A stretch of 64,000 nucleotides of DNA from Halothermothrix orenii H 168. GTDB taxonomy: Bacteria > Bacillota > Halanaerobiia > Halanaerobiales > Halothermotrichaceae. The notes under the pieces are model-generated. The model did no database searches, was not told the origin of the DNA, and saw only the letters and a program-made list of their open reading frames with translations. Where the stretch lies: contig NC_011899.1 in the NCBI RefSeq assembly GCF_000020485.1, positions 2,488,501 to 2,552,500 of the forward strand. Reading direction: 5' to 3'. Below, piece by piece: positions 1-64,000 of the stretch (the first letter of the stretch is position 1; the number at the start of each line of letters is the position of its first letter). The translations under genes and the position numbers were made by a program.

Positions 1-88
1 TTTGGTTTAAAACACTTTTTATAGTCTTTTCAATAAACTGTTCTGAATTATAAAGTGGAGTAATTACTGAAACTAATTCAGATCTCAT
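1..88 (-). CDS. Family 2 glycosyltransferase, N-terminal fragment cut by window edge
   Basis: Twenty-nine residues are visible, beginning at ATG 88-86 behind a strong GGAGG site (91-100). The N-terminus reads SELVSVITPLYNSEQFIEKT. The VSVITPLYN pattern is the first beta-strand of GT-A fold family 2 glycosyltransferases, which transfer sugars from nucleotide-sugar donors. The gene runs off the left edge, so length and catalytic DxD are unseen. It continues the polysaccharide locus in the same orientation as its neighbours, 36 bp downstream of the next gene. Confidence 0.75.
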   Translation of the reverse strand, partial: MRSELVSVITPLYNSEQFIEKTIKSVLNQ

Positions 89-124
89 TTAAATTCCTCC
101 ATAGATAAGTTTAAGTATATTGAG

Positions 125-1204
125 TTATAATAAATCTAACACTTGATTAATTATATTATTCCAATCATGCTTTTCCGCCCATCTTATACAATCTTCTTGG
201 TAATTCTTTTTGTTATAATATTCTTCATAAAACTTTATAATTCCCTCAGATATACTTTTAGGATCGCCACCATCAACTATCAACCCGGTCTTACCATGGT
301 TTACTGCATCCAAAATCCCTCCTGAATTACCTGCTATCACAAACTTACCATACATATTAGCTTCTAAATATACTATTCCAAAACCTTCTACACTTCCATC
401 TTTTTTAACCTCATAGCTCGGCATAACAAACAAATCACACTTTTTATACATTTCATCTTTTTGTTCTTCTGAAATAAAACCTAAAAATGTAACATAGTTT
501 TCAATATTCAATTCACTAACAATTTGTTTTAGTATTTTATTATATGGACCTTTCCCCCCGATATAATAATGGATATCTGGATATCTAGATATTATTTCAG
601 GCATAGCTCTGAGAGTATTATCAATACCCTTTCTTTGCTCTAATCGTGATAACGTAAACAATATTTTCCTATTTTTGACTTTGTTTTTATTATCAATCTT
701 TATATTTTTATAATCAATTCCAGGGTGAATTACTTTTATGTTAAATTCACCATATGTATTGCATAATTTTTTTGTAAATTTACTATTAGCAATTATTTTA
801 TTCGCATTCTTTAAGACTCTTTTTATCACAAATTTTTCAACAAAATTTTTATTGTCAGGGTAAATATCATTTCCATGTACATAAACTATATAAGGAATAT
901 TATATAATATCTTTAATAAATAAGTTATTATTCCTAGTTTCCAAGTTAAAGCAATATTAATGTAACTTTTGTTTTTCTTAAAGTCGTAATATGACTTCTT
1001 AAATAAGTCATAACCTATTTTAATTTGTGAATTATTATATTTTGAGTAATAAACACCTTTGATTTTTTCATCATTTATATTCCCTGAATATGCAGAAACT
1101 TTAACATATTCTTTTAAATACTTAAATAGATTGAAAGATAAATTTTGAATTCCACCCATTGTTTTTGATAAATAAGGAGTAAATATTGTTATTTTTTTAT
1201 CCAT
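125..1204 (-). CDS. Glycosyltransferase family 4 (GT-B)
   Basis: A 359-residue retaining glycosyltransferase, probably cytoplasmic or membrane-peripheral, adding a sugar to the lipid-linked polysaccharide repeat. The N-terminal half contains the glycine-rich GGIQNLSFNLFKYL segment typical of acceptor-domain starts. The C-terminal half has LSRLEQRKGID and the conserved E-x7-E motif EGFGIVYLE near residue 273, where the nucleotide-sugar donor binds. The length is normal for GT4. Codons are strongly AT-rich like the rest of 1-8150. Sugar specificity cannot be read from sequence. Confidence 0.85.
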   Translation of the reverse strand: MDKKITIFTPYLSKTMGGIQNLSFNLFKYLKEYVKVSAYSGNINDEKIKGVYYSKYNNSQIKIGYDLFKKSYYDFKKNKSYINIALTWKLGIITYLLKILYNIPYIVYVHGNDIYPDNKNFVEKFVIKRVLKNANKIIANSKFTKKLCNTYGEFNIKVIHPGIDYKNIKIDNKNKVKNRKILFTLSRLEQRKGIDNTLRAMPEIISRYPDIHYYIGGKGPYNKILKQIVSELNIENYVTFLGFISEEQKDEMYKKCDLFVMPSYEVKKDGSVEGFGIVYLEANMYGKFVIAGNSGGILDAVNHGKTGLIVDGGDPKSISEGIIKFYEEYYNKKNYQEDCIRWAEKHDWNNIINQVLDLL

Positions 1205-1470
1205 ATCTACAACACCTCATAGGTAGACAAATAAAATCTATATTAAAATAAAAAAACCGTATCAATATTTAATATAACCTTTACCCTTATATAGAATAAA
1301 AAATTATATTTTCCACGCACAAATATAACCTTTTATTTATTAGTGTGTGTAGTAGTGTGTGTAGCTATTTTTATTTTCTAACATCAAATTGCATAGAATT
1401 TATTTGTGATAATATTATGGCATTAATACATATATCATTGTACATCAAAATGTACCAACTCCCATAGCTA

Positions 1471-1800
1471 AAGTAGCCCAGTCAATTTTTTCCGAAAATA
1501 TTGACAGCCAACAAAGTTATAAATTTGTATACTCAAATTTAAGTTTATATCAATCAGATTAATCCTATTAACTGAAGTACCCAAGGCTGTTTTTAAAGGA
1601 TTTTGAGCTGGATTTTTTTGTTCACCTATAATCTTTTTCGTTTTTTCGTTCTGTTTTTTAGTTAAGCATCTTTGTTGGCTTAGTTTATTATTGAAAAAAC
1701 CATTAAATTGTCTGTTAAAAAATTTCCCAAAATTATTACGACTTGATACCCATACTCATCAGCTAACTTCAGATGGTTTACAGCCTTTGAATATTTTCAT
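1471..1800 (-). pseudogene. Decayed, frameshifted ORF remnant in a 687-bp gene-poor gap
   Basis: The gap 1205-1891 has no intact gene. On the minus strand two overlapping frames together read like one broken protein. One frame (about 1796-1684) gives KAVNHLKLADEYGYQVVII. A second (1755-1471, 95 codons without stop or ATG) contains EQKNPAQNPLKTALGTSVNR followed by INLIDINLNLSIQIYNF, ending at TAG 1470. Double stops at 1761-1756 and the frame change indicate decay. The family is not recognised; a dead transposase or phage-type ORF is possible. The rest of the gap is AT-rich with a short TGTGTGTAG repeat near 1344-1365. Confidence 0.35.
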
Positions 1801-1891
1801 TTCATCCTTTGTTTTATCCTTTTTTTATAAATTAAATTTACAATTTGCTTAAAAATCATAGGTATTTTACACTTTAGAGGTTCCTTTAAGG

Positions 1892-3190
1892 CTAAGAATA
1901 TTTCATCAAACTTCCTATAATCAAATATAAATAAATTTGAAATATAAATGACTCTATACCTGTAATAAACACTCCAATAATAAGGAAAGTTGACAAAAAA
2001 AGTAGCACACTATTCAAAAAATCATAATTCACTTCACTACTAAATTGCATCATCATAAGGGCTTTTCTCATACACATTATAATAATTGAAATAAATAATA
2101 TTAATCCCACAATTCCACTATTTATTAAAAGAAACAAATAAAGATTATCGACAGGATCATATGGAACACTGGGATTTCCTTGAATAAATTTAAAAATGTG
2201 CTGCCCCCCACCTAGATAACCCCATCCTTTCCCAATAAAAATATGAACAATTCCTTTACTCTTTACCCATGATGTCATTAGCGTCTTCCACTTATTAATC
2301 CTAACAAAAAAAGTATTAGTATACAAATATGTTCTTAACACTCCAATATTACTACTAAGTAAATTATTTTCAATATAAGGTACTATTATATTTAATGCAA
2401 ATACAATAACCAAAGGAATAATTAAAGAAAGTTTTAGAAAAATATTATATTTTTTTCTTTTAAGTAATAAACAATAAAACAACATAACTACTAAAGCCAA
2501 TATACTAGTTCTAGAAGTAGATATTAATATGCCTATAATTGACATAATAGAAACTATGTTGGGCATAAAACCTTTTTTTAATATGTTAAAACTTAATAAT
2601 ATAAGGCAAAACATACCGAAAGTTACAGGTTGTCTGAAAATAGAAGAAGCTCGAATATTACCAGAACGGATTAAATTTGTTTTCATTCCATCTGCCACAA
2701 AATTTATACTGGAAATAAATTCTGTGCCTAAAAAAAACTGTAATAAAGCAAAACCAATAATAAAAAGAGCTAAAAATGAAAGAATATTAATAATTTTATT
2801 AATAAATTTTTGCCAATTAATATCATGTATAATTACTATAAATATTATTAACCCATAAAAAAAAGTTACTTTTACTCCCCATAACCACTGTATTATTACA
2901 ATATTTTTATTTACAATTCCAAAATATAGATTTAAGATTAGATTAAATACAAGTAAATAAATTATAATTATAATTTTTCCCCCAAAATTAGTAATATGTA
3001 TTTTTTTCTTTTTGATTAAATATAAAATAGATAGAGCTAAGATAAAAATAAACAATACTTCTTTCCACACATTTAATATAGGTTTATTAAGAGTATTATG
3101 ATTTATAACTTTTATAACACCATGAAATGGAGCTAACAAAAAAAATAGTAATAATAACTTTAAACTAATATTTGCCATTTTAAATCTCAT
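1892..3190 (-). CDS. O-antigen ligase/polymerase-like membrane protein (Wzy type)
   Basis: A 432-residue, very hydrophobic protein with roughly ten or more transmembrane helices. It has the layout of the Wzy_C/O-antigen ligase family: a large non-cytoplasmic loop in the second half (about residues 270-350) between helix clusters, and an RTSILALVV helix start preceded by GILIST. It would polymerise lipid-linked repeat units outside the cytoplasmic membrane. It sits between two GT4 genes and upstream of none with a competing role, so it is the best polymerase candidate in the locus. ATG 3190 has an AGGGTGA site upstream; MANISL four codons on is an alternative start. Confidence 0.75.
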   Translation of the reverse strand: MRFKMANISLKLLLLFFLLAPFHGVIKVINHNTLNKPILNVWKEVLFIFILALSILYLIKKKKIHITNFGGKIIIIIYLLVFNLILNLYFGIVNKNIVIIQWLWGVKVTFFYGLIIFIVIIHDINWQKFINKIINILSFLALFIIGFALLQFFLGTEFISSINFVADGMKTNLIRSGNIRASSIFRQPVTFGMFCLILLSFNILKKGFMPNIVSIMSIIGILISTSRTSILALVVMLFYCLLLKRKKYNIFLKLSLIIPLVIVFALNIIVPYIENNLLSSNIGVLRTYLYTNTFFVRINKWKTLMTSWVKSKGIVHIFIGKGWGYLGGGQHIFKFIQGNPSVPYDPVDNLYLFLLINSGIVGLILFISIIIMCMRKALMMMQFSSEVNYDFLNSVLLFLSTFLIIGVFITGIESFIFQIYLYLIIGSLMKYS

Positions 3191-3221
3191 GTTTTTTTCA
3201 CCCTAAATTTTTTCCAACTTT

Positions 3222-4397
3222 TTATAATGAATTGTATTTTATTAACTTCAAATAATTTTGAATAACTTTATCAATATTATAAGTATCACTAACCCGTCGA
3301 AAACCTTCATTCCCTATCTTTTTTCTTTTCTTCTTGCTTTTATATAATTCTAAAATTGCATTTTTCATTTCTACTATTAAATTTTCTTCATTAACTTTAA
3401 GACCAGTTTTTCCATCTTCAACAATATAACTTGGTCCTCCACAATTTGTAGTAATTACAGGTTTTTTAACACTCCACGCTTCAATAATAGTTCTGCCAAA
3501 AGATTCTGGTCCTCCATATTTTGTAATAGAACTTGAAATAATAACATCACAATTGTAAAAAAATTCTAATGGATCTTCTATCCATCCAATAAAACTTACT
3601 TTATCTTCTATACCAAGTTTTTTAATTAATTCTTTTAATTCCAGATAATAATTATACTGTTCAGTGCTTTCTTGTGCTGAACCAGCAATTAATAATTTAG
3701 CATTAAAATTGTTTATATTTTTATTAGCTAAATTGAAAGCTTTTATTAATTTATCCAACCCCTTCCACCTAGCAAATCTTGCTGCAACACCATAAATTAT
3801 CTCATTATTTTTAGCATATTTATGTCGATAAATTAATCTATATTGTGAATTAATAATATCATTTACTATTATTCCATTAGGAATAACTTCATACTTGTTT
3901 CCACCCTTATAAAAATTCTTTAAATGTTCAGATACACAAACTATATTTTTCACAAAAGGTTCCAATAATGTTTTGGCAATTTTTTTAAAACGATAATCAC
4001 GTAATATCAAAATAAAAGGAATATTAGTTAAAAAACAAGATAAAAAGCTTATCATATGACTTATATCTGTATTACTAAAAACAATATGTGGTTTATATTG
4101 TAATATTTCAATAAAAACTAGTAAGTTACCATACAATAGTTTACTTATACCTACTATATTTTTATTTAACTTTCCCAAACTAATTACTTTAAATTTAATA
4201 TTTTCTTTATTTAGTATATTTTTCATTTTACTGTTTTCAACTAAAAATAAAACTTCATATTCTTCTTTTTCACTAATTTTTTTAAATATATCCACTATGG
4301 ACTTTTCAGCCCCTCCAAATTGAGTTTCTACATTTATTATTAAAATTCTTTTAATAGAAATCCCCCCAAAAAAACTAAAGTATTTTTTTATAAACAT
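3222..4397 (-). CDS. Glycosyltransferase family 4
   Basis: About 390 residues, GT-B fold. Near the N-terminus is RILIINVETQFGGAEKS, with the glycine-rich GGAEKS loop. The C-terminal domain has the E-x7-E donor motif ESFGRTIIE preceded by GGP and followed by VITTNCGGPSYIVEDG. The start is uncertain. ATG 4397 (or TTG 4400) overlaps the upstream gene and lacks a visible ribosome site. In contrast, a GGGGGGA tract (4361-4367) lies just before an in-frame ATT at 4355, from which the protein would begin at the conserved first strand (IKRILIINVE). Substrate unknown; part of the polysaccharide island. Confidence 0.82.
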   Translation of the reverse strand: MFIKKYFSFFGGISIKRILIINVETQFGGAEKSIVDIFKKISEKEEYEVLFLVENSKMKNILNKENIKFKVISLGKLNKNIVGISKLLYGNLLVFIEILQYKPHIVFSNTDISHMISFLSCFLTNIPFILILRDYRFKKIAKTLLEPFVKNIVCVSEHLKNFYKGGNKYEVIPNGIIVNDIINSQYRLIYRHKYAKNNEIIYGVAARFARWKGLDKLIKAFNLANKNINNFNAKLLIAGSAQESTEQYNYYLELKELIKKLGIEDKVSFIGWIEDPLEFFYNCDVIISSSITKYGGPESFGRTIIEAWSVKKPVITTNCGGPSYIVEDGKTGLKVNEENLIVEMKNAILELYKSKKKRKKIGNEGFRRVSDTYNIDKVIQNYLKLIKYNSL

Positions 4398-5532
4398 CAA
4401 GAGTATCTTTGGCTACCCTGATCCACGAATAATTTTCTTTAACAAATTCTCTAGCATTTACACTATAAATATCCCTTTCCTTATTATCTTGTAATATACT
4501 TACAATAGCATCTGCTAATTTTATACTATTTTTTGGAGGAACTAAAACACCATTAACATGATTTTCAATTATTTGAGGAATCCCACCTACTTCTGTACCA
4601 ATAACTGGTACTCCACATGCCATAGATTCTAATCCACTTAAACTAGTTGCTTCTTTTAAAGAAGGTAATACAGAAATGTCACCTAAAGAATAATATCTGG
4701 GCATATCTTCTGAAGGAATCGGACCTGTTAATATGATATATTTATTTAAACTAGCTTCATTGATGTAGTCTAAAATTTCTCTTTTTTCAGATTCTGGATG
4801 GTCAATTGGGAAATCTCCAACGAAAACAAACTTTATTTTTCCATTTAATCTTTTTATTATTTCAGGAATAGCTTTAACTAAATAAATAACACCATTCTTT
4901 TTGGCAAATCTTCTAGCACAGACAACTACCTTTTCATCTTGTTTTATTTTTAATTCTCTTTTTAACTCTTGAACATTAATATTAGGGGTAAATCTATCTA
5001 AATCAACACCATTAGATATATAATGCACTTTATCTACAGGGTATCCTAACTCTACTGTCTTTTCACAAAGTTCTTTACTAGGTGCAATAATTTCTCTTGC
5101 ATGAAATATATCTTTTTTTAATCTATCATATTCCTTCTTTTCCATTCGTAGTAAAAAGGTTGAACTATGATTCGTAAAAACTATATTATCAAAATTAATT
5201 TTTCTAGTAACATATGAATCATGAGTTAAACAATGCCAATGTAAAATATCAATACTATACTTTTTTAATATTTTTTTTAAATAATAATAATATAGAATTC
5301 TCATATTCAATCCTCTAATTTTGGGAATATCAATAATAGGAACTCTTATGACCTTCATCCCTTTGTCATCTTCAACGTTTATCTTGAAATTTTTTTGTTC
5401 TTTAAAACTACATTTTGTAAAAACGACAACATTATGTCCCAATTTAACTAAAGCTCTCCCTAATTCTGCTACATGATTAGCTATTCCCCCGATATTCGGG
5501 AGATAATCACTTGAAAATAAACATATGTTCAT
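4375..5532 (-). CDS. Glycosyltransferase family 4
   Basis: A 385-residue GT-B enzyme starting MNICLFSSDYLPNIGGIANH, the classic GT4 opening with the GGIANH acceptor loop. VVVCARRFAKKNGV starts the donor domain. KEATSLSGLESMACGVPVIG holds the E-x7-E motif, with the following GTEVGGIPQII segment. ATG 5532 has GGAGGA upstream at good distance. The stop overlaps the start region of the next gene, so the two GT4 genes are probably translationally linked. It resembles mannosyl- or glucosyltransferases of exopolysaccharide loci, but the sugar is not determinable here. Confidence 0.87.
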   Translation of the reverse strand: MNICLFSSDYLPNIGGIANHVAELGRALVKLGHNVVVFTKCSFKEQKNFKINVEDDKGMKVIRVPIIDIPKIRGLNMRILYYYYLKKILKKYSIDILHWHCLTHDSYVTRKINFDNIVFTNHSSTFLLRMEKKEYDRLKKDIFHAREIIAPSKELCEKTVELGYPVDKVHYISNGVDLDRFTPNINVQELKRELKIKQDEKVVVCARRFAKKNGVIYLVKAIPEIIKRLNGKIKFVFVGDFPIDHPESEKREILDYINEASLNKYIILTGPIPSEDMPRYYSLGDISVLPSLKEATSLSGLESMACGVPVIGTEVGGIPQIIENHVNGVLVPPKNSIKLADAIVSILQDNKERDIYSVNAREFVKENYSWIRVAKDTLDVYKKIL

Positions 5533-5600
5533 TTACAAAAATCCTCCCATTTATCGAATACCTAGTCTTAGTCTTATTATATCTTTCATGAATAACCAAT

Positions 5601-6587
5601 TTAAAAATAATTATATAAAATTCTATTAGCTATATAAACTTTTAATCCCTCTTGTTTAGCTGGATACAATAAGTGTTTTTTATTTTTATTTTCATAAAAG
5701 TTATAATTATATTTATCAATAATATATTTAAATTTTTTATTAATGATTCTAACCTCCAAAGGATTTATTTCTTCTTTCCATTTAAACAATCTTTCTGAGG
5801 AAATCGTTTTGAATTTTTTCCCTGTTGTACTGTTTCCATGCCACTGTTGGCCTTGAACAGTTGGTTTGTATAAAATTTCTTCTTTAGCTATATCTAAAAA
5901 ATCACTAATTTCATTAATAATTTTTTTTGGTTTTGTAACCAAATCTTCATATTTTATTACTAAATAATCCTTTGTAATTATCCTTTGATTTTTTTCTAAA
6001 AAATAATAACTATTATAAAGAGAGGCTATTATCCTCTTTAAAAATGGATATCCTCTTTTTGATTTAAACTTCCTTATCGAAACTAAATTTGAATAAGGAT
6101 TCCTAATTATATGAACAAATTTAGCATTTGGGAATATTTTTTTTAATTCTATAGCAAATTCAGCATTTTCTACTGACTTTTCAACAACTCTAATGTCATT
6201 TGGTAATTCCTCATTATATAAAGAATAATACATTGCTTCTATATAATTTTCAATTGATTTTTTTATATTACTATAATCGGTCCCTTGTTTTATTTTTTCT
6301 TTAAATTTCGTAATATCCCATAATCCTCTTGTATCACTATCAGCAAATCCACCTGGTGTTGTATTTGATTTGTCTATCCACTCTATATAATTATTAATAA
6401 TTTGTTTTTCATTTATATTTTCTGGATATTGTCTTCTAATGCCATAATCAACCCAATAACCATTATGTTGAAAAAAATGAGCCTCAATAGGAATAACAAA
6501 AAGCTCACTATGACCATCAAAAAGGCTTCTTAATAAACTTGTTCCAGATTTATGTGCACCTAATATAAAAATAGGGTTTTTATTCAT
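5601..6587 (-). CDS. Sulfotransferase (PAPS-dependent, polysaccharide locus)
   Basis: A 328-residue protein with both PAPS-binding signatures. The 5'-phosphosulfate loop is ILGAHKSGTSLLRS (residues 8-21). The 3'-phosphate loop is RNPYSNLVSIRKF (162-174), with the upstream VVEKSVENAEF segment carrying a probable catalytic Lys/Glu region. It would transfer sulfate from PAPS to a hydroxyl of the sugar chain or its lipid-linked precursor. Start ATG 6587 is preceded by AGGAGG. Sandwiched between GT4 and flippase genes, it suggests a sulfated surface polysaccharide. PAPS synthesis genes are not in the window. Confidence 0.82.
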   Translation of the reverse strand: MNKNPIFILGAHKSGTSLLRSLFDGHSELFVIPIEAHFFQHNGYWVDYGIRRQYPENINEKQIINNYIEWIDKSNTTPGGFADSDTRGLWDITKFKEKIKQGTDYSNIKKSIENYIEAMYYSLYNEELPNDIRVVEKSVENAEFAIELKKIFPNAKFVHIIRNPYSNLVSIRKFKSKRGYPFLKRIIASLYNSYYFLEKNQRIITKDYLVIKYEDLVTKPKKIINEISDFLDIAKEEILYKPTVQGQQWHGNSTTGKKFKTISSERLFKWKEEINPLEVRIINKKFKYIIDKYNYNFYENKNKKHLLYPAKQEGLKVYIANRILYNYF

Positions 6588-6643
6588 TAATTTACCTCCT
6601 ACATCATTTCCATTTTGATAATTTCCATGTCTTAAAACTTATA

Positions 6644-8143
6644 TTACTTTTTTCTATAATACAGTTTTCCCACTAATTTCTTTAAAACAAGCAAGTCTTC
6701 AGTAGATAAACCACCTATGAAGTAATATATTATTGCAGTCATAACAAAGAATAAGAATGTTAATAATAACAATTTAATAAGCCAAAAAATTTGTATAATA
6801 TTATTTAAATAATAAACCAACATAAAACTAATTGTCACAGAGCCAACTACTTTAAAATAATCAAAATTATATGGATGAATTTTATGATCTTTATATACTA
6901 ATAAAAGTTTTATTATATTGGTTAGTGATACTGATATTAATGATGCAACCGCTGCTCCATTTATTCCATAGTTGGGTATTAAAGCATAGTTTAATGTTAC
7001 ATTCATACCCACAACTAATATGTTGGTATACAATTCATAATGAGGATGCCCTGTCATAACATTAATATATCCTGCAGAACCCACGCCAGCATTAACAACC
7101 TGACCTATTGATATTAATACTAAAGCTGTTGATCCAGCTATAAACTCTTTTCCAAACAGATGCATTATATCCCTGTTAAAGAGTAAAATAATAGAAAAAG
7201 CAACTAAATTAATTGCTAAAATCCATTTTGTAATTATTTTATACATAGCTGCAAGTTTATCCATTTCCCCTTTATGGTGTAAAGAAGAAATCATTGGTGC
7301 AAACATGGTATTAAAAGCTATTAGGATAAAACTGCTCATTGTACCTATTCTTAGAGCTATGTTGTAAATGCCAACTTTGTCATCAGAGAGAAAATATCCA
7401 ATCATAAATGTATCAATTCTATTTATTAAGAATCCTAATAAACCTGTCAACAACAATGGAAAAGAAAACCGGAATACATCTTTTAATAGACCATGATTAA
7501 TAGATTTAATACTACTTAAAAATCCCATTTTTAAAATTTTATAAAATAAATATAGACTGGTTAAACCTAAAGATATATAGAAAGAAATTAATATACCATA
7601 AATTTTAAATCCTAGAAATGAAAATGTTATTATACAGGCTATTTTTACTATGGGAGTTAGTATATTTTGACCCTGAACAAAATATTTTATTATTCCTATT
7701 CCCCTGAATATGCCCCGGGATAACTGCGTAAAAGCTAGTAAAATTAATAAAGGCGTAGAATATCTAATTAAATCCACTAACTCCGGACTATTTAATATAT
7801 TTGTGGCAATAAATTTACTATTAGTTATGATTATAGTAGATAAAACAAAACCAGTTATTAAGGTAAATAATATTGATGAGGTTATTAATCCATTACGTTC
7901 TTCCACTTTATTATCATCAACCAATGGTGGCAAAAATGAGACCAGGCCCTGGTCCAGCCCAAACCTGGTTATAATTGGGAAAAAACTAATAAAAGTATAG
8001 ACATACATAAACCTTCCATAGGCTTCAGCACCCATATATCGGGCGACTATGAAATTAAATACAAGCCCGAATAAAACCCCTATTATGCGACCAATGAAAA
8101 CTACCCCTGATTTTTTAGTTACATCTAACAGTTCTTCTTCCAT
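6644..8143 (-). CDS. Polysaccharide flippase, Wzx/MATE-like
   Basis: A 499-residue integral membrane protein with about 12-14 helices. It opens with TKKSGVVFIGRIIGVLFGLV and FNFIVARYMGAEAYGRF, the Polysacc_synt/MurJ-MATE superfamily N-terminus. It should flip undecaprenyl-linked repeat units across the cytoplasmic membrane. RINRIDTFMIGYFLSDDKVG-type segments and paired C-terminal helices fit. It sits with a polymerase, initiating transferase and chain-length genes, so a Wzx/Wzy pathway is nearly complete. The coding sequence is AT-rich; base composition changes abruptly just beyond its start (about 8150). Confidence 0.85.
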   Translation of the reverse strand: MEEELLDVTKKSGVVFIGRIIGVLFGLVFNFIVARYMGAEAYGRFMYVYTFISFFPIITRFGLDQGLVSFLPPLVDDNKVEERNGLITSSILFTLITGFVLSTIIITNSKFIATNILNSPELVDLIRYSTPLLILLAFTQLSRGIFRGIGIIKYFVQGQNILTPIVKIACIITFSFLGFKIYGILISFYISLGLTSLYLFYKILKMGFLSSIKSINHGLLKDVFRFSFPLLLTGLLGFLINRIDTFMIGYFLSDDKVGIYNIALRIGTMSSFILIAFNTMFAPMISSLHHKGEMDKLAAMYKIITKWILAINLVAFSIILLFNRDIMHLFGKEFIAGSTALVLISIGQVVNAGVGSAGYINVMTGHPHYELYTNILVVGMNVTLNYALIPNYGINGAAVASLISVSLTNIIKLLLVYKDHKIHPYNFDYFKVVGSVTISFMLVYYLNNIIQIFWLIKLLLLTFLFFVMTAIIYYFIGGLSTEDLLVLKKLVGKLYYRKK

Positions 8144-8184
8144 TCATTATACCATGCCTTTCTTATTTATAAAATTATAATGTA

Positions 8185-9261
8185 TTAAAGACACTCTTCC
8201 ATACCATTCCTATGCAATATCTCCCTTATCTCCTTAACCTCCTGGGCTCTTTTCTTATCACAAATAAGAATGGCATCCCTGGTATTTACAATTACTATAT
8301 CCTTCAATCCAATAGTGGTTACTACTTTATCTTCACTGTGAATTATTGAGTTTTTGGTATCTATACCATAGTGTTTTCCCAGGACAACATTACCATCTTT
8401 ATCTACTTTCTTAACTCTCTCTAAAGCCGGCCAGCTTCCCAGGTCATCCCAGCCGAAATCACCGGGGATAACATAAATATCACTGGCCTTTTCCATAATA
8501 CCATAGTCGATAGAAATACCTTCAAGCTCTTTAAACTCTTCCCTGACAACCTTATCTTCCAGATCTGTTCCCAGGGCCTGTCTAATTCGTTCCATGGCTT
8601 TACTGAGTTCGGGCATGTGTTTTTCTATCTTATCCTGGATAGTCTCCACCCTCCAGACAAACATCCCGCTGTTCCAGAGGTAGGTTCCCTCTTCCAGAAA
8701 TTCTCTGGCTGTATCCAGGTCGGGTTTTTCAGTAAACTCCTTAACCTGATAAACCCTGTCCTCGTCTATGGTATGAAGAAGTTCTCCGAAGTGGATATAA
8801 CCATATCCTGTCTCCGGATGGGTCGGCTCTATCCCGATGGTAACAAGATTCGGTCCGACGGCCGCTGTCATTACCGCTTTTTGTAAAATATTTATAAACC
8901 TTTCTTTGTTTTTGATAAGATGATCAGCCGGTAACACAACCATGGTGGATCCCGGGAATTTCTTCTCTATATATAATGAAGCCAGTCCAATACACGCAGC
9001 TGTATCCCTTTTATATGGTTCTATTATAATGTTTTCTTCAGGAACTTCAGGAAGCTGTTTTTTTATGGCCTCTTTATAACTTTCATTGGTAGCTATAAAT
9101 ACCTTATCCGGTGGCACCAGTTCTTTTATCCGCTCTACCGTCTCCTGGAGCATGGTCTTCTGGTCATCAGTCAGTTTTAGAAACTGCTTTGGCCTATTGC
9201 TCCGGCTTAAGGGCCAGAAACGGGTCCCTTCGCCACCGGCCATTATCAATGCTGTTACCAT
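8185..9261 (-). CDS. manC: Mannose-1-phosphate guanylyltransferase
   Basis: A 358-residue enzyme making GDP-mannose from mannose-1-phosphate and GTP. It has the nucleotidyltransferase signature GGEGTRFWPLSRSNRPKQF (residues 9-27), VVLPADHLI, the FTEKPD segment, and GDFGWDDLGSW near residue 270, typical of the single-domain ManC/RfbM form without a phosphomannose isomerase fusion. It supplies the donor for mannosyltransferases in this locus. It is the first gene with the more GC-rich codon usage of the rest of the window. It follows the broken wzz by 16 bp, so IS polarity may affect it. Confidence 0.92.
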   Translation of the reverse strand: MVTALIMAGGEGTRFWPLSRSNRPKQFLKLTDDQKTMLQETVERIKELVPPDKVFIATNESYKEAIKKQLPEVPEENIIIEPYKRDTAACIGLASLYIEKKFPGSTMVVLPADHLIKNKERFINILQKAVMTAAVGPNLVTIGIEPTHPETGYGYIHFGELLHTIDEDRVYQVKEFTEKPDLDTAREFLEEGTYLWNSGMFVWRVETIQDKIEKHMPELSKAMERIRQALGTDLEDKVVREEFKELEGISIDYGIMEKASDIYVIPGDFGWDDLGSWPALERVKKVDKDGNVVLGKHYGIDTKNSIIHSEDKVVTTIGLKDIVIVNTRDAILICDKKRAQEVKEIREILHRNGMEECL

Positions 9262-9277
9262 CTGGTTTGCACCCTTC

Positions 9278-9894
9278 CTAATTTTCTTCTTCCTTTAAAA
9301 ATTCACGTAAGAAAACCACAAATACACCTATCATAAATGCCAGAATGCCTGCTATAGCCATATTAAGTCTGGCTCTGTTCCCCAGGGGTCTTGCCGGGGG
9401 TACTGCCCTTGCTATAAACTTGACATCACTGGTTTTCTGGGCTTCAGTTATCCGGGCCTCTTCATATTTAGCAGCCAGCATCTCATAGGTTTTTTGTATA
9501 TCATTAACCCTCTGTTCAAGCTGTTTTTCAATAATCCTGTTTCGTCCTATAAATGTCTGAAGCTTTTTAACCTCTTCTTCAAGGCTGTCTCTGGCTTCTC
9601 TGTAAAAGGCCAGTTGATTCTGTAAATGATCCAGCTCTATTCTGGTGTTAATCAAATCATTTCTCAGGTTACGGTAACTTAAAGCTTCTTTTTCATATAG
9701 CTTACGGTAGTGAGCTACATCTGCCTCCAGGTTGTCCATTTCTTGCTCCCAGCTGTGGAGCTTGACCTGAAGTTGTTTTAATTCTTCAGTTTCAACCTTA
9801 ATAAGTTTTTCATAATGGGCTATTTCCTGAGGCAGGCTTTCCACCTGTATTGTAGCATTAGTCAGTCTCTTTTTCAACTGACTATATATGGGGT
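9278..9894 (-). pseudogene. 3' half of an IS-split Wzz-type chain-length determinant
   Basis: This half encodes the C-terminal coiled coil and second transmembrane helix (MAIAGILAFMIGVFVVFLREF) of a Wzz/polysaccharide co-polymerase. The proline-rich ARAVPPARPLGNRARLN just before the helix is diagnostic. The reading frame is open to a TTG at 9877 but no ribosome site is visible. Joining it to the half at 11430-12596 after removing the element and one copy of the 10-bp duplication gives an uninterrupted frame (DEIINPI-YSQL-KKRLT) of about 590 residues. Probably non-functional unless the two halves are made separately. Confidence 0.85.
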
Positions 9895-9954
9895 GTACGT
9901 GTCAAGAAAAGGTAGGAAGAATATTTCACCTCAAACAACCCATAAATATTTATT

Positions 9955-11334
9955 CTAAATAGTTGCCAGTCCTCTTATTGCTTTTACCCAATCTTTACCG
10001 CTATCTGGACCATTTATTGCAGGTATTTTTGCCTGTAACCACTTACTCCAATCCCTGTCCACTTTCTTAAACATATATTTTATTTTCCTTACCGGGTTTT
10101 TTATTGTGTAATACTGATCTCCAAGTCTTTCTTTTAATTCCTTGTTATGTTTTAACATTAAAATTCTAGCCATTGCCTCAGCACCTTTTTTGCTCCAATT
10201 CATTCCCTGGTTCTTCATCCTGCGAGCCACATTCTTATCCACATAGCCCTCAGCTGCTCCCATCCCATGTAATTCTTTATTCCTTAATTCTGTTGGTATT
10301 CGATATCTGTAATCTAATAAGTGCTCTTCATACTTTTTAAAATGCTTTATTATTTTCCTCCTCTTTTCTCGGTTTTCAGCTGTTTCTCCCATACATATTA
10401 ACGATTCCAATGTGTCCAGAAATACCTGCTTTCTTCCTTCTGCTAATACCCTGCATAAATCATCTGCAACTTCTCTTCCAAAGTATAATCCTATATCTCT
10501 TTTTATATGATACCTATCCAGTTGTACTATTATATTTTCAAAGTATTCCTTACTGGTCTTTTGTATCCAGCTGGCACCGTCCCCGTTTAATACTACTAAA
10601 GTGTTTTCAAGATTATATTTTTTGCTTATTTGATGGATTAATTCTTCATAAAAGTCATCTGCTTTTCCATAGACTCCTGCTACTATTTGTGGCTCCTTCA
10701 ATCTCTTCCGTTTTTTTGCTGGACTAGTGTATTCCCAGCCCTCATGGATTAATCCCAGTTTGATTTCCAGCTTCTTTCCTCCTTCTTCCTGACTACCAAC
10801 CATTATCCCGTCAGCTTCAATGAATAGTAGTGGTATTTCTTTTTCCTCTCCTTTTAAAATCTTACCTCCAGTGAATACTTCCTCTTTTTCATGTTTGAGT
10901 CTCTCTGACTCCCTTTTTCCAAAATCCCTGACTTCATTAAAGATAGTTGTATGGCTTAAATGGGGAAAACCGGCTTCAGCCAGTACTTCCTCCACTTGCC
11001 TGTAGCTCATCTTACTTGCCAGTATTACCAGCAGTTTTAGGTATTCTCCACTTACTCTTTTTTTCTTTTTTAACCCCAGTTTTTTGTCCAGTAAAATGAC
11101 GCTTTTTCCTGTTTTTTGGTCTTTATATAGTCGCCTTCTAAGCTTGATGTTTCCAACTTTAGTCGATATCGTTCTTTCTAAAAATCTTACTACTTCTAAA
11201 TTTTTATCTTTATTTTTAAATAGCTCTTCTTCAAGCTTTTCTATTACCTTCTCCATTATCTGCCTTGCAAGTTCCAGTGCTGCCTTCTCCAAGGTATTGA
11301 TATCTGTTATGTTTTGTAGTAAAATATTTACCAT
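9955..11334 (-). CDS. ISLre2-family (UPF0236) transposase
   Basis: A 459-residue transposase. The family is recognised from the N-terminal helical region, the EYLKLLVILASKMSYRQVEE segment, and the core segments LLFIEADGIMVG (Asp near 175), LVVLNGDGASWI (Asp near 252) and HGMGAAEGYVDK (Glu near 362). These are plausible DDE catalytic residues. Length matches full-size members and there are no stops or frameshifts, so it is probably active. Start ATG 11334 has AGGAG 12-16 bases upstream, located in the loop of a strong hairpin. Transcribed in the same direction as the host wzz gene. Confidence 0.9.
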   Translation of the reverse strand: MVNILLQNITDINTLEKAALELARQIMEKVIEKLEEELFKNKDKNLEVVRFLERTISTKVGNIKLRRRLYKDQKTGKSVILLDKKLGLKKKKRVSGEYLKLLVILASKMSYRQVEEVLAEAGFPHLSHTTIFNEVRDFGKRESERLKHEKEEVFTGGKILKGEEKEIPLLFIEADGIMVGSQEEGGKKLEIKLGLIHEGWEYTSPAKKRKRLKEPQIVAGVYGKADDFYEELIHQISKKYNLENTLVVLNGDGASWIQKTSKEYFENIIVQLDRYHIKRDIGLYFGREVADDLCRVLAEGRKQVFLDTLESLICMGETAENREKRRKIIKHFKKYEEHLLDYRYRIPTELRNKELHGMGAAEGYVDKNVARRMKNQGMNWSKKGAEAMARILMLKHNKELKERLGDQYYTIKNPVRKIKYMFKKVDRDWSKWLQAKIPAINGPDSGKDWVKAIRGLATI

Positions 11335-11377
11335 AGAGACCTCAACTCCTTTGGTCGGGTTTGTTTGAGGTCTCTAT
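11333..11377 (-). promoter_or_regulatory. 13-bp perfect hairpin over transposase start
   Basis: ATAGAGACCTCAA (11333-11345) and its exact reverse complement TTGAGGTCTCTAT (11365-11377) frame a 19-base loop. In the minus-strand RNA the 3' arm runs into the ATG start codon and the AGGAG ribosome site is in the loop. In other elements such as IS10 and IS50, hairpins of this kind block translation of transposase from transcripts that enter from outside. That role here is inferred. Confidence 0.65.
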
Positions 11378-11429
11378 TTCTTTATCTATACCTTGTTTTC
11401 CTTCTTTTCCTACTTAAATTTTACACGTT

Positions 11430-12596
11430 CTATATGGGGTTTATAATCTCATCAGTAAGCCTCAAATCTTTAAGGGCCTTTATTTCTTCAGGTGTAAATA
11501 CCTTCTCCCAGAAGACATCATCTGTCAGTGACCTTTCAAGCTCCCAGGTGGAAGGTTCATTCTCAAGCAGGGAGTTGATCCTATCTATTTCAACCTGCCT
11601 TGTTTTCAGTTTATTCTCCAGTGAAGCCAGTTTTTGATAATAATTCTTAAGAAGTTTTCTTTTAACCTCTATCTCTTCTTTTAAAAGATCAAGGTCATGA
11701 TCCTTAAAAAAATTCATCAGTTCTGCCTGGCTTGCCAGGTATTTATTCCGGGCCTCAACAATCGGGATATCATCCTGACTGGTGTTGTTTTCTCCCAGTT
11801 CTCCAAGCCACTCTCCCTTATCTTCCTGTTCCTTTACCATATCCTTAAAATGATTATATTCAGCCTGGACCGAACCCAGGTCTGTTTTTATTTCTAATAA
11901 TTTGTCAGAATACTCCCGTAATCTTTTTTCCTTAACCTCTAGTTCTATTTCAACAAGGCCAGGACGGGTTTGCTCCCTGAACTCCTCCAGTTTATTCTGG
12001 ACTTCATTCAGTTTTTCCCTGGTATCATTAAACTGTTCCTCAATTACCAGGCTTATTTCCCTGACTTCTCCCTTCCTGATCTTCCTGGTTGCCTCCATAA
12101 AAAGTTCGGCCCAGGTGTTGGCAATTTTACTGGCCAATTCAGGTTTCTTGCTTTTAACTTTGAGGACAATCAGGGGGGCCTCAAGGGAATCTCTTCTGTT
12201 AGGATTACTACCTGTTAAGATCTCAATTGACATTTTATCTCCTAAATCGGAGGTAGTATATGATTCACCGTCTATATTGTTTAGTTTAAGTTTTTCAATA
12301 ATATCAGCTTTCATGGTATCAGTCATAGCCAGGTTTTTATAGGTATCGAGGGGTAAAGTAGCCACCTCCAGTGACGTCTTGTAGGTAGGAGGTATGATTA
12401 AGAGGGTAGCTCTGGCCTCGTAAACCGGGGAGGTAAAAAGCTTAAAATAAACCCCGGTTATAAGGAGGGCTATAACCATCAGGCCCAGAATTAGATACCG
12501 TCCTTTCCATAAGACCCTGATATATTCCCTTAAATCTATTTCATATTCATCATAATTTCTCTTTTCTTCCACCTGAATTTTCAACCCTTTCTGCAT
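11430..12596 (-). pseudogene. 5' half of an IS-split Wzz-type chain-length determinant
   Basis: This half encodes the N-terminal part of a polysaccharide co-polymerase: EYEIDLREYIRVLWKGRYL, then the first membrane helix (about residues 33-55), the extracytoplasmic domain (PVYEARATLLII) and long coiled coils. It ends at a stop made by the insertion (TAG 11432-11430 uses the first IS base), removing the second membrane helix. Wzz proteins set chain length together with the Wzy polymerase. It is paralogous to the neighbouring 278-residue gene. No tyrosine-kinase domain or BY-kinase gene is seen nearby. Start ATG 12596 has AGGTAG upstream. Confidence 0.85.
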
Positions 12597-12616
12597 ATTA
12601 TACTACCTGCAAATCA

Positions 12617-13453
12617 TCATTCCTTCATAAATTCCCTGAAAAAAACAATGAAAACTCCCATCATTAATCCTAAAATACCGGCAATGACTACATTTAACTT
12701 TATATTGGGGCTAACCGGGTTTTCCGGAACATAGGGGCTGCTTATAACTTCCAACGGCCTTAAGGTTAATAACTCTCTCTCCAGCCTGTTTTTATCTTTA
12801 ACCAGGCCCCTTTTATAGGTTAAGAGAGAATCGAGGTTATTATCAAGGCTGTTTAACAGGACATATTTCTCTACAGCCGGTAAATCACGGTTATTAAGCT
12901 TTTCTATCCCTTCCTCCACCGAACCGATCCGCTGGTTAATCTCGTCAAGTTCAGTAATTATCCCCTGTAAATATGTTTCTTTATGATTAACAACCTTCCG
13001 GTAATACTTATCTGATTTTTCCTGTGCTTTTACGATTAACCCCTCTAAAATATCAAAGGCTAACCGGGGTTCAGTATGGCTAACCTTGATTTCAAGCATA
13101 CTGGTTTCCCTGACATGGTTAACCTTTATATTATTACTGGCAAAAGTATGTAATTCTGACATGGTATATTCCCGGTTTACACCCTCCATTACCCCTTTGA
13201 GTAAGGAAGGGCTTTTAATAAGTCGGGCCATACTGGCCGGCCTGCTGTATATACCATCGGTACTGGTAAGCCTGATAACAGCTTCAGTCTCATAAACGGG
13301 ATTAATAAGAAAATAGCTGGCCAGTCCCACGAGGAGAATCGCTATCCCCATCAGGGAAATAACCAACCATCTGCCAGCCCATAGAACCTTTATGTATTCC
13401 CTAAGATCAATCTCATATTCCTCATAATACCTGACTTCCTCCAACAGTCCCAC
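12617..13453 (-). CDS. Wzz-type chain-length determinant
   Basis: A 278-residue polysaccharide co-polymerase with the standard two-helix plan. EYEIDLREYIKVLWAGRWL leads into helix 1 (about 31-53). The extracytoplasmic domain begins NPVYETEAVIRLTS and contains heptad-rich helices. The proline-rich VPENPVSPNIKLN comes before helix 2, which ends FREFMKE. It regulates polymer length in the Wzx/Wzy pathway. Start is probably GTG 13453, with GGAGG five bases upstream. Being intact, it may cover for the IS-disrupted longer paralogue just downstream. Confidence 0.87.
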   Translation of the reverse strand: MGLLEEVRYYEEYEIDLREYIKVLWAGRWLVISLMGIAILLVGLASYFLINPVYETEAVIRLTSTDGIYSRPASMARLIKSPSLLKGVMEGVNREYTMSELHTFASNNIKVNHVRETSMLEIKVSHTEPRLAFDILEGLIVKAQEKSDKYYRKVVNHKETYLQGIITELDEINQRIGSVEEGIEKLNNRDLPAVEKYVLLNSLDNNLDSLLTYKRGLVKDKNRLERELLTLRPLEVISSPYVPENPVSPNIKLNVVIAGILGLMMGVFIVFFREFMKE

Positions 13454-13464
13454 CCTTTCCTCCG

Positions 13465-14160
13465 TTATCTGGCGCCATGCCCGAAAATTACTACATATAT
13501 AGTTTTTAAAATAATTTTAAAATCAAGCCACAGACTCTGATTGGATATGTACAGTAAATCAAGCCTCAACTTCTGATGGGGTTTTATATCATAACCCCCG
13601 TTAACCTGGGCCAGTCCGGTTAAGCCAGGCTTGACAAGAAGACGGTTTTTAAAACCGGGGTGTTCCCTCTCAAATTTCTCTACAAAGAGTGGCCTTTCGG
13701 GACGGGGCCCGACCAGGGACATCTCCCCTTTAAGAACATTCCATAACTGAGGTAACTCATCGAGACGGGTTTTACGGATAAACTTCCCAACCCGGGTTAC
13801 CCGGTTATCATCTTTTCTGGCCCATACAGCCCCGGTCCTGGCCTCGGCATTATTAACCATGGAACGGAATTTAAATATCAGATACTCTTTGCCACCCTTA
13901 CCCACTCTTACCTGACTGTAGATAATGGGACCGGGGCTATCGAGTTTGATGGCAATAGCCACCAGCAACATTACCGGTGAAGCCAGAATTAGACCGGTTG
14001 CAGAAGCTAATATATCAATTATTCTTTTAGTAATTAAATAGACAGGGGATGGGTTGTATCCCTTAATCCGGTAACCCTTCTTTTTCTTATTTTTGCCTTC
14101 AACTTGCCTCTCATAAGTTTCCCAGGCCCCGGCTAAACTCTCCTGGTAATTATTGGCCAT
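13465..14160 (-). CDS. Undecaprenyl-phosphate sugar-1-phosphate transferase
   Basis: A 231-residue monotopic phosphoglycosyltransferase of the WcaJ/EpsE/bacterial sugar-transferase family. It starts repeat-unit synthesis by moving a sugar-1-phosphate from a UDP-sugar to undecaprenyl phosphate. It contains the single re-entrant helix (about 48-70) and the family signatures KLDSPGPIIYSQVRVG, FKFRSM, TRLDELPQLWNVLKGEMS and LVGPRPERP, then KPGLTGLAQVNG. It lacks the long N-terminal multi-helix part of WbaP forms. It is the first gene of the operon; AGGGGGG precedes ATG 14160. Confidence 0.92.
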   Translation of the reverse strand: MANNYQESLAGAWETYERQVEGKNKKKKGYRIKGYNPSPVYLITKRIIDILASATGLILASPVMLLVAIAIKLDSPGPIIYSQVRVGKGGKEYLIFKFRSMVNNAEARTGAVWARKDDNRVTRVGKFIRKTRLDELPQLWNVLKGEMSLVGPRPERPLFVEKFEREHPGFKNRLLVKPGLTGLAQVNGGYDIKPHQKLRLDLLYISNQSLWLDFKIILKTIYVVIFGHGAR

Positions 14161-14297
14161 TTTTCTCCCCCCTGTCTTTAAAAATTTCGTTAAAAACCCG
14201 GAAATATAAAACCTTCAATTATTTTTATTCGACAAAAGTGATAGTAATCCTCCATAGTTTCTATTACATTTTTACATTTAATAATTTCCAGTTTATA

Positions 14298-14326
14298 ATT
14301 ATATACAATCTGTGTATATTTGGCAA
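14298..14326 (-). promoter_or_regulatory. Sigma-A promoter for the polysaccharide operon
   Basis: On the minus strand TTGCCA (14326-14321), a 17-base spacer and a perfect TATAAT (14303-14298) lie about 138 bases upstream of the initiating transferase start. The 14161-14475 gap holds this promoter and a leader of roughly 130 bases; a small CAGGTG/CACCTG inverted repeat near 14382-14403 is the only other structure noticed. Confidence 0.75.
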
Positions 14327-14475
14327 GGGATTTTTGTCGTCATTTTATATTATATGGAAATTATTATACCCGAAATGTGACAGGTGAACATTAACACACC
14401 TGCAGCCCTGTTCAATTTTTACAAAAGTTTCAGGTAATCATTGTCAGTATTTACCATGTATACAAATTTAATAAT

Positions 14476-15201
14476 TTACAGCAAAGAGGCTGCCTCTTTA
14501 TCTATAATCAGGGTTACCTCGGGGTGGGTCTGGAGCAATGAAGCCGGTACTTTAGTGCTGACATAGCCGCTTACAGTCTCCTTTATGGCCCTGGCCTTAT
14601 TCCTGCCACTGGCAAGAAGAATAATCCGTCTCGCTTTAAGTATGGTTGCCATCCCTACTGAGATAGCCTTGCGGGGAACATCATCAGGGGAATCAAAGAA
14701 CCGGCTATTGGCCTGGATGGTCTCCTCAGTCAGATCCACCAGGTGGGTGGTTACATTGAGACGCTCATCGGGTTCATTAAACCCGATATGGCCGTTGGGG
14801 CCAATCCCCAGTATTTGAAGGTCAATCCCCCCGGACCGCCTTATTTTTTCTTCATAATCCTGACACTCTGCCTCGACATCACCGGCCATCCCATCTGGTA
14901 TATGGGTCCTGGCAGGATGTATATTGACATGTTTAAAAAAGTTTTCCTTCATATAATAATGGTAACTCTGGGGGGCCTCCGGGGGAAGGTTATAATATTC
15001 ATCGAGGTTAAAGGTAGTAACCTCTGAAAAATCTATCTCCCCCTCTTTATACATCTCAGCAAGCTCCTGATACATCCCGATGGGGGTACTCCCTGTGGCC
15101 AGCCCCAGGACACTATCGGGTTTTAAGATAACCTGGCTTGCTACCAGTAAAGCCGCTTTTTTACTCATCTCCCGGTAATTTTCTTCTATAAGAACCCTCA
15201 T
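14476..15201 (-). CDS. nagB: Glucosamine-6-phosphate deaminase
   Basis: A 241-residue isomerase/deaminase converting glucosamine-6-phosphate to fructose-6-phosphate and ammonia. Motifs: [27 protein letters not shown] with the catalytic Asp, and [14 protein letters not shown] with the catalytic His. Start ATG 15201 is chosen because GGGAGG lies just upstream and [13 protein letters not shown] matches the family N-terminus; an upstream in-frame ATG would overlap nagA. It is the last gene of nagR-nagA-nagB and follows nagA by 34 bp. Confidence 0.95.
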
Positions 15202-15235
15202 TATCCTACCTCCCTGATTAAAATTTAATGTAAAT

Positions 15236-16375
15236 TTAACATTTGATTTCTCCATCTACAAAAACCTTGTTTACTTTAAGTTCTTTATCAAGTAAAACCA
15301 TATCAGCCCGGTAGCCGGGGGCAATACTACCTATCTCATCAGCGACCCCCAGAAGCCGGGCCGGGTTTGAAGTTATCATGGCAATAACCCGGTGGAGGGG
15401 AAGGTCACTTATCTTTACAATATTGCTGAGGGCCCTGTCCAGAGTCAAAATGCTTCCCGCCAGGGTACCATCCTCTAGACGGGCTGAATCCTCTTTAACT
15501 ATAACCTTCTGTCCTCCCAGTTCGTAGGTGCCATCCTCTAAAGTAGTAGCCTCCATCTGATCGGTAACCAGGATAATATCCTCCCAGTCCTTTGCTTTGA
15601 ACACCAGGTTAAGGGCAGCTGGATGGATATGGATTAAATCGGCGATAAGCTCACAGGTCAGATCTGTAGTTAGTACCGCCCCCACTATACCCGGTCTCCG
15701 GTGGTGTAACCCTGTCATGGCGTTAAAGAGATGGGTGGCGTGACTTATTCCCCACTCCCGGGCTCTAATGACATCATCATAACTGGCGGCAGAATGGCCG
15801 ACCGACGCCACAATACCATTTTCCCTTAAAAACTCCACTAACTTCCTGGCCCCTTCCCTTTCTGGAGCCAGGGTCACAACTTTAACAACATCTGTATAAT
15901 CCTTTAAAAATGATATAGCCGGTTCCTTAATGGCCTCCCTGGCCTGGCAACCACGGTACCCGGGACTGATAAAGGGGCTTTCCATATAAACACCCAAAAT
16001 TTTTGCTCCCTCTACCCCTTTTGCCCGGGCTTGCCTTACAGCATCCAGGGCCTTTGTGATCCTCTCCTCCGGCATGGCCATTGTCGTCGGTGTAAAGGAA
16101 GTAACCCCGGTCCGGACGATGGCCTTTGAATAATTGTTGAGGGCTTCATAGTTGCCGTCCATGGTATCATAACCTGCCGCTCCATGAGTATGGATATCAA
16201 TAAAACCCGGCGCAAGGTAATTCCCCTCCCCATCAATAACCTCAAGGCCATTAACTTTTAACCCTTCAACTTCTTCCTCAGCAATTATCTTCTCAATCCT
16301 ATCTTCAAAAAGGACCGCTTTCCCGGTAAAAATCCCTTCTATTGTAACCAGTTTAATATTTTTAAGTGCTTTCAA
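15236..16375 (-). CDS. nagA: N-acetylglucosamine-6-phosphate deacetylase
   Basis: A 379-residue amidohydrolase-fold enzyme removing acetate from GlcNAc-6-phosphate. Visible motifs: [15 protein letters not shown] (metal ligands), [17 protein letters not shown] (metal-binding Glu), [25 protein letters not shown] and ILVTDQMEA with the catalytic Asp. TTG 16375 is preferred as start: AGGAGG is eight bases upstream and the protein then begins [18 protein letters not shown] at 16399, overlapping the nagR stop as GTGA, is the alternative. It supplies nagB with substrate. Confidence 0.93.
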
Positions 16376-16395
16376 AGATGTATCCCTCCTGTCGG

Positions 16396-17154
16396 TCACC
16401 CTTCTTTAAAATTAAATTTTAATTTAAATTTATACTCATCACTGCGGTAATGAGCCCTGGTATATTCAATTGGGGTTTTGCTGGAAAGATAGGTAGTCTG
16501 GCAAAACTTAAGGCCCATTGACCCTTCTTCCACTTTAAGTTTCTCAGCTATCCCATCTATTAAAAGGACGGGCTCAACGGTGGCTTCAGCCTTTTTCATA
16601 TTGTAATGATACTTCTCCCTTAAGATGGTGTAAAGGGAGCTCCCCTCAAGTTCAGTCCGCTTCAGGTCCGGACAGAGCTTGACCGGTAGATAAGATTCCT
16701 CCAGGAGAAAGGGTTTATCTTCAACAAGCCTGAGCCTGGTAAGGGAGTAGACCTTCTCTCCGGGTGATAACTTCAGGTGTTGTGCTAGTTCATCATCTGC
16801 CTCTTTCATCTCCCAGTCGATAATGATGGTTTTTGCTCTGAGGCCCTGGGCCTTCATCTCGGCCGAAAAGCTGGCCAGGGGGGAGATAGTCCGGCTCTTT
16901 TTCTTCCGGGCGACAAAAGTACCCTTTCCCTTCTCCCGGTAGAGGTAATTCTCCTGCACAAGCTGTTCAATGGCCTTATGAACAGTCATCCGGCTGATAT
17001 CATGATATTCGGCCAGCTCCCGCTCTGAGGGTATCCGGTCACCTGGTTTAAGGCTTCCCTCTTTAATAGCCCTGATTAACAGGTCCTTAAGCTGGTAATA
17101 AAGGGGGATGGGGCTATTTTTATTAACCGGTGGCATTTCTTTCAGGTTATTCAT
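16396..17154 (-). CDS. nagR: GntR/HutC-type repressor of the nag operon
   Basis: A 252-residue regulator with a winged-helix domain (PIPLYYQLKDLLIRAI, then DRIPSERELAEYHDISRMTV, about residues 15-82) and a C-terminal UTRA ligand domain (about 100-245, including PFLLEESYLP and SSKTPIEYTRAHYRSDEYK). NagR/YvoA/DasR proteins of this type bind dre sites and are released by GlcN-6-P or GlcNAc-6-P. It heads the operon. The second ATG (17154) is eight bases from GGAGG and is preferred to the one at 17160. Assignment to nag control rests on operon position and a dre-like site upstream. Confidence 0.88.
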   Translation of the reverse strand: MNNLKEMPPVNKNSPIPLYYQLKDLLIRAIKEGSLKPGDRIPSERELAEYHDISRMTVHKAIEQLVQENYLYREKGKGTFVARKKKSRTISPLASFSAEMKAQGLRAKTIIIDWEMKEADDELAQHLKLSPGEKVYSLTRLRLVEDKPFLLEESYLPVKLCPDLKRTELEGSSLYTILREKYHYNMKKAEATVEPVLLIDGIAEKLKVEEGSMGLKFCQTTYLSSKTPIEYTRAHYRSDEYKFKLKFNFKEG

Positions 17155-17330
17155 TCTCATGGCCTCCTTTTCTCTTTAAATAAGTGGATTTAATAATAAA
17201 AATTTACAATAATAGATTTTTAATGGCATCTTAAAACCAGGCACTGTGAAAAACTCTGTTATAGCTATACTCTTTTATGGTTATACCTTTCCCTGGAGAA
17301 CAAGTATTATTATGGTGGAATAGATAACAT

Positions 17331-17344
17331 GTGGACTATACCAC
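17331..17344. promoter_or_regulatory. Candidate NagR (dre-like) operator
   Basis: GTGGACTATACCAC is a near-perfect palindrome about 180 bases upstream of nagR. It closely resembles the published DasR/NagR site core (TGGTCTAGACCA type). An AT-rich tract with TATA-like hexamers lies beside it on the minus strand. The remainder of the 17155-17546 gap holds only the inverted repeat at 17469-17505. Confidence 0.55.
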
Positions 17345-17468
17345 TATAAATATATATTCTCTTTTCCTTTAAATATTCCTTTATTTTTTATACATATGTA
17401 GATTTCTTTATTTTACCAGTAATTGAGCCCGTATAATTGAACACAATCACCCTCAAGGTTCAGACAGG

Positions 17469-17505
17469 ACTGGCCCAACCTCTCATTGGAAATTGGAGGG
17501 CCAGT
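17469..17505. terminator. Inverted repeat downstream of glycerate kinase
   Basis: ACTGGCCC (17469-17476) pairs with GGGCCAGT (17498-17505) around a 21-base loop, just after the glycerate kinase stop. There is no U-tract on either side, so a terminator function is doubtful; an mRNA 3'-end hairpin or protein site is equally possible. Confidence 0.3.
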
Positions 17506-17546
17506 GAGACGGAAGTCATCATCCGGTTTTGAGACCAGGGAAATTA

Positions 17547-18689
17547 TTAGTAAAAATGGCTAATATTTTTTATCAACCTCATAATACTGGCAGCGGTACT
17601 TTCCAACCAGGTTTCTGTATACTTGAGGGCCTCTTTTAAGGTAACAGGCCTTTCCATGATACTGAAGATGGCATCAATTCCCTCTTCAAGGACCAGGTCA
17701 GCATCATCTCCCAGGGTGCCCGCTATACCAATAACCGGAATACCCCTCTCCTTTGCCTTCCGGGCCACTCCGATGGGCGTCTTTCCGGTTATGGTCTGTC
17801 CATCGATTTTACCCTCCCCGGTAATAACCAGGTCTACCCCATTTAATTTATCGGTAAAGTGGTTGGCTTCCATAACAATCTCCACTCCGGATCTCAATTC
17901 AGCCCCGGTAAAGGCCACAAGGCCTGCTCCTAAACCACCGGCTGCTCCGGCTCCCGGTATCGACTGGAGGTCGATTCCCAGTTCCCGCTTAACGATAATG
18001 GCAAAATGTTTTAAATTTCTATCCAGCTCTTCAACCATTTCCGGGTCGGCCCCCTTCTGGGGAGCATAAACATAAGCCGCTCCATCCGGACCATATAAGG
18101 GGTTATTCACATCACAGGCCACCTTGATATCAACCCCTTTAATCCTGGAATCAAGGGCACTTAAGTCAATTTTTTCAAGCCTTGCCAGTTCAATCCCTCC
18201 AGAGCCGAGTTCCCGGCCCCTGCTGTCACGAAAACTGACCCCCAGGGCCTGGGCCATTCCCATCCCTCCATCATTGGTGGCACTACCTCCGATACCAATA
18301 ATGAGTTCTTTAACACCCTTATCCAGGGCTGCTTTTATCAACTCCCCTGTTCCATATGTAGTGGTTTTACCGGGGTCAGCCTGTTCAGGTGGCACCAGAG
18401 GCAGGCCAGAGGCAGTAGCCATTTCAATTACAGCAGTTTCGCCACTCCCCAGAAGCCCATAACAGGCTTTGACTTTATCCCCCAGGGGACCTGTTACCTC
18501 TTCATAGACTATCTCTCCCCCGGTGGCATCTACCAGGGAACGGACCGTCCCTTCACCACCATCGGCCATCGGGACTTTTATTATCTCAGCCCCGGGAATT
18601 ACCTTTTTGATACCCCTTTCAATACTCTCCGCCACTTCCAGAGCTGTTAAGCTCCCTTTAAAGGAATCAGGAGCAATTAAGACTTTCAT
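17547..18689 (-). CDS. Glycerate 2-kinase (GarK/GlxK family)
   Basis: A 380-residue kinase phosphorylating D-glycerate to 2-phosphoglycerate. It opens MKVLIAPDSFKGSLTA and has MADGGEGT, GIGGSATNDGGMGMAQALG, GAGAAGGLGAGLVAF and VITGEGKIDGQT, all family hallmarks. Start ATG 18689 is eight bases from GGAGG (an upstream GTG 18698 is worse). It follows the transporter, mannosidase and amidase genes in the same direction. This placement suggests that glycerate is released by their action, as in mannosylglycerate breakdown. Confidence 0.92.
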   Translation of the reverse strand: MKVLIAPDSFKGSLTALEVAESIERGIKKVIPGAEIIKVPMADGGEGTVRSLVDATGGEIVYEEVTGPLGDKVKACYGLLGSGETAVIEMATASGLPLVPPEQADPGKTTTYGTGELIKAALDKGVKELIIGIGGSATNDGGMGMAQALGVSFRDSRGRELGSGGIELARLEKIDLSALDSRIKGVDIKVACDVNNPLYGPDGAAYVYAPQKGADPEMVEELDRNLKHFAIIVKRELGIDLQSIPGAGAAGGLGAGLVAFTGAELRSGVEIVMEANHFTDKLNGVDLVITGEGKIDGQTITGKTPIGVARKAKERGIPVIGIAGTLGDDADLVLEEGIDAIFSIMERPVTLKEALKYTETWLESTAASIMRLIKNISHFY

Positions 18690-18726
18690 ATAATACACCT
18701 CCAGCTTAATAAAATGGATAAAATGA

Positions 18727-18753
18727 ACCAGGCACCACTGAAGGATGCCTGGT
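18727..18753 (-). terminator. Hairpin between amidase and glycerate kinase genes
   Basis: ACCAGGCA and TGCCTGGT form an 8-bp stem with an 11-base loop. In the minus-strand transcript it is followed by the U-rich TTCATTTTATCC. It is a weak terminator or processing hairpin that may lower expression of the last gene rather than isolate it. Confidence 0.45.
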
Positions 18754-18775
18754 AATCATTCATATTATTCATTGG

Positions 18776-19597
18776 TTACTCTAAAAACCGCTTATACTCT
18801 TTCATGTATAAATCAAAGGCACTGTCCCTGATGAGGGGTTCCTGCTTTCGTTCCCTCTCAATCAACTCCAGGTCAAGTTCGGCGAGGAAAACACCCTCCC
18901 CGTCATCAGCTTCCTGTATAATTTCACCCCGGGGGTTAACAACCATACTATTACCACAAAAATGGGAATTGGGGGTTTTGCCAGCACTGTTAACAGCCAC
19001 TGTAAACAGCTGATTATCCTGGGCCCGGGCCCTGGTTCTTAATTTTAGCAGATATTCATAACCTTTAGGTATCGCTGAGGGAATAAATATTATTTGAGCC
19101 CCTTTTCTAGCCAGAATGCGGAACATCTCTCCAAATCCATGGTCATAACATGTCGCCAGACCAATCTTTACCCCGTTTACGTTAAATACAGGAAACTCAG
19201 TACCCCTTTTAAAGTAAGTAAATTCTGCCGGGTAAACATGTACCTTGCGGTATTTACCTGTATAGTCACCCTTTTTATCAATAACAAAGGTGGTATTATA
19301 TAGAATTTCCCCGACATTTTTATCCCTTTCAACCATATTCCCAATAATAGCCGTTTTATACATCCGGGCGTATTCACTGAATATTTCTGTAGTCCTTCCT
19401 GGAATTTTCTCTGCCAGAGAATAGTAGTCATCTCCTACAATATCAAGGTCATAACCTGTTGTAAATAATTCCGGGAAAATAAGTATATCAGCCCGGTCTC
19501 CATATTCCGCAATATAAGTTAAGGCCTGTTTAATGTTACCTTCTTTATCAGCCAGTTTGCTTGCCATCTGGACAGCACCAATAACAACTTTTTCCAT
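18776..19597 (-). CDS. Carbon-nitrogen hydrolase (nitrilase superfamily amidase)
   Basis: A 273-residue amidase with the Glu-Lys-Cys triad visible: E43 in ILIFPELFTTGYD, K117 in YRKVHVYP and C149 in IGLATCYDHGF. The AEFTYFKRGTEF and DNQLFTVAVNSAGKTP segments are like omega-amidase or carbamoylputrescine/beta-ureidopropionase relatives, but the substrate is not evident. ATG 19597 has AAGGGG upstream; a longer start at 19648 adds an unconserved tail. It lies between the GH38 and glycerate kinase genes, so its substrate may be an amide of the same solute (for example mannosylglyceramide or glyceramide); this is inference. Confidence 0.87.
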   Translation of the reverse strand: MEKVVIGAVQMASKLADKEGNIKQALTYIAEYGDRADILIFPELFTTGYDLDIVGDDYYSLAEKIPGRTTEIFSEYARMYKTAIIGNMVERDKNVGEILYNTTFVIDKKGDYTGKYRKVHVYPAEFTYFKRGTEFPVFNVNGVKIGLATCYDHGFGEMFRILARKGAQIIFIPSAIPKGYEYLLKLRTRARAQDNQLFTVAVNSAGKTPNSHFCGNSMVVNPRGEIIQEADDGEGVFLAELDLELIERERKQEPLIRDSAFDLYMKEYKRFLE

Positions 19598-19675
19598 AAT
19601 CACTACCCCTTTACAGTCAGGTAATTTTATAATATAGAATAGTATCAATTGATTTTTGAACAGAATCCCGGAAAG

Positions 19676-22600
19676 TCAGGACAAATGGCCTGATTCAGTT
19701 AAACAACTTTCCTTTGCTAATTTTAATCTATGCTGATAATATTCAACAATATATTCATAAACCCTTTTATCTACTCTGGCCTGATTTAGGGCATATCCTA
19801 TTTCTCTTAGTTCCTCATCAATTTTATCCATAGCCTCTTTATATCCTTCTTCATCCTTCCTGTACAGGGTCAGGTATTTTTTCCTTGTCAGGACCACCGA
19901 AAGCCTGGCCTCTAAAGCGGCTCGCCTGTAGCTGGTAACATCTCCCCGGGCCTGATGATATTCAGCTTCAAGCTCTGCCAGTTCTACTAATGACAGGTTA
20001 GTGGCTTTATCCAGCTTATTTTTAAGGCTTTCCACCCGTTTCATAGACTGATTAAGTTTCTCCTCTACTCTCTGAAGCCGGATTTTCTCTTTTTCAATAT
20101 CCTCTTTTTCTACAATTGGCAGGGATTTATATTGACTGAAGTCAGTCTGTGCAGACCTGTTTTCTATAATTTCTGTCTCCCCTGCCCTGCCGGTATCAAG
20201 AATATTACTGGACTCAAGTACCATCTTTATTGTTTTTATCTCTCTGGGTTTTACATTTATTGATAGTTCATTACTTCTATCAATAGATATTTTCTCTTCA
20301 ACTTCTTCGTTAAGGTTAGCATAATAAGCTTTACTACAATCAAGGGAGGTAGTTAATGTCCCTGATACCTCCTTATCCCCTGTGTTGAAAAGCCTTAAAA
20401 TAAGACCTTCTCCATCTTCGGATCTCTTTATTGCAGTAACCTGCAGGGCATTATCAGGACTGTGTAGTTTAATAAAGTAGTTCTCAGGTGGTAAAACTCC
20501 TTCATGTTGCTCTGTTTTGATAACCAGCAGCTCATTATTATAGTCCCGGGCCTGATGGTATACCTCTCCCTGGAGGCAATCACCCTTGTGGAAATACAGG
20601 GAATACTCAAAGGTCATCTCCCTTAAACACTGGGCATCAGGGGTATAGATTACGGGTCCGGCATCACCAACCCTTGTCAGTAAATCTCCCCTGGCCAACC
20701 AGCCTACTGACCTGAAGAGGGTCAGGGCAATAATATTATCCTCCGGCAGTATCTCGTATTCAGGTAAACCTTTATTTAAAACTGCCACTCCTTTATCTCC
20801 ATCATTAATATCTACAAAATAGCACTGGGGAAAGGTTGTAATTGGTTCTGATTCCCGGGCCCCGATGATGATTCTTTTGACATTATCCGGTATCTCACTA
20901 TCATCACTGACCCCGGGGTAAATTTCATGCCTGGTAATATCAAACTGGGTTCCGGCATATGAATATTTACTATCAATTCCTGTGGGAAATAATACCCGTA
21001 ACCGGTGATCTTTAACTGTGTTTTTCACCTCTGTCTTAAACTCAATTCGAGGAGAGTTGGCCTTTACCTTCACCCAGTTTACTACAGGAAGGTCAAGTAG
21101 CTCTTCAGACCTTGTCTTCCTGTCTTCACTCAGGGAAGCGGGTAATTTCATAACCTGACTAATTTTGATTGTAGCTACTAAAGGCCCTGCCTCGACAATT
21201 TCTATATCTGCTTTTTGATTTCTGGTGGTTATCTTGAGGTCATTTTCAGGATAAGAATAATTATAGGTATCTCCAGCATCGGCATCATCAACAAAAACAC
21301 CGAGGCCACTGTAATGTTCCTGGTTTACCTTATCAAAAACATTTAAACTACCATCACTTTCTATCTCTATAGCCAGGTATTTATTTTCAATCCAGTTATC
21401 TTTAACCACCAGCCGGTCATAGTCTCCAGTGTAATTGGCAGCATTAAAGCTATCAGAACCCTCATCCAGATAAATGGTTTTATACCCTGTGGCGGGAATA
21501 TCATCTAGATAAACATAGTGGTTACCCCCGGTTCCCTTCTGAGTGGGTAAAGCCTTCCCGGTGGAGTCAGTTACAATACAGTTATCCCCGGTTGAATCTA
21601 AGCTGACTACCCCTCCCCGTCCCGATGGGAAAGTATTAAAGACCACAAATGGCTGCTTTTCGTCATCTTTGATTTCTGTCTTTATATTTAAAGTTAATTC
21701 TTCCACTCCTCTTTCAGTCAACCTCCGGCTTATAGAGTAGGCCCTGGCCAATCTCTCTTCCATATCTGTATGTACATCATCAATACTGACACCACAGATA
21801 CTATCATGAGGATGGTTTTTGAGTAGAGTTTTCCATGCCTCTAAGAAGGTATCATCTTCATAGTTTCCGCCCATAAGCCAGGATAAGGCTGATAAAGGTT
21901 CAGCATAATTTGTAAGCTCCCTCTGACAGCGGTCATTTTTCAATTTGAGGTACATCCTGGCTGAGAGAATACCCGGAAATACTGAAATATAACGCCCGCT
22001 ATAAAGAGCTCCTTCCAATACCTTTAAATCCGGATTTTCTTTGCTAATGGCATCAATATATTCAGGGGGAGTACTCTGTTTAGCCCTGATACCCTCCAGA
22101 GATAAATTCTCCAGTTCAGGTAAAATGTTGTCCGGTATCATCTCCTGGTCATAACCATTCATTAAAAGAACATTAGAAGTTGTGGCAAAGGGACTGATTT
22201 TATTAACTTCATTTTCAATCCGTTCTTTGAACATCTCCTTATATTCGGCCAGCCTCATGGCATTACGATAACTGCTGAGGAAATATACTGAGACCATTTC
22301 CGTGCCGTCAGGGCTTTTCCACATAAATTCAGAGTCAATATCAGTCGGAGGCATTTCCACACCTCGCCACAGGAAAAGCCCTTTCAGGCCGAAGAGTTTA
22401 TGAATCTGGGGAGCCTGGGAAATCTGACCGAAATTATCCAATAACCAACCTGTTTTCATTACTCCCCCCAGCTCATTCCCAACTTTATGTCCGATTAATA
22501 GGTTTCTAACCAGTGATTCTTCACTTAATAACTGCCAGTCTGGTTGAAGATAATACGGACCTATTATTATCTGCCCTTTTTTAACGTATTTTTTTAATTT

Positions 22601-22840
22601 CTCTTTATACTTGCTGCTATTTTTACCCTGTTTCTCAAGTTCAGCCAGATAATCTTCTACCATCAGGGTCTGTCCATCCAGTATAAATCTATAATCCTCT
22701 TCTTTTTCAAGCATATCAAATAACGAGTCAAAAAAAGGTACCAGCCATTCATTGGTATATTTACTATTTAAAAACCATTCCCGATCCCAGTGGGTATGAG
22801 AAATTATGTGTGCATTTGTTACCTCAGGCATTTTTTTCAT
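19676..22840 (-). CDS. GH38 alpha-mannosidase, possibly mannosylglycerate hydrolase
   Basis: A 1054-residue retaining alpha-mannosidase. Residues 14-22 (SHTHWDREW) supply zinc ligands. The probable nucleophile is D135 in GWLLDNFGQISQ. HPHDSICGVSIDDVH holds further zinc/substrate ligands, and beta-rich C-terminal domains follow. The last 150 or so residues are an unusual coiled-coil extension rich in Glu/Lys/Arg. No signal peptide, so it acts on imported substrate. It lies 24 bp behind the transporter permease. The companion glycerate kinase points to 2-O-mannosylglycerate (the E. coli MngB reaction). The start may be the ATG at 22831, better spaced from AAAGG. Confidence 0.9.
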   Translation of the reverse strand: MKKMPEVTNAHIISHTHWDREWFLNSKYTNEWLVPFFDSLFDMLEKEEDYRFILDGQTLMVEDYLAELEKQGKNSSKYKEKLKKYVKKGQIIIGPYYLQPDWQLLSEESLVRNLLIGHKVGNELGGVMKTGWLLDNFGQISQAPQIHKLFGLKGLFLWRGVEMPPTDIDSEFMWKSPDGTEMVSVYFLSSYRNAMRLAEYKEMFKERIENEVNKISPFATTSNVLLMNGYDQEMIPDNILPELENLSLEGIRAKQSTPPEYIDAISKENPDLKVLEGALYSGRYISVFPGILSARMYLKLKNDRCQRELTNYAEPLSALSWLMGGNYEDDTFLEAWKTLLKNHPHDSICGVSIDDVHTDMEERLARAYSISRRLTERGVEELTLNIKTEIKDDEKQPFVVFNTFPSGRGGVVSLDSTGDNCIVTDSTGKALPTQKGTGGNHYVYLDDIPATGYKTIYLDEGSDSFNAANYTGDYDRLVVKDNWIENKYLAIEIESDGSLNVFDKVNQEHYSGLGVFVDDADAGDTYNYSYPENDLKITTRNQKADIEIVEAGPLVATIKISQVMKLPASLSEDRKTRSEELLDLPVVNWVKVKANSPRIEFKTEVKNTVKDHRLRVLFPTGIDSKYSYAGTQFDITRHEIYPGVSDDSEIPDNVKRIIIGARESEPITTFPQCYFVDINDGDKGVAVLNKGLPEYEILPEDNIIALTLFRSVGWLARGDLLTRVGDAGPVIYTPDAQCLREMTFEYSLYFHKGDCLQGEVYHQARDYNNELLVIKTEQHEGVLPPENYFIKLHSPDNALQVTAIKRSEDGEGLILRLFNTGDKEVSGTLTTSLDCSKAYYANLNEEVEEKISIDRSNELSINVKPREIKTIKMVLESSNILDTGRAGETEIIENRSAQTDFSQYKSLPIVEKEDIEKEKIRLQRVEEKLNQSMKRVESLKNKLDKATNLSLVELAELEAEYHQARGDVTSYRRAALEARLSVVLTRKKYLTLYRKDEEGYKEAMDKIDEELREIGYALNQARVDKRVYEYIVEYYQHRLKLAKESCLTESGHLS

Positions 22841-22864
22841 CCTTTCTATCTATCCTTTTACAGC

Positions 22865-23686
22865 TTAACCTTTTACAGCCCCTGCTGTCAGCCCTTCAAC
22901 AAACCTTCTCTGGAAAATAATTAATATGATTAATATAGGAACCATCCCAATAACAATACTGGCTGTTAAATAACCCCAGTTAACCTGATATAGACCCATA
23001 AAGTTATATATGGCAACCTGGAAAACCTGCATCTCAGGCTGACTGGTGAAAGTAAGTGGGAAAAGAAACTGATTCCAGGCAAATCTAAATGATAGAATTG
23101 AAGCTGTAGCCAGACCTGGCCATACCAGGGGTAATACAACTTTAGTCAGGGCTGATAAACGGGAACATCCGTCTATCATAGCTGCCTCTTCTAATTCAAC
23201 CGGTATGGTTTCAAAATAATTTTTTAACATAAAGATATTTAAGGGGACGATTAATACCTGATAAGTTAAGATTAATCCCAGGTAATTGTTTAATAGGTTT
23301 AATTTCTGGAGACTAATATAAAGGGGAATAATATTCATCAGAACAGGAATCATAAATAGTCCCAGCATAATTCTAAATAAAGTATCCTTCCCTTTAAACT
23401 TATATCGGGCAAAGGCATAGGCTGCCAGGGCACTAATTAAAACACTGAAAAAAGCACTCGGTATTACCACAATAAAACTATTAATAAGGCTTCTAACCAG
23501 ATAGCTATTTGTAAACACAAATTTATAATTCTCCCAGGTCACCTTATTGGGAATTAACCGGGGTGGAAATTCCATGGCTTCAGATGCGGGTTTTAACGAT
23601 GTCGTGAAAACCCATAATATCGGAGCCAGTGCAATTAAAGCAAACAAAATCAACCCAATATAAATATATATCTTCTTTCTCGCCAA
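22865..23686 (-). CDS. CUT1 sugar ABC transporter permease (MalG type)
   Basis: A 273-residue inner-membrane protein with six predicted helices. It carries the ABC importer EAA loop ELEEAAMIDGCSRLSALTKV, which contacts the ATPase. The N-terminus has PILWVFTTSLKP. TTG 23686 is taken as start because AGGGAGGG is eight bases upstream and it leaves only four bases after the preceding permease. No ATPase gene is in this cluster, so a shared MsmK/UgpC-type ATPase encoded elsewhere is presumably used, which is common for CUT1 systems in Firmicutes. Confidence 0.92.
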   Translation of the reverse strand: MARKKIYIYIGLILFALIALAPILWVFTTSLKPASEAMEFPPRLIPNKVTWENYKFVFTNSYLVRSLINSFIVVIPSAFFSVLISALAAYAFARYKFKGKDTLFRIMLGLFMIPVLMNIIPLYISLQKLNLLNNYLGLILTYQVLIVPLNIFMLKNYFETIPVELEEAAMIDGCSRLSALTKVVLPLVWPGLATASILSFRFAWNQFLFPLTFTSQPEMQVFQVAIYNFMGLYQVNWGYLTASIVIGMVPILIILIIFQRRFVEGLTAGAVKG

Positions 23687-23690
23687 TGTA

Positions 23691-24566
23691 TTAACCCTCC
23701 CTCTGTACCAGTTTAACATAGAAATAAGCAGCAATGGCATTAATTATAAGCAAAATAAAACCTATCGATGACCCGATTGACAGTTTGCCATATTCGAAAG
23801 CATTATTATACATAAACAATGATAGGGTTGTTGTCGAGAATAAGGGACCGCCACCGGTCATTACATACTGCAGGCCAAAAAGGTTTACAGTCCACATGGT
23901 TAGTAAAATAAGGTTGGTAGCAATAAAAGGCTTTAGAGCAGGTATAGTTACATACCAGAATTGTTGCCATCTGGTGGCTCCATCAACCCGGGCCGCTTCG
24001 TATAACTCCCTGCTAATAGTATTTAAAGCTGATCCCAGAAACAGCATTGTGAAAGGTGTCCCAAACCAGATATTAGTGATAACAATGGCCCATATGGCTA
24101 TATCAGGATTACCCAACCAGTCAATGGCTGGTATCCCCAGTTTTCCCAATAATGTATTTATCATTCCGAACTTTTCATGATAGCTCCACTGCCAGGTAAA
24201 ACCAACTATAACATCAGATAATAACCAGGGAATAATATAAATAACCCGGAACATTCCGCTACCTTTTACCTTTTTGTGTAATAAGAGGGCAAGTATTAAG
24301 CCAAATACCAATTGACCTACCACCGAACCAACAACAAACTTACCGGTTACCCACATTGATTCCCAGAAATACATATCAGTAATAACATTAAAATAATTTC
24401 TAAGGGCCACCGGCTCCCATGCCCTGTTTAATTTAATTAATGTAACATCATGAAAGCTTAAGTATATATTCCAGATTATGGGATAAACCATTAATAACAA
24501 TAAAACCAGAAAGGCTGGAGCTATTAGAAAATATGGAACATATTTTTTCATTTTATTACTCCCCAT
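23691..24566 (-). CDS. CUT1 sugar ABC transporter permease (MalF type)
   Basis: A 291-residue inner-membrane permease with about six helices. The EAA motif is ELYEAARVDGATRWQQFWYV. The N-terminus has YFLIAPAFLVLLLLMVYP, typical of MalF/UgpA partners. ATG 24566 has AGGAGG six bases upstream; an internal ATG (MKKYVPYF) is a weaker alternative. It is separated from the binding-protein gene by an intercistronic hairpin, and forms the channel with the next gene's product. Confidence 0.92.
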   Translation of the reverse strand: MGSNKMKKYVPYFLIAPAFLVLLLLMVYPIIWNIYLSFHDVTLIKLNRAWEPVALRNYFNVITDMYFWESMWVTGKFVVGSVVGQLVFGLILALLLHKKVKGSGMFRVIYIIPWLLSDVIVGFTWQWSYHEKFGMINTLLGKLGIPAIDWLGNPDIAIWAIVITNIWFGTPFTMLFLGSALNTISRELYEAARVDGATRWQQFWYVTIPALKPFIATNLILLTMWTVNLFGLQYVMTGGGPLFSTTTLSLFMYNNAFEYGKLSIGSSIGFILLIINAIAAYFYVKLVQREG

Positions 24567-24611
24567 ATTACTCCTCCTAACTATTATCATCTATTACAAT
24601 AAACCAGTTTG

Positions 24612-24637
24612 AAAGGGCAGCAAAATAGCTGCCCTTT
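24612..24637 (-). terminator. Intercistronic hairpin between binding protein and permease
   Basis: AAAGGGCAGC and GCTGCCCTTT make a perfect 10-bp stem around six bases. The following minus-strand sequence lacks a full U-run, so partial termination or 3'-end protection of the binding-protein mRNA is likely. Such hairpins commonly raise binding protein over permease levels. Confidence 0.6.
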
Positions 24638-24650
24638 ATTTCAAATTCTT

Positions 24651-25961
24651 TTAATCTACCAGACCAGGCCAACCCAGAATACGGGCTACTTTCTGGGCGG
24701 CTTTAGTTAAAGCTACTTCAGGGTCAGCACCACGGTAATAAACTTCTTCAATAGCAATTCTTAAAGCTTCAGATATTTGGGGATACTCAGGAATATTAGG
24801 CCTACCATGGGCCAGTGGCAGTATTTTAGTATATTTATCAAAGAAAGGAATACTTTCTATAAGTACTTTATTATATTCAGGATTTTCAGCAATAACCCGC
24901 TGGGTTGGTAAGTAACCAAATTTAGCCAGGAATTGACTCATAATTTCAGGAGACTGGATAATCTCCATCAGTTCCCAGGCAAGGTCCTGATGCCGGCTTG
25001 TTTTTGGTATTGCCAGAACCCATCCTCCAGCCATGGTTGCAGTATCAACCTCTTCTGAGGGAGTAGGGAATAATGGTAACATACCAATTTTATTTTCCAG
25101 TTCCTCTTTTGTTATATTTTTAGAAAACTTACCGGCTAACCAGCTTCCTTCTAACATAACCGCATACCTCTTGTCGGCAAACTCCTGGCCCCAGAAGTGC
25201 TGTTTCTGTGGCTTAATACCGGCCTCAACCTGCCTCTTAATAAAGGTCAGGGCTTTAATACCGGCTTCTTTATGGAAGGCAGGATACCACTTGCCATCAC
25301 GTTTTTCAAGAATTTTACCTCCATTCATCCAGAGATAAGGGAAAAACATGTCAGGTGAATGAGGGGCCCCGACCAGGTGAACACCTTCAATACCTTCATT
25401 CTGTAATGTATTATTTAATTTCTCGGCTGCAGCTATATAACCATCCCAGGTAGTTAAATCTTCCGGTTCAACCCCGGCCTTTTCTAATAAATCAGGCCAG
25501 TACCACAGAACCCTGGCATCTGTCCAGGACCAGATACCGTAATATTTGCCATTATATTTGCTACCCTCACGATTAACCGCATAATATTCATCCATCCTGC
25601 CCCATTCTTTTACTTCTTCGGTAATATCTTTAAGTAAACCACCCTGGGCAAACTCTCCAAGCCAGATGCCATCTACTGAAACTAAGTCCCTAGGGGTATT
25701 TGCTATCATCATGGTAATTAACTTATCATGGGTTTTATCATATGGTAACACTTCATATTCAAACTCTATATTAAGTTCAGGGTGATTTGCCTTTAAAACA
25801 GGTAAGGCTTTATCAACAAGCCAGTCCCAGCGTTCCTTGGGTGCTGCAAAAGTTGCTGTCAGTTTAACCTTTTCTTTAGCCAGACCAACACCACCGAAGA
25901 TTACAACCATTAAGAAAAGCGCTACTAAGCTTCCGGCAATAATTTTACTTTTTTTAAGCAT
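24651..25961 (-). CDS. Extracellular sugar-binding protein of CUT1 ABC transporter
   Basis: A 436-residue family 1 solute-binding protein. A signal peptide is clear: MLKKSKIIAGSLVALFLMVV then a hydrophobic stretch ending around GLAKEK. There is no obvious lipobox Cys, so it may be periplasmic rather than lipid-anchored, as expected in a diderm cell. Mature-protein features include MLEGSWLAGKFSKNI and GGWVLAIPKTSRHQDLAWEL. It heads the operon; GGGGGAT precedes ATG 25961. The ligand is unknown; neighbours suggest a mannoside. Confidence 0.92.
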   Translation of the reverse strand: MLKKSKIIAGSLVALFLMVVIFGGVGLAKEKVKLTATFAAPKERWDWLVDKALPVLKANHPELNIEFEYEVLPYDKTHDKLITMMIANTPRDLVSVDGIWLGEFAQGGLLKDITEEVKEWGRMDEYYAVNREGSKYNGKYYGIWSWTDARVLWYWPDLLEKAGVEPEDLTTWDGYIAAAEKLNNTLQNEGIEGVHLVGAPHSPDMFFPYLWMNGGKILEKRDGKWYPAFHKEAGIKALTFIKRQVEAGIKPQKQHFWGQEFADKRYAVMLEGSWLAGKFSKNITKEELENKIGMLPLFPTPSEEVDTATMAGGWVLAIPKTSRHQDLAWELMEIIQSPEIMSQFLAKFGYLPTQRVIAENPEYNKVLIESIPFFDKYTKILPLAHGRPNIPEYPQISEALRIAIEEVYYRGADPEVALTKAAQKVARILGWPGLVD

Positions 25962-26120
25962 TTTTTAATCCCCCTTTGAGTTTTTAATAATTCACTAAAT
26001 CTTCAAAATATCATGATTGCTTCTAAATATTTCACCCCCTTAAAGTGTTCATTTATTGGCTAAATTCAATCAATTTTATGGCACTAATCAATCATCTATA
26101 TTTTCAAAAAATATTCAATT

Positions 26121-26138
26121 TGCGTTATCGTTCCCGCA
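26121..26138. promoter_or_regulatory. LacI-type operator upstream of transporter operon
   Basis: TGCGTTATCGTTCCCGCA is an imperfect palindrome with TGCG/CGCA arms and the central CG seen in LacI-family sites. An identical 18-mer sits upstream of the lacI-type gene itself. It lies 160 bases upstream of the binding-protein start. No convincing -35/-10 pair was found in the gap 25962-26151. Confidence 0.7.
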
Positions 26139-26151
26139 TTATGGAAAAAAA

Positions 26152-27162
26152 TTAAGTTGTATCTCTAACCACTAAATCAGGTTCCAGGGTAATAATCCTC
26201 TGTCCTGTATCGGCCTGCCCCTCAATACGTTCTAATATCAGTTGAGCGGCCTTTTCCCCTAATTTATATTTGGGAACAGATATAGTTGTAAGTGAATTTT
26301 CAATATATAAAGAAATATCATCATCATTAAAGCCAACAATGGCCATATCCTGCGGGACTCGAAGTCCAGCCTCCCTGATTGCCCTCATGGCACCTATAGC
26401 GACACTATCGTTAATAGCAAAGATGGCGGTTACACCATCATTATCTTTTATAAATTCCTTTGTTGCCTTATAACCACTTTCTCTCTGGTTATAAACATTT
26501 TTATCTGTTTTTATGATTTTCCTATATGTAAGACCATTATCTTCAAGAGCCTTAAGATATCCTTCTAATCTTCCTTCAATTGTAGTACAGGGGTATTCCG
26601 GTCCACTTAATAAAGCAATCTTTTTATGACCTCTCTCGATAAGGTGAGTTACGGCAAGATAGGCACCTTTTTTATTATCAACAACTATTCTATCTGCTTC
26701 AATACCCGGTATGTATTTATCTATAAAGATAAAAGGCAGTTTTTCCTTTTTAAACTGATGATAATAATCCAGATCAACCCCATGGGTAGGGGCAATTATA
26801 ATACCATCAACCCTGCGTTCCTGAAGTAATTTAATTATCTCTTCCTCTTTTTGAGCTAATCCATCAGAACAACCAATTAAGACCCCAAAGCCTTTTTCAG
26901 TACAGTAAGCCTCAATGCCATGAAAAATTTCACTATAAAAATGGCCTGCCATAAATCCAGGGAAAATTAGACCAATTACCATGGATTTATTGGACCGTAA
27001 ACTGGTAGCTATTTTATTATGACGGTAATTCATTTTTGCAGCGATTTTAAGGATTTTTTCTCTGGTTTCCGGACTAATTCGACCCTTATTATTTAAAGCC
27101 CTGGAAACAGTAGTCTTTGACACACCAGCAGCCCTGGCAATATCTTTTATAGTCACAGCCAT
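26152..27162 (-). CDS. LacI-family transcriptional repressor
   Basis: A 336-residue regulator: N-terminal helix-turn-helix and hinge (MAVTIKDIARAAGVSKTTVS, then RALNNKGRISPETR) followed by a periplasmic-binding-protein-like effector domain (IIAPTHGVDLDYY, AFIKDNDGVTAIFAINDSVA-like region, VGFNDDDISLY). It probably represses the downstream sugar transport and hydrolysis operon and itself. ATG 27162 has AGGA nine bases upstream. Effector unknown, likely a mannoside or its breakdown product. Confidence 0.92.
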   Translation of the reverse strand: MAVTIKDIARAAGVSKTTVSRALNNKGRISPETREKILKIAAKMNYRHNKIATSLRSNKSMVIGLIFPGFMAGHFYSEIFHGIEAYCTEKGFGVLIGCSDGLAQKEEEIIKLLQERRVDGIIIAPTHGVDLDYYHQFKKEKLPFIFIDKYIPGIEADRIVVDNKKGAYLAVTHLIERGHKKIALLSGPEYPCTTIEGRLEGYLKALEDNGLTYRKIIKTDKNVYNQRESGYKATKEFIKDNDGVTAIFAINDSVAIGAMRAIREAGLRVPQDMAIVGFNDDDISLYIENSLTTISVPKYKLGEKAAQLILERIEGQADTGQRIITLEPDLVVRDTT

Positions 27163-27178
27163 AACCAATCATCCTTTA

Positions 27179-27196
27179 TGCGTTATCGTTCCCGCA
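27179..27196. promoter_or_regulatory. LacI-type operator upstream of the repressor gene
   Basis: This exact second copy of TGCGTTATCGTTCCCGCA begins 17 bases upstream of the repressor ATG, so bound repressor would block its own transcription. The 27163-27487 gap otherwise contains AT-rich tracts and the plus-strand promoter for the HD gene. Confidence 0.7.
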
Positions 27197-27309
27197 ATTA
27201 AAAAAATATATAGCTCTTTACTCTACGCTTATATTATTTCTAGACAAAAATAAAAATTCCTTCTTTTTTTTAAATTTTTTTTGAAAATAAAATTAATTTG
27301 TATTCTGGC

Positions 27310-27338
27310 TTGAATCCACCCCGGATTAACCATAAAAT
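27310..27338 (+). promoter_or_regulatory. Sigma-A-like promoter for the HD-domain gene
   Basis: TTGAAT (27310-27315), a 17-base spacer and TAAAAT (27333-27338) precede a leader of about 140 bases. The leader includes an ACCGG (27403-27407) / CCGGT (27459-27463) long-range pairing of unknown meaning. Confidence 0.5.
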
Positions 27339-27487
27339 AGTATATGATTATAGTATAATAACAGTAAATTTAATGCAAAGTATAAGAAAAAAAATATTAT
27401 AATACCGGAAAGCCTTATTGCTCACTGCTGCCTGATCTCTTCTCTATTATTGACAGGCCGGTGAAACGAAAGAAAGGATGTATAAAA

Positions 27488-28267
27488 ATGCCTCATAATC
27501 TATTTAAAGAACTCAAGAACTGGTTTGATGAGTATGTATCAGGTTTTCAATATCCAGACCGGGAAGATCAAAAACAGATCGATTTAAAATACCATCATAG
27601 TTACCGGGTTTTAAATGAGATAAGAGACTTAAGTAAGTCTTTAAACCTCCCCAGAAGGCAAGTAACCATGGCAAAAATAATCGGACTTTTCCATGATATC
27701 GGCCGGTTTGAACAATATGATCGTTATCAAACCTTTTCTGATGCCCGGTCCCTGGACCATGCCGAACTGGGGGTTGAAATCATGGTTGATAATAACCTTT
27801 TATCGGGGCTGGATGAAGTTGATAAAGATAGAATTTACAGGGCCATCAAATACCATAATAAAATAGAAATCCCTGAAGCCTCCTTTAGAGAGGACAAAAC
27901 CGGGTTAACATATGCCAGACTTATCAGGGATGCCGATAAACTTGACATCTGGAATATCTTTGCCAGACATTATTCCAGTAATGACGATAATAATAAACTT
28001 ACCCATTCCCTCTCCCCTGATGGAGGTATTACCCCTGAGGTCTATGAAAGGATGAAAAAGGGTGAGGTTATAAAATACCGGACCCTTAAGACCAGGGATG
28101 ATATGAAACTTATGCAGATGGGCTGGGTTTATGACCTCAACTTCAGAGCCAGCCTTGCCAGAGTAAAAAAACGGGGCTATATAGACCAGATCTACCGGTC
28201 CATGTCCTCGTCACCAGAAGCAGATGACATCTATCAGCAAATAATTGATTATTTGAATCATATATAA
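27488..28267 (+). CDS. HD-domain phosphohydrolase
   Basis: A 259-residue protein of the metal-dependent HD superfamily. H in YHHSYRVLNEI, the HD pair in IGLFHDIGRFEQYDRYQTF, the YHNKIEIPE segment and D in LIRDADKLDIW are the expected metal ligands. These proteins hydrolyse nucleotides or other phosphoesters; the substrate here cannot be told. ATG 27488 follows AAGGATG at usual spacing; a GTG 27 bases upstream is less likely. It is monocistronic between lacI-type and cotJ genes. Confidence 0.85.
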   Translation: MPHNLFKELKNWFDEYVSGFQYPDREDQKQIDLKYHHSYRVLNEIRDLSKSLNLPRRQVTMAKIIGLFHDIGRFEQYDRYQTFSDARSLDHAELGVEIMVDNNLLSGLDEVDKDRIYRAIKYHNKIEIPEASFREDKTGLTYARLIRDADKLDIWNIFARHYSSNDDNNKLTHSLSPDGGITPEVYERMKKGEVIKYRTLKTRDDMKLMQMGWVYDLNFRASLARVKKRGYIDQIYRSMSSSPEADDIYQQIIDYLNHI

Positions 28268-28493
28268 CTACCTCCTCTCCTTTATCTTCTGCAAAAGGGA
28301 TGAAGCTGCTTTCTCAAATTGAATCAGGGCAAAGGGAATAATCTGCACCCTGCCTCACTCTTCAGGTAATGTCCAGAATCTTAACTTCCCCGCCCTTACT
28401 TCCCTGAAAAAGTTGTTTAACATTTTTAAGAAACAGTTAATATATTATTAATATATATCATAAGCCATAACTTTAATAAGAGGAGGCATCATT

Positions 28494-28679
28494 ATGGCAG
28501 AAAAAAAAGAAATGCAGCGGTATCCCGACCGTTACCCGGGAAGAGATAGAATGAGGCTATCCCGGGCTTATATACCTTTTCAAAGGTATACCAGTAGATT
28601 CTCCCTTGAGGAAGCCCTGCAGAAGGGAACCCTCTTTCCTGAACTATATATGCCCTATCGTCCCGGGAGAACCTATTAA
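28494..28679 (+). CDS. cotJA: Spore coat-associated protein CotJA
   Basis: A 61-residue protein with the CotJA signature AYIPFQRYTSRFSLEEALQK then GTLFPELYMPY. It belongs to the mother-cell spore coat operon cotJABC, expressed under sigma-E in Bacillus. GAGGAGG precedes ATG 28494. Only a weak match to a sigma-E promoter (ATATT near 28443 and CATAAGCC near 28460) is visible in the 226-base upstream gap, which otherwise shows no gene. Confidence 0.9.
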   Translation: MAEKKEMQRYPDRYPGRDRMRLSRAYIPFQRYTSRFSLEEALQKGTLFPELYMPYRPGRTY

Positions 28680-28696
28680 AACTGGAGGTGAATTAA

Positions 28697-28969
28697 TTGG
28701 ACAGAAAAGAAAGTACAAGATCAATCAACCTTGAATTATTAATGGAAATTATGGAATACCAATTCGGGGTTGTAGAAACTACCCTTTATCTAAATACCCA
28801 TCCTCGTGATGAGCGAGTTCTGGATCTTCATAATGAATTTGCCCGTGGCCTGCAGGACCTTGAAAGACAGTATCAGGAAGAATATGGGCCACTTTACGCA
28901 GCCTACCCCATGGCTGATTACCCCTGGGCCTATATCGATGAACCCTGGCCCTGGCAGATTAATTATTAA
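28697..28969 (+). CDS. cotJB: Spore coat protein CotJB
   Basis: A 90-residue CotJB homologue: the helical segment LLMEIMEYQFGVVETTLYLN, then THPRDERVLDLHNEF and a C-terminal YPWAYIDEPWPWQINY. The start is TTG 28697, eight bases after GGAGGTG. It lies 17 bases after cotJA and 21 before cotJC, in the normal operon order. It is needed with CotJA/CotJC for coat assembly in Bacillus; the precise function is unknown. Confidence 0.9.
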   Translation: MDRKESTRSINLELLMEIMEYQFGVVETTLYLNTHPRDERVLDLHNEFARGLQDLERQYQEEYGPLYAAYPMADYPWAYIDEPWPWQINY

Positions 28970-28990
28970 TTGAAAGGAGGAATTTAATAT

Positions 28991-29572
28991 ATGTGGACTT
29001 ATAAAAAAATACTCCAATACCCGGCCAATATCCGGAGAAAGGACCCCGAATTCGCCAGTCTGGTTATAACCCAGTTCGGTGGACCCGATGGAGAATTATC
29101 TGCCGGTGTAAGATATCTCTCCCAGATGTATACCATGCCTTTCCCGGAAGGGAAAGCTATTTTAAACAGTATTGGAACTGAAGAACTGGCCCACTGGGAG
29201 ATAATCGGAACCCTGGTTTACAAACTCGTTAAGGATGTTCCCCCTCAGGTCCTGCGGGAAGCAGGTTTTGGTGCCCACTATGCCCAGCACGGTCGGGCCA
29301 ACTATCCCAGTGATGCAGCTGGTGTCCCCTGGACTGCTGCCTTTATACAGTCTCATGAAGATCCGGTAGCCAGCCTCCATGAAGACCTGGCTGCTGAAGA
29401 AAAAGCCCGGGCTACCTATGAATATCTTATTGACATGACCAATGATCCTGCTATTATAGATACCCTGTCATTTTTGAGAATGAGAGAGGTAGTCCATTTC
29501 CAGAGGTTCGGGGAAGCTCTGGATCTTTTATATGACTATATGGAAGACCACCACGACGAATACGAATTTTGA
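28991..29572 (+). CDS. cotJC: CotJC, manganese-catalase-like spore coat protein
   Basis: A 193-residue ferritin-like di-metal protein of the Mn-catalase family. Metal ligands are expected in NSIGTEELAHWEIIG, EDLAAEEKARATYEYLI and RMREVVHFQRFGEAL. A large C-terminal domain of free-living Mn catalases is absent, as in CotJC. It may detoxify peroxide at the spore surface. AAAGGAGG precedes ATG 28991. A terminator hairpin follows at 29692. Confidence 0.93.
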   Translation: MWTYKKILQYPANIRRKDPEFASLVITQFGGPDGELSAGVRYLSQMYTMPFPEGKAILNSIGTEELAHWEIIGTLVYKLVKDVPPQVLREAGFGAHYAQHGRANYPSDAAGVPWTAAFIQSHEDPVASLHEDLAAEEKARATYEYLIDMTNDPAIIDTLSFLRMREVVHFQRFGEALDLLYDYMEDHHDEYEF

Positions 29573-29691
29573 ATAAATTATAAAATTTTTTAAAGGGTTA
29601 ATGTGTTTACTCTGGACTAATTCCTTAATAAATAATTTACTTTTACAGAATGACCGGTTATATTTTATTAAAAAAAATGTTTTACTCACCT

Positions 29692-29725
29692 GGACTGCAG
29701 TCTTAACTTGCAGTCCTTTTGTTTT
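29692..29725 (+). terminator. Rho-independent terminator after cotJC
   Basis: GGACTGCA and TGCAGTCC form an 8-bp stem with a 9-base loop, followed by TTTTGTTTT. It lies about 120 bases after the cotJC stop. Confidence 0.75.
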
Positions 29726-29754
29726 GGCTTAACTTCCCTGTTATAGTTACATTT

Positions 29755-29905
29755 CTTTATCTCCCATTTGACCATATTACTTTATCTCCCATTTGACTAT
29801 ATTACTTTATCTCTCATTTGACCATATTACTATCTCCCATTTGACTATATTACTTTATTTCCCGTTAAACTGTGTTAGTTCTCTTCCTCTCCCATTTAAC
29901 CGTGT
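29755..29905. repeat. Tandem 25-bp direct repeats
   Basis: Five clear units start at 29755, 29780, 29805, 29830 and 29853. The pattern is CTTTATCTCCCATTTGAC then CATATTA or TATATTA; the fourth unit lacks two bases and the fifth has diverged. A sixth degenerate copy merges into a CTCTTCCT-rich tract to about 29945. No coding potential; the 576-base gap 29573-30148 also holds the cotJ terminator and cysK promoter. Confidence 0.85.
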
Positions 29906-30046
29906 TACTTCTCTTCCTCTTCTCTTCCTCTCCTTCTTCCTTTCCCATTTAAAACATATAACAGGCCCTTCCTCTTCAAAGAAAACCCTTTTTAAATAAT
30001 TTTTCTCAAATTCAAATAATTTATATGTTAAATCAACTTTTTCCTC

Positions 30047-30075
30047 TTGACAAAGTGCTCCTTACATATTATCAT
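30047..30075 (+). promoter_or_regulatory. Sigma-A promoter for cysK
   Basis: Perfect TTGACA (30047-30052), a 17-base spacer and TATCAT (30070-30075) give a leader of about 67 bases before cysK. No T-box or S-box features were seen in it. Confidence 0.7.
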
Positions 30076-30148
30076 TATATTAACCCTGAAAACATATCAA
30101 TTTACTTGGTTTTATATTATTAAAATAAAAAAGGAGTTGATAGCTGAC

Positions 30149-31066
30149 ATGGCTATTTACAAAAATGTCTCGGAGTTAATAGGTAAAACACCTATCGTAA
30201 AACTTAACAGATTAAACCCTGAAAATTCACCTGAAATTCTGGTCAAACTGGAAATGTTCAATCCCGGAAGCAGTATTAAAGACAGAATCTGCTATAACAT
30301 GATCAGGGATGCTGAAGAAAAAGGTAAATTAAAACCTGGAGGCACCATTGTAGAACCGACCAGTGGTAACACCGGAATCGGCCTCTCCCTTATCGGGGCA
30401 GCCAGGGGTTATAATGTTATCCTGACAATGCCTGAGACCATGAGTATTGAAAGGCGAAAGCTTTTAAAGGCCTTTGGGGCTCAGGTAGTCTTAACCCCCG
30501 GGGATAAAGGAATGCAGGGGGCAATCGACAGGGCCCGGGAACTTGTCAAAAATAACGATAACTACTTTATGCCCCAGCAGTTCCAGAACCCGGCCAACCC
30601 GGAAATCCATCGTAAAACCACAGCAAAAGAAATCCTCGAAGATACTGATGGTAAGATAGACTATTTTGTAGCCGGGGTCGGTACCGGCGGTACCCTGACC
30701 GGAACCGGAGAGGTTTTAAAAGAACACAATCCCAACATTAAAGTAGTGGCGGTGGAACCTGAAGATTCCCCGGTTCTCTCAGGAGGTGAGCCCGGCCCCC
30801 ATCAAATACAGGGTATTGGAGCCGGTTTTATCCCCGATGTTCTGGATACAGATTTAATTGACAGGGTTATTAAAGTCGGTAATGAAGAGGCTATGGAGAC
30901 AGCCAGAAATCTGGCCAGACAGGAGGGCCTCCTGGTCGGTATATCTTCCGGGGCAGCCGTTAAAGCTGCTCTAAAACTGGCCAAAGGAGTAGACCCTGAT
31001 AAAACTATCCTGGTTATCGCCCCCGATACCGGAGAAAGATATTTAAGTACTGATCTATTCAAATAA
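30149..31066 (+). CDS. cysK: Cysteine synthase (O-acetylserine sulfhydrylase)
   Basis: A 305-residue PLP enzyme combining O-acetylserine with sulfide. It starts [19 protein letters not shown]. The PLP lysine is in [10 protein letters not shown]. The phosphate-binding and substrate loops are [12 protein letters not shown] and [18 protein letters not shown] 30149 fits the family N-terminus with AAGGAG 12 bases upstream; the frame extends further upstream only as unconserved sequence. It is convergent with cysE, which makes its substrate. Confidence 0.95.
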
Positions 31067-31181
31067 GTTTCGTAAATATAGCCATTATAAATTCCCCATA
31101 TTTATATATAAATATTAAGGTTGTTAATTCCTCCTTTAGTTTTCTTCTATAGGGTATTATTTCTTCTTTAGTTTCCCGTAA

Positions 31182-31219
31182 AGCAAAGCCCTGCACCAAA
31201 ATATGTGCAGGGCTTTGCT
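31182..31219. terminator. Bidirectional terminator between cysK and cysE
   Basis: AGCAAAGCCCTGCAC and GTGCAGGGCTTTGCT form a perfect 15-bp stem with an 8-base loop; CTTTAT follows on the plus strand. It lies between the convergent genes. A two-copy AACACCAAAAGCT-type direct repeat (about 31243-31295) lies beside it. Confidence 0.75.
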
Positions 31220-31301
31220 CTTTATAGAATTTAACCTTCGGTATTACCCCAAAAGCTATATTTAACAAGATTACACCAAAAGCTGTATTTAACAGCTATA
31301 T

Positions 31302-32030
31302 TTAACCGGCAGCATGTTCTGTCCTTACCTTCTTGATTTTCTCTTTAATTCTCTCCTCTTCAGCTAATTCTTCCTCCTCTGGCTCAGTCGCTGAAGTTAT
31401 TTCCTTAAGTTCTTCTTCAAGGTCTGTTATCCGCCTTATCAGGGCTTCAATGGTCTCACCAATAGGATCAGGGAGTTGGCGGTGGTTTAGATCCAGTTCA
31501 GTATGAATCCGGACACCCTCCCGGGCCACTACCCGCCCGGGTACACCGACCACTGTGGAGTTGGGTTTTACATTGTCTATTACCACTGAACCGGCTCCAA
31601 TCCTGGAATTATCACCTATGGTTATGGAACCCAGTACCTTGGCTCCGGCTCCGATCATAACATTATTACCGATAGTGGGATGGCGTTTACCCTTCTCCTT
31701 ACCTGTCCCCCCCAGGGTTACCCCCTGGTAGATGGTAACATAGTCCCCAATCTCAGTGGTCTCGCCAATAACGACACCCATTCCGTGGTCAATAAAAAAA
31801 CCTTTACCGATACGGGCCCCGGGGTGAATCTCTATCCCCGTCAAAAACCGGGCCACCTGGGATATAAACCTGGCCATGGTCTTAAGGCCATGGTTATAAA
31901 ACCAGTGAGAAATTCTATGGAACATTATGGCGTGAAGCCCCGAATAACAAAATAAAACCTCTAAAAGATTGTTGGCAGCCGGGTCTCTGTCAAATACAGC
32001 CCTCACATCTTCTTTAAGGGTTTTAAACAT
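31302..32030 (-). CDS. cysE: Serine O-acetyltransferase
   Basis: A 242-residue hexapeptide-repeat acyltransferase making O-acetylserine from serine and acetyl-CoA. It has the left-handed beta-helix repeats from [20 protein letters not shown] onwards, [20 protein letters not shown] with the catalytic His/Asp region, and [13 protein letters not shown]. The C-terminal 40 residues are a charged Glu/Lys-rich helix ([10 protein letters not shown] onward) beyond the catalytic core. AAGGGGG precedes ATG 32030. Feeds cysK, convergent on the other strand. Confidence 0.94.
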
Positions 32031-32113
32031 ATGGGTAAACCCCCTTTCCTTATATATACTTATATAACCTTATATAATCCTTAGCAATTTACTCAACTTT
32101 GTTTTGTATATAC

Positions 32114-32141
32114 ATTATACCATTTATTTGCTATAATGCAA
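32114..32141 (-). promoter_or_regulatory. Sigma-A promoter for cysE
   Basis: On the minus strand TTGCAT (32141-32136), a 16-base spacer and TATAAT (32119-32114) lie about 85 bases upstream of the cysE start. The 32031-32418 gap also contains the pur terminator and a 22-base duplicated ATATACTTATA-type repeat (about 32236-32280). Confidence 0.65.
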
Positions 32142-32190
32142 GGTTTTTAGCAAACTTTCTTGACTGTTATTTTAATTTTTTCAGTATATA

Positions 32191-32232
32191 AAAAAGGACC
32201 CACCCAGGATAGCTCCTTAAGCGAGTCCTTTT
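32191..32232 (-). terminator. Terminator downstream of the purine operon
   Basis: In the minus-strand RNA AAAAGGACTC pairs with GGGTCCTTTT (one G-U), followed by a U-run. It is about 190 bases after the purE stop and upstream of the cysE promoter. An inner AGGA/TCCT pair may extend it. Confidence 0.65.
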
Positions 32233-32418
32233 AAATATACTTATATCTATCTACTAAATATACTTATATTTATCTACTATAATTAGTTTTTTATTTAATT
32301 AAGTGTAAACAGTTGTTATCAATATATGAAGTGTGATCATCAAGAACACCGTTTAAGCCCTCAGTTTTTCGTTACCTATTTCCCGCGATTCTTGCCGGGG
32401 CTTTATGGTAAGTCATAC

Positions 32419-32922
32419 TTAAGACATTTTGTTTTTCAGGTTTTTATCTTTATTGATCGTTTCTTTTTTTAACCTCTTTTTAAACTCAATCATCTTATCC
32501 ATTTTATCTCTGTCACCGGTAGCCATAATCTGCAGAGCCAGGATAGCGGCATTTTTGGCTCCGTTCAAGGCCACCGTAGCTACCGGAACCCCGGATGGCA
32601 TCTGGACCATGGAGTAGAGAGAATCAGCCCCTCCCAGGGTCGAAGTCCGGACCGGCACTCCAATAACAGGTAAAGGGGTAAAGCTGGCCAGGACACCAGC
32701 CAGGTGAGCGGCCTTACCGGCCCCGGCAATGATTACCTTTAACCCCCTGTCCAGAGCCGAGGTAGCATACTCCTTAGCTATATCAGGGGTGCGGTGGGCC
32801 GAGATAACCCTCATTTCATATCCGATTCCCATCTCATCAAGGAATTTTGCCGCATCTTCCATAACCGGCAAATCAGAATCACTGCCCATCACTATTCCCA
32901 CTTCTACTTTTTTATCAGGCAT
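32419..32922 (-). CDS. purE: N5-carboxyaminoimidazole ribonucleotide mutase
   Basis: A 167-residue class I PurE, interconverting N5-CAIR and CAIR in purine synthesis. Motifs: VGIVMGSDSDLPVMEDA, RVISAHRTPDIAKEYA with the catalytic His, and IAGAGKAAHLAGVLAS. ATG 32922 follows AAGGGAG at good spacing and matches the family start. Last gene of purB-purA-purD-purE; the purK partner is not adjacent. Confidence 0.94.
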   Translation of the reverse strand: MPDKKVEVGIVMGSDSDLPVMEDAAKFLDEMGIGYEMRVISAHRTPDIAKEYATSALDRGLKVIIAGAGKAAHLAGVLASFTPLPVIGVPVRTSTLGGADSLYSMVQMPSGVPVATVALNGAKNAAILALQIMATGDRDKMDKMIEFKKRLKKETINKDKNLKNKMS

Positions 32923-33040
32923 TATTACATTCTCCCTTCTCTTCAAAAATATACTTTTTTGAACTCACTTTTTGTACTCACTTATAGATTTGTGGGTTCC
33001 TTATAATTAGTTTTAGTCATCCACCAGGAGTTATATATGC

Positions 33041-34317
33041 TTAATAATCATCAACAATAGCCTTGTAGCCAATATCGGTCCGGTAATGCATATCCTCAAA
33101 ATATATATCCTCTACAGCCTGATATACCTGATTTATAGCATCTATTAATCCATTACCAAGCACGGTTATTCCCATAACCCGGCCACCATCGGTTACAAAA
33201 TGGCCGTCTTCCATTTTAGTCCCGGCATGAAAGATAAGGAAATTATCATACTGGGCCAGCTGTTCCAGTCCTTTGATACGGTATCCGGTATCATAATCAA
33301 AGGGATAACCCCCTGATGCCAGAACCACACACACGGCTGCCCTGTCATCCCAGTCAAGCCTTTTACCTTCAAGTTTTTCATCAATAACAGCATCAATTAA
33401 ATCAACAAGATCTGTTTTAAGCCTGGGTATTATAACCTGGGTCTCGGGGTCGCCAAAGCGGGCATTAAACTCCAGCACTTTGGGGCCTGAATCTGTCAAA
33501 ATCAATCCGGCATAGAGAATTCCCTTATATTTTATACCCTCTTTATTCAGGGCCCTGACGGTCGGTTCCAGGATGTTTTCATATACCTCGTGCTGGAGGT
33601 CAGACCCGACAAAGGGAACCGGGGAATACGCCCCCATCCCCCCGGTATTGGGGCCCTCATCACCGTCAAAAACCGGTTTATGGTCCTGGGCCGGTACCAT
33701 GGGTATTATGGTCTTACCGTCAGTCAGGGCCAGTACCGAGACTTCCTCACCTTCCAGAAAATCTTCAACCACTATCCTCTGACCAGCATCACCGAAAATC
33801 CTTTTTTCCATGATTTTCTCCACAGCCTGACAGGCCTTTTCTTTGTCAGTGGCAATAAAAACACCTTTCCCGGCAGCCAGCCCTTCAGCCTTAATTACCA
33901 GGGGATATTCGGCCTGTTTTAAATAGGCCAGGGCCTCCTCAAAGGTAGTAAATACCTCAAATTCAGCAGTAGGGATATTGTATTTCTTTAAAATACTTTT
34001 AGCAAAGACCTTACTCCCCTCAATCCGGGCTGCCTTTTTATCAGGCCCAAAAATACGGAGGCCCCGGGACTCAAACTCATCGACAATTCCGTTAACCAGG
34101 GGTTCTTCAGGACCGACTACCGTAAGATCAATACCGTTTTCTTCAGCCCAGTCAGCCAGTCCCTTAATATCATTACTTTTAATGTTGACAATCTCAGCCA
34201 GCTCGGCCATGCCGTCATTACCGGGGGCCACAAATATCCGCTCAACACGTTCACTCTGGTATAACTTCCAGACCAGGGCATGCTCCCTACCCCCACTTCC
34301 TACAACTAAAATTTTCA

Positions 34318-34318
<1 letters not shown>
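33041..34318 (-). CDS. purD: Phosphoribosylamine-glycine ligase
   Basis: A 425-residue ATP-grasp enzyme forming GAR from phosphoribosylamine, glycine and ATP. It opens MKILVVGSGGREHALVWKL. It has the HDKR-like PLVIKAEGLAAGKGVF, GPNTGGMGAYSPVPF and VLEFNARFGDPETQ motifs. ATG 34318 overlaps the purA stop by one base (TAATG) with AGGAGG upstream, so translation is coupled. Confidence 0.95.
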
Positions 34319-35700
<1,382 letters not shown>

Positions 35701-35732
35701 TTAATTCCTGAAGGGCACTTGAAACACCGGCC

Positions 35733-37028
35733 CTATTCAAGTCCAAGTTTTTTGAAGATATGGTCAATCTCCTGAATAAATGAATAGTAATCAAAGATAT
35801 GGTCGATCTCTTCACCATTAAGATAGGTTGACACTTCCCGGTCTTTTTTAAGTAACTGTTGGTAGTCTTCACCGGTCTCCCATGCTTTCAGGGCATTACG
35901 CTGGGCCAGGCGATAAGCCTCCTCACGGGACAATCCCTTATCCACCAGCGCCAGCATTACTTTCTGGGAAAAAATTAGCCCATGGGTGGTATTCAGGTTT
36001 TCCTTCATCCGCTCATCATTAACAACAAGCTCCTCAAGGACCATCCTGAATTTATTCAACATATAATCAACCAGAATAGAACTGTCGGGTAAAATTATCC
36101 TTTCCACTGAAGAATGGGTTAAATCCCGCTCATGCCACAGGGTAATATCCTCCAACCCGGGGACCACATTACCCCTGACCACCCGGGCCAGGCCGCTAAT
36201 CCGTTCACATATAATTGGATTCTTTTTATGGGGCATGGCTGAAGAGCCTTTCTGCCCTTTCCGGAATCCCTCTTCCACCTCAAGAATATCGGTCCTCTGC
36301 AGGTTACGGATTTCGGTGGCGAATTTCTCCAGGGAAGCGGCAATTAACGCCAGGTTATTGAGGTAATCGGCATGGCGGTCCCGCTGCAGTATCTGGCTAC
36401 TAACCGGGGCCGGGTTTAAGCCCAGTTCCTCGCAGACATATTCCTCAACCCGGGGGTCAACATTGGCATAGGTGCCAACCGCTCCGGATATTTTCCCGAC
36501 ACTGACCATCTCTTTAACCCTTTCCATCCTTTCTATATGCCTTTCAATCTCGGCATACCAGATAGCCAGCTTTAACCCCCAGGTTACCGGCTCGGCGTGA
36601 ACCCCGTGAGTTCGCCCGATCATCACCGTATCTTTATGATTTAAAGCCTGGATTTTCAGAACATCTTTCAGGTTTTTAAGGTCTTTTAAAATCAACTGAC
36701 AGGAATCCTTAAGCTGCATTGCTAAAGCCGTATCCTTGACATCTGAAGAGGTTAATCCCATATGTATATACTTGGATTCCTCTCCCAGGGTTTCATTTAT
36801 ACCTTCCACAAAAGCCAGCATATCATGACGGGTTACCTTTTCTATTTCCTTAATCCTGTCAACATTTAACTCTACATTTTTCTTAATTTTCTTAACAGAT
36901 TCGCCCGGTATTCGCCCCAATCGGGACCAGGCCTGGCAGGCAGCAATTTCAATCTCCAGCCATTTATTATACTTACTCTCTTCACTCCAGACGTATTCCA
37001 TCTCAGGTAGACTGTAGCGTTTAAGCAA
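35733..37028 (-). CDS. purB: Adenylosuccinate lyase
   Basis: A 431-residue fumarase/aspartase-superfamily lyase acting on SAICAR and adenylosuccinate. It has the signature GSSAMPHKKNPIICERI with the flexible catalytic loop, IGRTHGVHAEPVTWG, and HMGLTSSDVKDTALAMQL. The start is TTG 37028, seven bases from AAGGAAG. First gene of the pur operon behind a consensus promoter, with a 200-base leader. Confidence 0.94.
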   Translation of the reverse strand: MLKRYSLPEMEYVWSEESKYNKWLEIEIAACQAWSRLGRIPGESVKKIKKNVELNVDRIKEIEKVTRHDMLAFVEGINETLGEESKYIHMGLTSSDVKDTALAMQLKDSCQLILKDLKNLKDVLKIQALNHKDTVMIGRTHGVHAEPVTWGLKLAIWYAEIERHIERMERVKEMVSVGKISGAVGTYANVDPRVEEYVCEELGLNPAPVSSQILQRDRHADYLNNLALIAASLEKFATEIRNLQRTDILEVEEGFRKGQKGSSAMPHKKNPIICERISGLARVVRGNVVPGLEDITLWHERDLTHSSVERIILPDSSILVDYMLNKFRMVLEELVVNDERMKENLNTTHGLIFSQKVMLALVDKGLSREEAYRLAQRNALKAWETGEDYQQLLKKDREVSTYLNGEEIDHIFDYYSFIQEIDHIFKKLGLE

Positions 37029-37234
37029 AGGGTATCTTCCTTTCTGGTTAAATTTAATCCTTTTTTAAGCCTTTTTCTTTATTAAAAGATGCTTTATAAT
37101 ATTAGGTGGTAAGTATGAAGTATTTAATTGTTACATTCAAGTTGTTACCCCCAGTTGTTACAATTTATATATTGTTTAATGTCTTGTAAATTATATTCTT
37201 TATTTAAGGTTATTCTTTTCTACGGTCCGTATTA

Positions 37235-37263
37235 ATATTAGCAAATATAACTAATAGTGTCAA
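37235..37263 (-). promoter_or_regulatory. Sigma-A promoter of the pur operon
   Basis: On the minus strand TTGACA (37263-37258), 17 bases and TAATAT (37240-37235). The leader to purB is about 200 bases; a purine riboswitch core was looked for there and not found. The 37029-37357 gap holds this promoter and the PurBox-like pair. Confidence 0.7.
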
Positions 37264-37270
37264 GAAATAA

Positions 37271-37305
37271 GCGAATGTTATTTGCTTAATTGGCTTAAAC
37301 GTTCG
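37271..37305. promoter_or_regulatory. Possible PurR operator (inverted CGAA pair)
   Basis: GCGAATGTTA (37271-37280) faces the reverse complement of CCGAACGTTT (37298-37307), with a 17-base gap, immediately upstream of the pur -35. Firmicute PurBoxes are CGAAC-type half-sites in opposite orientation with 16-17 bases between them. The first half-site is an imperfect match. Confidence 0.4.
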
Positions 37306-37357
37306 GCAGGATTTGTCCCCGCTGTCCTCGAATATTATCATAGAAAGAAGGGGTAAG

Positions 37358-38428
37358 ATGAAACAGGTAAATGTAGACCGCCGGGAAAAGGTTAATATTA
37401 CCTCCGGTTCGGACAGGATAATAGTTGAAATAGGAAAAGACGCTGTTGATGCCGGTCTTTTAAAACTCCTTCCTGGAACTTCCTTCCCTGTTTTAATATA
37501 TCTTTTAACCCACCTGGAAAGAGGCAACTATGTTGAGACCAATCCGACCATTATTCAGAGCTATCTCCCGTCTGACGTAAATCTGGAAGATATAGAAAAT
37601 GGGTTAAAGTTTTTATCAGAACATGGTATAATAAATATTCGCCAGGAACGGGAAGGTGATTACACCTACCGGATTTATCTTGGATTAGACCGGCTTTCTG
37701 AAATGCTCAGGACAGATAATAGTAACTTAAACTATAACTTTAATGAAACAGAAATCCGGGATTATGTTATTAACAAAAAGCCTGTCTCCCGGGAAGAACT
37801 GGCCAGGGCCTTGATGACCTTTATTCCCCCTGACCGGAATCCAGCCCTGCTCCGGGATGAAATCAACCACTGGCTGGACGACTTCGATTTTAAAATGATC
37901 CAGGAATTAATCCGCCGGGTTGATAAATGGCTCAACAATACCGATAACCCCCCGGAAAAGGCCTTCAGTTACCTTAAAGGGATTATCGATGACTGGTACA
38001 GAAAGGAAATCTTTGACTATAACCGCTTAAAGCATTTTGATAAACTCTTCCGGGAGACCAGGGAGTTAGCCAGGGCCTATGGTATCAAGGGCTGGCAGAA
38101 TGTCACTCCGGCCCATATGGAAACTTTCCAGCGCTGGCTTGATGGCAAATCATCCCTGAGTATCTCGGTAGCCAAATTTGCCATTAAAGAGGCCATTAAA
38201 CGAAAAAAAGATGGACAACCGTCCCTTAAATACATAGAGGATAATTTTATAAAACCCTGGAAAAAGGCCGGGGTTAAGAATGTAGCCGAAGCCAGAAAAC
38301 TCCTGGCCAGGAAATCACCTCCTCCCCGTGAAGAAAAAAACCATACCCGGGGACAAAAGAAGAAAAAGAAGAAAAAAGACCGCTGGGATGAGTTCTACTG
38401 GGATTTCGAAAACTTCAGGGAAACCTGA
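37358..38428 (+). CDS. DnaD-like replication initiation protein
   Basis: A 356-residue protein. The N-terminal winged-helix region (about 40-110, FPVLIYLLTHLERGN onward) is followed by a DnaB_2/DnaD C-terminal domain (about 180-230, with FSYLKGIIDDWYRKEI matching the YxxxIxxxW-type motif). A lysine-rich tail (GQKKKKKKKDRWDEF) follows. It would help load the helicase at origin or restart sites. ATG 37358 has AAGGGG upstream. Same operon as the loader and helicase that follow. Confidence 0.82.
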   Translation: MKQVNVDRREKVNITSGSDRIIVEIGKDAVDAGLLKLLPGTSFPVLIYLLTHLERGNYVETNPTIIQSYLPSDVNLEDIENGLKFLSEHGIINIRQEREGDYTYRIYLGLDRLSEMLRTDNSNLNYNFNETEIRDYVINKKPVSREELARALMTFIPPDRNPALLRDEINHWLDDFDFKMIQELIRRVDKWLNNTDNPPEKAFSYLKGIIDDWYRKEIFDYNRLKHFDKLFRETRELARAYGIKGWQNVTPAHMETFQRWLDGKSSLSISVAKFAIKEAIKRKKDGQPSLKYIEDNFIKPWKKAGVKNVAEARKLLARKSPPPREEKNHTRGQKKKKKKKDRWDEFYWDFENFRET

Positions 38429-38463
38429 GGAAACAAATATATTGAAGAACAGGGGTGTCCACC

Positions 38464-39510
38464 ATGCCTTTTAATTTTGACCCCAGACGATATCAGGGTA
38501 AGGCCAGAAGTAAATATCTTGAAGCCCAGAAAAGGGTTGCCAGGATCCATAAAAAATATCCTGATGTTAAAAAAGTTGATGAGTATTTAAATTATTTAAA
38601 GAGGGAATATAATTACTTAAAGGTAGGCCTTTTTAATAATAAAGATAATGATAGCCAGAAAAAGCTCGAAGATTTAAAACAGGAAATTGAAGAACTTGAA
38701 GAACACTTTAACCGCCTTCTGGACAAACATAATATCCCCCGGGATTATAAAGAACCTGACTGGGATTGTCCTGTTTGCCATGACCAGGGGCGGATTTATG
38801 AAAACGGCCGATACAGAATCTGCAGCTGTGTCCGTAAAGAAGAATTAAACCACCGGAGAGAAGAGGGAGACCTTCCCCGCCATCTCTATAAAGCCACCTT
38901 TGACTCAGCCAGGCTGGAGTACTATGACGATAACCGTAAAACCGATAAGGATATAACCTACCGGGAAAACGCCCGCCTGATCTATAGTTATGCCCATAAA
39001 TTTGCAACCCGTTTTAGCCCGGGCAAGCTCCAGCGGGGGCTTCTCATTCAGGGGCCCATCGGGTCAGGTAAATCCTTTCTTCTGGGGTGTATTGCTAACA
39101 AGCTGGCCGAGCGGGGAATTGATTTTAAGTATATCGTCTACACCGACCTTTTACAGAAAATCAGGAATACCTACCATGATGACTCCGGAGGACCTGTAAA
39201 CGAACAGGTCCTTATAGAAGAGGTCCAGAATGCCTCTGTTCTTCTCATCGATGACCTGGGAACGGAAAAAGCCAGTGAATTTACCGCTGCGGTCTTATAT
39301 CAGATTATAGATAAGCGGTACCGTGAGGAAAGGCCGATAATTATCACCACCAATTACTTTGTTGATGAGCTTAAAGAACGTTTTGAGGATATGTTTGAAG
39401 AAATGGGAGAGAGAATTTTCCAGCGGCTTATTGAAATGAACCGTTATGTCTGCCTCTACGGTGATGTCAGAGCCAAAATAGTCGCCGGGCAACAGGAGGT
39501 TAACCTCTAA
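38464..39510 (+). CDS. DnaC/DnaI-type helicase loader ATPase
   Basis: A 348-residue AAA+ protein. An N-terminal helical region (1-95) is followed by a Cys cluster (C102, C105, C120, C122: CPVC and CSC) that probably binds zinc, as in DnaI. Then come Walker A GPIGSGKS (197-204) and Walker B VLLIDDLGTEK. It loads the replicative helicase encoded immediately downstream. ATG 38464 has AGGGG eight bases upstream. The stop overlaps the dnaB start (TAATG). Confidence 0.88.
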   Translation: MPFNFDPRRYQGKARSKYLEAQKRVARIHKKYPDVKKVDEYLNYLKREYNYLKVGLFNNKDNDSQKKLEDLKQEIEELEEHFNRLLDKHNIPRDYKEPDWDCPVCHDQGRIYENGRYRICSCVRKEELNHRREEGDLPRHLYKATFDSARLEYYDDNRKTDKDITYRENARLIYSYAHKFATRFSPGKLQRGLLIQGPIGSGKSFLLGCIANKLAERGIDFKYIVYTDLLQKIRNTYHDDSGGPVNEQVLIEEVQNASVLLIDDLGTEKASEFTAAVLYQIIDKRYREERPIIITTNYFVDELKERFEDMFEEMGERIFQRLIEMNRYVCLYGDVRAKIVAGQQEVNL

Positions 39511-40892
39511 TGGCTACTGAAGAAAGGTATTTACAACAGTTTAATAATGTCCAGGAACAGGAGTTCCAGCTTTTAGGAATACTCCTTCAGTATCCCCAGA
39601 AGATAGACGAGATTGCTGATTCCCTGGAGGTTAAACACTTTCAGGACCCCCAGGCCCAGCTCATCTATGAAATCCTGTTAAACCAGTTCCAGCGTGATAA
39701 CCAGATTTCCCGGACCAAACTCTTTTTACGCTTAAAACAGGATGGGGTTATAAAAAAACCGGAGGAAACAATTGAACGCTTAACCTCAGGGTTCAGTACC
39801 GTTGATGAATTAAAACCAACTATTGACCTCATAAAACAGAATTACCAGCGGCGCCTCCTGGTCAAAGCAGCCCGCAAGATCCAGGAGCTGGCCGCTAAAG
39901 ACTTAGATATAGATGATTTCCAGGCCCGGGCCCAGGAGTTAATCTTTGAGGCCACCAATGAAACCACCGACCTGGAAAAACATATTTTCACCATGGAAGA
40001 GGCCCTGATGAAGTCCTTTGAGGCCTATATTGACCGGAAACATAACCAGGCCGATGTCGGCCTCCCCACCGGCTTTATCTCCCTGGATAACCTCATCGGG
40101 GGCTTTAAAAAGGGCCATCTCAATGTTATTGCCGCTTCCACCAGTATGGGAAAGACGGCCTTTGCCATCAATATCGCCAAGAATGTTTTAAAGAGGAATG
40201 TCCCCGTTGCTATTATCAGTCTGGAGATGGATGCCCAGGAGATCATAGACCGGATGATTATTCAGGAATCCGGGGTTAATGGATGGAAATATAACCAGGG
40301 CCAGACCAGTGATGAGGAAGATAAACGGATTTCGAAAGCCCTGGATAACCTCCATGAACTACCCCTTATGATTTCTGATGAAAGGGGTCTAAATGTGGCC
40401 CAGATCCGGGCCCGGCTGCGAAAATTCAAGGCCCAGATGGGAGACCTGGGACTGGTAATTATCGACTACCTCCAGATGATCCAGTTACCTGAAGAACATG
40501 CCCAGAACACGGCCAGAGCTGTTGGACAGATAGTCCTCCAGCTGCGTAATATGGCCTCTGAGCTTGAGGTTCCCATTATCCTCATCTCCCAGATCAGCCG
40601 TAGTTTTACAAACCGTCAGGATAAAAGACCCGTCCTTTCTGACCTCAGGGATTCCGGTAACATTGAGGAAATTGCTGACGGGGTCATCTTCCTCTACCGG
40701 CATGCCCATACCAGTGCTGCCGCCCGGGAACAGGCAGAAAAAGAAGGTACTGAAAACGATACTGAAGTAATTGTGGCCAAGCAGAGAACCGGCCAGACCG
40801 GTGCCATCAAACTTTATTTTGAAGATGAGTTTATCCGTTTTATCGACCCTGAAAACCTCTCGGTTGAAGCCAGTATGCCTGGTCAGGGTTAA
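39510..40892 (+). CDS. dnaB: Replicative DNA helicase
   Basis: A 460-residue hexameric helicase. The N-terminal DnaB domain (about 10-115) includes EFQLLGILLQYP. The C-terminal RecA-like domain has Walker A STSMGKTAFAINIA, Walker B LVIIDYLQMI and the ISQISRSFTNRQDKRPVLSD arginine-finger region ending ...SDLRDSGNIEE. AGGAGG precedes ATG 39510. Located beside purA as in many Firmicutes, where it is called dnaC in Bacillus. It may be the chromosomal copy; no inteins are seen. Confidence 0.93.
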   Translation: MATEERYLQQFNNVQEQEFQLLGILLQYPQKIDEIADSLEVKHFQDPQAQLIYEILLNQFQRDNQISRTKLFLRLKQDGVIKKPEETIERLTSGFSTVDELKPTIDLIKQNYQRRLLVKAARKIQELAAKDLDIDDFQARAQELIFEATNETTDLEKHIFTMEEALMKSFEAYIDRKHNQADVGLPTGFISLDNLIGGFKKGHLNVIAASTSMGKTAFAINIAKNVLKRNVPVAIISLEMDAQEIIDRMIIQESGVNGWKYNQGQTSDEEDKRISKALDNLHELPLMISDERGLNVAQIRARLRKFKAQMGDLGLVIIDYLQMIQLPEEHAQNTARAVGQIVLQLRNMASELEVPIILISQISRSFTNRQDKRPVLSDLRDSGNIEEIADGVIFLYRHAHTSAAAREQAEKEGTENDTEVIVAKQRTGQTGAIKLYFEDEFIRFIDPENLSVEASMPGQG

Positions 40893-40938
40893 GGACCACT
40901 ATCACTTAATAAGAATTTAAAGGAAAGGGAGCCCACCC

Positions 40939-41121
40939 ATGTTAGACAAAAAGAATATCGACCTCAAGATTATCCTCTCCTTCGTCAATGCCTATGAAAA
41001 ACTATATGAAAAAGGAGAGATCTCATCAAAACAGCTCGATGAGGTTCTCTCCCTTCTCGATAATTATCAGATTTATGACCCTGAAGAATTTGAAAAAAAG
41101 CTCAATGAAATATTTAGCTAA
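40939..41121 (+). CDS. Small acidic helical protein of unknown function
   Basis: Sixty residues, predicted almost wholly helical (DLKIILSFVNAYEKLYEKGE then two short helices). No family is recognised. AAGGGAG before ATG 40939 and a position 46 bases after dnaB in the same direction support a real gene. It could be a small helicase-associated factor, but nothing in the sequence shows this. No clear terminator in the 125 bases to the convergent pflA. Confidence 0.65.
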   Translation: MLDKKNIDLKIILSFVNAYEKLYEKGEISSKQLDEVLSLLDNYQIYDPEEFEKKLNEIFS

Positions 41122-41246
41122 TCTCCCCTACTTAATCCAACCAGGCCCCTGATTTATGATATGAAACAGTGATAGCTGAATCAGTCTTATATACTGTGAG
41201 ATTAACCAGCTAATCCCCTGTTTTATCCAGTTAAAATATACTTATT

Positions 41247-41990
41247 TTATCCATGAACGGCGATAGATGCAGATACTCCCTTTTTTATAAATAACCCCTT
41301 TATTTCTTGCATCTGTCCCCGGGAAGGGGGCTCAATCCCTTCAAGCCTATATTCATAACCAAGCTCCTGCCACTTATAAACTCCCAGCCTGTGATAGGGC
41401 AAAAGCTCAACTCTTTCAAGTCCATTCAGATTAGACAGATATGAAGCCAGCTGGTTTAAGTCATCCCGGTTATCGGTTATACCGGGAACAATAACATGCC
41501 TGATCCAGTAGGGCTGTTTTTCTTTTTCCAAAAGGCTTATCAGTTCAAGGGTTCTTTCATTGCTGACACCGGTCAAGTCCCGGTGTTTTTCTTCTTTTAT
41601 ATGTTTTATATCCAGCAGAACAAGGTCAATATACGGCAAAATTGAAGAAAATACTTCAGGGGTAACATAGCCTGATGTATCAAGGGCAGTATGAATCCCC
41701 TGCTCTTTGCAGGCCTTTAATAATTCCCGGACAAACCCGGGTTGAAGGGTCGGTTCCCCACCTGAAATAGTGACCCCACCCCCGGAGCTATCCATATAGG
41801 GTTTACATTTTAAAACCCGTAATAAAAGCTCACCAGCCTCTACCCTCTTTCCTGCTTTACGCATCCAGGTATCGGGATTATGGCAGTACTGACAGCGCAG
41901 GGGACATCCCTGGGTAAAGACAACATAACGAATACCGGGCCCGTCATGGACGCCCATGCTTTCAACTGAATGAATTAAACCTGTGGACAT
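41247..41990 (-). CDS. pflA: Pyruvate formate-lyase activating enzyme
   Basis: A 247-residue radical SAM enzyme that installs the glycyl radical in PflB. The CxxxCxxC cluster motif is CPLRCQYCHNP near residue 30. GGVTISGGEPTLQPGF and the LLDIKHIKEEKH segment follow. It is a one-cluster form without the extra ferredoxin insert of some glycyl-radical activases. It lies 15 bases behind pflB in the same transcript. Confidence 0.95.
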   Translation of the reverse strand: MSTGLIHSVESMGVHDGPGIRYVVFTQGCPLRCQYCHNPDTWMRKAGKRVEAGELLLRVLKCKPYMDSSGGGVTISGGEPTLQPGFVRELLKACKEQGIHTALDTSGYVTPEVFSSILPYIDLVLLDIKHIKEEKHRDLTGVSNERTLELISLLEKEKQPYWIRHVIVPGITDNRDDLNQLASYLSNLNGLERVELLPYHRLGVYKWQELGYEYRLEGIEPPSRGQMQEIKGLFIKKGVSASIAVHG

Positions 41991-42005
41991 TTACAGACAC
42001 TCCCC

Positions 42006-44225
42006 TTAAAGACTCTCATGAAAGGTCCGGGCTATTACTTCCTGCTGCTGCTCCGGTGTTAGTTTAATGAAGTTTACAGCATACCCCGAAACCCTGATGG
42101 TTAACTGGGGGTATTTCTCGGGGTGGTTGACCGCATCCAGGAGGGTTTCCCTGTTGAGAACATTAACATTAAGGTGGTGACCACCTTTGGTAAAGTAACC
42201 ATCGAGAATAGCTACCAGATTATTGATCCGCTGCTCTTCATTAACACCCAGGGCTCCGGGGACGATGGTAAAGGTATTGGAAATACCGTCCTGGCAGTAC
42301 TCGTATGGTAGTTTTGCAACCGTATTCAGTGAGGCAAGGGCCCCTGATTCGTCACGACCGTGCATGGGATTGGCCCCCGGGGCAAAGGGCTGTCCTGCCT
42401 CCCGGCCGTCCGGGGTGGCCCCGGTCTTCGTGCCATAGACAACATTTGAAGTTATGGTTAAAATTGACAGGGTGTGACGGGCATTACGGTAGAGTTTATG
42501 CTGCTTAAGCTTTGTTAAAAACCGCCTTACGACCTCAACTGCCAGGCTGTCAACCCGGTCATCATCATTACCGTATCTGGGGTGATCACCTTCAACATCG
42601 AATGAAGTTATAAGGCCGTCACTGTTCCGGACCGGCCTTACTTTAGCATATTTAATGGCACTTAAAGAGTCTGCCACAATGGAGAGGCCGGCAATACCGA
42701 AGCCCATTACCCGGTCGACTTCGGTATCCATTAAGGCCATCTGAACCCGTTCATAGGCATATTTGTCATGCATATAGTGGATAATATTGAGGGCATCAAC
42801 ATATTTTTCCACCAGCCAGTCGAGGAAGGTATCAAACCTCTCCATGACCAGGTCATACTCAAGTATATCTCCGGTGTATGGGGCAAATTCGGGCCCCACC
42901 TGGACCCCACTTAATTCATCCCGGCCACCATTGAGGGCATACAGGAGGGTCTTGGGCAGGTTACACCTGGCCCCGAAGAACTGCATCTCTTTCCCGGTCC
43001 TGAGGGCTGATACACAGCAGGCAATGGCATAATCATCCCCGTAATATTCCCTCATCAATTCATCATTTTCATACTGAATAGAACTGGTATCCCGTGATAC
43101 CCGGCAACAGAACTCCTTAAACCCATCCGGTAATCTCCGGGACCAGAGAACGGTGAGGTTGGGTTCCGGAGCCGGTCCGAGGTTATACAGGGTATTTAAA
43201 ATCCTGAAGCTGGTCTTTGTTACCAGGGGGCGTCCGTCTATACCAGTACCACCGATGACAACCGTAATCCACATGGGATCCCCACTGAAGAGTTTATTGT
43301 ATTCAGGAGTCCGTAGCTGCCGGGCCAGCCTGAGCTTGATGACAAAATCATCGATTAATTCCTGGGCCTCTTCCTCTGTTAACTTCCCTTTCCTGAGGTC
43401 ATGTTCAATATAGATATCAAAAAACTCGCATACCCGGCCAAGGGACATAGCAGCCCCGTTGTTTTCCTGAATGGCAGCCAGGTATCCCATATAGGTCCAC
43501 TGGATGGCCTCGTGAGCAGTCCGGGCCGGCCGTGAAAGTTCCAGGCCGTATGTTCTACCCAGGCCTTTAAGTTTTTTCAGGGCCTTGATCTGTTCACTTA
43601 ACTCCTCCCGCAGCCTGACATTTTCTTCGGTCATCCTGGTGGGAAGATGGGCCAGGTCCTTTTCTTTCTCCTCGATTAACCTGTCAATACCGTAAAGGGC
43701 CACCCGTCGGTAATCCCCGATAATCCGTCCCCGGCCATAGGCATCGGGCAGGCCAGTAATTACCCCGGAACGCCTTATCTCCCGTAATTCGGGGGTATAG
43801 ACATCATAAACCCCATCATTATGGGTTTTCCTGTAGTTGTTAAATACTTTTTCGATCTGCTCATTAACCTTATACCCGTAGGCCTCTGCCGCCTGCCGGG
43901 CCATCCTTATACCACCATAGACATTGAGGGTCCGTTTCAGGGGTTTATCGGTCTGCAGGCCGACAATCTTCTCCAGGTCACGGTTAATATACCCGGCCTC
44001 ATAGGCGTTAATATCGGATACAGTATCGACATCGATATCCAGCACCCCTCCCTCTTCAATCTCCTGCCATAATAGTTTTTGACACTCTTCCCAGAGTTGT
44101 CTTGTCCGGTCGGTTGGACCCTCTAAAAAAGAACTATCCCCTGTATATGGAGTATAATTTTGCTGAATAAAATCCCGGACATCAATCTCTTTTTGCCATC
44201 TTCCTGCTTTAAAGTTATAGGCCAT
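42006..44225 (-). CDS. pflB: Formate C-acetyltransferase (pyruvate formate-lyase)
   Basis: A 739-residue glycyl-radical enzyme converting pyruvate and CoA to acetyl-CoA and formate. The Cys-Cys active site is C403-C404 ([13 protein letters not shown]). The radical glycine is G714 in [10 protein letters not shown]. Length and both motifs fit PFL rather than glycerol dehydratases. Formate feeds 10-formyl-THF and purine synthesis, consistent with the ZTP riboswitch in its leader. AAGGGGAGGGG precedes ATG 44225. Confidence 0.96.
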
Positions 44226-44282
44226 TATTATCCCCTCCCCTTATATGCTTGTATTTACTTCAATTACCTGGACATTAAAAAA

Positions 44283-44323
44283 ACCGCCCGGGCAAATAGA
44301 CTTAATCTATCTGCCCAGGCGGT
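44283..44323 (-). terminator. Intrinsic terminator in the pflB leader (riboswitch platform)
   Basis: On the minus strand ACCGCC-TGGGCA-GATAGA pairs with TCTATT-TGCCCG-GGCGGT around a short loop and is followed by seven U. No gene lies upstream on this strand, so it terminates the leader itself. Its 5' arm contains the conserved ligand-binding segment of the ZTP aptamer, so ligand binding would prevent the terminator. Confidence 0.85.
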
Positions 44324-44391
44324 CGGCTATTCCAGTATCGGTCATACTCCCCTATGGTTAATTCCATATAATACCGCCAGTCGTATGACCC
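44312..44391 (-). ncRNA. ZTP (pfl-motif) riboswitch
   Basis: Minus-strand RNA starting GGGTCATACGACTGGCGG and ending GCCGACCGCCTGGGCA. The outer helix pairs GGTCATAC with GTATGACC. A second hairpin TATGG/CCATA encloses AATTAA, followed by the conserved GGGGA. GGCGG and CCGCC can form the pseudoknot. These are the hallmark segments of the pfl motif, which binds ZMP/ZTP and turns genes on when 10-formyl-THF is short. The promoter is directly upstream and the terminator directly downstream. Confidence 0.92.
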
Positions 44392-44405
44392 TTTTATTTG
44401 AGGTA

Positions 44406-44434
44406 ATTATAGCATACATATTCTCTAAAAGCAA
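44406..44434 (-). promoter_or_regulatory. Sigma-A promoter for pflB-pflA
   Basis: On the minus strand TTGCTT (44434-44429), 17 bases and perfect TATAAT (44411-44406). Initiation near 44399 would start the transcript a few bases before the riboswitch. Confidence 0.8.
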
Positions 44435-44511
44435 GAAGCTTCAACTGAGGTTTTTAAGCAAATTGTTGGGCTATTATTTTTTAAAAAATCAAATGGCAGG
44501 GGGTATTTAAC

Positions 44512-46197
44512 GTGAGAAAGGTTACAATTATAGTCTTGATAATGTTGTTGTTACTTGGCGTGTCTGCAGGTGTGTCTGCTATTGAGGAAGAATTTTATCG
44601 TCTTGAAGGTATGTCAATAGACCTAAAAAACATTATTGATGATGAGTATACTGACTTTATGACATTTTCCAGTGAACTTGTAGATGTAGAAGGCACCCAG
44701 GTATATCTAAAAATGGGGGAGAATTCCACTAAAGCGCCACAGGTTGGGATGGTAACAAATCTGGCGGGCTTTAAAGTAGCTGCTTTCTTCGAAAATGGGA
44801 TAAATAAAAATGAAAATGGGGAAAACATATATTTCAAAAACGAGGATGATACCCAGAATATATTGGATGAGCTAGACATACTTTCTATCAATCAATCAGA
44901 TTTACAGGTTGCTCCCAATAAAGATGTAATTGTAGAAATAGATGAAAAAGCAGAAGGAGCAACCCATTCAGACAATACAGAGCTTTCTGGACGGGCAATT
45001 TTATCCAGATCTTTTTCTTCTTTTGATCTGGGACTTAAAATTGATCTGAATAAAGATTCTTCGAAACAAAAGGAAATAAATAGTGAGAAAGCTACAATTA
45101 TTACTTATAGCACAGACCAGAAAGACAATATTGTCGAAGAAACAATCATCGAAGCAACGGAAGAATTTAAATATACAGATGACACCCTGGATATGACCTT
45201 TGGCGTTGATGTCCGAAAGCCTATAGGCCCCGGTAACTTAGTTGTTGGTGGTGGAATTAAACCTAGCAAAAGAACCCAAGAAATCAATTATAGCAGTTTT
45301 GATTCTAATTTTACTGAAGACTATATAAATGACAATACTTCTACTGATAGTTATAAATATGATTATGAATATCCTACCAGTTCTTATGTTTCACCTGTAT
45401 TTGTTAATTTAAAATATGAATACCCGGTAAAGATTTTAAATAAAGAAGGCATCTTCAGGATAAGTGGAAACTTTGAAACAGGTAGCGATGAAGATACTGT
45501 GAAATATTTTACTGAAAGCAGATCAATTTACAAAGCTGACGGTAGTGTTACCTCTGAATTTATTAATACTGAAGAGGAGGAATATAACCTGAGTACCGGA
45601 CTAAGCAATTATGTGTTTGCTGTAGGTACTGAGATAGATCTATCTACTAATACCATTTTTACCATTGGAGTTAAATATTTATATGAGGGTACTGAACAAG
45701 TCGTTTCCAGTAATGGTTATACTGAAAAGGATGTCAATAATAACTATAACACTGACGGCAGTTTGAATGAAGGAACTTCTTATATAACTACTACAAAAGT
45801 TTCCAGTGATTATACATTCACGGAAAAAACAACACAAAATAGTATAGTTATCCCTTATGGTCTGGAAACAGAGATTAATTCCAAACTCACCCTCCGGTTG
45901 GGAGGTACTAGTATAATTTACAACTCCTATAAAGAAGAAATAACTGAGGTTACAGAAGGGTATCATTCAGTAACAGAAACTGTATATAAAGACGGAACTC
46001 AGCTAGCACCGGTTGAAGACAACAAAGATGGTTACAGAGAGGAATATAATGAAACTGAAAGTAAATTTGATACATATACAGACTTTAACCTTGGTTTAAG
46101 CTATCAGCTCAATGAAGTTGCAACCCTCGATATGAATAGTGGTGGAGATTTAGCCAATATTTCCTACTGGGATGTTAGTCTTAACCTCAAATTTTAA
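44512..46197 (+). CDS. Putative outer-membrane beta-barrel protein, unknown function
   Basis: A 561-residue secreted protein: signal peptide MRKVTIIVLIMLLLLGVSAG ending near VSA. It is rich in Ser/Thr/Asp/Glu/Tyr with many alternating polar/hydrophobic strands (for example FTIGVKYLYEGTEQVV, LTLRLGGTSIIYNSYKEE). It ends in VSLNLKF with a terminal Phe, the usual barrel-assembly signal. No family is recognised. The start is GTG 44512 after AGGGGG. It is monocistronic, closed by a strong terminator at 46226. A barrel is inferred from composition and C-terminus only. Confidence 0.6.
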   Translation: MRKVTIIVLIMLLLLGVSAGVSAIEEEFYRLEGMSIDLKNIIDDEYTDFMTFSSELVDVEGTQVYLKMGENSTKAPQVGMVTNLAGFKVAAFFENGINKNENGENIYFKNEDDTQNILDELDILSINQSDLQVAPNKDVIVEIDEKAEGATHSDNTELSGRAILSRSFSSFDLGLKIDLNKDSSKQKEINSEKATIITYSTDQKDNIVEETIIEATEEFKYTDDTLDMTFGVDVRKPIGPGNLVVGGGIKPSKRTQEINYSSFDSNFTEDYINDNTSTDSYKYDYEYPTSSYVSPVFVNLKYEYPVKILNKEGIFRISGNFETGSDEDTVKYFTESRSIYKADGSVTSEFINTEEEEYNLSTGLSNYVFAVGTEIDLSTNTIFTIGVKYLYEGTEQVVSSNGYTEKDVNNNYNTDGSLNEGTSYITTTKVSSDYTFTEKTTQNSIVIPYGLETEINSKLTLRLGGTSIIYNSYKEEITEVTEGYHSVTETVYKDGTQLAPVEDNKDGYREEYNETESKFDTYTDFNLGLSYQLNEVATLDMNSGGDLANISYWDVSLNLKF

Positions 46198-46225
46198 CCA
46201 GGATAATTAATAATGATATAAGTCT

Positions 46226-46258
46226 AAACCCCCCACCTGTTCCGGTGGGGGGGTGTTT
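46226..46258. terminator. Bidirectional terminator between barrel gene and GH97 gene
   Basis: CCCCCCACC and GGTGGGGGG stem with a TGTTCC loop, A-run before and TGTTT after. It lies between convergent genes. Confidence 0.75.
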
Positions 46259-46272
46259 GATGATCTTAGTAT

Positions 46273-48378
46273 TTAGTTCTTCTTTTGATTAAATTCCGGC
46301 AGTTTATTAACATCTTCATTCCTGGCTGGATAAAGTCTGATGGCCTGGCCCCCGCTTTCTACCATATCGGCAACCAGGGTATCATTGGAGTCAACAATAA
46401 CCCTTCTGATGGCCACCTGGGTCGGATTATGTTTTAAATCAGCCTCCGGACCATCCTCATAAATTTCAGCTACATATTTTTGCCCATCCTCAAGGAAAGC
46501 CAGGGGAACCATGAGTCTTCTCGGCTTTTCATCGGTAATACTCCCTACATACCATTCCTGACCCCGGCGCCGGGCAATGGTGACATAATCACCTATCCTG
46601 GCATTAAGCACCAGGGTTTCGTCCCAGGTAACCGGTACATCCTGAATAAATTTAAATTCAGGCAGGGGATTGCCATTATCATCAAGATAATTTTCCGGGA
46701 GATCAGCTACCATCTGGAGGGGACTGAAGATAACAACATAGAGTGCCAGCTGTTTGGCCCTTGTGGTATGAACCCGGTTTAAAAACCTGTATTCATCGAA
46801 GGTTATATCAAATATACCCGGGGTATAATCAATGGGCCCGGCCAGCATTCTGGTAAAGGGAATTATGGTAGTATGTTCAGGTTTATTTCCAGCACTCCAG
46901 GCATTATATTCCATGCCCTGAACCCCCTCCCGGGTTATAAAGTTAGGGTAAGTTCGGTAAAGACCGGTCGGCTTAATCGGTTCATGGGCATCAATCATAA
47001 TTTCATACTCTGCCGCCTTTTTAATTACATCCAGATAGTGGTTAACCATCCACTGGCCGTGGTGATGCTGACCCCTGGGTTTAATCATGCCATTATCAGC
47101 AACATATCCGGTCTTGATGGCATGTATACCAAGGCTATTATAGAGACTATATGCCTCCTCTATCTGGTTAATATAATTGATGACATTGCCACCTGTTTCG
47201 TTATGGGCAATATATTCAACCCCACGTTCTTCAGCATATTTAGCAACCTCTACAAGGTCAAAGTCGGGGTAAGGGGTAGTATAGTCCTGATCATCCCAGG
47301 TTCCACCCCAGCCCAGATTCCATCCCTCTACCAGTACTCCACCGATACCGTGTTTACCGGCAAAATCAATATAGTATTTGGCCCGCTCCGTGGTAGCTCC
47401 GTGTCTCGGCCCTGCTTCCCAGGTTGACTTCCCGATATGCATCTCCCACCAGATTCCCACGTACTTCATGGGTTGAATCCAGGAAGTATCCTCAAGGGCA
47501 CAGGGGTCATTTAAGTTCAAAATTAGATTAGATTCTAACAGGTCACCGGGGGCTGCTCCTATCTGAATGGTCCGCCACGGTGTTTTCAGGGGTGTCCGTC
47601 CCTTAACTTTGACACCATCGGGCCAGGGACAGAGCTCACTTACCAGGGTGTAATCCCGGTCAAGATCACGCTTGAGGGCCATTCCGGCATAGTCGACCAG
47701 GGCAGCTTCATGAATACTTAGGTAAATTCCCCCGGGGGTTTTCATGGTAACCGGAGTACTGGCAGACATTACATGGTTTAACGGTGTCTCCAGATACTGA
47801 TACTCGTAACTGTCCCAGTCATTGTGGATCCACCATGTAGTATTATTACTGGATAGACGGAACTCAGTATCCTCTGACATAATATTTATTGTCTCCAGGG
47901 ACTCCTGCCCGGGGATAATATACCGGAAGCCGACCCCATCATTATAGACCCGGAAAACAAGATTCATCTTCCGGTAGGGGGGCACCTCTTCTTTGAGATA
48001 TATCACCAGCTCATTGTAGTAATTGGTTATCTTTGACGTCTGCCCCCAGACCGGACGCCAGGTATTATAAAAGACATTCCTCCTGACATCTATTATCTTA
48101 AAGTTATCATCAAGGGGTTTTTTCTCTTTGAAATGGAACCCCAGTGAAGATGGCCTGATGAGGACAGTGTCTCCGTAGGATACCGAATAGTGGGGTACTC
48201 CTTTATCAAGGATGAACCTGACCTTTATCCTCCCATCAGGAGATGTAACCACAGATTCATCTCCCTGATCATGACCTTTAGCAAATACTCCTGTAGCCAG
48301 TACAAAAACAGCAATTACTGTTATTATGATAAAACCTGTTATAGTAATACTCCTTCCGATCATACTCCTTCCAGTCAT
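46273..48378 (-). CDS. GH97 glycoside hydrolase (alpha-glucosidase-like)
   Basis: About 700 residues. A signal peptide (hydrophobic stretch about 10-32) is followed by the GH97 N-terminal beta-sandwich (SPDGRIKVRFILDKGVPHYS), the (beta/alpha)8 barrel (GIWWEMHIGKSTWE, GVLVEGWNLGWGG) and a C-terminal beta domain. DAHEPIKPTGLYRTYPN and TREGVQGMEYNAW carry the acidic catalytic/calcium residues expected in the inverting SusB-like subgroup. It likely finishes maltodextrins from the upstream amylase outside the cytoplasm. GH97 is best known from Bacteroidetes, so transfer is possible. The start lies in a 15-base repeat, leaving 48378 or 48363 open. Confidence 0.9.
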   Translation of the reverse strand: MTGRSMIGRSITITGFIIITVIAVFVLATGVFAKGHDQGDESVVTSPDGRIKVRFILDKGVPHYSVSYGDTVLIRPSSLGFHFKEKKPLDDNFKIIDVRRNVFYNTWRPVWGQTSKITNYYNELVIYLKEEVPPYRKMNLVFRVYNDGVGFRYIIPGQESLETINIMSEDTEFRLSSNNTTWWIHNDWDSYEYQYLETPLNHVMSASTPVTMKTPGGIYLSIHEAALVDYAGMALKRDLDRDYTLVSELCPWPDGVKVKGRTPLKTPWRTIQIGAAPGDLLESNLILNLNDPCALEDTSWIQPMKYVGIWWEMHIGKSTWEAGPRHGATTERAKYYIDFAGKHGIGGVLVEGWNLGWGGTWDDQDYTTPYPDFDLVEVAKYAEERGVEYIAHNETGGNVINYINQIEEAYSLYNSLGIHAIKTGYVADNGMIKPRGQHHHGQWMVNHYLDVIKKAAEYEIMIDAHEPIKPTGLYRTYPNFITREGVQGMEYNAWSAGNKPEHTTIIPFTRMLAGPIDYTPGIFDITFDEYRFLNRVHTTRAKQLALYVVIFSPLQMVADLPENYLDDNGNPLPEFKFIQDVPVTWDETLVLNARIGDYVTIARRRGQEWYVGSITDEKPRRLMVPLAFLEDGQKYVAEIYEDGPEADLKHNPTQVAIRRVIVDSNDTLVADMVESGGQAIRLYPARNEDVNKLPEFNQKKN

Positions 48379-48388
48379 ACTCCTCCCC
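48345..48388 (-). repeat. Tandem repeat containing ribosome site and start codon of GH97 gene
   Basis: On the minus strand GGAGGAGTATG, GGAAGGAGTATG and GGAAGGAGTATT follow each other at 15-base spacing. The first two offer ATG codons (48378, 48363) and the third an ATT. The encoded MTGRSMIGRSI repeat precedes the signal-peptide core, so it is probably a duplication of the initiation site. Confidence 0.7.
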
Positions 48389-48423
48389 CTTTTTTATTTA
48401 ACTGGTTTTATTATCAACTAATT

Positions 48424-50388
48424 TTATTCCCAACCGGTTATGGTTAGGTAGACTGTCTCCTTGTTTTCAAAAGTATATATTCTGTTATTATAGCCACTCC
48501 CCTGGAAACGGTTATCCCCCTCATTTTCTCTACCGGAGGTATCCTCCCAGGTACCCGGGGTTTTAAACTTAAAAATAAGGGCTGCCCCGGCCGGTTGTTC
48601 CAGGGTGATTTCATATTTGCCATCTGATCTCTTCTTAAGTTTGAATTTATCATCAACCTGCCAGTTACTCAACTTTGAAGCCAGGTATATATCTTCATCT
48701 GTCCTGGCTTTATCAGTTAGCTCAACGATAAAGGTTACAACAGGGTTTTTGGTGCTTAAATCCTGACCGGTTATTTTCAAAGAGGCGGCTGTTGTTTTTA
48801 ATATCAGGGAGCCATAGGGTGGTAATGTAATCCCCTGATGGGCCTTAATGGTTTTTCCTGAAAGTAAATCCCGGGCTCTGTTAGAAATGGTTATCCCCCG
48901 TTCTTTATTGGATAAATTATGGATAACATACAGGTTATAATCTACTTCAGAATCGGTTACCTTATAGCCATACATCCGGTTCGGGGTAACCATCTTCTGA
49001 TAGTTTCCGGTAAAAAACTGAGGGTGTTCCTTCCTGATGTGGATTAATTTCTTATAATGTTCATAAACACTCCCACTTTTACCCCGTTCTTCTTCCAGGG
49101 ATATTCCGTCATGGGGTTTGGTAAACCTCATGGAGTGGTAGAAACCACCTTTAGACATAGTGGTCATTCCCGGTCCCTTACTATCTTTATACCAGTCAAA
49201 GGGTTCCCTGATATTGTCATCGGGCTTGGCCCCCAGCTGTCCCAGTTCTTCACCATAATAGATGAAGGGGGTTCCGGGCAGAGTAAACAGAACGGATGCC
49301 GCCAGTTTCATCTTTGCCCGGTTCCGCAATACCTCAATACCGACCCGGTTCTGGTCATGGTTTCTCAGAAAAATGGCATCAATATACTGGTCAGAATACT
49401 GGCTATATACTCCGTGTATCTCCTTTACCTCCTCCAGAATATCGACCGGGACCCCGTTAACCATTCTCAGAATTTCATCGGCCAGGGCAAAATTAAAAGA
49501 GGCATCTAAATCCCGGAAAAACTCTCCTACCGTATGGGTGTCTGTCCAGTTCTCTCCAACAAGAAAGGCTTCGGGATTAATCCCCTTGACAAAGGTATTA
49601 AACTCCTGCCACCACTGATGGGTTATTGTAAGGTCTTTATCAATATGTAAGGCTGCATCGAGGCGGAAACCGTCAACACCATCGGAAAAATCTCCATCTC
49701 CATTGGGGTCCAGCCAGAATTTCGCTATTTTTTTAGCTTCAGCCCTGACCTCAGGGTTGCGGTAGTTAAGGTCAGGCATACCACTCCAGAAGAGGCCATA
49801 ATAATAACCCCCGTCCGGGGATCTGTGCCAGACCGGCTGGCCCCAGGGGCCCAGTTCTTTAACCTGTTCCTCATTTTCAGCCCAGACATAATAATCACGG
49901 TATTTACTGTCTCTGGTGTTTACAGCCTCACGGAACCAGTAGTGGTTGACCGAGGTGTGGTTTAAAACCAGGTCCATGATTACCTTAAGACCATTGGCAT
50001 GGGCCTCCTGTAAAAACTCCCGGAATTCTTCCAGGGTTCCGTAATCAGGTTCTGTATTATAGTAATCAACAACATCATACCCGTGGTAACTTTGAGAATC
50101 ATTAACCGGCATCAACCAGAGGGTATCAACCCCCAGTTCTTTAAAGTATGGTATCTTTTCCTTTAATCCCACAAAATCCCCGATTCCATCTCCATTTCCA
50201 TCATAAAAACTCCTGACAAAGACTTCATAAAATACTGCCTTACGGGCCCATTCAGCCGGTTCCCAGTCTAAAGCTGTGGTTTCCCCGGCTATAGCTTCCG
50301 ACCCTGTGTAAAGGTTTAATCCTGTAAAGACAACTAAGGATATAACCAAAAAGACCAGTAACCTTCTTTTATGTAAATTAGCTAACAT
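48424..50388 (-). CDS. Secreted alpha-amylase, GH13, with C-terminal starch-binding-like domain
   Basis: A 654-residue protein. Signal peptide about 1-34 (RRLLVFLVISLVVFTG), then a GH13 catalytic barrel: DLVLNHTS (region I), DGFRLDAALH with the nucleophile Asp (II), LVGENW with the acid/base Glu (III) and FLRNHDQNR (IV). A beta domain C and, from about residue 540, a beta-sandwich (DEDIYLASKLSNWQVDDKF, FKFKTPGTWEDTSG) like CBM20/E-set starch-binding modules follow. It degrades starch outside the cytoplasm; first gene of an operon with the GH97 enzyme 45 bases downstream. Confidence 0.92.
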   Translation of the reverse strand: MLANLHKRRLLVFLVISLVVFTGLNLYTGSEAIAGETTALDWEPAEWARKAVFYEVFVRSFYDGNGDGIGDFVGLKEKIPYFKELGVDTLWLMPVNDSQSYHGYDVVDYYNTEPDYGTLEEFREFLQEAHANGLKVIMDLVLNHTSVNHYWFREAVNTRDSKYRDYYVWAENEEQVKELGPWGQPVWHRSPDGGYYYGLFWSGMPDLNYRNPEVRAEAKKIAKFWLDPNGDGDFSDGVDGFRLDAALHIDKDLTITHQWWQEFNTFVKGINPEAFLVGENWTDTHTVGEFFRDLDASFNFALADEILRMVNGVPVDILEEVKEIHGVYSQYSDQYIDAIFLRNHDQNRVGIEVLRNRAKMKLAASVLFTLPGTPFIYYGEELGQLGAKPDDNIREPFDWYKDSKGPGMTTMSKGGFYHSMRFTKPHDGISLEEERGKSGSVYEHYKKLIHIRKEHPQFFTGNYQKMVTPNRMYGYKVTDSEVDYNLYVIHNLSNKERGITISNRARDLLSGKTIKAHQGITLPPYGSLILKTTAASLKITGQDLSTKNPVVTFIVELTDKARTDEDIYLASKLSNWQVDDKFKLKKRSDGKYEITLEQPAGAALIFKFKTPGTWEDTSGRENEGDNRFQGSGYNNRIYTFENKETVYLTITGWE

Positions 50389-50636
50389 TAATACTCCCCC
50401 TATGTAGTTAAATATTTAAATAAGCAGATTTCATAATAAAACTTTATATTTTACACGACCAGAATAATCACTTATAATAGAACCTGATATATGTATACCT
50501 TATAATAAACCTATTATACCCGTCTAATTTTAAACCGTAATTCCCGTCAACACCCCTTAAATGCTTGTAGATATGCCCAGGACCTTCTTTACAGACTGCA
50601 TTCTTTATAGTCTCCAGGTAACATGTGTTAACTTTA

Positions 50637-50650
50637 GTAAAACGTTTGCA
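50637..50650. promoter_or_regulatory. Candidate LacI/CcpA-type operator for the amylase operon
   Basis: TGCAAACGTTTTAC on the minus strand has the central AACGTT core of MalR/CcpA-like sites (consensus TGNAANCGNTNNCA), with mismatches at the right end. It lies about 12 bases after the amylase -10, where a bound repressor would block initiation or elongation. Confidence 0.5.
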
Positions 50651-50661
50651 TTCTAATTATT

Positions 50662-50691
50662 ATTATACCAACCGGTTAATACTGGAGTCAA
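50662..50691 (-). promoter_or_regulatory. Sigma-A promoter of the amylase-GH97 operon
   Basis: On the minus strand TTGACT (50691-50686), 18 bases and TATAAT (50667-50662). The leader to the amylase ATG is about 265 bases and shows no recognised RNA motif. This fills most of the 50389-50808 gap. Confidence 0.7.
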
Positions 50692-50717
50692 ACAATTCTT
50701 AAAGTTTAAACAGATTA

Positions 50718-50741
50718 ATACCCCGGTTTTCACCGGGGTAT
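50718..50741. terminator. Hairpin downstream of porin-like gene
   Basis: ATACCCCGG and CCGGGGTAT form a perfect 9-bp stem with a 6-base loop, 68 bases after the porin-like stop. A U-run is weak on the minus strand, so termination is likely but not certain. Confidence 0.55.
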
Positions 50742-50808
50742 GTAAAAAACTATTAAAATTATTAATAATGATTGATCCTTTTTATAGCTTAAAAAGCCTA
50801 AGTGGTGT

Positions 50809-51882
50809 TTAGAAAGGATAGCTTAATTCAACACCAACTACACTGTTATAAAAATCACTATAGAAGAGGGCCTGGTCTGAAGCCAGGGTAAATAACCCTT
50901 TGAGTTCCATGGTCAGATTACTACCCAGCTGGTTCTGATAACGGGGCATCAGAGCCAGACCACCATCGTTGAGGCAGTAGGCAGTCATTAAACCCGCTTC
51001 AGAGAATTGATTGATACCATAACTGGCATTACCGAATAACAGGGTTAATTCTTCATCGGCATTCGAAATATTAAGGGGCATTTCATGGAGCATATCACTG
51101 ACCCTCTGTTTTTTAACCCTCAGGACTTCCCCCTGAAGGTACACGCGATTATTATTATTTCTTAAAAAACTATAATCACAGCCGGCCAGATAGGCCAGGT
51201 CAGATTCTCCATTATCATCACTGTAATAACCGAAGGCCCCGTAAATTCCCAGGGGATCAAGGTCTCCTTTAACAGTGACCCCAAAACGTCGGTCTATAAT
51301 TGTATCAAAAGTATCCTTATACTGATCCTGAACATAATTGGCTGAAACATCAAAATTATTGTTGATAAGGGTCCTGCCCCTCAGTCCAAATTTTACCCGG
51401 TCAGAATCAAAGGATGTACCCGGGAAAGAAGATACCAGTGAGATATTGGAATTCCAGTTTAAGGGGATAAAGGCCTCAATACCATCTACATATTTTGCAC
51501 TCCCCTCTTCATTCATGGCCTCAGCACCGAGGCTGTAATCAACCGGATTTACCAGGGAGCCGAAGGACCAGGACACAGGCTGGCGGCCGATGGTTAAATC
51601 CATCTCCTTAAAGCGGTGTTTCAGGTATAATTTTTTAAAGCCAGGACCTCCAGGAACCGTGAAATCAGCCTCAATCCTGGCCTCCGTATTCCCGGTTTCA
51701 GGGACGAATATCTCAAGTTTTAACTGTTCATATAAATCATAATAAAACCCGCTGTTCTCTACAGAAGTTGCTGTAAAACCGGTTTTAACCTCCCCTCCGA
51801 ATTTAACTTCAGCGGCAACCGGTAGTGAAAGCAAAAACACACTGATTATAATCGGTACTAAGTACTTAAAACTTCTTTTCAT
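50809..51882 (-). CDS. Porin-like outer-membrane beta-barrel protein
   Basis: A 357-residue protein with signal peptide (MKRSFKYLVPIIISVFLLSL ending PVAA) and a barrel-like pattern of alternating strands: VKFGGEVKTGFTATS, EARIEADFTVPGG, KLYLKHRFKEMDLTIGRQP. It ends VGVELSYPF with terminal Phe. The LTIGRQPVSWSFGSLVNPVDY segment resembles DUF1302/porin-like barrels that accompany LolA-like carriers. ATG 51882 is behind GGAGGG. Probably the outer-membrane end of the transport cluster upstream, though a 463-base gap (51883-52345, with only the hairpin at 52255) separates it and may hold its own promoter. Confidence 0.75.
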   Translation of the reverse strand: MKRSFKYLVPIIISVFLLSLPVAAEVKFGGEVKTGFTATSVENSGFYYDLYEQLKLEIFVPETGNTEARIEADFTVPGGPGFKKLYLKHRFKEMDLTIGRQPVSWSFGSLVNPVDYSLGAEAMNEEGSAKYVDGIEAFIPLNWNSNISLVSSFPGTSFDSDRVKFGLRGRTLINNNFDVSANYVQDQYKDTFDTIIDRRFGVTVKGDLDPLGIYGAFGYYSDDNGESDLAYLAGCDYSFLRNNNNRVYLQGEVLRVKKQRVSDMLHEMPLNISNADEELTLLFGNASYGINQFSEAGLMTAYCLNDGGLALMPRYQNQLGSNLTMELKGLFTLASDQALFYSDFYNSVVGVELSYPF

Positions 51883-52254
51883 CTTTTTTTCCCTCCTTTT
51901 TTCTGTTATAGCTCCAGAAAGTTCCATGAATAAACCACCTTAAAATACACAAATTAACTGCCTTGAAAATAAATAACTTCCTGGAATTAATTATTATTCC
52001 TTACCTATAAATATTATCCATAGAATTTGAATTACCTTCCCCCAGAAACTGAAAACTTTAACCACATAAGGTATCTACATAATTAAAATATATATCTGGC
52101 CAAAACAAAAAATCAACTATCTAAAATTGTTATATAGAAATTTCAGGGAAACATAAAAAAACGGGAATAACAGCACCTTAATATTTTTTGGAGTGTCATA
52201 TTCCTGAAATCAGTAGCATATCTCTTGTTATATAGATATCTCTTATTATAATCA

Positions 52255-52282
52255 CCAGACCCCGGCTGAAACCGGGGCCTGG
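52255..52282. terminator. GC-rich hairpin between LolA-like and porin-like genes
   Basis: CCAG-A-CCCCGG and CCGGGG-C-CTGG pair around CTGAAA with one internal mismatch. On the minus strand no clear U-run follows, so it may be a partial terminator separating the barrel gene from the permease operon. The core resembles the hairpin at 50718. Confidence 0.5.
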
Positions 52283-52345
52283 TTAACAATTTTTACTCAG
52301 GAATTATTTTGAATAATTAATTTGGCAAAACATTATACAAAGTCC

Positions 52346-53092
52346 TCAGTTTAAATTTTGCAGAGTAAAGGTGTTTTCCGGTATTTCGGGATTAAAATTA
52401 ATTGATTTAACCCTGAAGATGGTCCGTGAGTTTTTTATTAGTTTATCTTCAGTAATATACTCAGTCGGATAGTACCGCCCCTCAATCTCTTCAACCTTAT
52501 CAACCTTCATAACCTTTAATAACCGGCCACTCCGGGCATATAGCTCTTCCTTAAGGCCAATAAAACGCTCTTTATCTATCCAGGCTACCCTCCTGTAATA
52601 GGAAACCTCGGCCCCTTCCCGGGCTATACCTTCCATTACATAACAGGGGCGCCCCTGATATTCCTCTTCTCTCAATATTTTAAAATCATAAAGTTCGGTT
52701 AATTTGTCTGATTCCATAATATCCTTATAGGAGAGATCACTCCCCATAATACCCTGTTCCAGCATATGGCCCGATATCTTTACAATGTCCTCGGCGTCGG
52801 GGAAGAACATAAAGAGGTTGTCATCCCTCTTCAAAAATTTAGTCCCCCTGTCGAGGGGATTAATAAACTCCACCAGGGCATTTTTCCCATCTGTTATTGA
52901 GACCATGGTTTTAATAATCTTCCTGTTACCTTTAATAATTATCATTTCAGACTCAATTTTAGCTGACCGGACATATTCATTATCATCCCGCCTGTTTATA
53001 ATCTCTTCAGGTGTTATGGCTATAGACAGGCTAGAAAACACAACAGTCATTGTCATTATCAGTAATAGTATTCTAGTAGTTTTATTAAACAT
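52346..53092 (-). CDS. LolA-like outer-membrane lipoprotein-sorting/lipid-carrier protein
   Basis: A 248-residue exported protein: signal peptide FNKTTRILLLIMTMTVVF, cleaved near SLSIA, then a LolA/LolB-like half-barrel of the PF17131 type. Visible segments are SEMIIIKGNRKIIKTMVS, LFMFFPDAEDIVKI, GSDLSYKDIMES and CYVMEG. Such proteins ferry lipoproteins or lipids between membranes and are typically encoded beside FtsX-type or RND transporters. ATG 53092 has GGGGG upstream. It follows four ABC permease genes, so it is the likely periplasmic acceptor. Confidence 0.8.
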   Translation of the reverse strand: MFNKTTRILLLIMTMTVVFSSLSIAITPEEIINRRDDNEYVRSAKIESEMIIIKGNRKIIKTMVSITDGKNALVEFINPLDRGTKFLKRDDNLFMFFPDAEDIVKISGHMLEQGIMGSDLSYKDIMESDKLTELYDFKILREEEYQGRPCYVMEGIAREGAEVSYYRRVAWIDKERFIGLKEELYARSGRLLKVMKVDKVEEIEGRYYPTEYITEDKLIKNSRTIFRVKSINFNPEIPENTFTLQNLN

Positions 53093-53138
53093 TTCCTTTA
53101 CCCCCTTAAAATTAAATTTTTCTTCTCTCACCGGTGTA

Positions 53139-54398
53139 CTATATTTCACGCAGGGCTTCAGTTGGCTTAAGACGGGCTGCCCTCCTGGCCGGAATAAGGC
53201 ACGCCAGGGAAGTAACTACAACACCCAGGACAAAGGCAAATATCATATTGTCAAAAGAGAAGACGGGATAGATTACCGGACGCATCAAAATATCTTCTCC
53301 CATTCCTTCCAGGGCTTTGGTGTAATCAATTCCTGTCACCGCCACCACTCTGGTAATTAAACCACCCAGTAAAGCCCCGATAAAACTACCGACCACACCC
53401 ATAACTCCACCTTCAAGAACGAAAAGCTGCAGTATCTGCCTTTTCCCCAGTCCCAGGGCAGACATCATTCCAATCTCCCGGGTTCTCTCCTTAACAATCA
53501 TAATCATTGAATTAATAACCACAAAACTCGCTAAAACTACCAGGAAAACATAAATCACATTATAAATGTTTTCAGCCATTTTCATCAACCTGATCATACC
53601 ACTGGAATCATCCCAGGCCCGGATGGCATAATTGTTCAGTCCACCCTGCCTCTCAAAGACTTTCCTGATACCGGGGAGATATTCACCTGCCCTGTTTAAA
53701 TCCGGAGTCACCAGCAGTAGTTCAGTAGCCTGGTCCGGCATATAAAGGGCCTTTTGAGCCACATCAAGGGGAACCATAAAAACAGTCTCATTCAAAAGTT
53801 TTAATCCACTTTCAATCCGCCCTACAATTTTAAAGGTAGTGGCCTGAAATGAATTAAATGATGTGGTATATAAAACCGTAACCTTTTCCCCCACTCCTTT
53901 ATCCAGTTTGGCCAGAAGCTCAGAACCAAGCACAATCTCTTTCATGCCCCGTCGGGGAAACCTGCCTTCAACCAGTAGTTCATCAATATCAGTAAACTCC
54001 TTTTCCTTCTCCGGATCAACACCCCAGCCCATCATCTTAATAAGTTCATCATCAGTACTGACAACTGCCCCAAATTTAAGCCGGGGCAAAGCCATATTTA
54101 TACCTTCCAGTTCTTCCAGTCTGGCCACCATCGAGGATATGCCTTCCCCCTCAAAACCATCAACCGGATAGGCCAGTGATAATAACCTCTCTTTTTTTAA
54201 GTATTCCTGTTTAACAATTCTAATATGGCCACTGTCATAATATATATAATCAGAATAAATCGATCCTATAAAACCAGAAATCAAACCCCGGGCAAAAACA
54301 ACCACCGCAACCGAGAAGACAATAGCAGCAATGGAAACAGCCGTCCTCAGTTTTTGCCGGTAAAGGTTTTTATAGGCCAGTTTTGCCAGATATTTCAC
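53139..54398 (-). CDS. FtsX/LolE-type ABC permease (copy B2)
   Basis: A 419-residue permease: N-terminal helix (about 20-42), a large extracytoplasmic MacB-like domain, and three C-terminal helices with EIGMMSALGLGKRQILQLFV and CLIPARRAARLKPTEALREI. Clearly paralogous to the gene at 56387 (same length; both begin the domain with SGHIRIV or SGHIKIV then PVDGF). Pairs with the permease directly upstream. GGGGGTGAG precedes ATG 54398. Confidence 0.9.
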   Translation of the reverse strand: MKYLAKLAYKNLYRQKLRTAVSIAAIVFSVAVVVFARGLISGFIGSIYSDYIYYDSGHIRIVKQEYLKKERLLSLAYPVDGFEGEGISSMVARLEELEGINMALPRLKFGAVVSTDDELIKMMGWGVDPEKEKEFTDIDELLVEGRFPRRGMKEIVLGSELLAKLDKGVGEKVTVLYTTSFNSFQATTFKIVGRIESGLKLLNETVFMVPLDVAQKALYMPDQATELLLVTPDLNRAGEYLPGIRKVFERQGGLNNYAIRAWDDSSGMIRLMKMAENIYNVIYVFLVVLASFVVINSMIMIVKERTREIGMMSALGLGKRQILQLFVLEGGVMGVVGSFIGALLGGLITRVVAVTGIDYTKALEGMGEDILMRPVIYPVFSFDNMIFAFVLGVVVTSLACLIPARRAARLKPTEALREI

Positions 54399-54411
54399 TT
54401 CAACTCACCCC

Positions 54412-55659
54412 CTAACGGTGATAGATAGCCTTAACCGGATCCTTTCGGGCGGCCCATCGTGCTGGAAAAATACTGACCAGCAGGGATACAATAACACTAT
54501 AACTAAAAACAAAGATGAAGGAACCGGGATTAAAGCCCCCGTATATCCGTCCCAGGACAGGGATACCCATGGAACTGATGGCATCTTCCCCTCCCAGGGA
54601 AAATATATCCACTCCATAAAAAACTAAATAGGCAACGACCGCTCCACCCACAAGGCATCCAATGATACCTCCAATAAGGCTGACTCCAACAGCTTCCATA
54701 ACAAAAACGATAACTATCTCCCACTGTTTCAGTCCAAGGGCCTTCATCATCCCGATTTCTTCCATTCTTTCCAGGGCAGCCAGGACAACGAAATTGATTA
54801 TTCCTATAGCTGCTATTAACAGAATAATACCTAATATCATCTGGGTTTCAACCCTCTCGGCTTTGTTCAGGGCTACAATGTACTCGGCCGACTTACGCCA
54901 GGAGAAGGCCCTTAAAGAAGATCCGGCTTCTTGCAAATCATCTGATAACAACCTCGCTGTCTCGACGGCTCTTATCCTGTCTTCTACCCTGATAATTATC
55001 TGACTGACCATGCCCCTGACATTTAAAGCCTGCCGGGCTATTTCAAGGGGAACAAAAACAATATTTTCATTGATACTGGGGTTGGGTGAATCAACCAGAC
55101 CAGATATCTGAACATCTATTGTATTAAAGGTTCCTTCTTTACTTTTAATTACCAGAGTTATATAGTCCCCTGTTTTTAAATCCATCAACTTGGCCAGGGT
55201 TTTACCCATGACCGCGGTGGACTTATTTCCTGTCAAAAATTCACCCTCAACAAGATACTCCCCTGCCCTTAAAACCTGTGAATAACTTTGAGGATCGATT
55301 CCCTGGGCCACTACCGGTATCTCTTCAATACCGTTATTCAGGGTAGCACTGAAGGTCAACACCGGGGTCAAACCCTTTAAACCATCTACCTTTTGGAGAA
55401 AAGTTAATAATTCCCTGTCAGGCCTGATTAAATTTTTAAGGGGCAGGTCCTCCCTCTCCTCCCAGTAATTTTGATTAACAATCTGAATGTGGCCTGACTC
55501 AAAATCGATAACATTTTCAAAAGATTTATCTACCATCCCTATAAGGAGGGAATCGGTCATCAGGTAAATAACCACTGCCAGGGCAATTACAGCTGCTGTA
55601 ATCAGGGTTCTTTTCCGGTGGCGGGTCAGGTTCTTAAAAGCCAGTTTAACCAGAAACAT
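54412..55659 (-). CDS. FtsX/LolC-type ABC permease (copy B1)
   Basis: A 415-residue permease, [20 protein letters not shown] at the N-terminus, one plus three helices and an extracytoplasmic domain starting ESGHIQIVNQNYWEEREDLP. Coupling segment MEEIGMMKALGLKQWEIVIV; ends WAARKDPVKAIYHR. Paralogous to the gene at 57658. ATG 55659 (GGAGG upstream) overlaps the ATPase stop by 14 bases, tying the pair to that ATPase. Confidence 0.9.
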   Translation of the reverse strand: MFLVKLAFKNLTRHRKRTLITAAVIALAVVIYLMTDSLLIGMVDKSFENVIDFESGHIQIVNQNYWEEREDLPLKNLIRPDRELLTFLQKVDGLKGLTPVLTFSATLNNGIEEIPVVAQGIDPQSYSQVLRAGEYLVEGEFLTGNKSTAVMGKTLAKLMDLKTGDYITLVIKSKEGTFNTIDVQISGLVDSPNPSINENIVFVPLEIARQALNVRGMVSQIIIRVEDRIRAVETARLLSDDLQEAGSSLRAFSWRKSAEYIVALNKAERVETQMILGIILLIAAIGIINFVVLAALERMEEIGMMKALGLKQWEIVIVFVMEAVGVSLIGGIIGCLVGGAVVAYLVFYGVDIFSLGGEDAISSMGIPVLGRIYGGFNPGSFIFVFSYSVIVSLLVSIFPARWAARKDPVKAIYHR

Positions 55660-56350
55660 CCTGGCCTTTCCTCCTTTCATCCCTGGTAACCCGACCATCC
55701 CTGATTTCAATTAGCCTCCGGGCATAATTCATAACCCGGGGGTCATGGGTGGAAAAAATAAAAGTAGTCTTGAATTTTTCATTCATCTTAAGCATTACCT
55801 TCAGGACATCTTCACTGGTCTGAGAATCAAGGTTAGCTGTTGGCTCGTCGGCCAGGACCAGTTTGGGATGTTTAACCAGAGCCCTGGCAATAGCTACCCG
55901 CTGTTTCTGTCCCCCCGAAAGCTCATTGGGTTTTCGATCTTCCAGACCTTTAAGGCCTACGGCCTCCAGAATATCCAGGACCTTATTCCTTATTTTTTCT
56001 TTATTACCTTCCACTAAACGGAGGGCAAACTCAACATTTTCATAGGCACTCAAGACCGGAATTAAATTATAGCTTTGAAAAATAAAACCGATATTAAACC
56101 GTCTGAGCATGGCCAGTTCTTTCTCCGAAAGATTACTAAGTGTATCCCCATTGAAATACACCTGCCCTTCAGTAGGCCTGTCCAGGCAGCCTATCATATT
56201 TAAAAGAGTGGTTTTACCTGACCCTGATGGGCCAAAAATAGTGGTAAATTCACCCTCTTCAACTTTAAGGTCAACCCCTCTTAAAGCAGGTACCTCTACC
56301 TTACCCTGCTGATAAATTTTCTTGATGCCGTTAAGTTCCAGTAATGACAT
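55646..56350 (-). CDS. LolD/MacB-type ABC ATPase
   Basis: A 234-residue ATPase with Walker [13 protein letters not shown], signature [17 protein letters not shown], Walker [13 protein letters not shown] and H-loop STHDP. It belongs to the LolD/MacB/FtsE (o228) group that powers mechanotransmission permeases. ATG 56350 is seven bases from AGGAGG. It is the only ATPase in the cluster, between two permease pairs, so it may serve both. Confidence 0.94.
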
Positions 56351-56386
56351 AACCATTCCTCCTTACTTTAATTAAAAGGTCTAAAA

Positions 56387-57646
56387 TTATATTTCCCGTA
56401 AGGCTTCCGTCGGTTTCATGCGAGCTGCCCTCCTGGCTGGAATAAGACAACCCATGGTAACAACCAGTACTCCCAGAAAGAAAGCAAAAACAGTATTTCC
56501 AACTGAGGAAACTGGATAAATAATTGAATTAAAAACTATCTCCGGGCTGAAACCTGCTGTCGCTGAGGAAAAATTAAGGCCGGTCCTGGCAAAATAGTCA
56601 GTTATAACTGAGCCCAGAATAGCCCCGATCAGACTGCCGATGGTTCCTATTATACCGCCCTCAATCAGGAAGAGCTTTAAGATACCTCTGCTCTCCAGTC
56701 CCATAGCTGACATCATACCTATTTCCCTGGTCCTCTCTTTAACAATCATAATCATGGTATTGATAACCACAATACTGGCCAGTAATACCAGAAAAATGTA
56801 AACCTGGTTATAAATCAGTTTAGCCAGCTCCATATAGGGTAAAAGGTCACTGGTTTCCTTATACCCCAGGGCCACATATCTATTTTCTTCTCCCCGTTCT
56901 GCCAGAACCTTTTTCACTTCGGGAAGGATCTGGTCAACCAGCTTTTTATCAGAACTTACCAGTAACAATTCTGTCGCCTGTCCCTCCATATATAAAAGGC
57001 GCTGGGCCTGGTCAAGGGGCAAAAAAAAGGCAACTTCATTGAGCAGCTTAATACCGGTCTCCAGCCGTCCGACTATTCTAAAAGTAACTCCTCTTAGGGA
57101 GTTGAAGGATGTTTTGAAAACAATCGTTACTTTATCACCAACCTGACGGTTTATTTTATTCAACAACCCACTTCCCATCACCACTTCGAGGCGACCCGGT
57201 TTAATCATCCGTCCCTCTACCAGGTAATCTTCAATACTGGTAAAGGCTATCTCCTGTTCTGGATTAACCCCCCAGCCATTCATGGTTATCAACTCTTTGT
57301 CGGTGCTTACCATGGCCCCAAACTTCAGTCTGGGAATAACCATCTCCACCCTGTCTATATTTTTCAAATCAGAAGCCATTTCCTCCACTCCCTGACCTTT
57401 AAAGCCATCTACCGGATAATTAAGGGGAAGGAGACGCTCCTGCTGGAGATAATCCCGGTTCACTATCTTAATATGTCCTGAATTATATTGAATATGATCA
57501 GCAGAAATACTATCAATTAACCCTACAATATACCCCCGGGCAAAAACAACAATCATTACCGAAAAGGCAATGGCCACTATGGAAACGAGAGTTCTTAGCC
57601 TGTGCCTGAATAAATTTTTGAAGGCAATTTTAAAAAGATACGACAT
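56387..57646 (-). CDS. FtsX/LolE-type ABC permease (copy A2)
   Basis: A 419-residue permease with the same one-plus-three helix plan as the gene at 53139 and near-identical ends (RAARMKPTEALREI). The extracytoplasmic domain begins SGHIKIVNRDYLQQERLLPL. EIGMMSAMGLESRGILKLFL is the cytoplasmic coupling segment. GGGGGG precedes ATG 57646. Arose with 57658 as one pair of a duplicated set. Confidence 0.9.
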   Translation of the reverse strand: MSYLFKIAFKNLFRHRLRTLVSIVAIAFSVMIVVFARGYIVGLIDSISADHIQYNSGHIKIVNRDYLQQERLLPLNYPVDGFKGQGVEEMASDLKNIDRVEMVIPRLKFGAMVSTDKELITMNGWGVNPEQEIAFTSIEDYLVEGRMIKPGRLEVVMGSGLLNKINRQVGDKVTIVFKTSFNSLRGVTFRIVGRLETGIKLLNEVAFFLPLDQAQRLLYMEGQATELLLVSSDKKLVDQILPEVKKVLAERGEENRYVALGYKETSDLLPYMELAKLIYNQVYIFLVLLASIVVINTMIMIVKERTREIGMMSAMGLESRGILKLFLIEGGIIGTIGSLIGAILGSVITDYFARTGLNFSSATAGFSPEIVFNSIIYPVSSVGNTVFAFFLGVLVVTMGCLIPARRAARMKPTEALREI

Positions 57647-57657
57647 TTTACACCCCC

Positions 57658-58893
57658 CTAACGATGATAAATCGCCTTAATTGGGTCCTTGGCTGCCGCC
57701 CAGTAAGCTGGAAGAATACTCGATAATAGGGAAACAACAATCCCGAAGGCAAAAACCATTATAAAGGACGAAGGATTCCAGATCCCATAAACCTTACCCA
57801 GGATCGGTATACCGAATGAAGTCATATCCATGTTGGTCATTATTGAAAAATCTATCCCGTAGGAGTTTAAAAACCAGACACCAATTGCTCCCATAAGGAT
57901 ACCGACTGAGCCTCCGAGGATTCCTATGCCGGTTGATTCCGCAACAAACACAAAGACAATCTCTTTGACCCGTAGACCCATAGCCTTCATCATCCCGATT
58001 TCTTCCATTCTTTCCAGGGCCGCCAGGATAACAGTATTGATAATAGCAATGGCAGCAATTATTAAAATAATAGTTAACACCAGCTGGTTACCTGCATTTT
58101 TAGCTCCCGCTATGGTAACAGCCTCCAGTTCACTCCAGGGGTAAACCCCCAGTCCAGTCTCGGTTTTCCCCAGTTGCTTTTTCAGTTCCCTGGCAGCCAT
58201 ACTGGCCAGTTCCTTATCTTCCAGCCTTACAATAACCTTGCTCACCCGGTTACCGACACCAAGGGTCTGTTGGGCAATATCAAGGGGAAGGTACACAATA
58301 TTACGATTAACATTGGGGTTAGCGGTGTGAATCAAACCAGATATTTCTGCTTCGATAGTATTAAAGGTTTCATTTTTATCTTTTACCAGCAGGGTGATAT
58401 AATCCCCTAACTGTAATTTCATCAATTCAGCAAGCCGCTTCCCCATAACCACTTTGTATTCTCCCCGGGAAAACATCTCCCCTTCGACAAACTTATCTTT
58501 AATGGGAAAGACCCGGGTAAATTTATCGGGAATAATCCCCTTTCCCATAACCGGAAGTTCATTAAACCCATTGTTTAGCCGGGCCGGAAAATTAAGTTCC
58601 GGTGAGCTGCCATAATACCCCGGTACCTCCTCTATAGAAGTAAAAATCTGGCCTCCACTTATAAGGTTTTCCAGGGGCAGTTCTTCCTCTTCCTCCCAGT
58701 ATTCCCGGTGGGCAAGTTGAAGATGTCCGGCCTCATAATTAATGATAGTATCATAGGACATTTCGGTCATCCCGCCGATTAATGAATCAAGGAGAAGAAA
58801 AAAGAATATGGCAATTGCAATAATACTTGCTGTTATCAGGGTTCGATTCCGGTGGCGCACCAGGTTTTTAAATGCCAGTTTAGCGAGAAACAT
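57658..58893 (-). CDS. FtsX/LolC-type ABC permease (copy A1)
   Basis: A 411-residue permease beginning MFLAKLAFKNLVRHRNRTLI, strikingly like the gene at 54412. Extracytoplasmic domain EAGHLQLAHREYWEEEEELP, coupling segment MEEIGMMKAMGLRVKEIVFV, end YWAAAKDPIKAIYHR. GGGAGGA precedes ATG 58893. First permease after the TetR-type gene, 150 bases downstream of it with no clear promoter between. Confidence 0.9.
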   Translation of the reverse strand: MFLAKLAFKNLVRHRNRTLITASIIAIAIFFFLLLDSLIGGMTEMSYDTIINYEAGHLQLAHREYWEEEEELPLENLISGGQIFTSIEEVPGYYGSSPELNFPARLNNGFNELPVMGKGIIPDKFTRVFPIKDKFVEGEMFSRGEYKVVMGKRLAELMKLQLGDYITLLVKDKNETFNTIEAEISGLIHTANPNVNRNIVYLPLDIAQQTLGVGNRVSKVIVRLEDKELASMAARELKKQLGKTETGLGVYPWSELEAVTIAGAKNAGNQLVLTIILIIAAIAIINTVILAALERMEEIGMMKAMGLRVKEIVFVFVAESTGIGILGGSVGILMGAIGVWFLNSYGIDFSIMTNMDMTSFGIPILGKVYGIWNPSSFIMVFAFGIVVSLLSSILPAYWAAAKDPIKAIYHR

Positions 58894-59042
58894 TTATCCT
58901 CCCCCCTCTGATGTTTTACTTTTCTGGAATGGCATATCTCATTCCCCCTTTAACTTACCTTTAACTTAGCCATTAAGAATTAAGCAAATTCCATGAGAAT
59001 AAATTAACCTCTGACCATAATCATTAAAAAGGCAAACGGCAA

Positions 59043-59663
59043 CTATTTGCTCTTGTTTTTAATTCCATTTTCAATAACATACAGCATTTTATCGATTAAA
59101 ACCATATCATCCATATCTACCTTGCCATCTTTATAAACAAAGTCTGAAAGAGCCAGGTTTAAGGTAATTAACATATGGGCTACAAGGTCTATATCGACCT
59201 CACTATCGATCTCCCCTTTTTTTATCCCGTCCTCCAGGAGAGCCCTGAAAAACCTTGCCGTCCGGGGTCTTTGTTCTCCGATGATTTCAACATAGATTTC
59301 ACTGTCCTTATTACTGATGAGCTTATTGGCAATAGCCTCCAGCCTGGGGTTTTCCCGGGCATACTTTATTCCCCTGACATACAATTGTCGTAATAACTCA
59401 AAGAAATCATACTCATTCTGCTTCTCTAAAACCGGGCCCAGGTATTCAAACTTCCTTTCGGTACCCAGCTCCAGAATATATTTATATAAATCCTTTTTGT
59501 CCTTAAAATACTGATAAAAGCTACCACTCGCTATTTTTGCCCTTTTAATTATCCTGGTAACACTGGCTTTATGATAAGGATAAGCGGCAAACTCATCGAG
59601 GGCTGCTTCAATGACCCTTTTCTTTTTTTCTTCTGGAAGGTTAAAAAATGTTGAAGTTGGCAA
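59043..59663 (-). CDS. TetR-family transcriptional regulator
   Basis: A 206-residue repressor: N-terminal helix-turn-helix (KKKRVIEAALDEFAAYPYHK then ASVTRIIKRAKIASGSFYQY) and an all-helical ligand domain. The true start is TTG 59663, nine bases after GAGGGGGG; the longer frame to 59756 runs over the operator. First gene of the Lol-like cluster, transcribed from a consensus promoter with a palindromic site just downstream, so autorepression and control of the cluster are likely. Confidence 0.9.
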   Translation of the reverse strand: MPTSTFFNLPEEKKKRVIEAALDEFAAYPYHKASVTRIIKRAKIASGSFYQYFKDKKDLYKYILELGTERKFEYLGPVLEKQNEYDFFELLRQLYVRGIKYARENPRLEAIANKLISNKDSEIYVEIIGEQRPRTARFFRALLEDGIKKGEIDSEVDIDLVAHMLITLNLALSDFVYKDGKVDMDDMVLIDKMLYVIENGIKNKSK

Positions 59664-59734
59664 TATATTCACCCCCCTCTCATTTAAATTATGTAACTTT
59701 TTATACCCCAATATACCCATTATGGTGAACCCGC

Positions 59735-59762
59735 CTTCATATGAATCTATTTTCATATGAAG
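59735..59762. promoter_or_regulatory. Palindromic TetR operator candidate
   Basis: CTTCATATGAA (59735-59745) and TTCATATGAAG (59752-59762) are perfect inverted repeats six bases apart; each contains the 10-base palindrome TTCATATGAA. The pair starts about ten bases after the -10 of the tetR promoter. Confidence 0.7.
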
Positions 59763-59772
59763 CTTTATTCAC

Positions 59773-59801
59773 ATTATATACCCTTTTTATATAAATGTCA
59801 A
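59773..59801 (-). promoter_or_regulatory. Consensus sigma-A promoter of the tetR-permease cluster
   Basis: On the minus strand perfect TTGACA (59801-59796), 17 bases and perfect TATAAT (59778-59773). It would be very strong if not repressed. Confidence 0.85.
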
Positions 59802-59910
59802 TTTATTATGGCAGTTATTAATATTTGTTACCTCTATATAATTTATAACTATAGATAATTATTAACTTTATAAAGACTCCCTTGCCTCGATAATCAACTT
59901 CTACATATGG

Positions 59911-59916
59911 TATAAT
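59911..59916 (+). promoter_or_regulatory. Extended -10 promoter for the araC-type gene
   Basis: TATGGTATAAT has a TGN extension and a perfect -10 (59911-59916) with no good -35, 36 bases before the regulator start. Confidence 0.5.
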
Positions 59917-59951
59917 GTTAGATAATAGTAAAAGAAAAAAGGGGGGTCTTG

Positions 59952-60782
59952 GTGGCTTACAACCATAAAGATATTGATGTTAACAGGCTTAATCTCACCG
60001 ATATTGATATTTACCAATGTGGTCAAGAAAAATGCAAACCGGGTCATTCTTATGGGCCTGCCGTCAGGGATCATTATTTAATTCACTTCATATATAATGG
60101 AAGGGGTATTTTCCAGGTAGGAGAGAATACTTACCATTTAGAGGCAGGACAGGGCTTTTTAATCTGCCCTGATATAGTAACATACTATCAGGCTGACAGG
60201 CACAACCCCTGGGAATATGCCTGGATTGGTTTTCATGGGCTTAAAGCTAAAGACTATTTAAACCGGGCCAACCTCAGCCTGGCTAATCCGGTATTCTCTG
60301 ATACTGATGGTAGTCCCCTCAGGTTTATATTTGAGGAAATGACCGCAGCCCGTAAATTAAAGAGATCACGGGAAATTAAACTGATCGGGCTTATTTATGT
60401 TTTTTTATCACACCTGATTGAACTAAATGTATCTGGCTCTACTCCCGATAATAATTCAAAGGAAAATTACATAAAAAAAGCTATAGAATATATTGAGAAA
60501 AATTATTCCCGACATATTAAGGTAATTGATATAGCAAATCATGTTGGTCTCGACAGGAGTTATCTATGGTCTATTTTTAATGAGTTTTTAAATACTTCTC
60601 CCCAGCAATACCTTATTAATTACAGAATTAATAAGGCTTGTGAGCTAATGAAAAACAGAAATTTAAATTTAAGTATTGGTGATATATCACGATCTGTTGG
60701 TTATAAAGACCCTCTAACTTTTTCTAAAACCTTTAAAAAAACAAAGGGGATATCCCCTCTGCATTATCAAAAACAATCATAA
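59952..60782 (+). CDS. AraC-family regulator (probable melibiose/alpha-galactoside activator)
   Basis: A 276-residue activator: N-terminal cupin ligand domain (about 15-100, YLIHFIYNGRGIFQVGENTY, LEAGQGFLICPD) and a C-terminal double helix-turn-helix (about 175-275, HIKVIDIANHVGLDRSYLWS and LSIGDISRSVGYKDPLTFSK then FKKTKGISPLHY). GTG 59952 is five bases from GGGGGG; TTG 59949 is possible. It is followed by melA in the same direction, so MelR/RafR-like control is inferred. Confidence 0.88.
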   Translation: MAYNHKDIDVNRLNLTDIDIYQCGQEKCKPGHSYGPAVRDHYLIHFIYNGRGIFQVGENTYHLEAGQGFLICPDIVTYYQADRHNPWEYAWIGFHGLKAKDYLNRANLSLANPVFSDTDGSPLRFIFEEMTAARKLKRSREIKLIGLIYVFLSHLIELNVSGSTPDNNSKENYIKKAIEYIEKNYSRHIKVIDIANHVGLDRSYLWSIFNEFLNTSPQQYLINYRINKACELMKNRNLNLSIGDISRSVGYKDPLTFSKTFKKTKGISPLHYQKQS

Positions 60783-60831
60783 AACCATAGTCATATAGAC
60801 CAAGTGTCACATTATTACATATTGAAACAAC

Positions 60832-60852
60832 ATTAAACCATTTAAGTTTAAT
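60832..60852. promoter_or_regulatory. Inverted repeat upstream of melA
   Basis: ATTAAAC and GTTTAAT separated by CATTTAA, about 50 bases before the melA start. Possible binding site of the adjacent AraC-type protein; no strong -35/-10 is visible, fitting an activated promoter. Confidence 0.35.
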
Positions 60853-60901
60853 CAAAGTTATTATATACTACAGTTGCAATAATAAAAAGGGAGGAATCCA
60901 G

Positions 60902-62200
60902 ATGCCTAAAATAACATTTCTCGGGGCTGGAAGTACTGTATTTGCTAAAAATGTTCTGGGGGATTGTATGTTAACCCCGGCCTTAAGAGATTCCCATATC
61001 GCCCTGTATGACATTGATCACCAGCGCTTACGGGAATCTGAACAAATGCTTAAAAGTATTAATAGAAACTCAAACCAAAACAGGGCAGAAATTGTTGCTT
61101 ATACAGACCGTAAAGAAGCCCTCCGGGATTCTGACTACGTTGTTAACGCTATCCAGGTAGGTGGATACAAACCCTGTACTGTTACCGATTTTGAGGTCCC
61201 GAAAAAATACGGTTTACGACAGACCATCGGGGATACCCTGGGTATCGGTGGTATTTTCAGGGCCTTAAGAACTATACCGATCCTCCTGGATTTTGCCAGG
61301 GATATTGAAGAAGTATGTCCTGACGCCTGGTTTTTAAATTATACCAATCCCATGGCCATTTTAACCGGGGCTATGCTCAAAGCAACCAATGTTAAGACAG
61401 TTGGCCTCTGCCACAGTGTCCAGACCTGTGTTCCTGATCTACTTAAAGACCTGGGAATGAGTACTGAAAACGTCCAGTGGAAGATAGCCGGTATTAACCA
61501 CATGGCCTGGCTTTTGGAAATAACCAGAAACGGCCGGGACCTTTATCCTGAAATTAAAGAAAAGGCCCGGGCCCGAAAAAAACCCCATGATGACATGGTC
61601 AGGTATGAAATAATGGAACGCTTTGGCTACTATGTCACCGAATCCAGTGAACACAATGCTGAATATATGCCCTATTTCATCAAAAGCAACTACCCTGAAT
61701 TAATCGAAAAATATAATATTCCTCTCGATGAGTATCCTCGCCGTTGTGAACAACAAATAAAAGACTGGGAAGAGATGAAAGACAAACTGGTCCACAATGA
61801 TAATCTTGAACACAGTCGGACCCATGAATATGCTTCCTATATTATGGAAGCCATGGAAACAGATAAGCCCTATAAAATTGGGGGGAACGTCCTGAATACA
61901 GGGCTTATTACCAACCTCCCTGAAGATGCCTGTGTAGAGGTTCCCTGCCTGGTGGACAGGAGTGGGGTTACCCCCTGTTATGTGGGAGACCTGCCACCTC
62001 AACTGGCTGCCCTGAACCGGACAAATATCAATGTTCAGTTGCTGACCATTGAAGCTGCCCTGACCCGGAAAAAAGAATACATTTACCAGGCAGCCATGCT
62101 GGATCCTCATACAGCTGCCGAATTATCTATTGATGAGATTTATGCCCTGGTTGATGATATGATTGAAGCCCATGGTGACTGGCTCCCTGAATATAAATAA
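60902..62200 (+). CDS. melA: Alpha-galactosidase, GH4
   Basis: A 432-residue NAD- and metal-dependent glycosidase. Rossmann motif FLGAGSTVFAKNVLGD at the N-terminus. The metal-binding Cys and His are in VGLCHSVQ and GINHMAWLLEI. NPMAILT and the TESSEHNAEYMPYF segment fit the MelA branch (alpha-galactosidase) rather than 6-phospho-glycosidases. It is cytoplasmic and hydrolyses melibiose-type sugars by an oxidation-elimination route. GGGAGG precedes ATG 60902. No dedicated transporter is adjacent. Confidence 0.9.
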   Translation: MPKITFLGAGSTVFAKNVLGDCMLTPALRDSHIALYDIDHQRLRESEQMLKSINRNSNQNRAEIVAYTDRKEALRDSDYVVNAIQVGGYKPCTVTDFEVPKKYGLRQTIGDTLGIGGIFRALRTIPILLDFARDIEEVCPDAWFLNYTNPMAILTGAMLKATNVKTVGLCHSVQTCVPDLLKDLGMSTENVQWKIAGINHMAWLLEITRNGRDLYPEIKEKARARKKPHDDMVRYEIMERFGYYVTESSEHNAEYMPYFIKSNYPELIEKYNIPLDEYPRRCEQQIKDWEEMKDKLVHNDNLEHSRTHEYASYIMEAMETDKPYKIGGNVLNTGLITNLPEDACVEVPCLVDRSGVTPCYVGDLPPQLAALNRTNINVQLLTIEAALTRKKEYIYQAAMLDPHTAAELSIDEIYALVDDMIEAHGDWLPEYK

Positions 62201-62406
62201 AAATAACTTATAAGAGCAATTTAACCTTCAGTTGTAATCATTTGATTTTGACCACAATCATCTAATAAGATAAGTGACAGCCTCGATGGCCCTCTAATTA
62301 AATCAACATTTGCAAACAATTACTTTTAAGAATAAAGGTTAATAATTATTGATGTCAGTAATTATCGACAATAAACACCTGTGTATAATTTCATTTAAAT
62401 TAATAA

Positions 62407-62435
62407 AAACCTGCAGGCTTAACACCTGCAGGTTT
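62407..62435. terminator. Bidirectional terminator between melA and lonB
   Basis: AAACCTGCAGG and CCTGCAGGTTT form an 11-bp perfect stem with a 7-base loop, with A- and T-rich flanks, between the convergent genes. The rest of 62201-62441 shows nothing recognisable. Confidence 0.75.
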
Positions 62436-62441
62436 GTTAAC

Positions 62442-64000
62442 TTAAATAATTGATAGCTTTAATTGATCCTGGTCAATAAGAACCCGCTTCAGGGCTTCTT
62501 CTACCGTAGATATCGGGGTTACCTTTATATCCCAGTCCTCCTGTATATCTATCATATTTTCAGCGGGAACCAAAACCTCTCTCATTCCTGCCTGTTCGGC
62601 GGCATATATCTTTTCCCTGATACCACTGACCGGTTTAATATTACCCCTGATTGAAACCTCACCGGTCACAGCTATATCCTGTTTTAAGGGTACTTCCTCA
62701 ATAGCACTTATTAAAGCCAGCAGCATCGCAATACCGGCCGAAGGACCATCTACATTACCTCCCCCGACAATATTGACATGGAGGTCATAATCCTTCATTT
62801 TCTTCCCGGTTATTTTTCTGATTACAGCTGCAGCATTAAAAAGGGAATCTTTAGCCATTTTACCGGCGGTTTCATTAAATCTCAGCTTACCATTACCCTT
62901 TTCCTCGGCTGTAAAGGCAACGGCTTCAATTTCAATAACTGTACCAAGGTAACCATTGACCCCCAGTCCAAAGACCTTTCCAATTTCTGATTTTTCACTG
63001 GACTTAATCTTGTTGTGGGGAATCATTCGCCGGTTCTGGATAGCTTCAAAGAGCTTATCCCTGGTAATTATAAGCTCCTGCTCGTCAGCTCCTTCATTTT
63101 CATAGAGGACAAGGCTGTAGGCATCTATCAGTAGGTTTATAGCTGTTCTCCCCTCAGTCGTATATTCACTTATTATCTCCGGTATTTCATCCTCAATTTT
63201 TACCGTGAGTTTTTTGACAGCATTAATAACAATTTGCTGTATATCTTCCCGGGACAGGGGATTAAAGAATACCTCTGCACACCGGGAGCGGAAAGCAGGA
63301 TTTATTTTACTGGGACTTCTGGTGGTAGCTCCGATTAAAATAAAATCAGCCGGAGCCCCTTCTTCAAAGAGCTTTTTAATATATAAGGGGATATTTTCAT
63401 CATTTTTATCATAATAGGAAGATTCAAACTTAACCCTTTTATCCTCCATTACTTTCAACAGTTTGTTCTGAAGCATTGGATCCAGTTCCCCTATTTCATC
63501 GATAAAGAGGATACCAGCATGGGCTTCGGTTACCAGCCCTGTCTTGGGTTCCGGGACTCCACCCTCGGCCAGAACTTTTTTGGCACCCTGGTATATGGGG
63601 TCATGAACTGAGCCCAGCAAGGGATTGGTAACTTCCCTCGGGTCCCACCTCAGGGTCGCCCCATCAACTTCAACGAATTTTGAATCCCCGTAAAAAGGGG
63701 TATTTTGCCTCTTCTTGGCCTCTTCCAGGGCCAGTCGGGCAGCCGTAGTTTTACCCACCCCCGGGGGTCCATATAGGATTACGTGCTGGGGGTAGGGAGA
63801 AGCAATTTTGGAAACAAGGGCCTTTAAAGCCCGCTGCTGACCCACTATCTCATCAAGTGATTTGGGCCTAACCAGATCAATGACAGATTTATTTAAACTC
63901 CTGGCATCCAGCTTTTCAAGCCGGGCCAGTCTTCTTAATGTTTCCGGATTATCTGGAGGATCGTCATTGACTATTTCCTTTTTAATCTCCTTAATATATT
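62442..64000 (-). CDS. lonB: ATP-dependent protease LonB, cut at its 5' end by the window
   Basis: About 518 residues are visible; the frame stays open to the right edge (RRLARLEKLDARSLNKSVID then LVRPKSLDEIVGQQRAL). AAA+ domain: Walker A GPPGVGKT, Walker B ILFIDEIGELD, then ATTRSPSKINPAFRSRC. C-terminal Lon protease domain with catalytic Ser in GGGNVDGPSAGIAMLL and Lys in RGNIKPVSGIREKI. It lacks the large LonA N-terminal domain. In Bacillus LonB is forespore-associated, matching a spore former. Substrates unknown. Confidence 0.92.
   Translation of the reverse strand, partial: YIKEIKKEIVNDDPPDNPETLRRLARLEKLDARSLNKSVIDLVRPKSLDEIVGQQRALKALVSKIASPYPQHVILYGPPGVGKTTAARLALEEAKKRQNTPFYGDSKFVEVDGATLRWDPREVTNPLLGSVHDPIYQGAKKVLAEGGVPEPKTGLVTEAHAGILFIDEIGELDPMLQNKLLKVMEDKRVKFESSYYDKNDENIPLYIKKLFEEGAPADFILIGATTRSPSKINPAFRSRCAEVFFNPLSREDIQQIVINAVKKLTVKIEDEIPEIISEYTTEGRTAINLLIDAYSLVLYENEGADEQELIITRDKLFEAIQNRRMIPHNKIKSSEKSEIGKVFGLGVNGYLGTVIEIEAVAFTAEEKGNGKLRFNETAGKMAKDSLFNAAAVIRKITGKKMKDYDLHVNIVGGGNVDGPSAGIAMLLALISAIEEVPLKQDIAVTGEVSIRGNIKPVSGIREKIYAAEQAGMREVLVPAENMIDIQEDWDIKVTPISTVEEALKRVLIDQDQLKLSII

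Follow-up and report, generated by a model that had tools for sequence, protein, structure and literature searches.

The closest described system is the 'Lol system' of Halanaerobiales, defined in 2016 as a LolA homologue, two permeases, and one LolD-type ATPase that are encoded by most Halanaerobiales (PMC5007114); a 2024 review derives the Halanaerobiales Lol cluster from the transfer of LolCDE from gammaproteobacteria (PMC11784454). Published work recognizes no Lol pathway in diderm Firmicutes other than this type of cluster, which it traces to horizontal transfer of LolCDE (PMC5007114, PMC11784454). AmeABCD from Castellaniella defragrans is composed of a DUF1302 barrel, a DUF1329 protein of the LolA superfamily, AmeC, and an HAE3 RND pump; its deletion lowers the tolerance to apolar monoterpenes and raises the accumulation of Nile Red (PMC6394551). 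In the aryl-polyene cluster, a LolA-like/RND/LolB-like set serves a lipid (PMC8253772). LolA3 from P. gingivalis lacks the arginine of LolA and shows hardly any binding to LolB (PMC13103446), and deletion of lolA3 in F. johnsoniae has no phenotype (PMC11885536). Our literature searches for cassettes that contain a PF17131 (LolA_like) protein returned almost nothing.

The window, that is, the whole stretch of 64,000 nucleotides that we analyzed, is from Halothermothrix orenii H 168, a salt-loving, two-membraned relative of Clostridium; the genome that was searched is one contig of 2,578,146 bases. Eight genes on the minus strand (59801-50809) encode, in this order, a TetR regulator, two permeases, an ATPase, two more permeases, a LolA-fold carrier, and a porin-like barrel. 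The first and second permeases of a pair are designated P1 and P2; the upstream pair (58893-56387; Hore_B) and the downstream pair (55659-53139; Hore_A) are the A and B pairs, respectively, of the first-pass annotation, which had read the gene order and parts correctly: each of the eight genes was recovered at its place with Pfam, NCBIfam, and structural models. The starts of the downstream P1 (55659), the carrier (53092), and the barrel (51882) were revised. The features are as follows.

59773..59801, minus strand: sigma-70 promoter before tetR, TTGACA-N17-TATAAT (12/12 consensus matches)
59735..59762, minus strand: candidate TetR operator, a perfect 11-bp inverted repeat, CTTCATATGAA-N6-TTCATATGAAG, just behind the sigma-70 promoter on the start-site side
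59043..59663, minus strand: tetR (PF00440); the open frame reaches 59756
57658..58893, minus strand: permease P1 of the upstream pair, 411 aa (FtsX and MacB_PCD; Hore_B clade)
56387..57646, minus strand: permease P2 of the upstream pair, 419 aa (FtsX and MacB_PCD; Hore_B clade)
55646..56356, minus strand: ATPase of the LolD/MacB/DevA type, 236 aa (PF00005, ABC_tran)
54412..55659, minus strand: permease P1 of the downstream pair, 415 aa (FtsX); 14-nt overlap with the ATPase gene
53139..54398, minus strand: permease P2 of the downstream pair, 419 aa (FtsX and MacB_PCD)
52346..53092, minus strand: LolA-fold periplasmic carrier, 248 aa, signal peptide (PF17131)
50809..51882, minus strand: outer-membrane beta-barrel of 18 strands, 357 aa, signal peptide, C-terminal Phe (AlphaFold2 model)
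50718..50741, minus strand: terminator-like hairpin 3' of the barrel gene, a 10-bp stem followed by a T-rich tail (a consensus match only)

The tetR gene probably starts with the TTG at 59663, which is preceded by a GA-rich ribosome site. The candidate operator is the sole near-perfect site of its kind in the genome, and similar half-sites (TTCATATGAA/TGAATRTGAATTCA) precede many orthologous tetR genes; together these suggest that the TetR most likely controls the tetR-permease-carrier-barrel operon only, and a wider regulon was ruled out by the lack of a second near-perfect operator in the genome. The best NCBIfam match of the TetR is the Bacillus-type FadR (62 bits; cut-off 200); it also matches AcrR-type regulators, weakly. 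The gap between the carrier and barrel genes is ∼460 nt, so a separate barrel transcript is possible at this locus, that is, the barrel may be transcribed on its own in this genome.

The carrier matches PF17131 with 183 bits (cut-off 30). Its model (pLDDT 93) is closest to 4z48, 3buu, 9tp6 (P. gingivalis LolA3), and 3bk5 (Z 25–26) vs about 11–13 for canonical LolA and LolB, with LolA itself at about 12–13. Both the carrier and the barrel begin with a stretch that resembles a signal peptide, and the C-terminal residue of the barrel is Phe. In Pfam the barrel has a sub-threshold match to Porin_4 only, and a search of the PDB by sequence identified no relatives; its AlphaFold2 model, constructed with 40 aligned relatives, has 18 strands (pLDDT 90.6) and the OprD/Occ/AlgE porin type of fold (VIA Z about 23). 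This predicted fold matches several porin families and names no function.

Among the permeases, FtsX is found in 4/4 and MacB_PCD in 3/4. The upstream and downstream P1s share 49.9% identity over 415 aa and the P2s share 56.1% over 419 aa, in line with the first-pass observation that A1 matches B1 and A2 matches B2; the P1 and P2 types are only 27–29% identical to each other. The closest named families are LolC/E for the permeases and LolD for the ATPase, and the closest solved permease structures are LolF and LolE. However, the permeases score 115–145 against the curated lolCE profile (cut-off 362), and the ATPase scores 232 bits against TIGR02211 LolD (cut-off 308).

In the 80 loci that were surveyed in relatives, the ground state is TetR-ATPase-P1-P2-carrier-barrel; this core is retained in Halanaerobiales, in other Bacillota, and in one WOR-3 MAG, and the P2 type was found in 42 of 398 Bacillota genomes in a search of the phylum. 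Among the close homologues, the ATPase gene is located just upstream of the pair in 47/51; when enough downstream sequence is available, the carrier is encoded next after the pair in 37/47 and the barrel in 36/47, so that both are conserved with the permeases, and four of the pairs that are exceptions here are the upstream pairs of double loci. Thus, the proposal of a TetR-linked cassette that spans three compartments in a diderm Firmicute is supported.

How did a single ATPase gene acquire two permease pairs? The first-pass annotation proposed that a two-permease unit was duplicated around the ATPase. In a tree of concatenated P1 and P2 sequences, the upstream pair groups with complete operons in a well supported clade to which the downstream pair does not belong; a tree constrained to unite the two pairs is worse by 168 log units (p-AU 1e-7), so a local duplication is rejected. 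The two pairs thus represent paralogous lineages that separated long ago, and they were brought together by merger rather than by a recent duplication; by these sequence comparisons, a pair from one lineage sits inside the operon of another. Elsewhere, operons complete with an ATPase, a carrier, and a barrel are found for either lineage; in the ancestral state the permease pairs thus had separate ATPases, which goes against the first-pass proposal. The nearest whole operon (L062) lacks the upstream pair; its match to the H. orenii locus is 58% for tetR, 76% for the ATPase, 55/60% for the downstream pair, 68% for the carrier, and 41% for the barrel. Thus, the upstream pair was probably inserted between tetR and the ATPase gene. 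FastTree trees of the ATPase, carrier, barrel, and TetR are weakly resolved as to their source lineage.

The one-ATPase, two-pair layout is real and it recurs. Genome G057, from another Bacillota family, encodes TetR-P1-P2-ATPase-P1-P2-carrier-barrel with one ATPase (L113), and two genomes from the same family (G173, L111; G139, L112) have this layout on shorter contigs. Their double loci were constructed from different pairs: the two pairs belong to separate subclades (one common clade is rejected with p-AU 4e-5), and all are inside the larger clade that contains the upstream pair of H. orenii. Their position within that clade implies a second origin, that is, the layout arose at least twice. 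UBA5388 encodes TetR-ATPase-P1 (frame-broken)-P2-ATPase-P1-P2-carrier-barrel (L028), likely an intermediate toward the double layout. Halanaerobium saccharolyticum encodes an orphan pair that lacks an adjacent ATPase as well as another unit with a TetR and an ATPase (L047, L071).

We considered that the upstream pair does not use the ATPase encoded in its midst, either because it is served by another ATPase in the genome or because it is decaying or nonfunctional; this is compatible with any assignment of the substrate. The orphan pair in H. saccharolyticum and the 66 ABC_tran matches in the H. orenii genome are consistent with this arrangement. However, it is unlikely: both frames of the upstream pair are intact and 71% identical (P1+P2) to the nearest relative; the genome encodes no second ATPase of the cassette type, with the next best MacB/LolD-like ATPases (51% and 48% identical) each encoded beside its own permeases; and the double layout has been retained in three other genomes. 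A relic of a second ATPase was sought in the gaps of the locus and was not found. The coupling region is where the two pairs resemble each other most (80% identity vs 43–52% for the periplasmic domain). A motor common to both pairs, with intakes that have diverged, would fit this pattern, although it is no proof of a shared ATPase because the region is conserved across the whole permease family.

The cluster described in 2016 very probably belongs to the operon family of this locus (PMC5007114); this type of cluster was already in print. If it were the lipoprotein-sorting pathway of Halanaerobiales (or a convergent replacement for Lol), the permeases would extract triacylated lipoproteins, the carrier would deliver them, and the barrel would be incidental. 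The closest named families and solved structures, the LolA fold of the carrier, and the two publications (PMC5007114, PMC11784454) speak for this assignment. So does the presence of Lnt-like genes in 38/38 Halanaerobiales genomes (above the cut-off in 35/38), because lipoproteins then need some route or carrier.

We nevertheless judge this assignment to be improbable. LolA (PF03548) was detected in 0/38 Halanaerobiales genomes at E 0.001, with E. coli and other controls positive. A second tree includes LolC and LolE from E. coli, LolF-type proteins from proteobacteria, and permeases that belong to proteobacterial LolA_like cassettes. Here, a single clade with support 100 unites the Lol proteins and excludes both P1 and P2, whose precise position relative to the remaining lineages is tentative because some branches are long. 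The AU test rejects the orthology of P1 with LolC (9e-47) and of P2 with LolE (5e-5) as well as the pairings of P2 with LolC and P1 with LolE, and our trees reject horizontal transfer of LolCDE as the origin. Thus, the label 'LolC/E-type' used in the first-pass annotation is correct for the permeases at the level of the superfamily only, as placed by sequence. Five near-complete Halanaerobiales genomes are missing the ABC cassette, which would be odd for an essential pathway; in two of these, G014 and G019, the sole PF17131 locus encodes an MMPL protein, carrier, and barrel, and the contig of a third (G023) breaks off at the carrier. A dedicated TetR and barrel are foreign to Lol, and the presence of more than one PF17131 cassette in a genome also speaks against the assignment. 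Both the phylogeny and the lack of LolA contradict the published view, so the sorting of lipoproteins to the outer membrane of these bacteria has to be explained anew.

Relatives with other motors suggest a different function. A second locus in the same genome (L005) encodes TetR-MMPL-LolA_like-barrel; its carrier is 32% identical to that of the ABC cassette, the barrels are homologous (21%, E 1.5e-6), and its barrel matches DUF1302. As judged from these similarities, the two loci have the same type of carrier and exit and differ in the motor. In gammaproteobacteria, including Vibrio, we found carrier-P-P-ATPase cassettes with a PF17131 carrier and an adjoining gene of the size expected for a barrel. 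An E. coli plasmid encodes ATPase-permease-LolA_like beside an ACP, a ketoacyl synthase, and a FeeM-like N-acyl amino acid synthase. Plasmid tblastn yielded distant permeases only.

Our preferred reading, to which we assign a probability of roughly 55%, is that the locus encodes an exporter that spans the envelope, regulates its own expression, and is powered by an ABC transporter; its substrate would be a lipid or an apolar or acylated small molecule, and the system would be analogous to AmeABCD. The TetR would repress the operon unless a hydrophobic inducer, perhaps of the acyl type, frees the promoter; the operator and promoter are observed and the ligand is conjectural. By analogy with the mechanics of LolCDE and MacB, the permeases would drive export; the carrier, with its fold and signal peptide, would ferry the substrate across the periplasm to the outer membrane, where the 18-strand barrel would receive it. 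Both pairs would probably dock on the single ATPase, thereby broadening or splitting the substrate range. The cargo is assigned by analogy because the operon contains no gene for a substrate.

Several observations are in accord with this exporter: the conserved operon, the homologous carrier and barrel of L005, the genomes that have only the MMPL locus (G014 and G019), the AmeABCD deletion phenotype, the acyl genes on the E. coli plasmid, the aryl-polyene lipid set, the LolA3 data, the sub-threshold match of the TetR to FadR, and the high identity of the coupling region between the pairs. Two others run counter to it: with Lnt-like genes in all 38 genomes, the carrier of this cassette could serve lipoproteins, and AmeB (DUF1329) belongs to a related but different branch of the LolA superfamily. 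A MacB-like efflux or tolerance pump for solvents, bile-salt-like amphiphiles, or antimicrobial peptides, in which the barrel would serve as the exit duct and the LolA-like protein would replace the membrane-fusion protein, is likewise improbable: TetR control with a candidate operator on its own promoter, the MacB_PCD domain, the weak AcrR-type match, and the role of AmeABCD in tolerance (PMC6394551) agree with it, but the operon encodes neither an HlyD/MacA-type adaptor nor TolC, and a MacB-type transporter with an HlyD-like adaptor is encoded at a separate locus (L006).

More broadly, sets that keep the carrier and barrel while exchanging the motor suggest a general export route for lipids or hydrophobes. 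We tentatively suggest, as a possibility that we rate below the exporter itself, that such sets with interchangeable motors (heterodimeric ABC, homodimeric ABC, or MMPL) are widespread, mis-assigned hydrophobe exporters, and that on at least two independent occasions one ATPase came to serve two diverged heterodimers, giving one machine with two substrate intakes; the repeated layout is a testable case of motor sharing. As far as the literature that we searched shows, three points are new: the placement of the cassette outside Lol, the swapping of motors, and the merger, more than once, of two pairs on one ATPase; the available text of the 2016 description (PMC5007114) does not mention the barrel, the TetR, the extra pair, or a non-Lol phylogeny.

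The cassette shares the type VII ABC fold and a LolA-fold carrier with LolCDE/LolDF-LolA but differs in that its permeases are from another clade, its carrier is PF17131 instead of PF03548, it has its own barrel and TetR, and it is not universal. Unlike MacAB-TolC, the operon is without a MacA-type adaptor and TolC, and the ATPase gene is separate from the permease genes, whereas MacAB-TolC has a permease fused to its ATPase. The BBJ23-29 cluster of Borrelia (PMC13078400) also combines an ABC transporter, a LolA-like protein, and an outer-membrane barrel with a proposed nonpolar ligand; however, it has a single homodimeric permease, an Omp85 barrel, and TPR proteins, and it is closer to another cassette in the H. 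orenii genome (L004). With AmeABCD, the cassette shares an inner-membrane pump, a periplasmic protein of the LolA superfamily, and an outer-membrane barrel encoded by one operon; the Ame system uses an RND motor, DUF1329 and DUF1302 proteins, and a fourth protein (AmeC), whereas the H. orenii locus uses an ABC motor, PF17131, and an unclassified barrel.

The plasmid gene run L175 is a lipid biosynthesis and export cluster that has no existing name.

L175 617-11003: single gene run on E. coli plasmid NZ_CP060058.1 (IncK2/Z type)

The run encodes an ACP, a ketoacyl synthase, a FeeM-like N-acyl amino acid synthase and a PfkB-like kinase, together with an ABC ATPase, a permease, a LolA_like protein and a 399-aa protein.

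In two Pseudomonadota genomes (loci L208 and L212) P1 and P2 are fused in a single protein of 834-838 aa, and in locus L028 the P1 of the first pair is broken into two frames (1814-3293) and flanked by two ATPase genes, both intact. A WOR-3 MAG carries the whole TetR-ATPase-P1-P2-carrier-barrel operon (L034, contig JAUVJU010000062.1) nested inside the Bacillota clade, so this operon was horizontally transferred or mis-binned; another cassette of this MAG (L218) is deeper.

In the window, GH97 and alpha-amylase genes border the main cluster; they are adjoined by the gene for a 561-aa protein for which no Pfam match was found.

Window 44512-46197: a protein of 561 aa that carries a signal peptide and has barrel-like repeats

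The window's own genome encodes two further cassettes.

L005 3364-8262 (G000:C1:908363-913261): TetR-MMPL-LolA_like-DUF1302-type barrel cassette
L004 234-10471 (G000:C1:2108233-2118470): second ABC cassette

The former set is AmeABCD-like, here in a diderm Firmicute. The latter, closely copied in genome G005 (L251; permease 56%, ATPase 65%), encodes a two-component system, a TPR protein, an ATPase, a single permease and a PF17131 carrier, along with two barrel-like proteins and one protein of the hydrolase-Omp85 type, a composition similar to that of the Borrelia BBJ23-29 cluster (PMC13078400).
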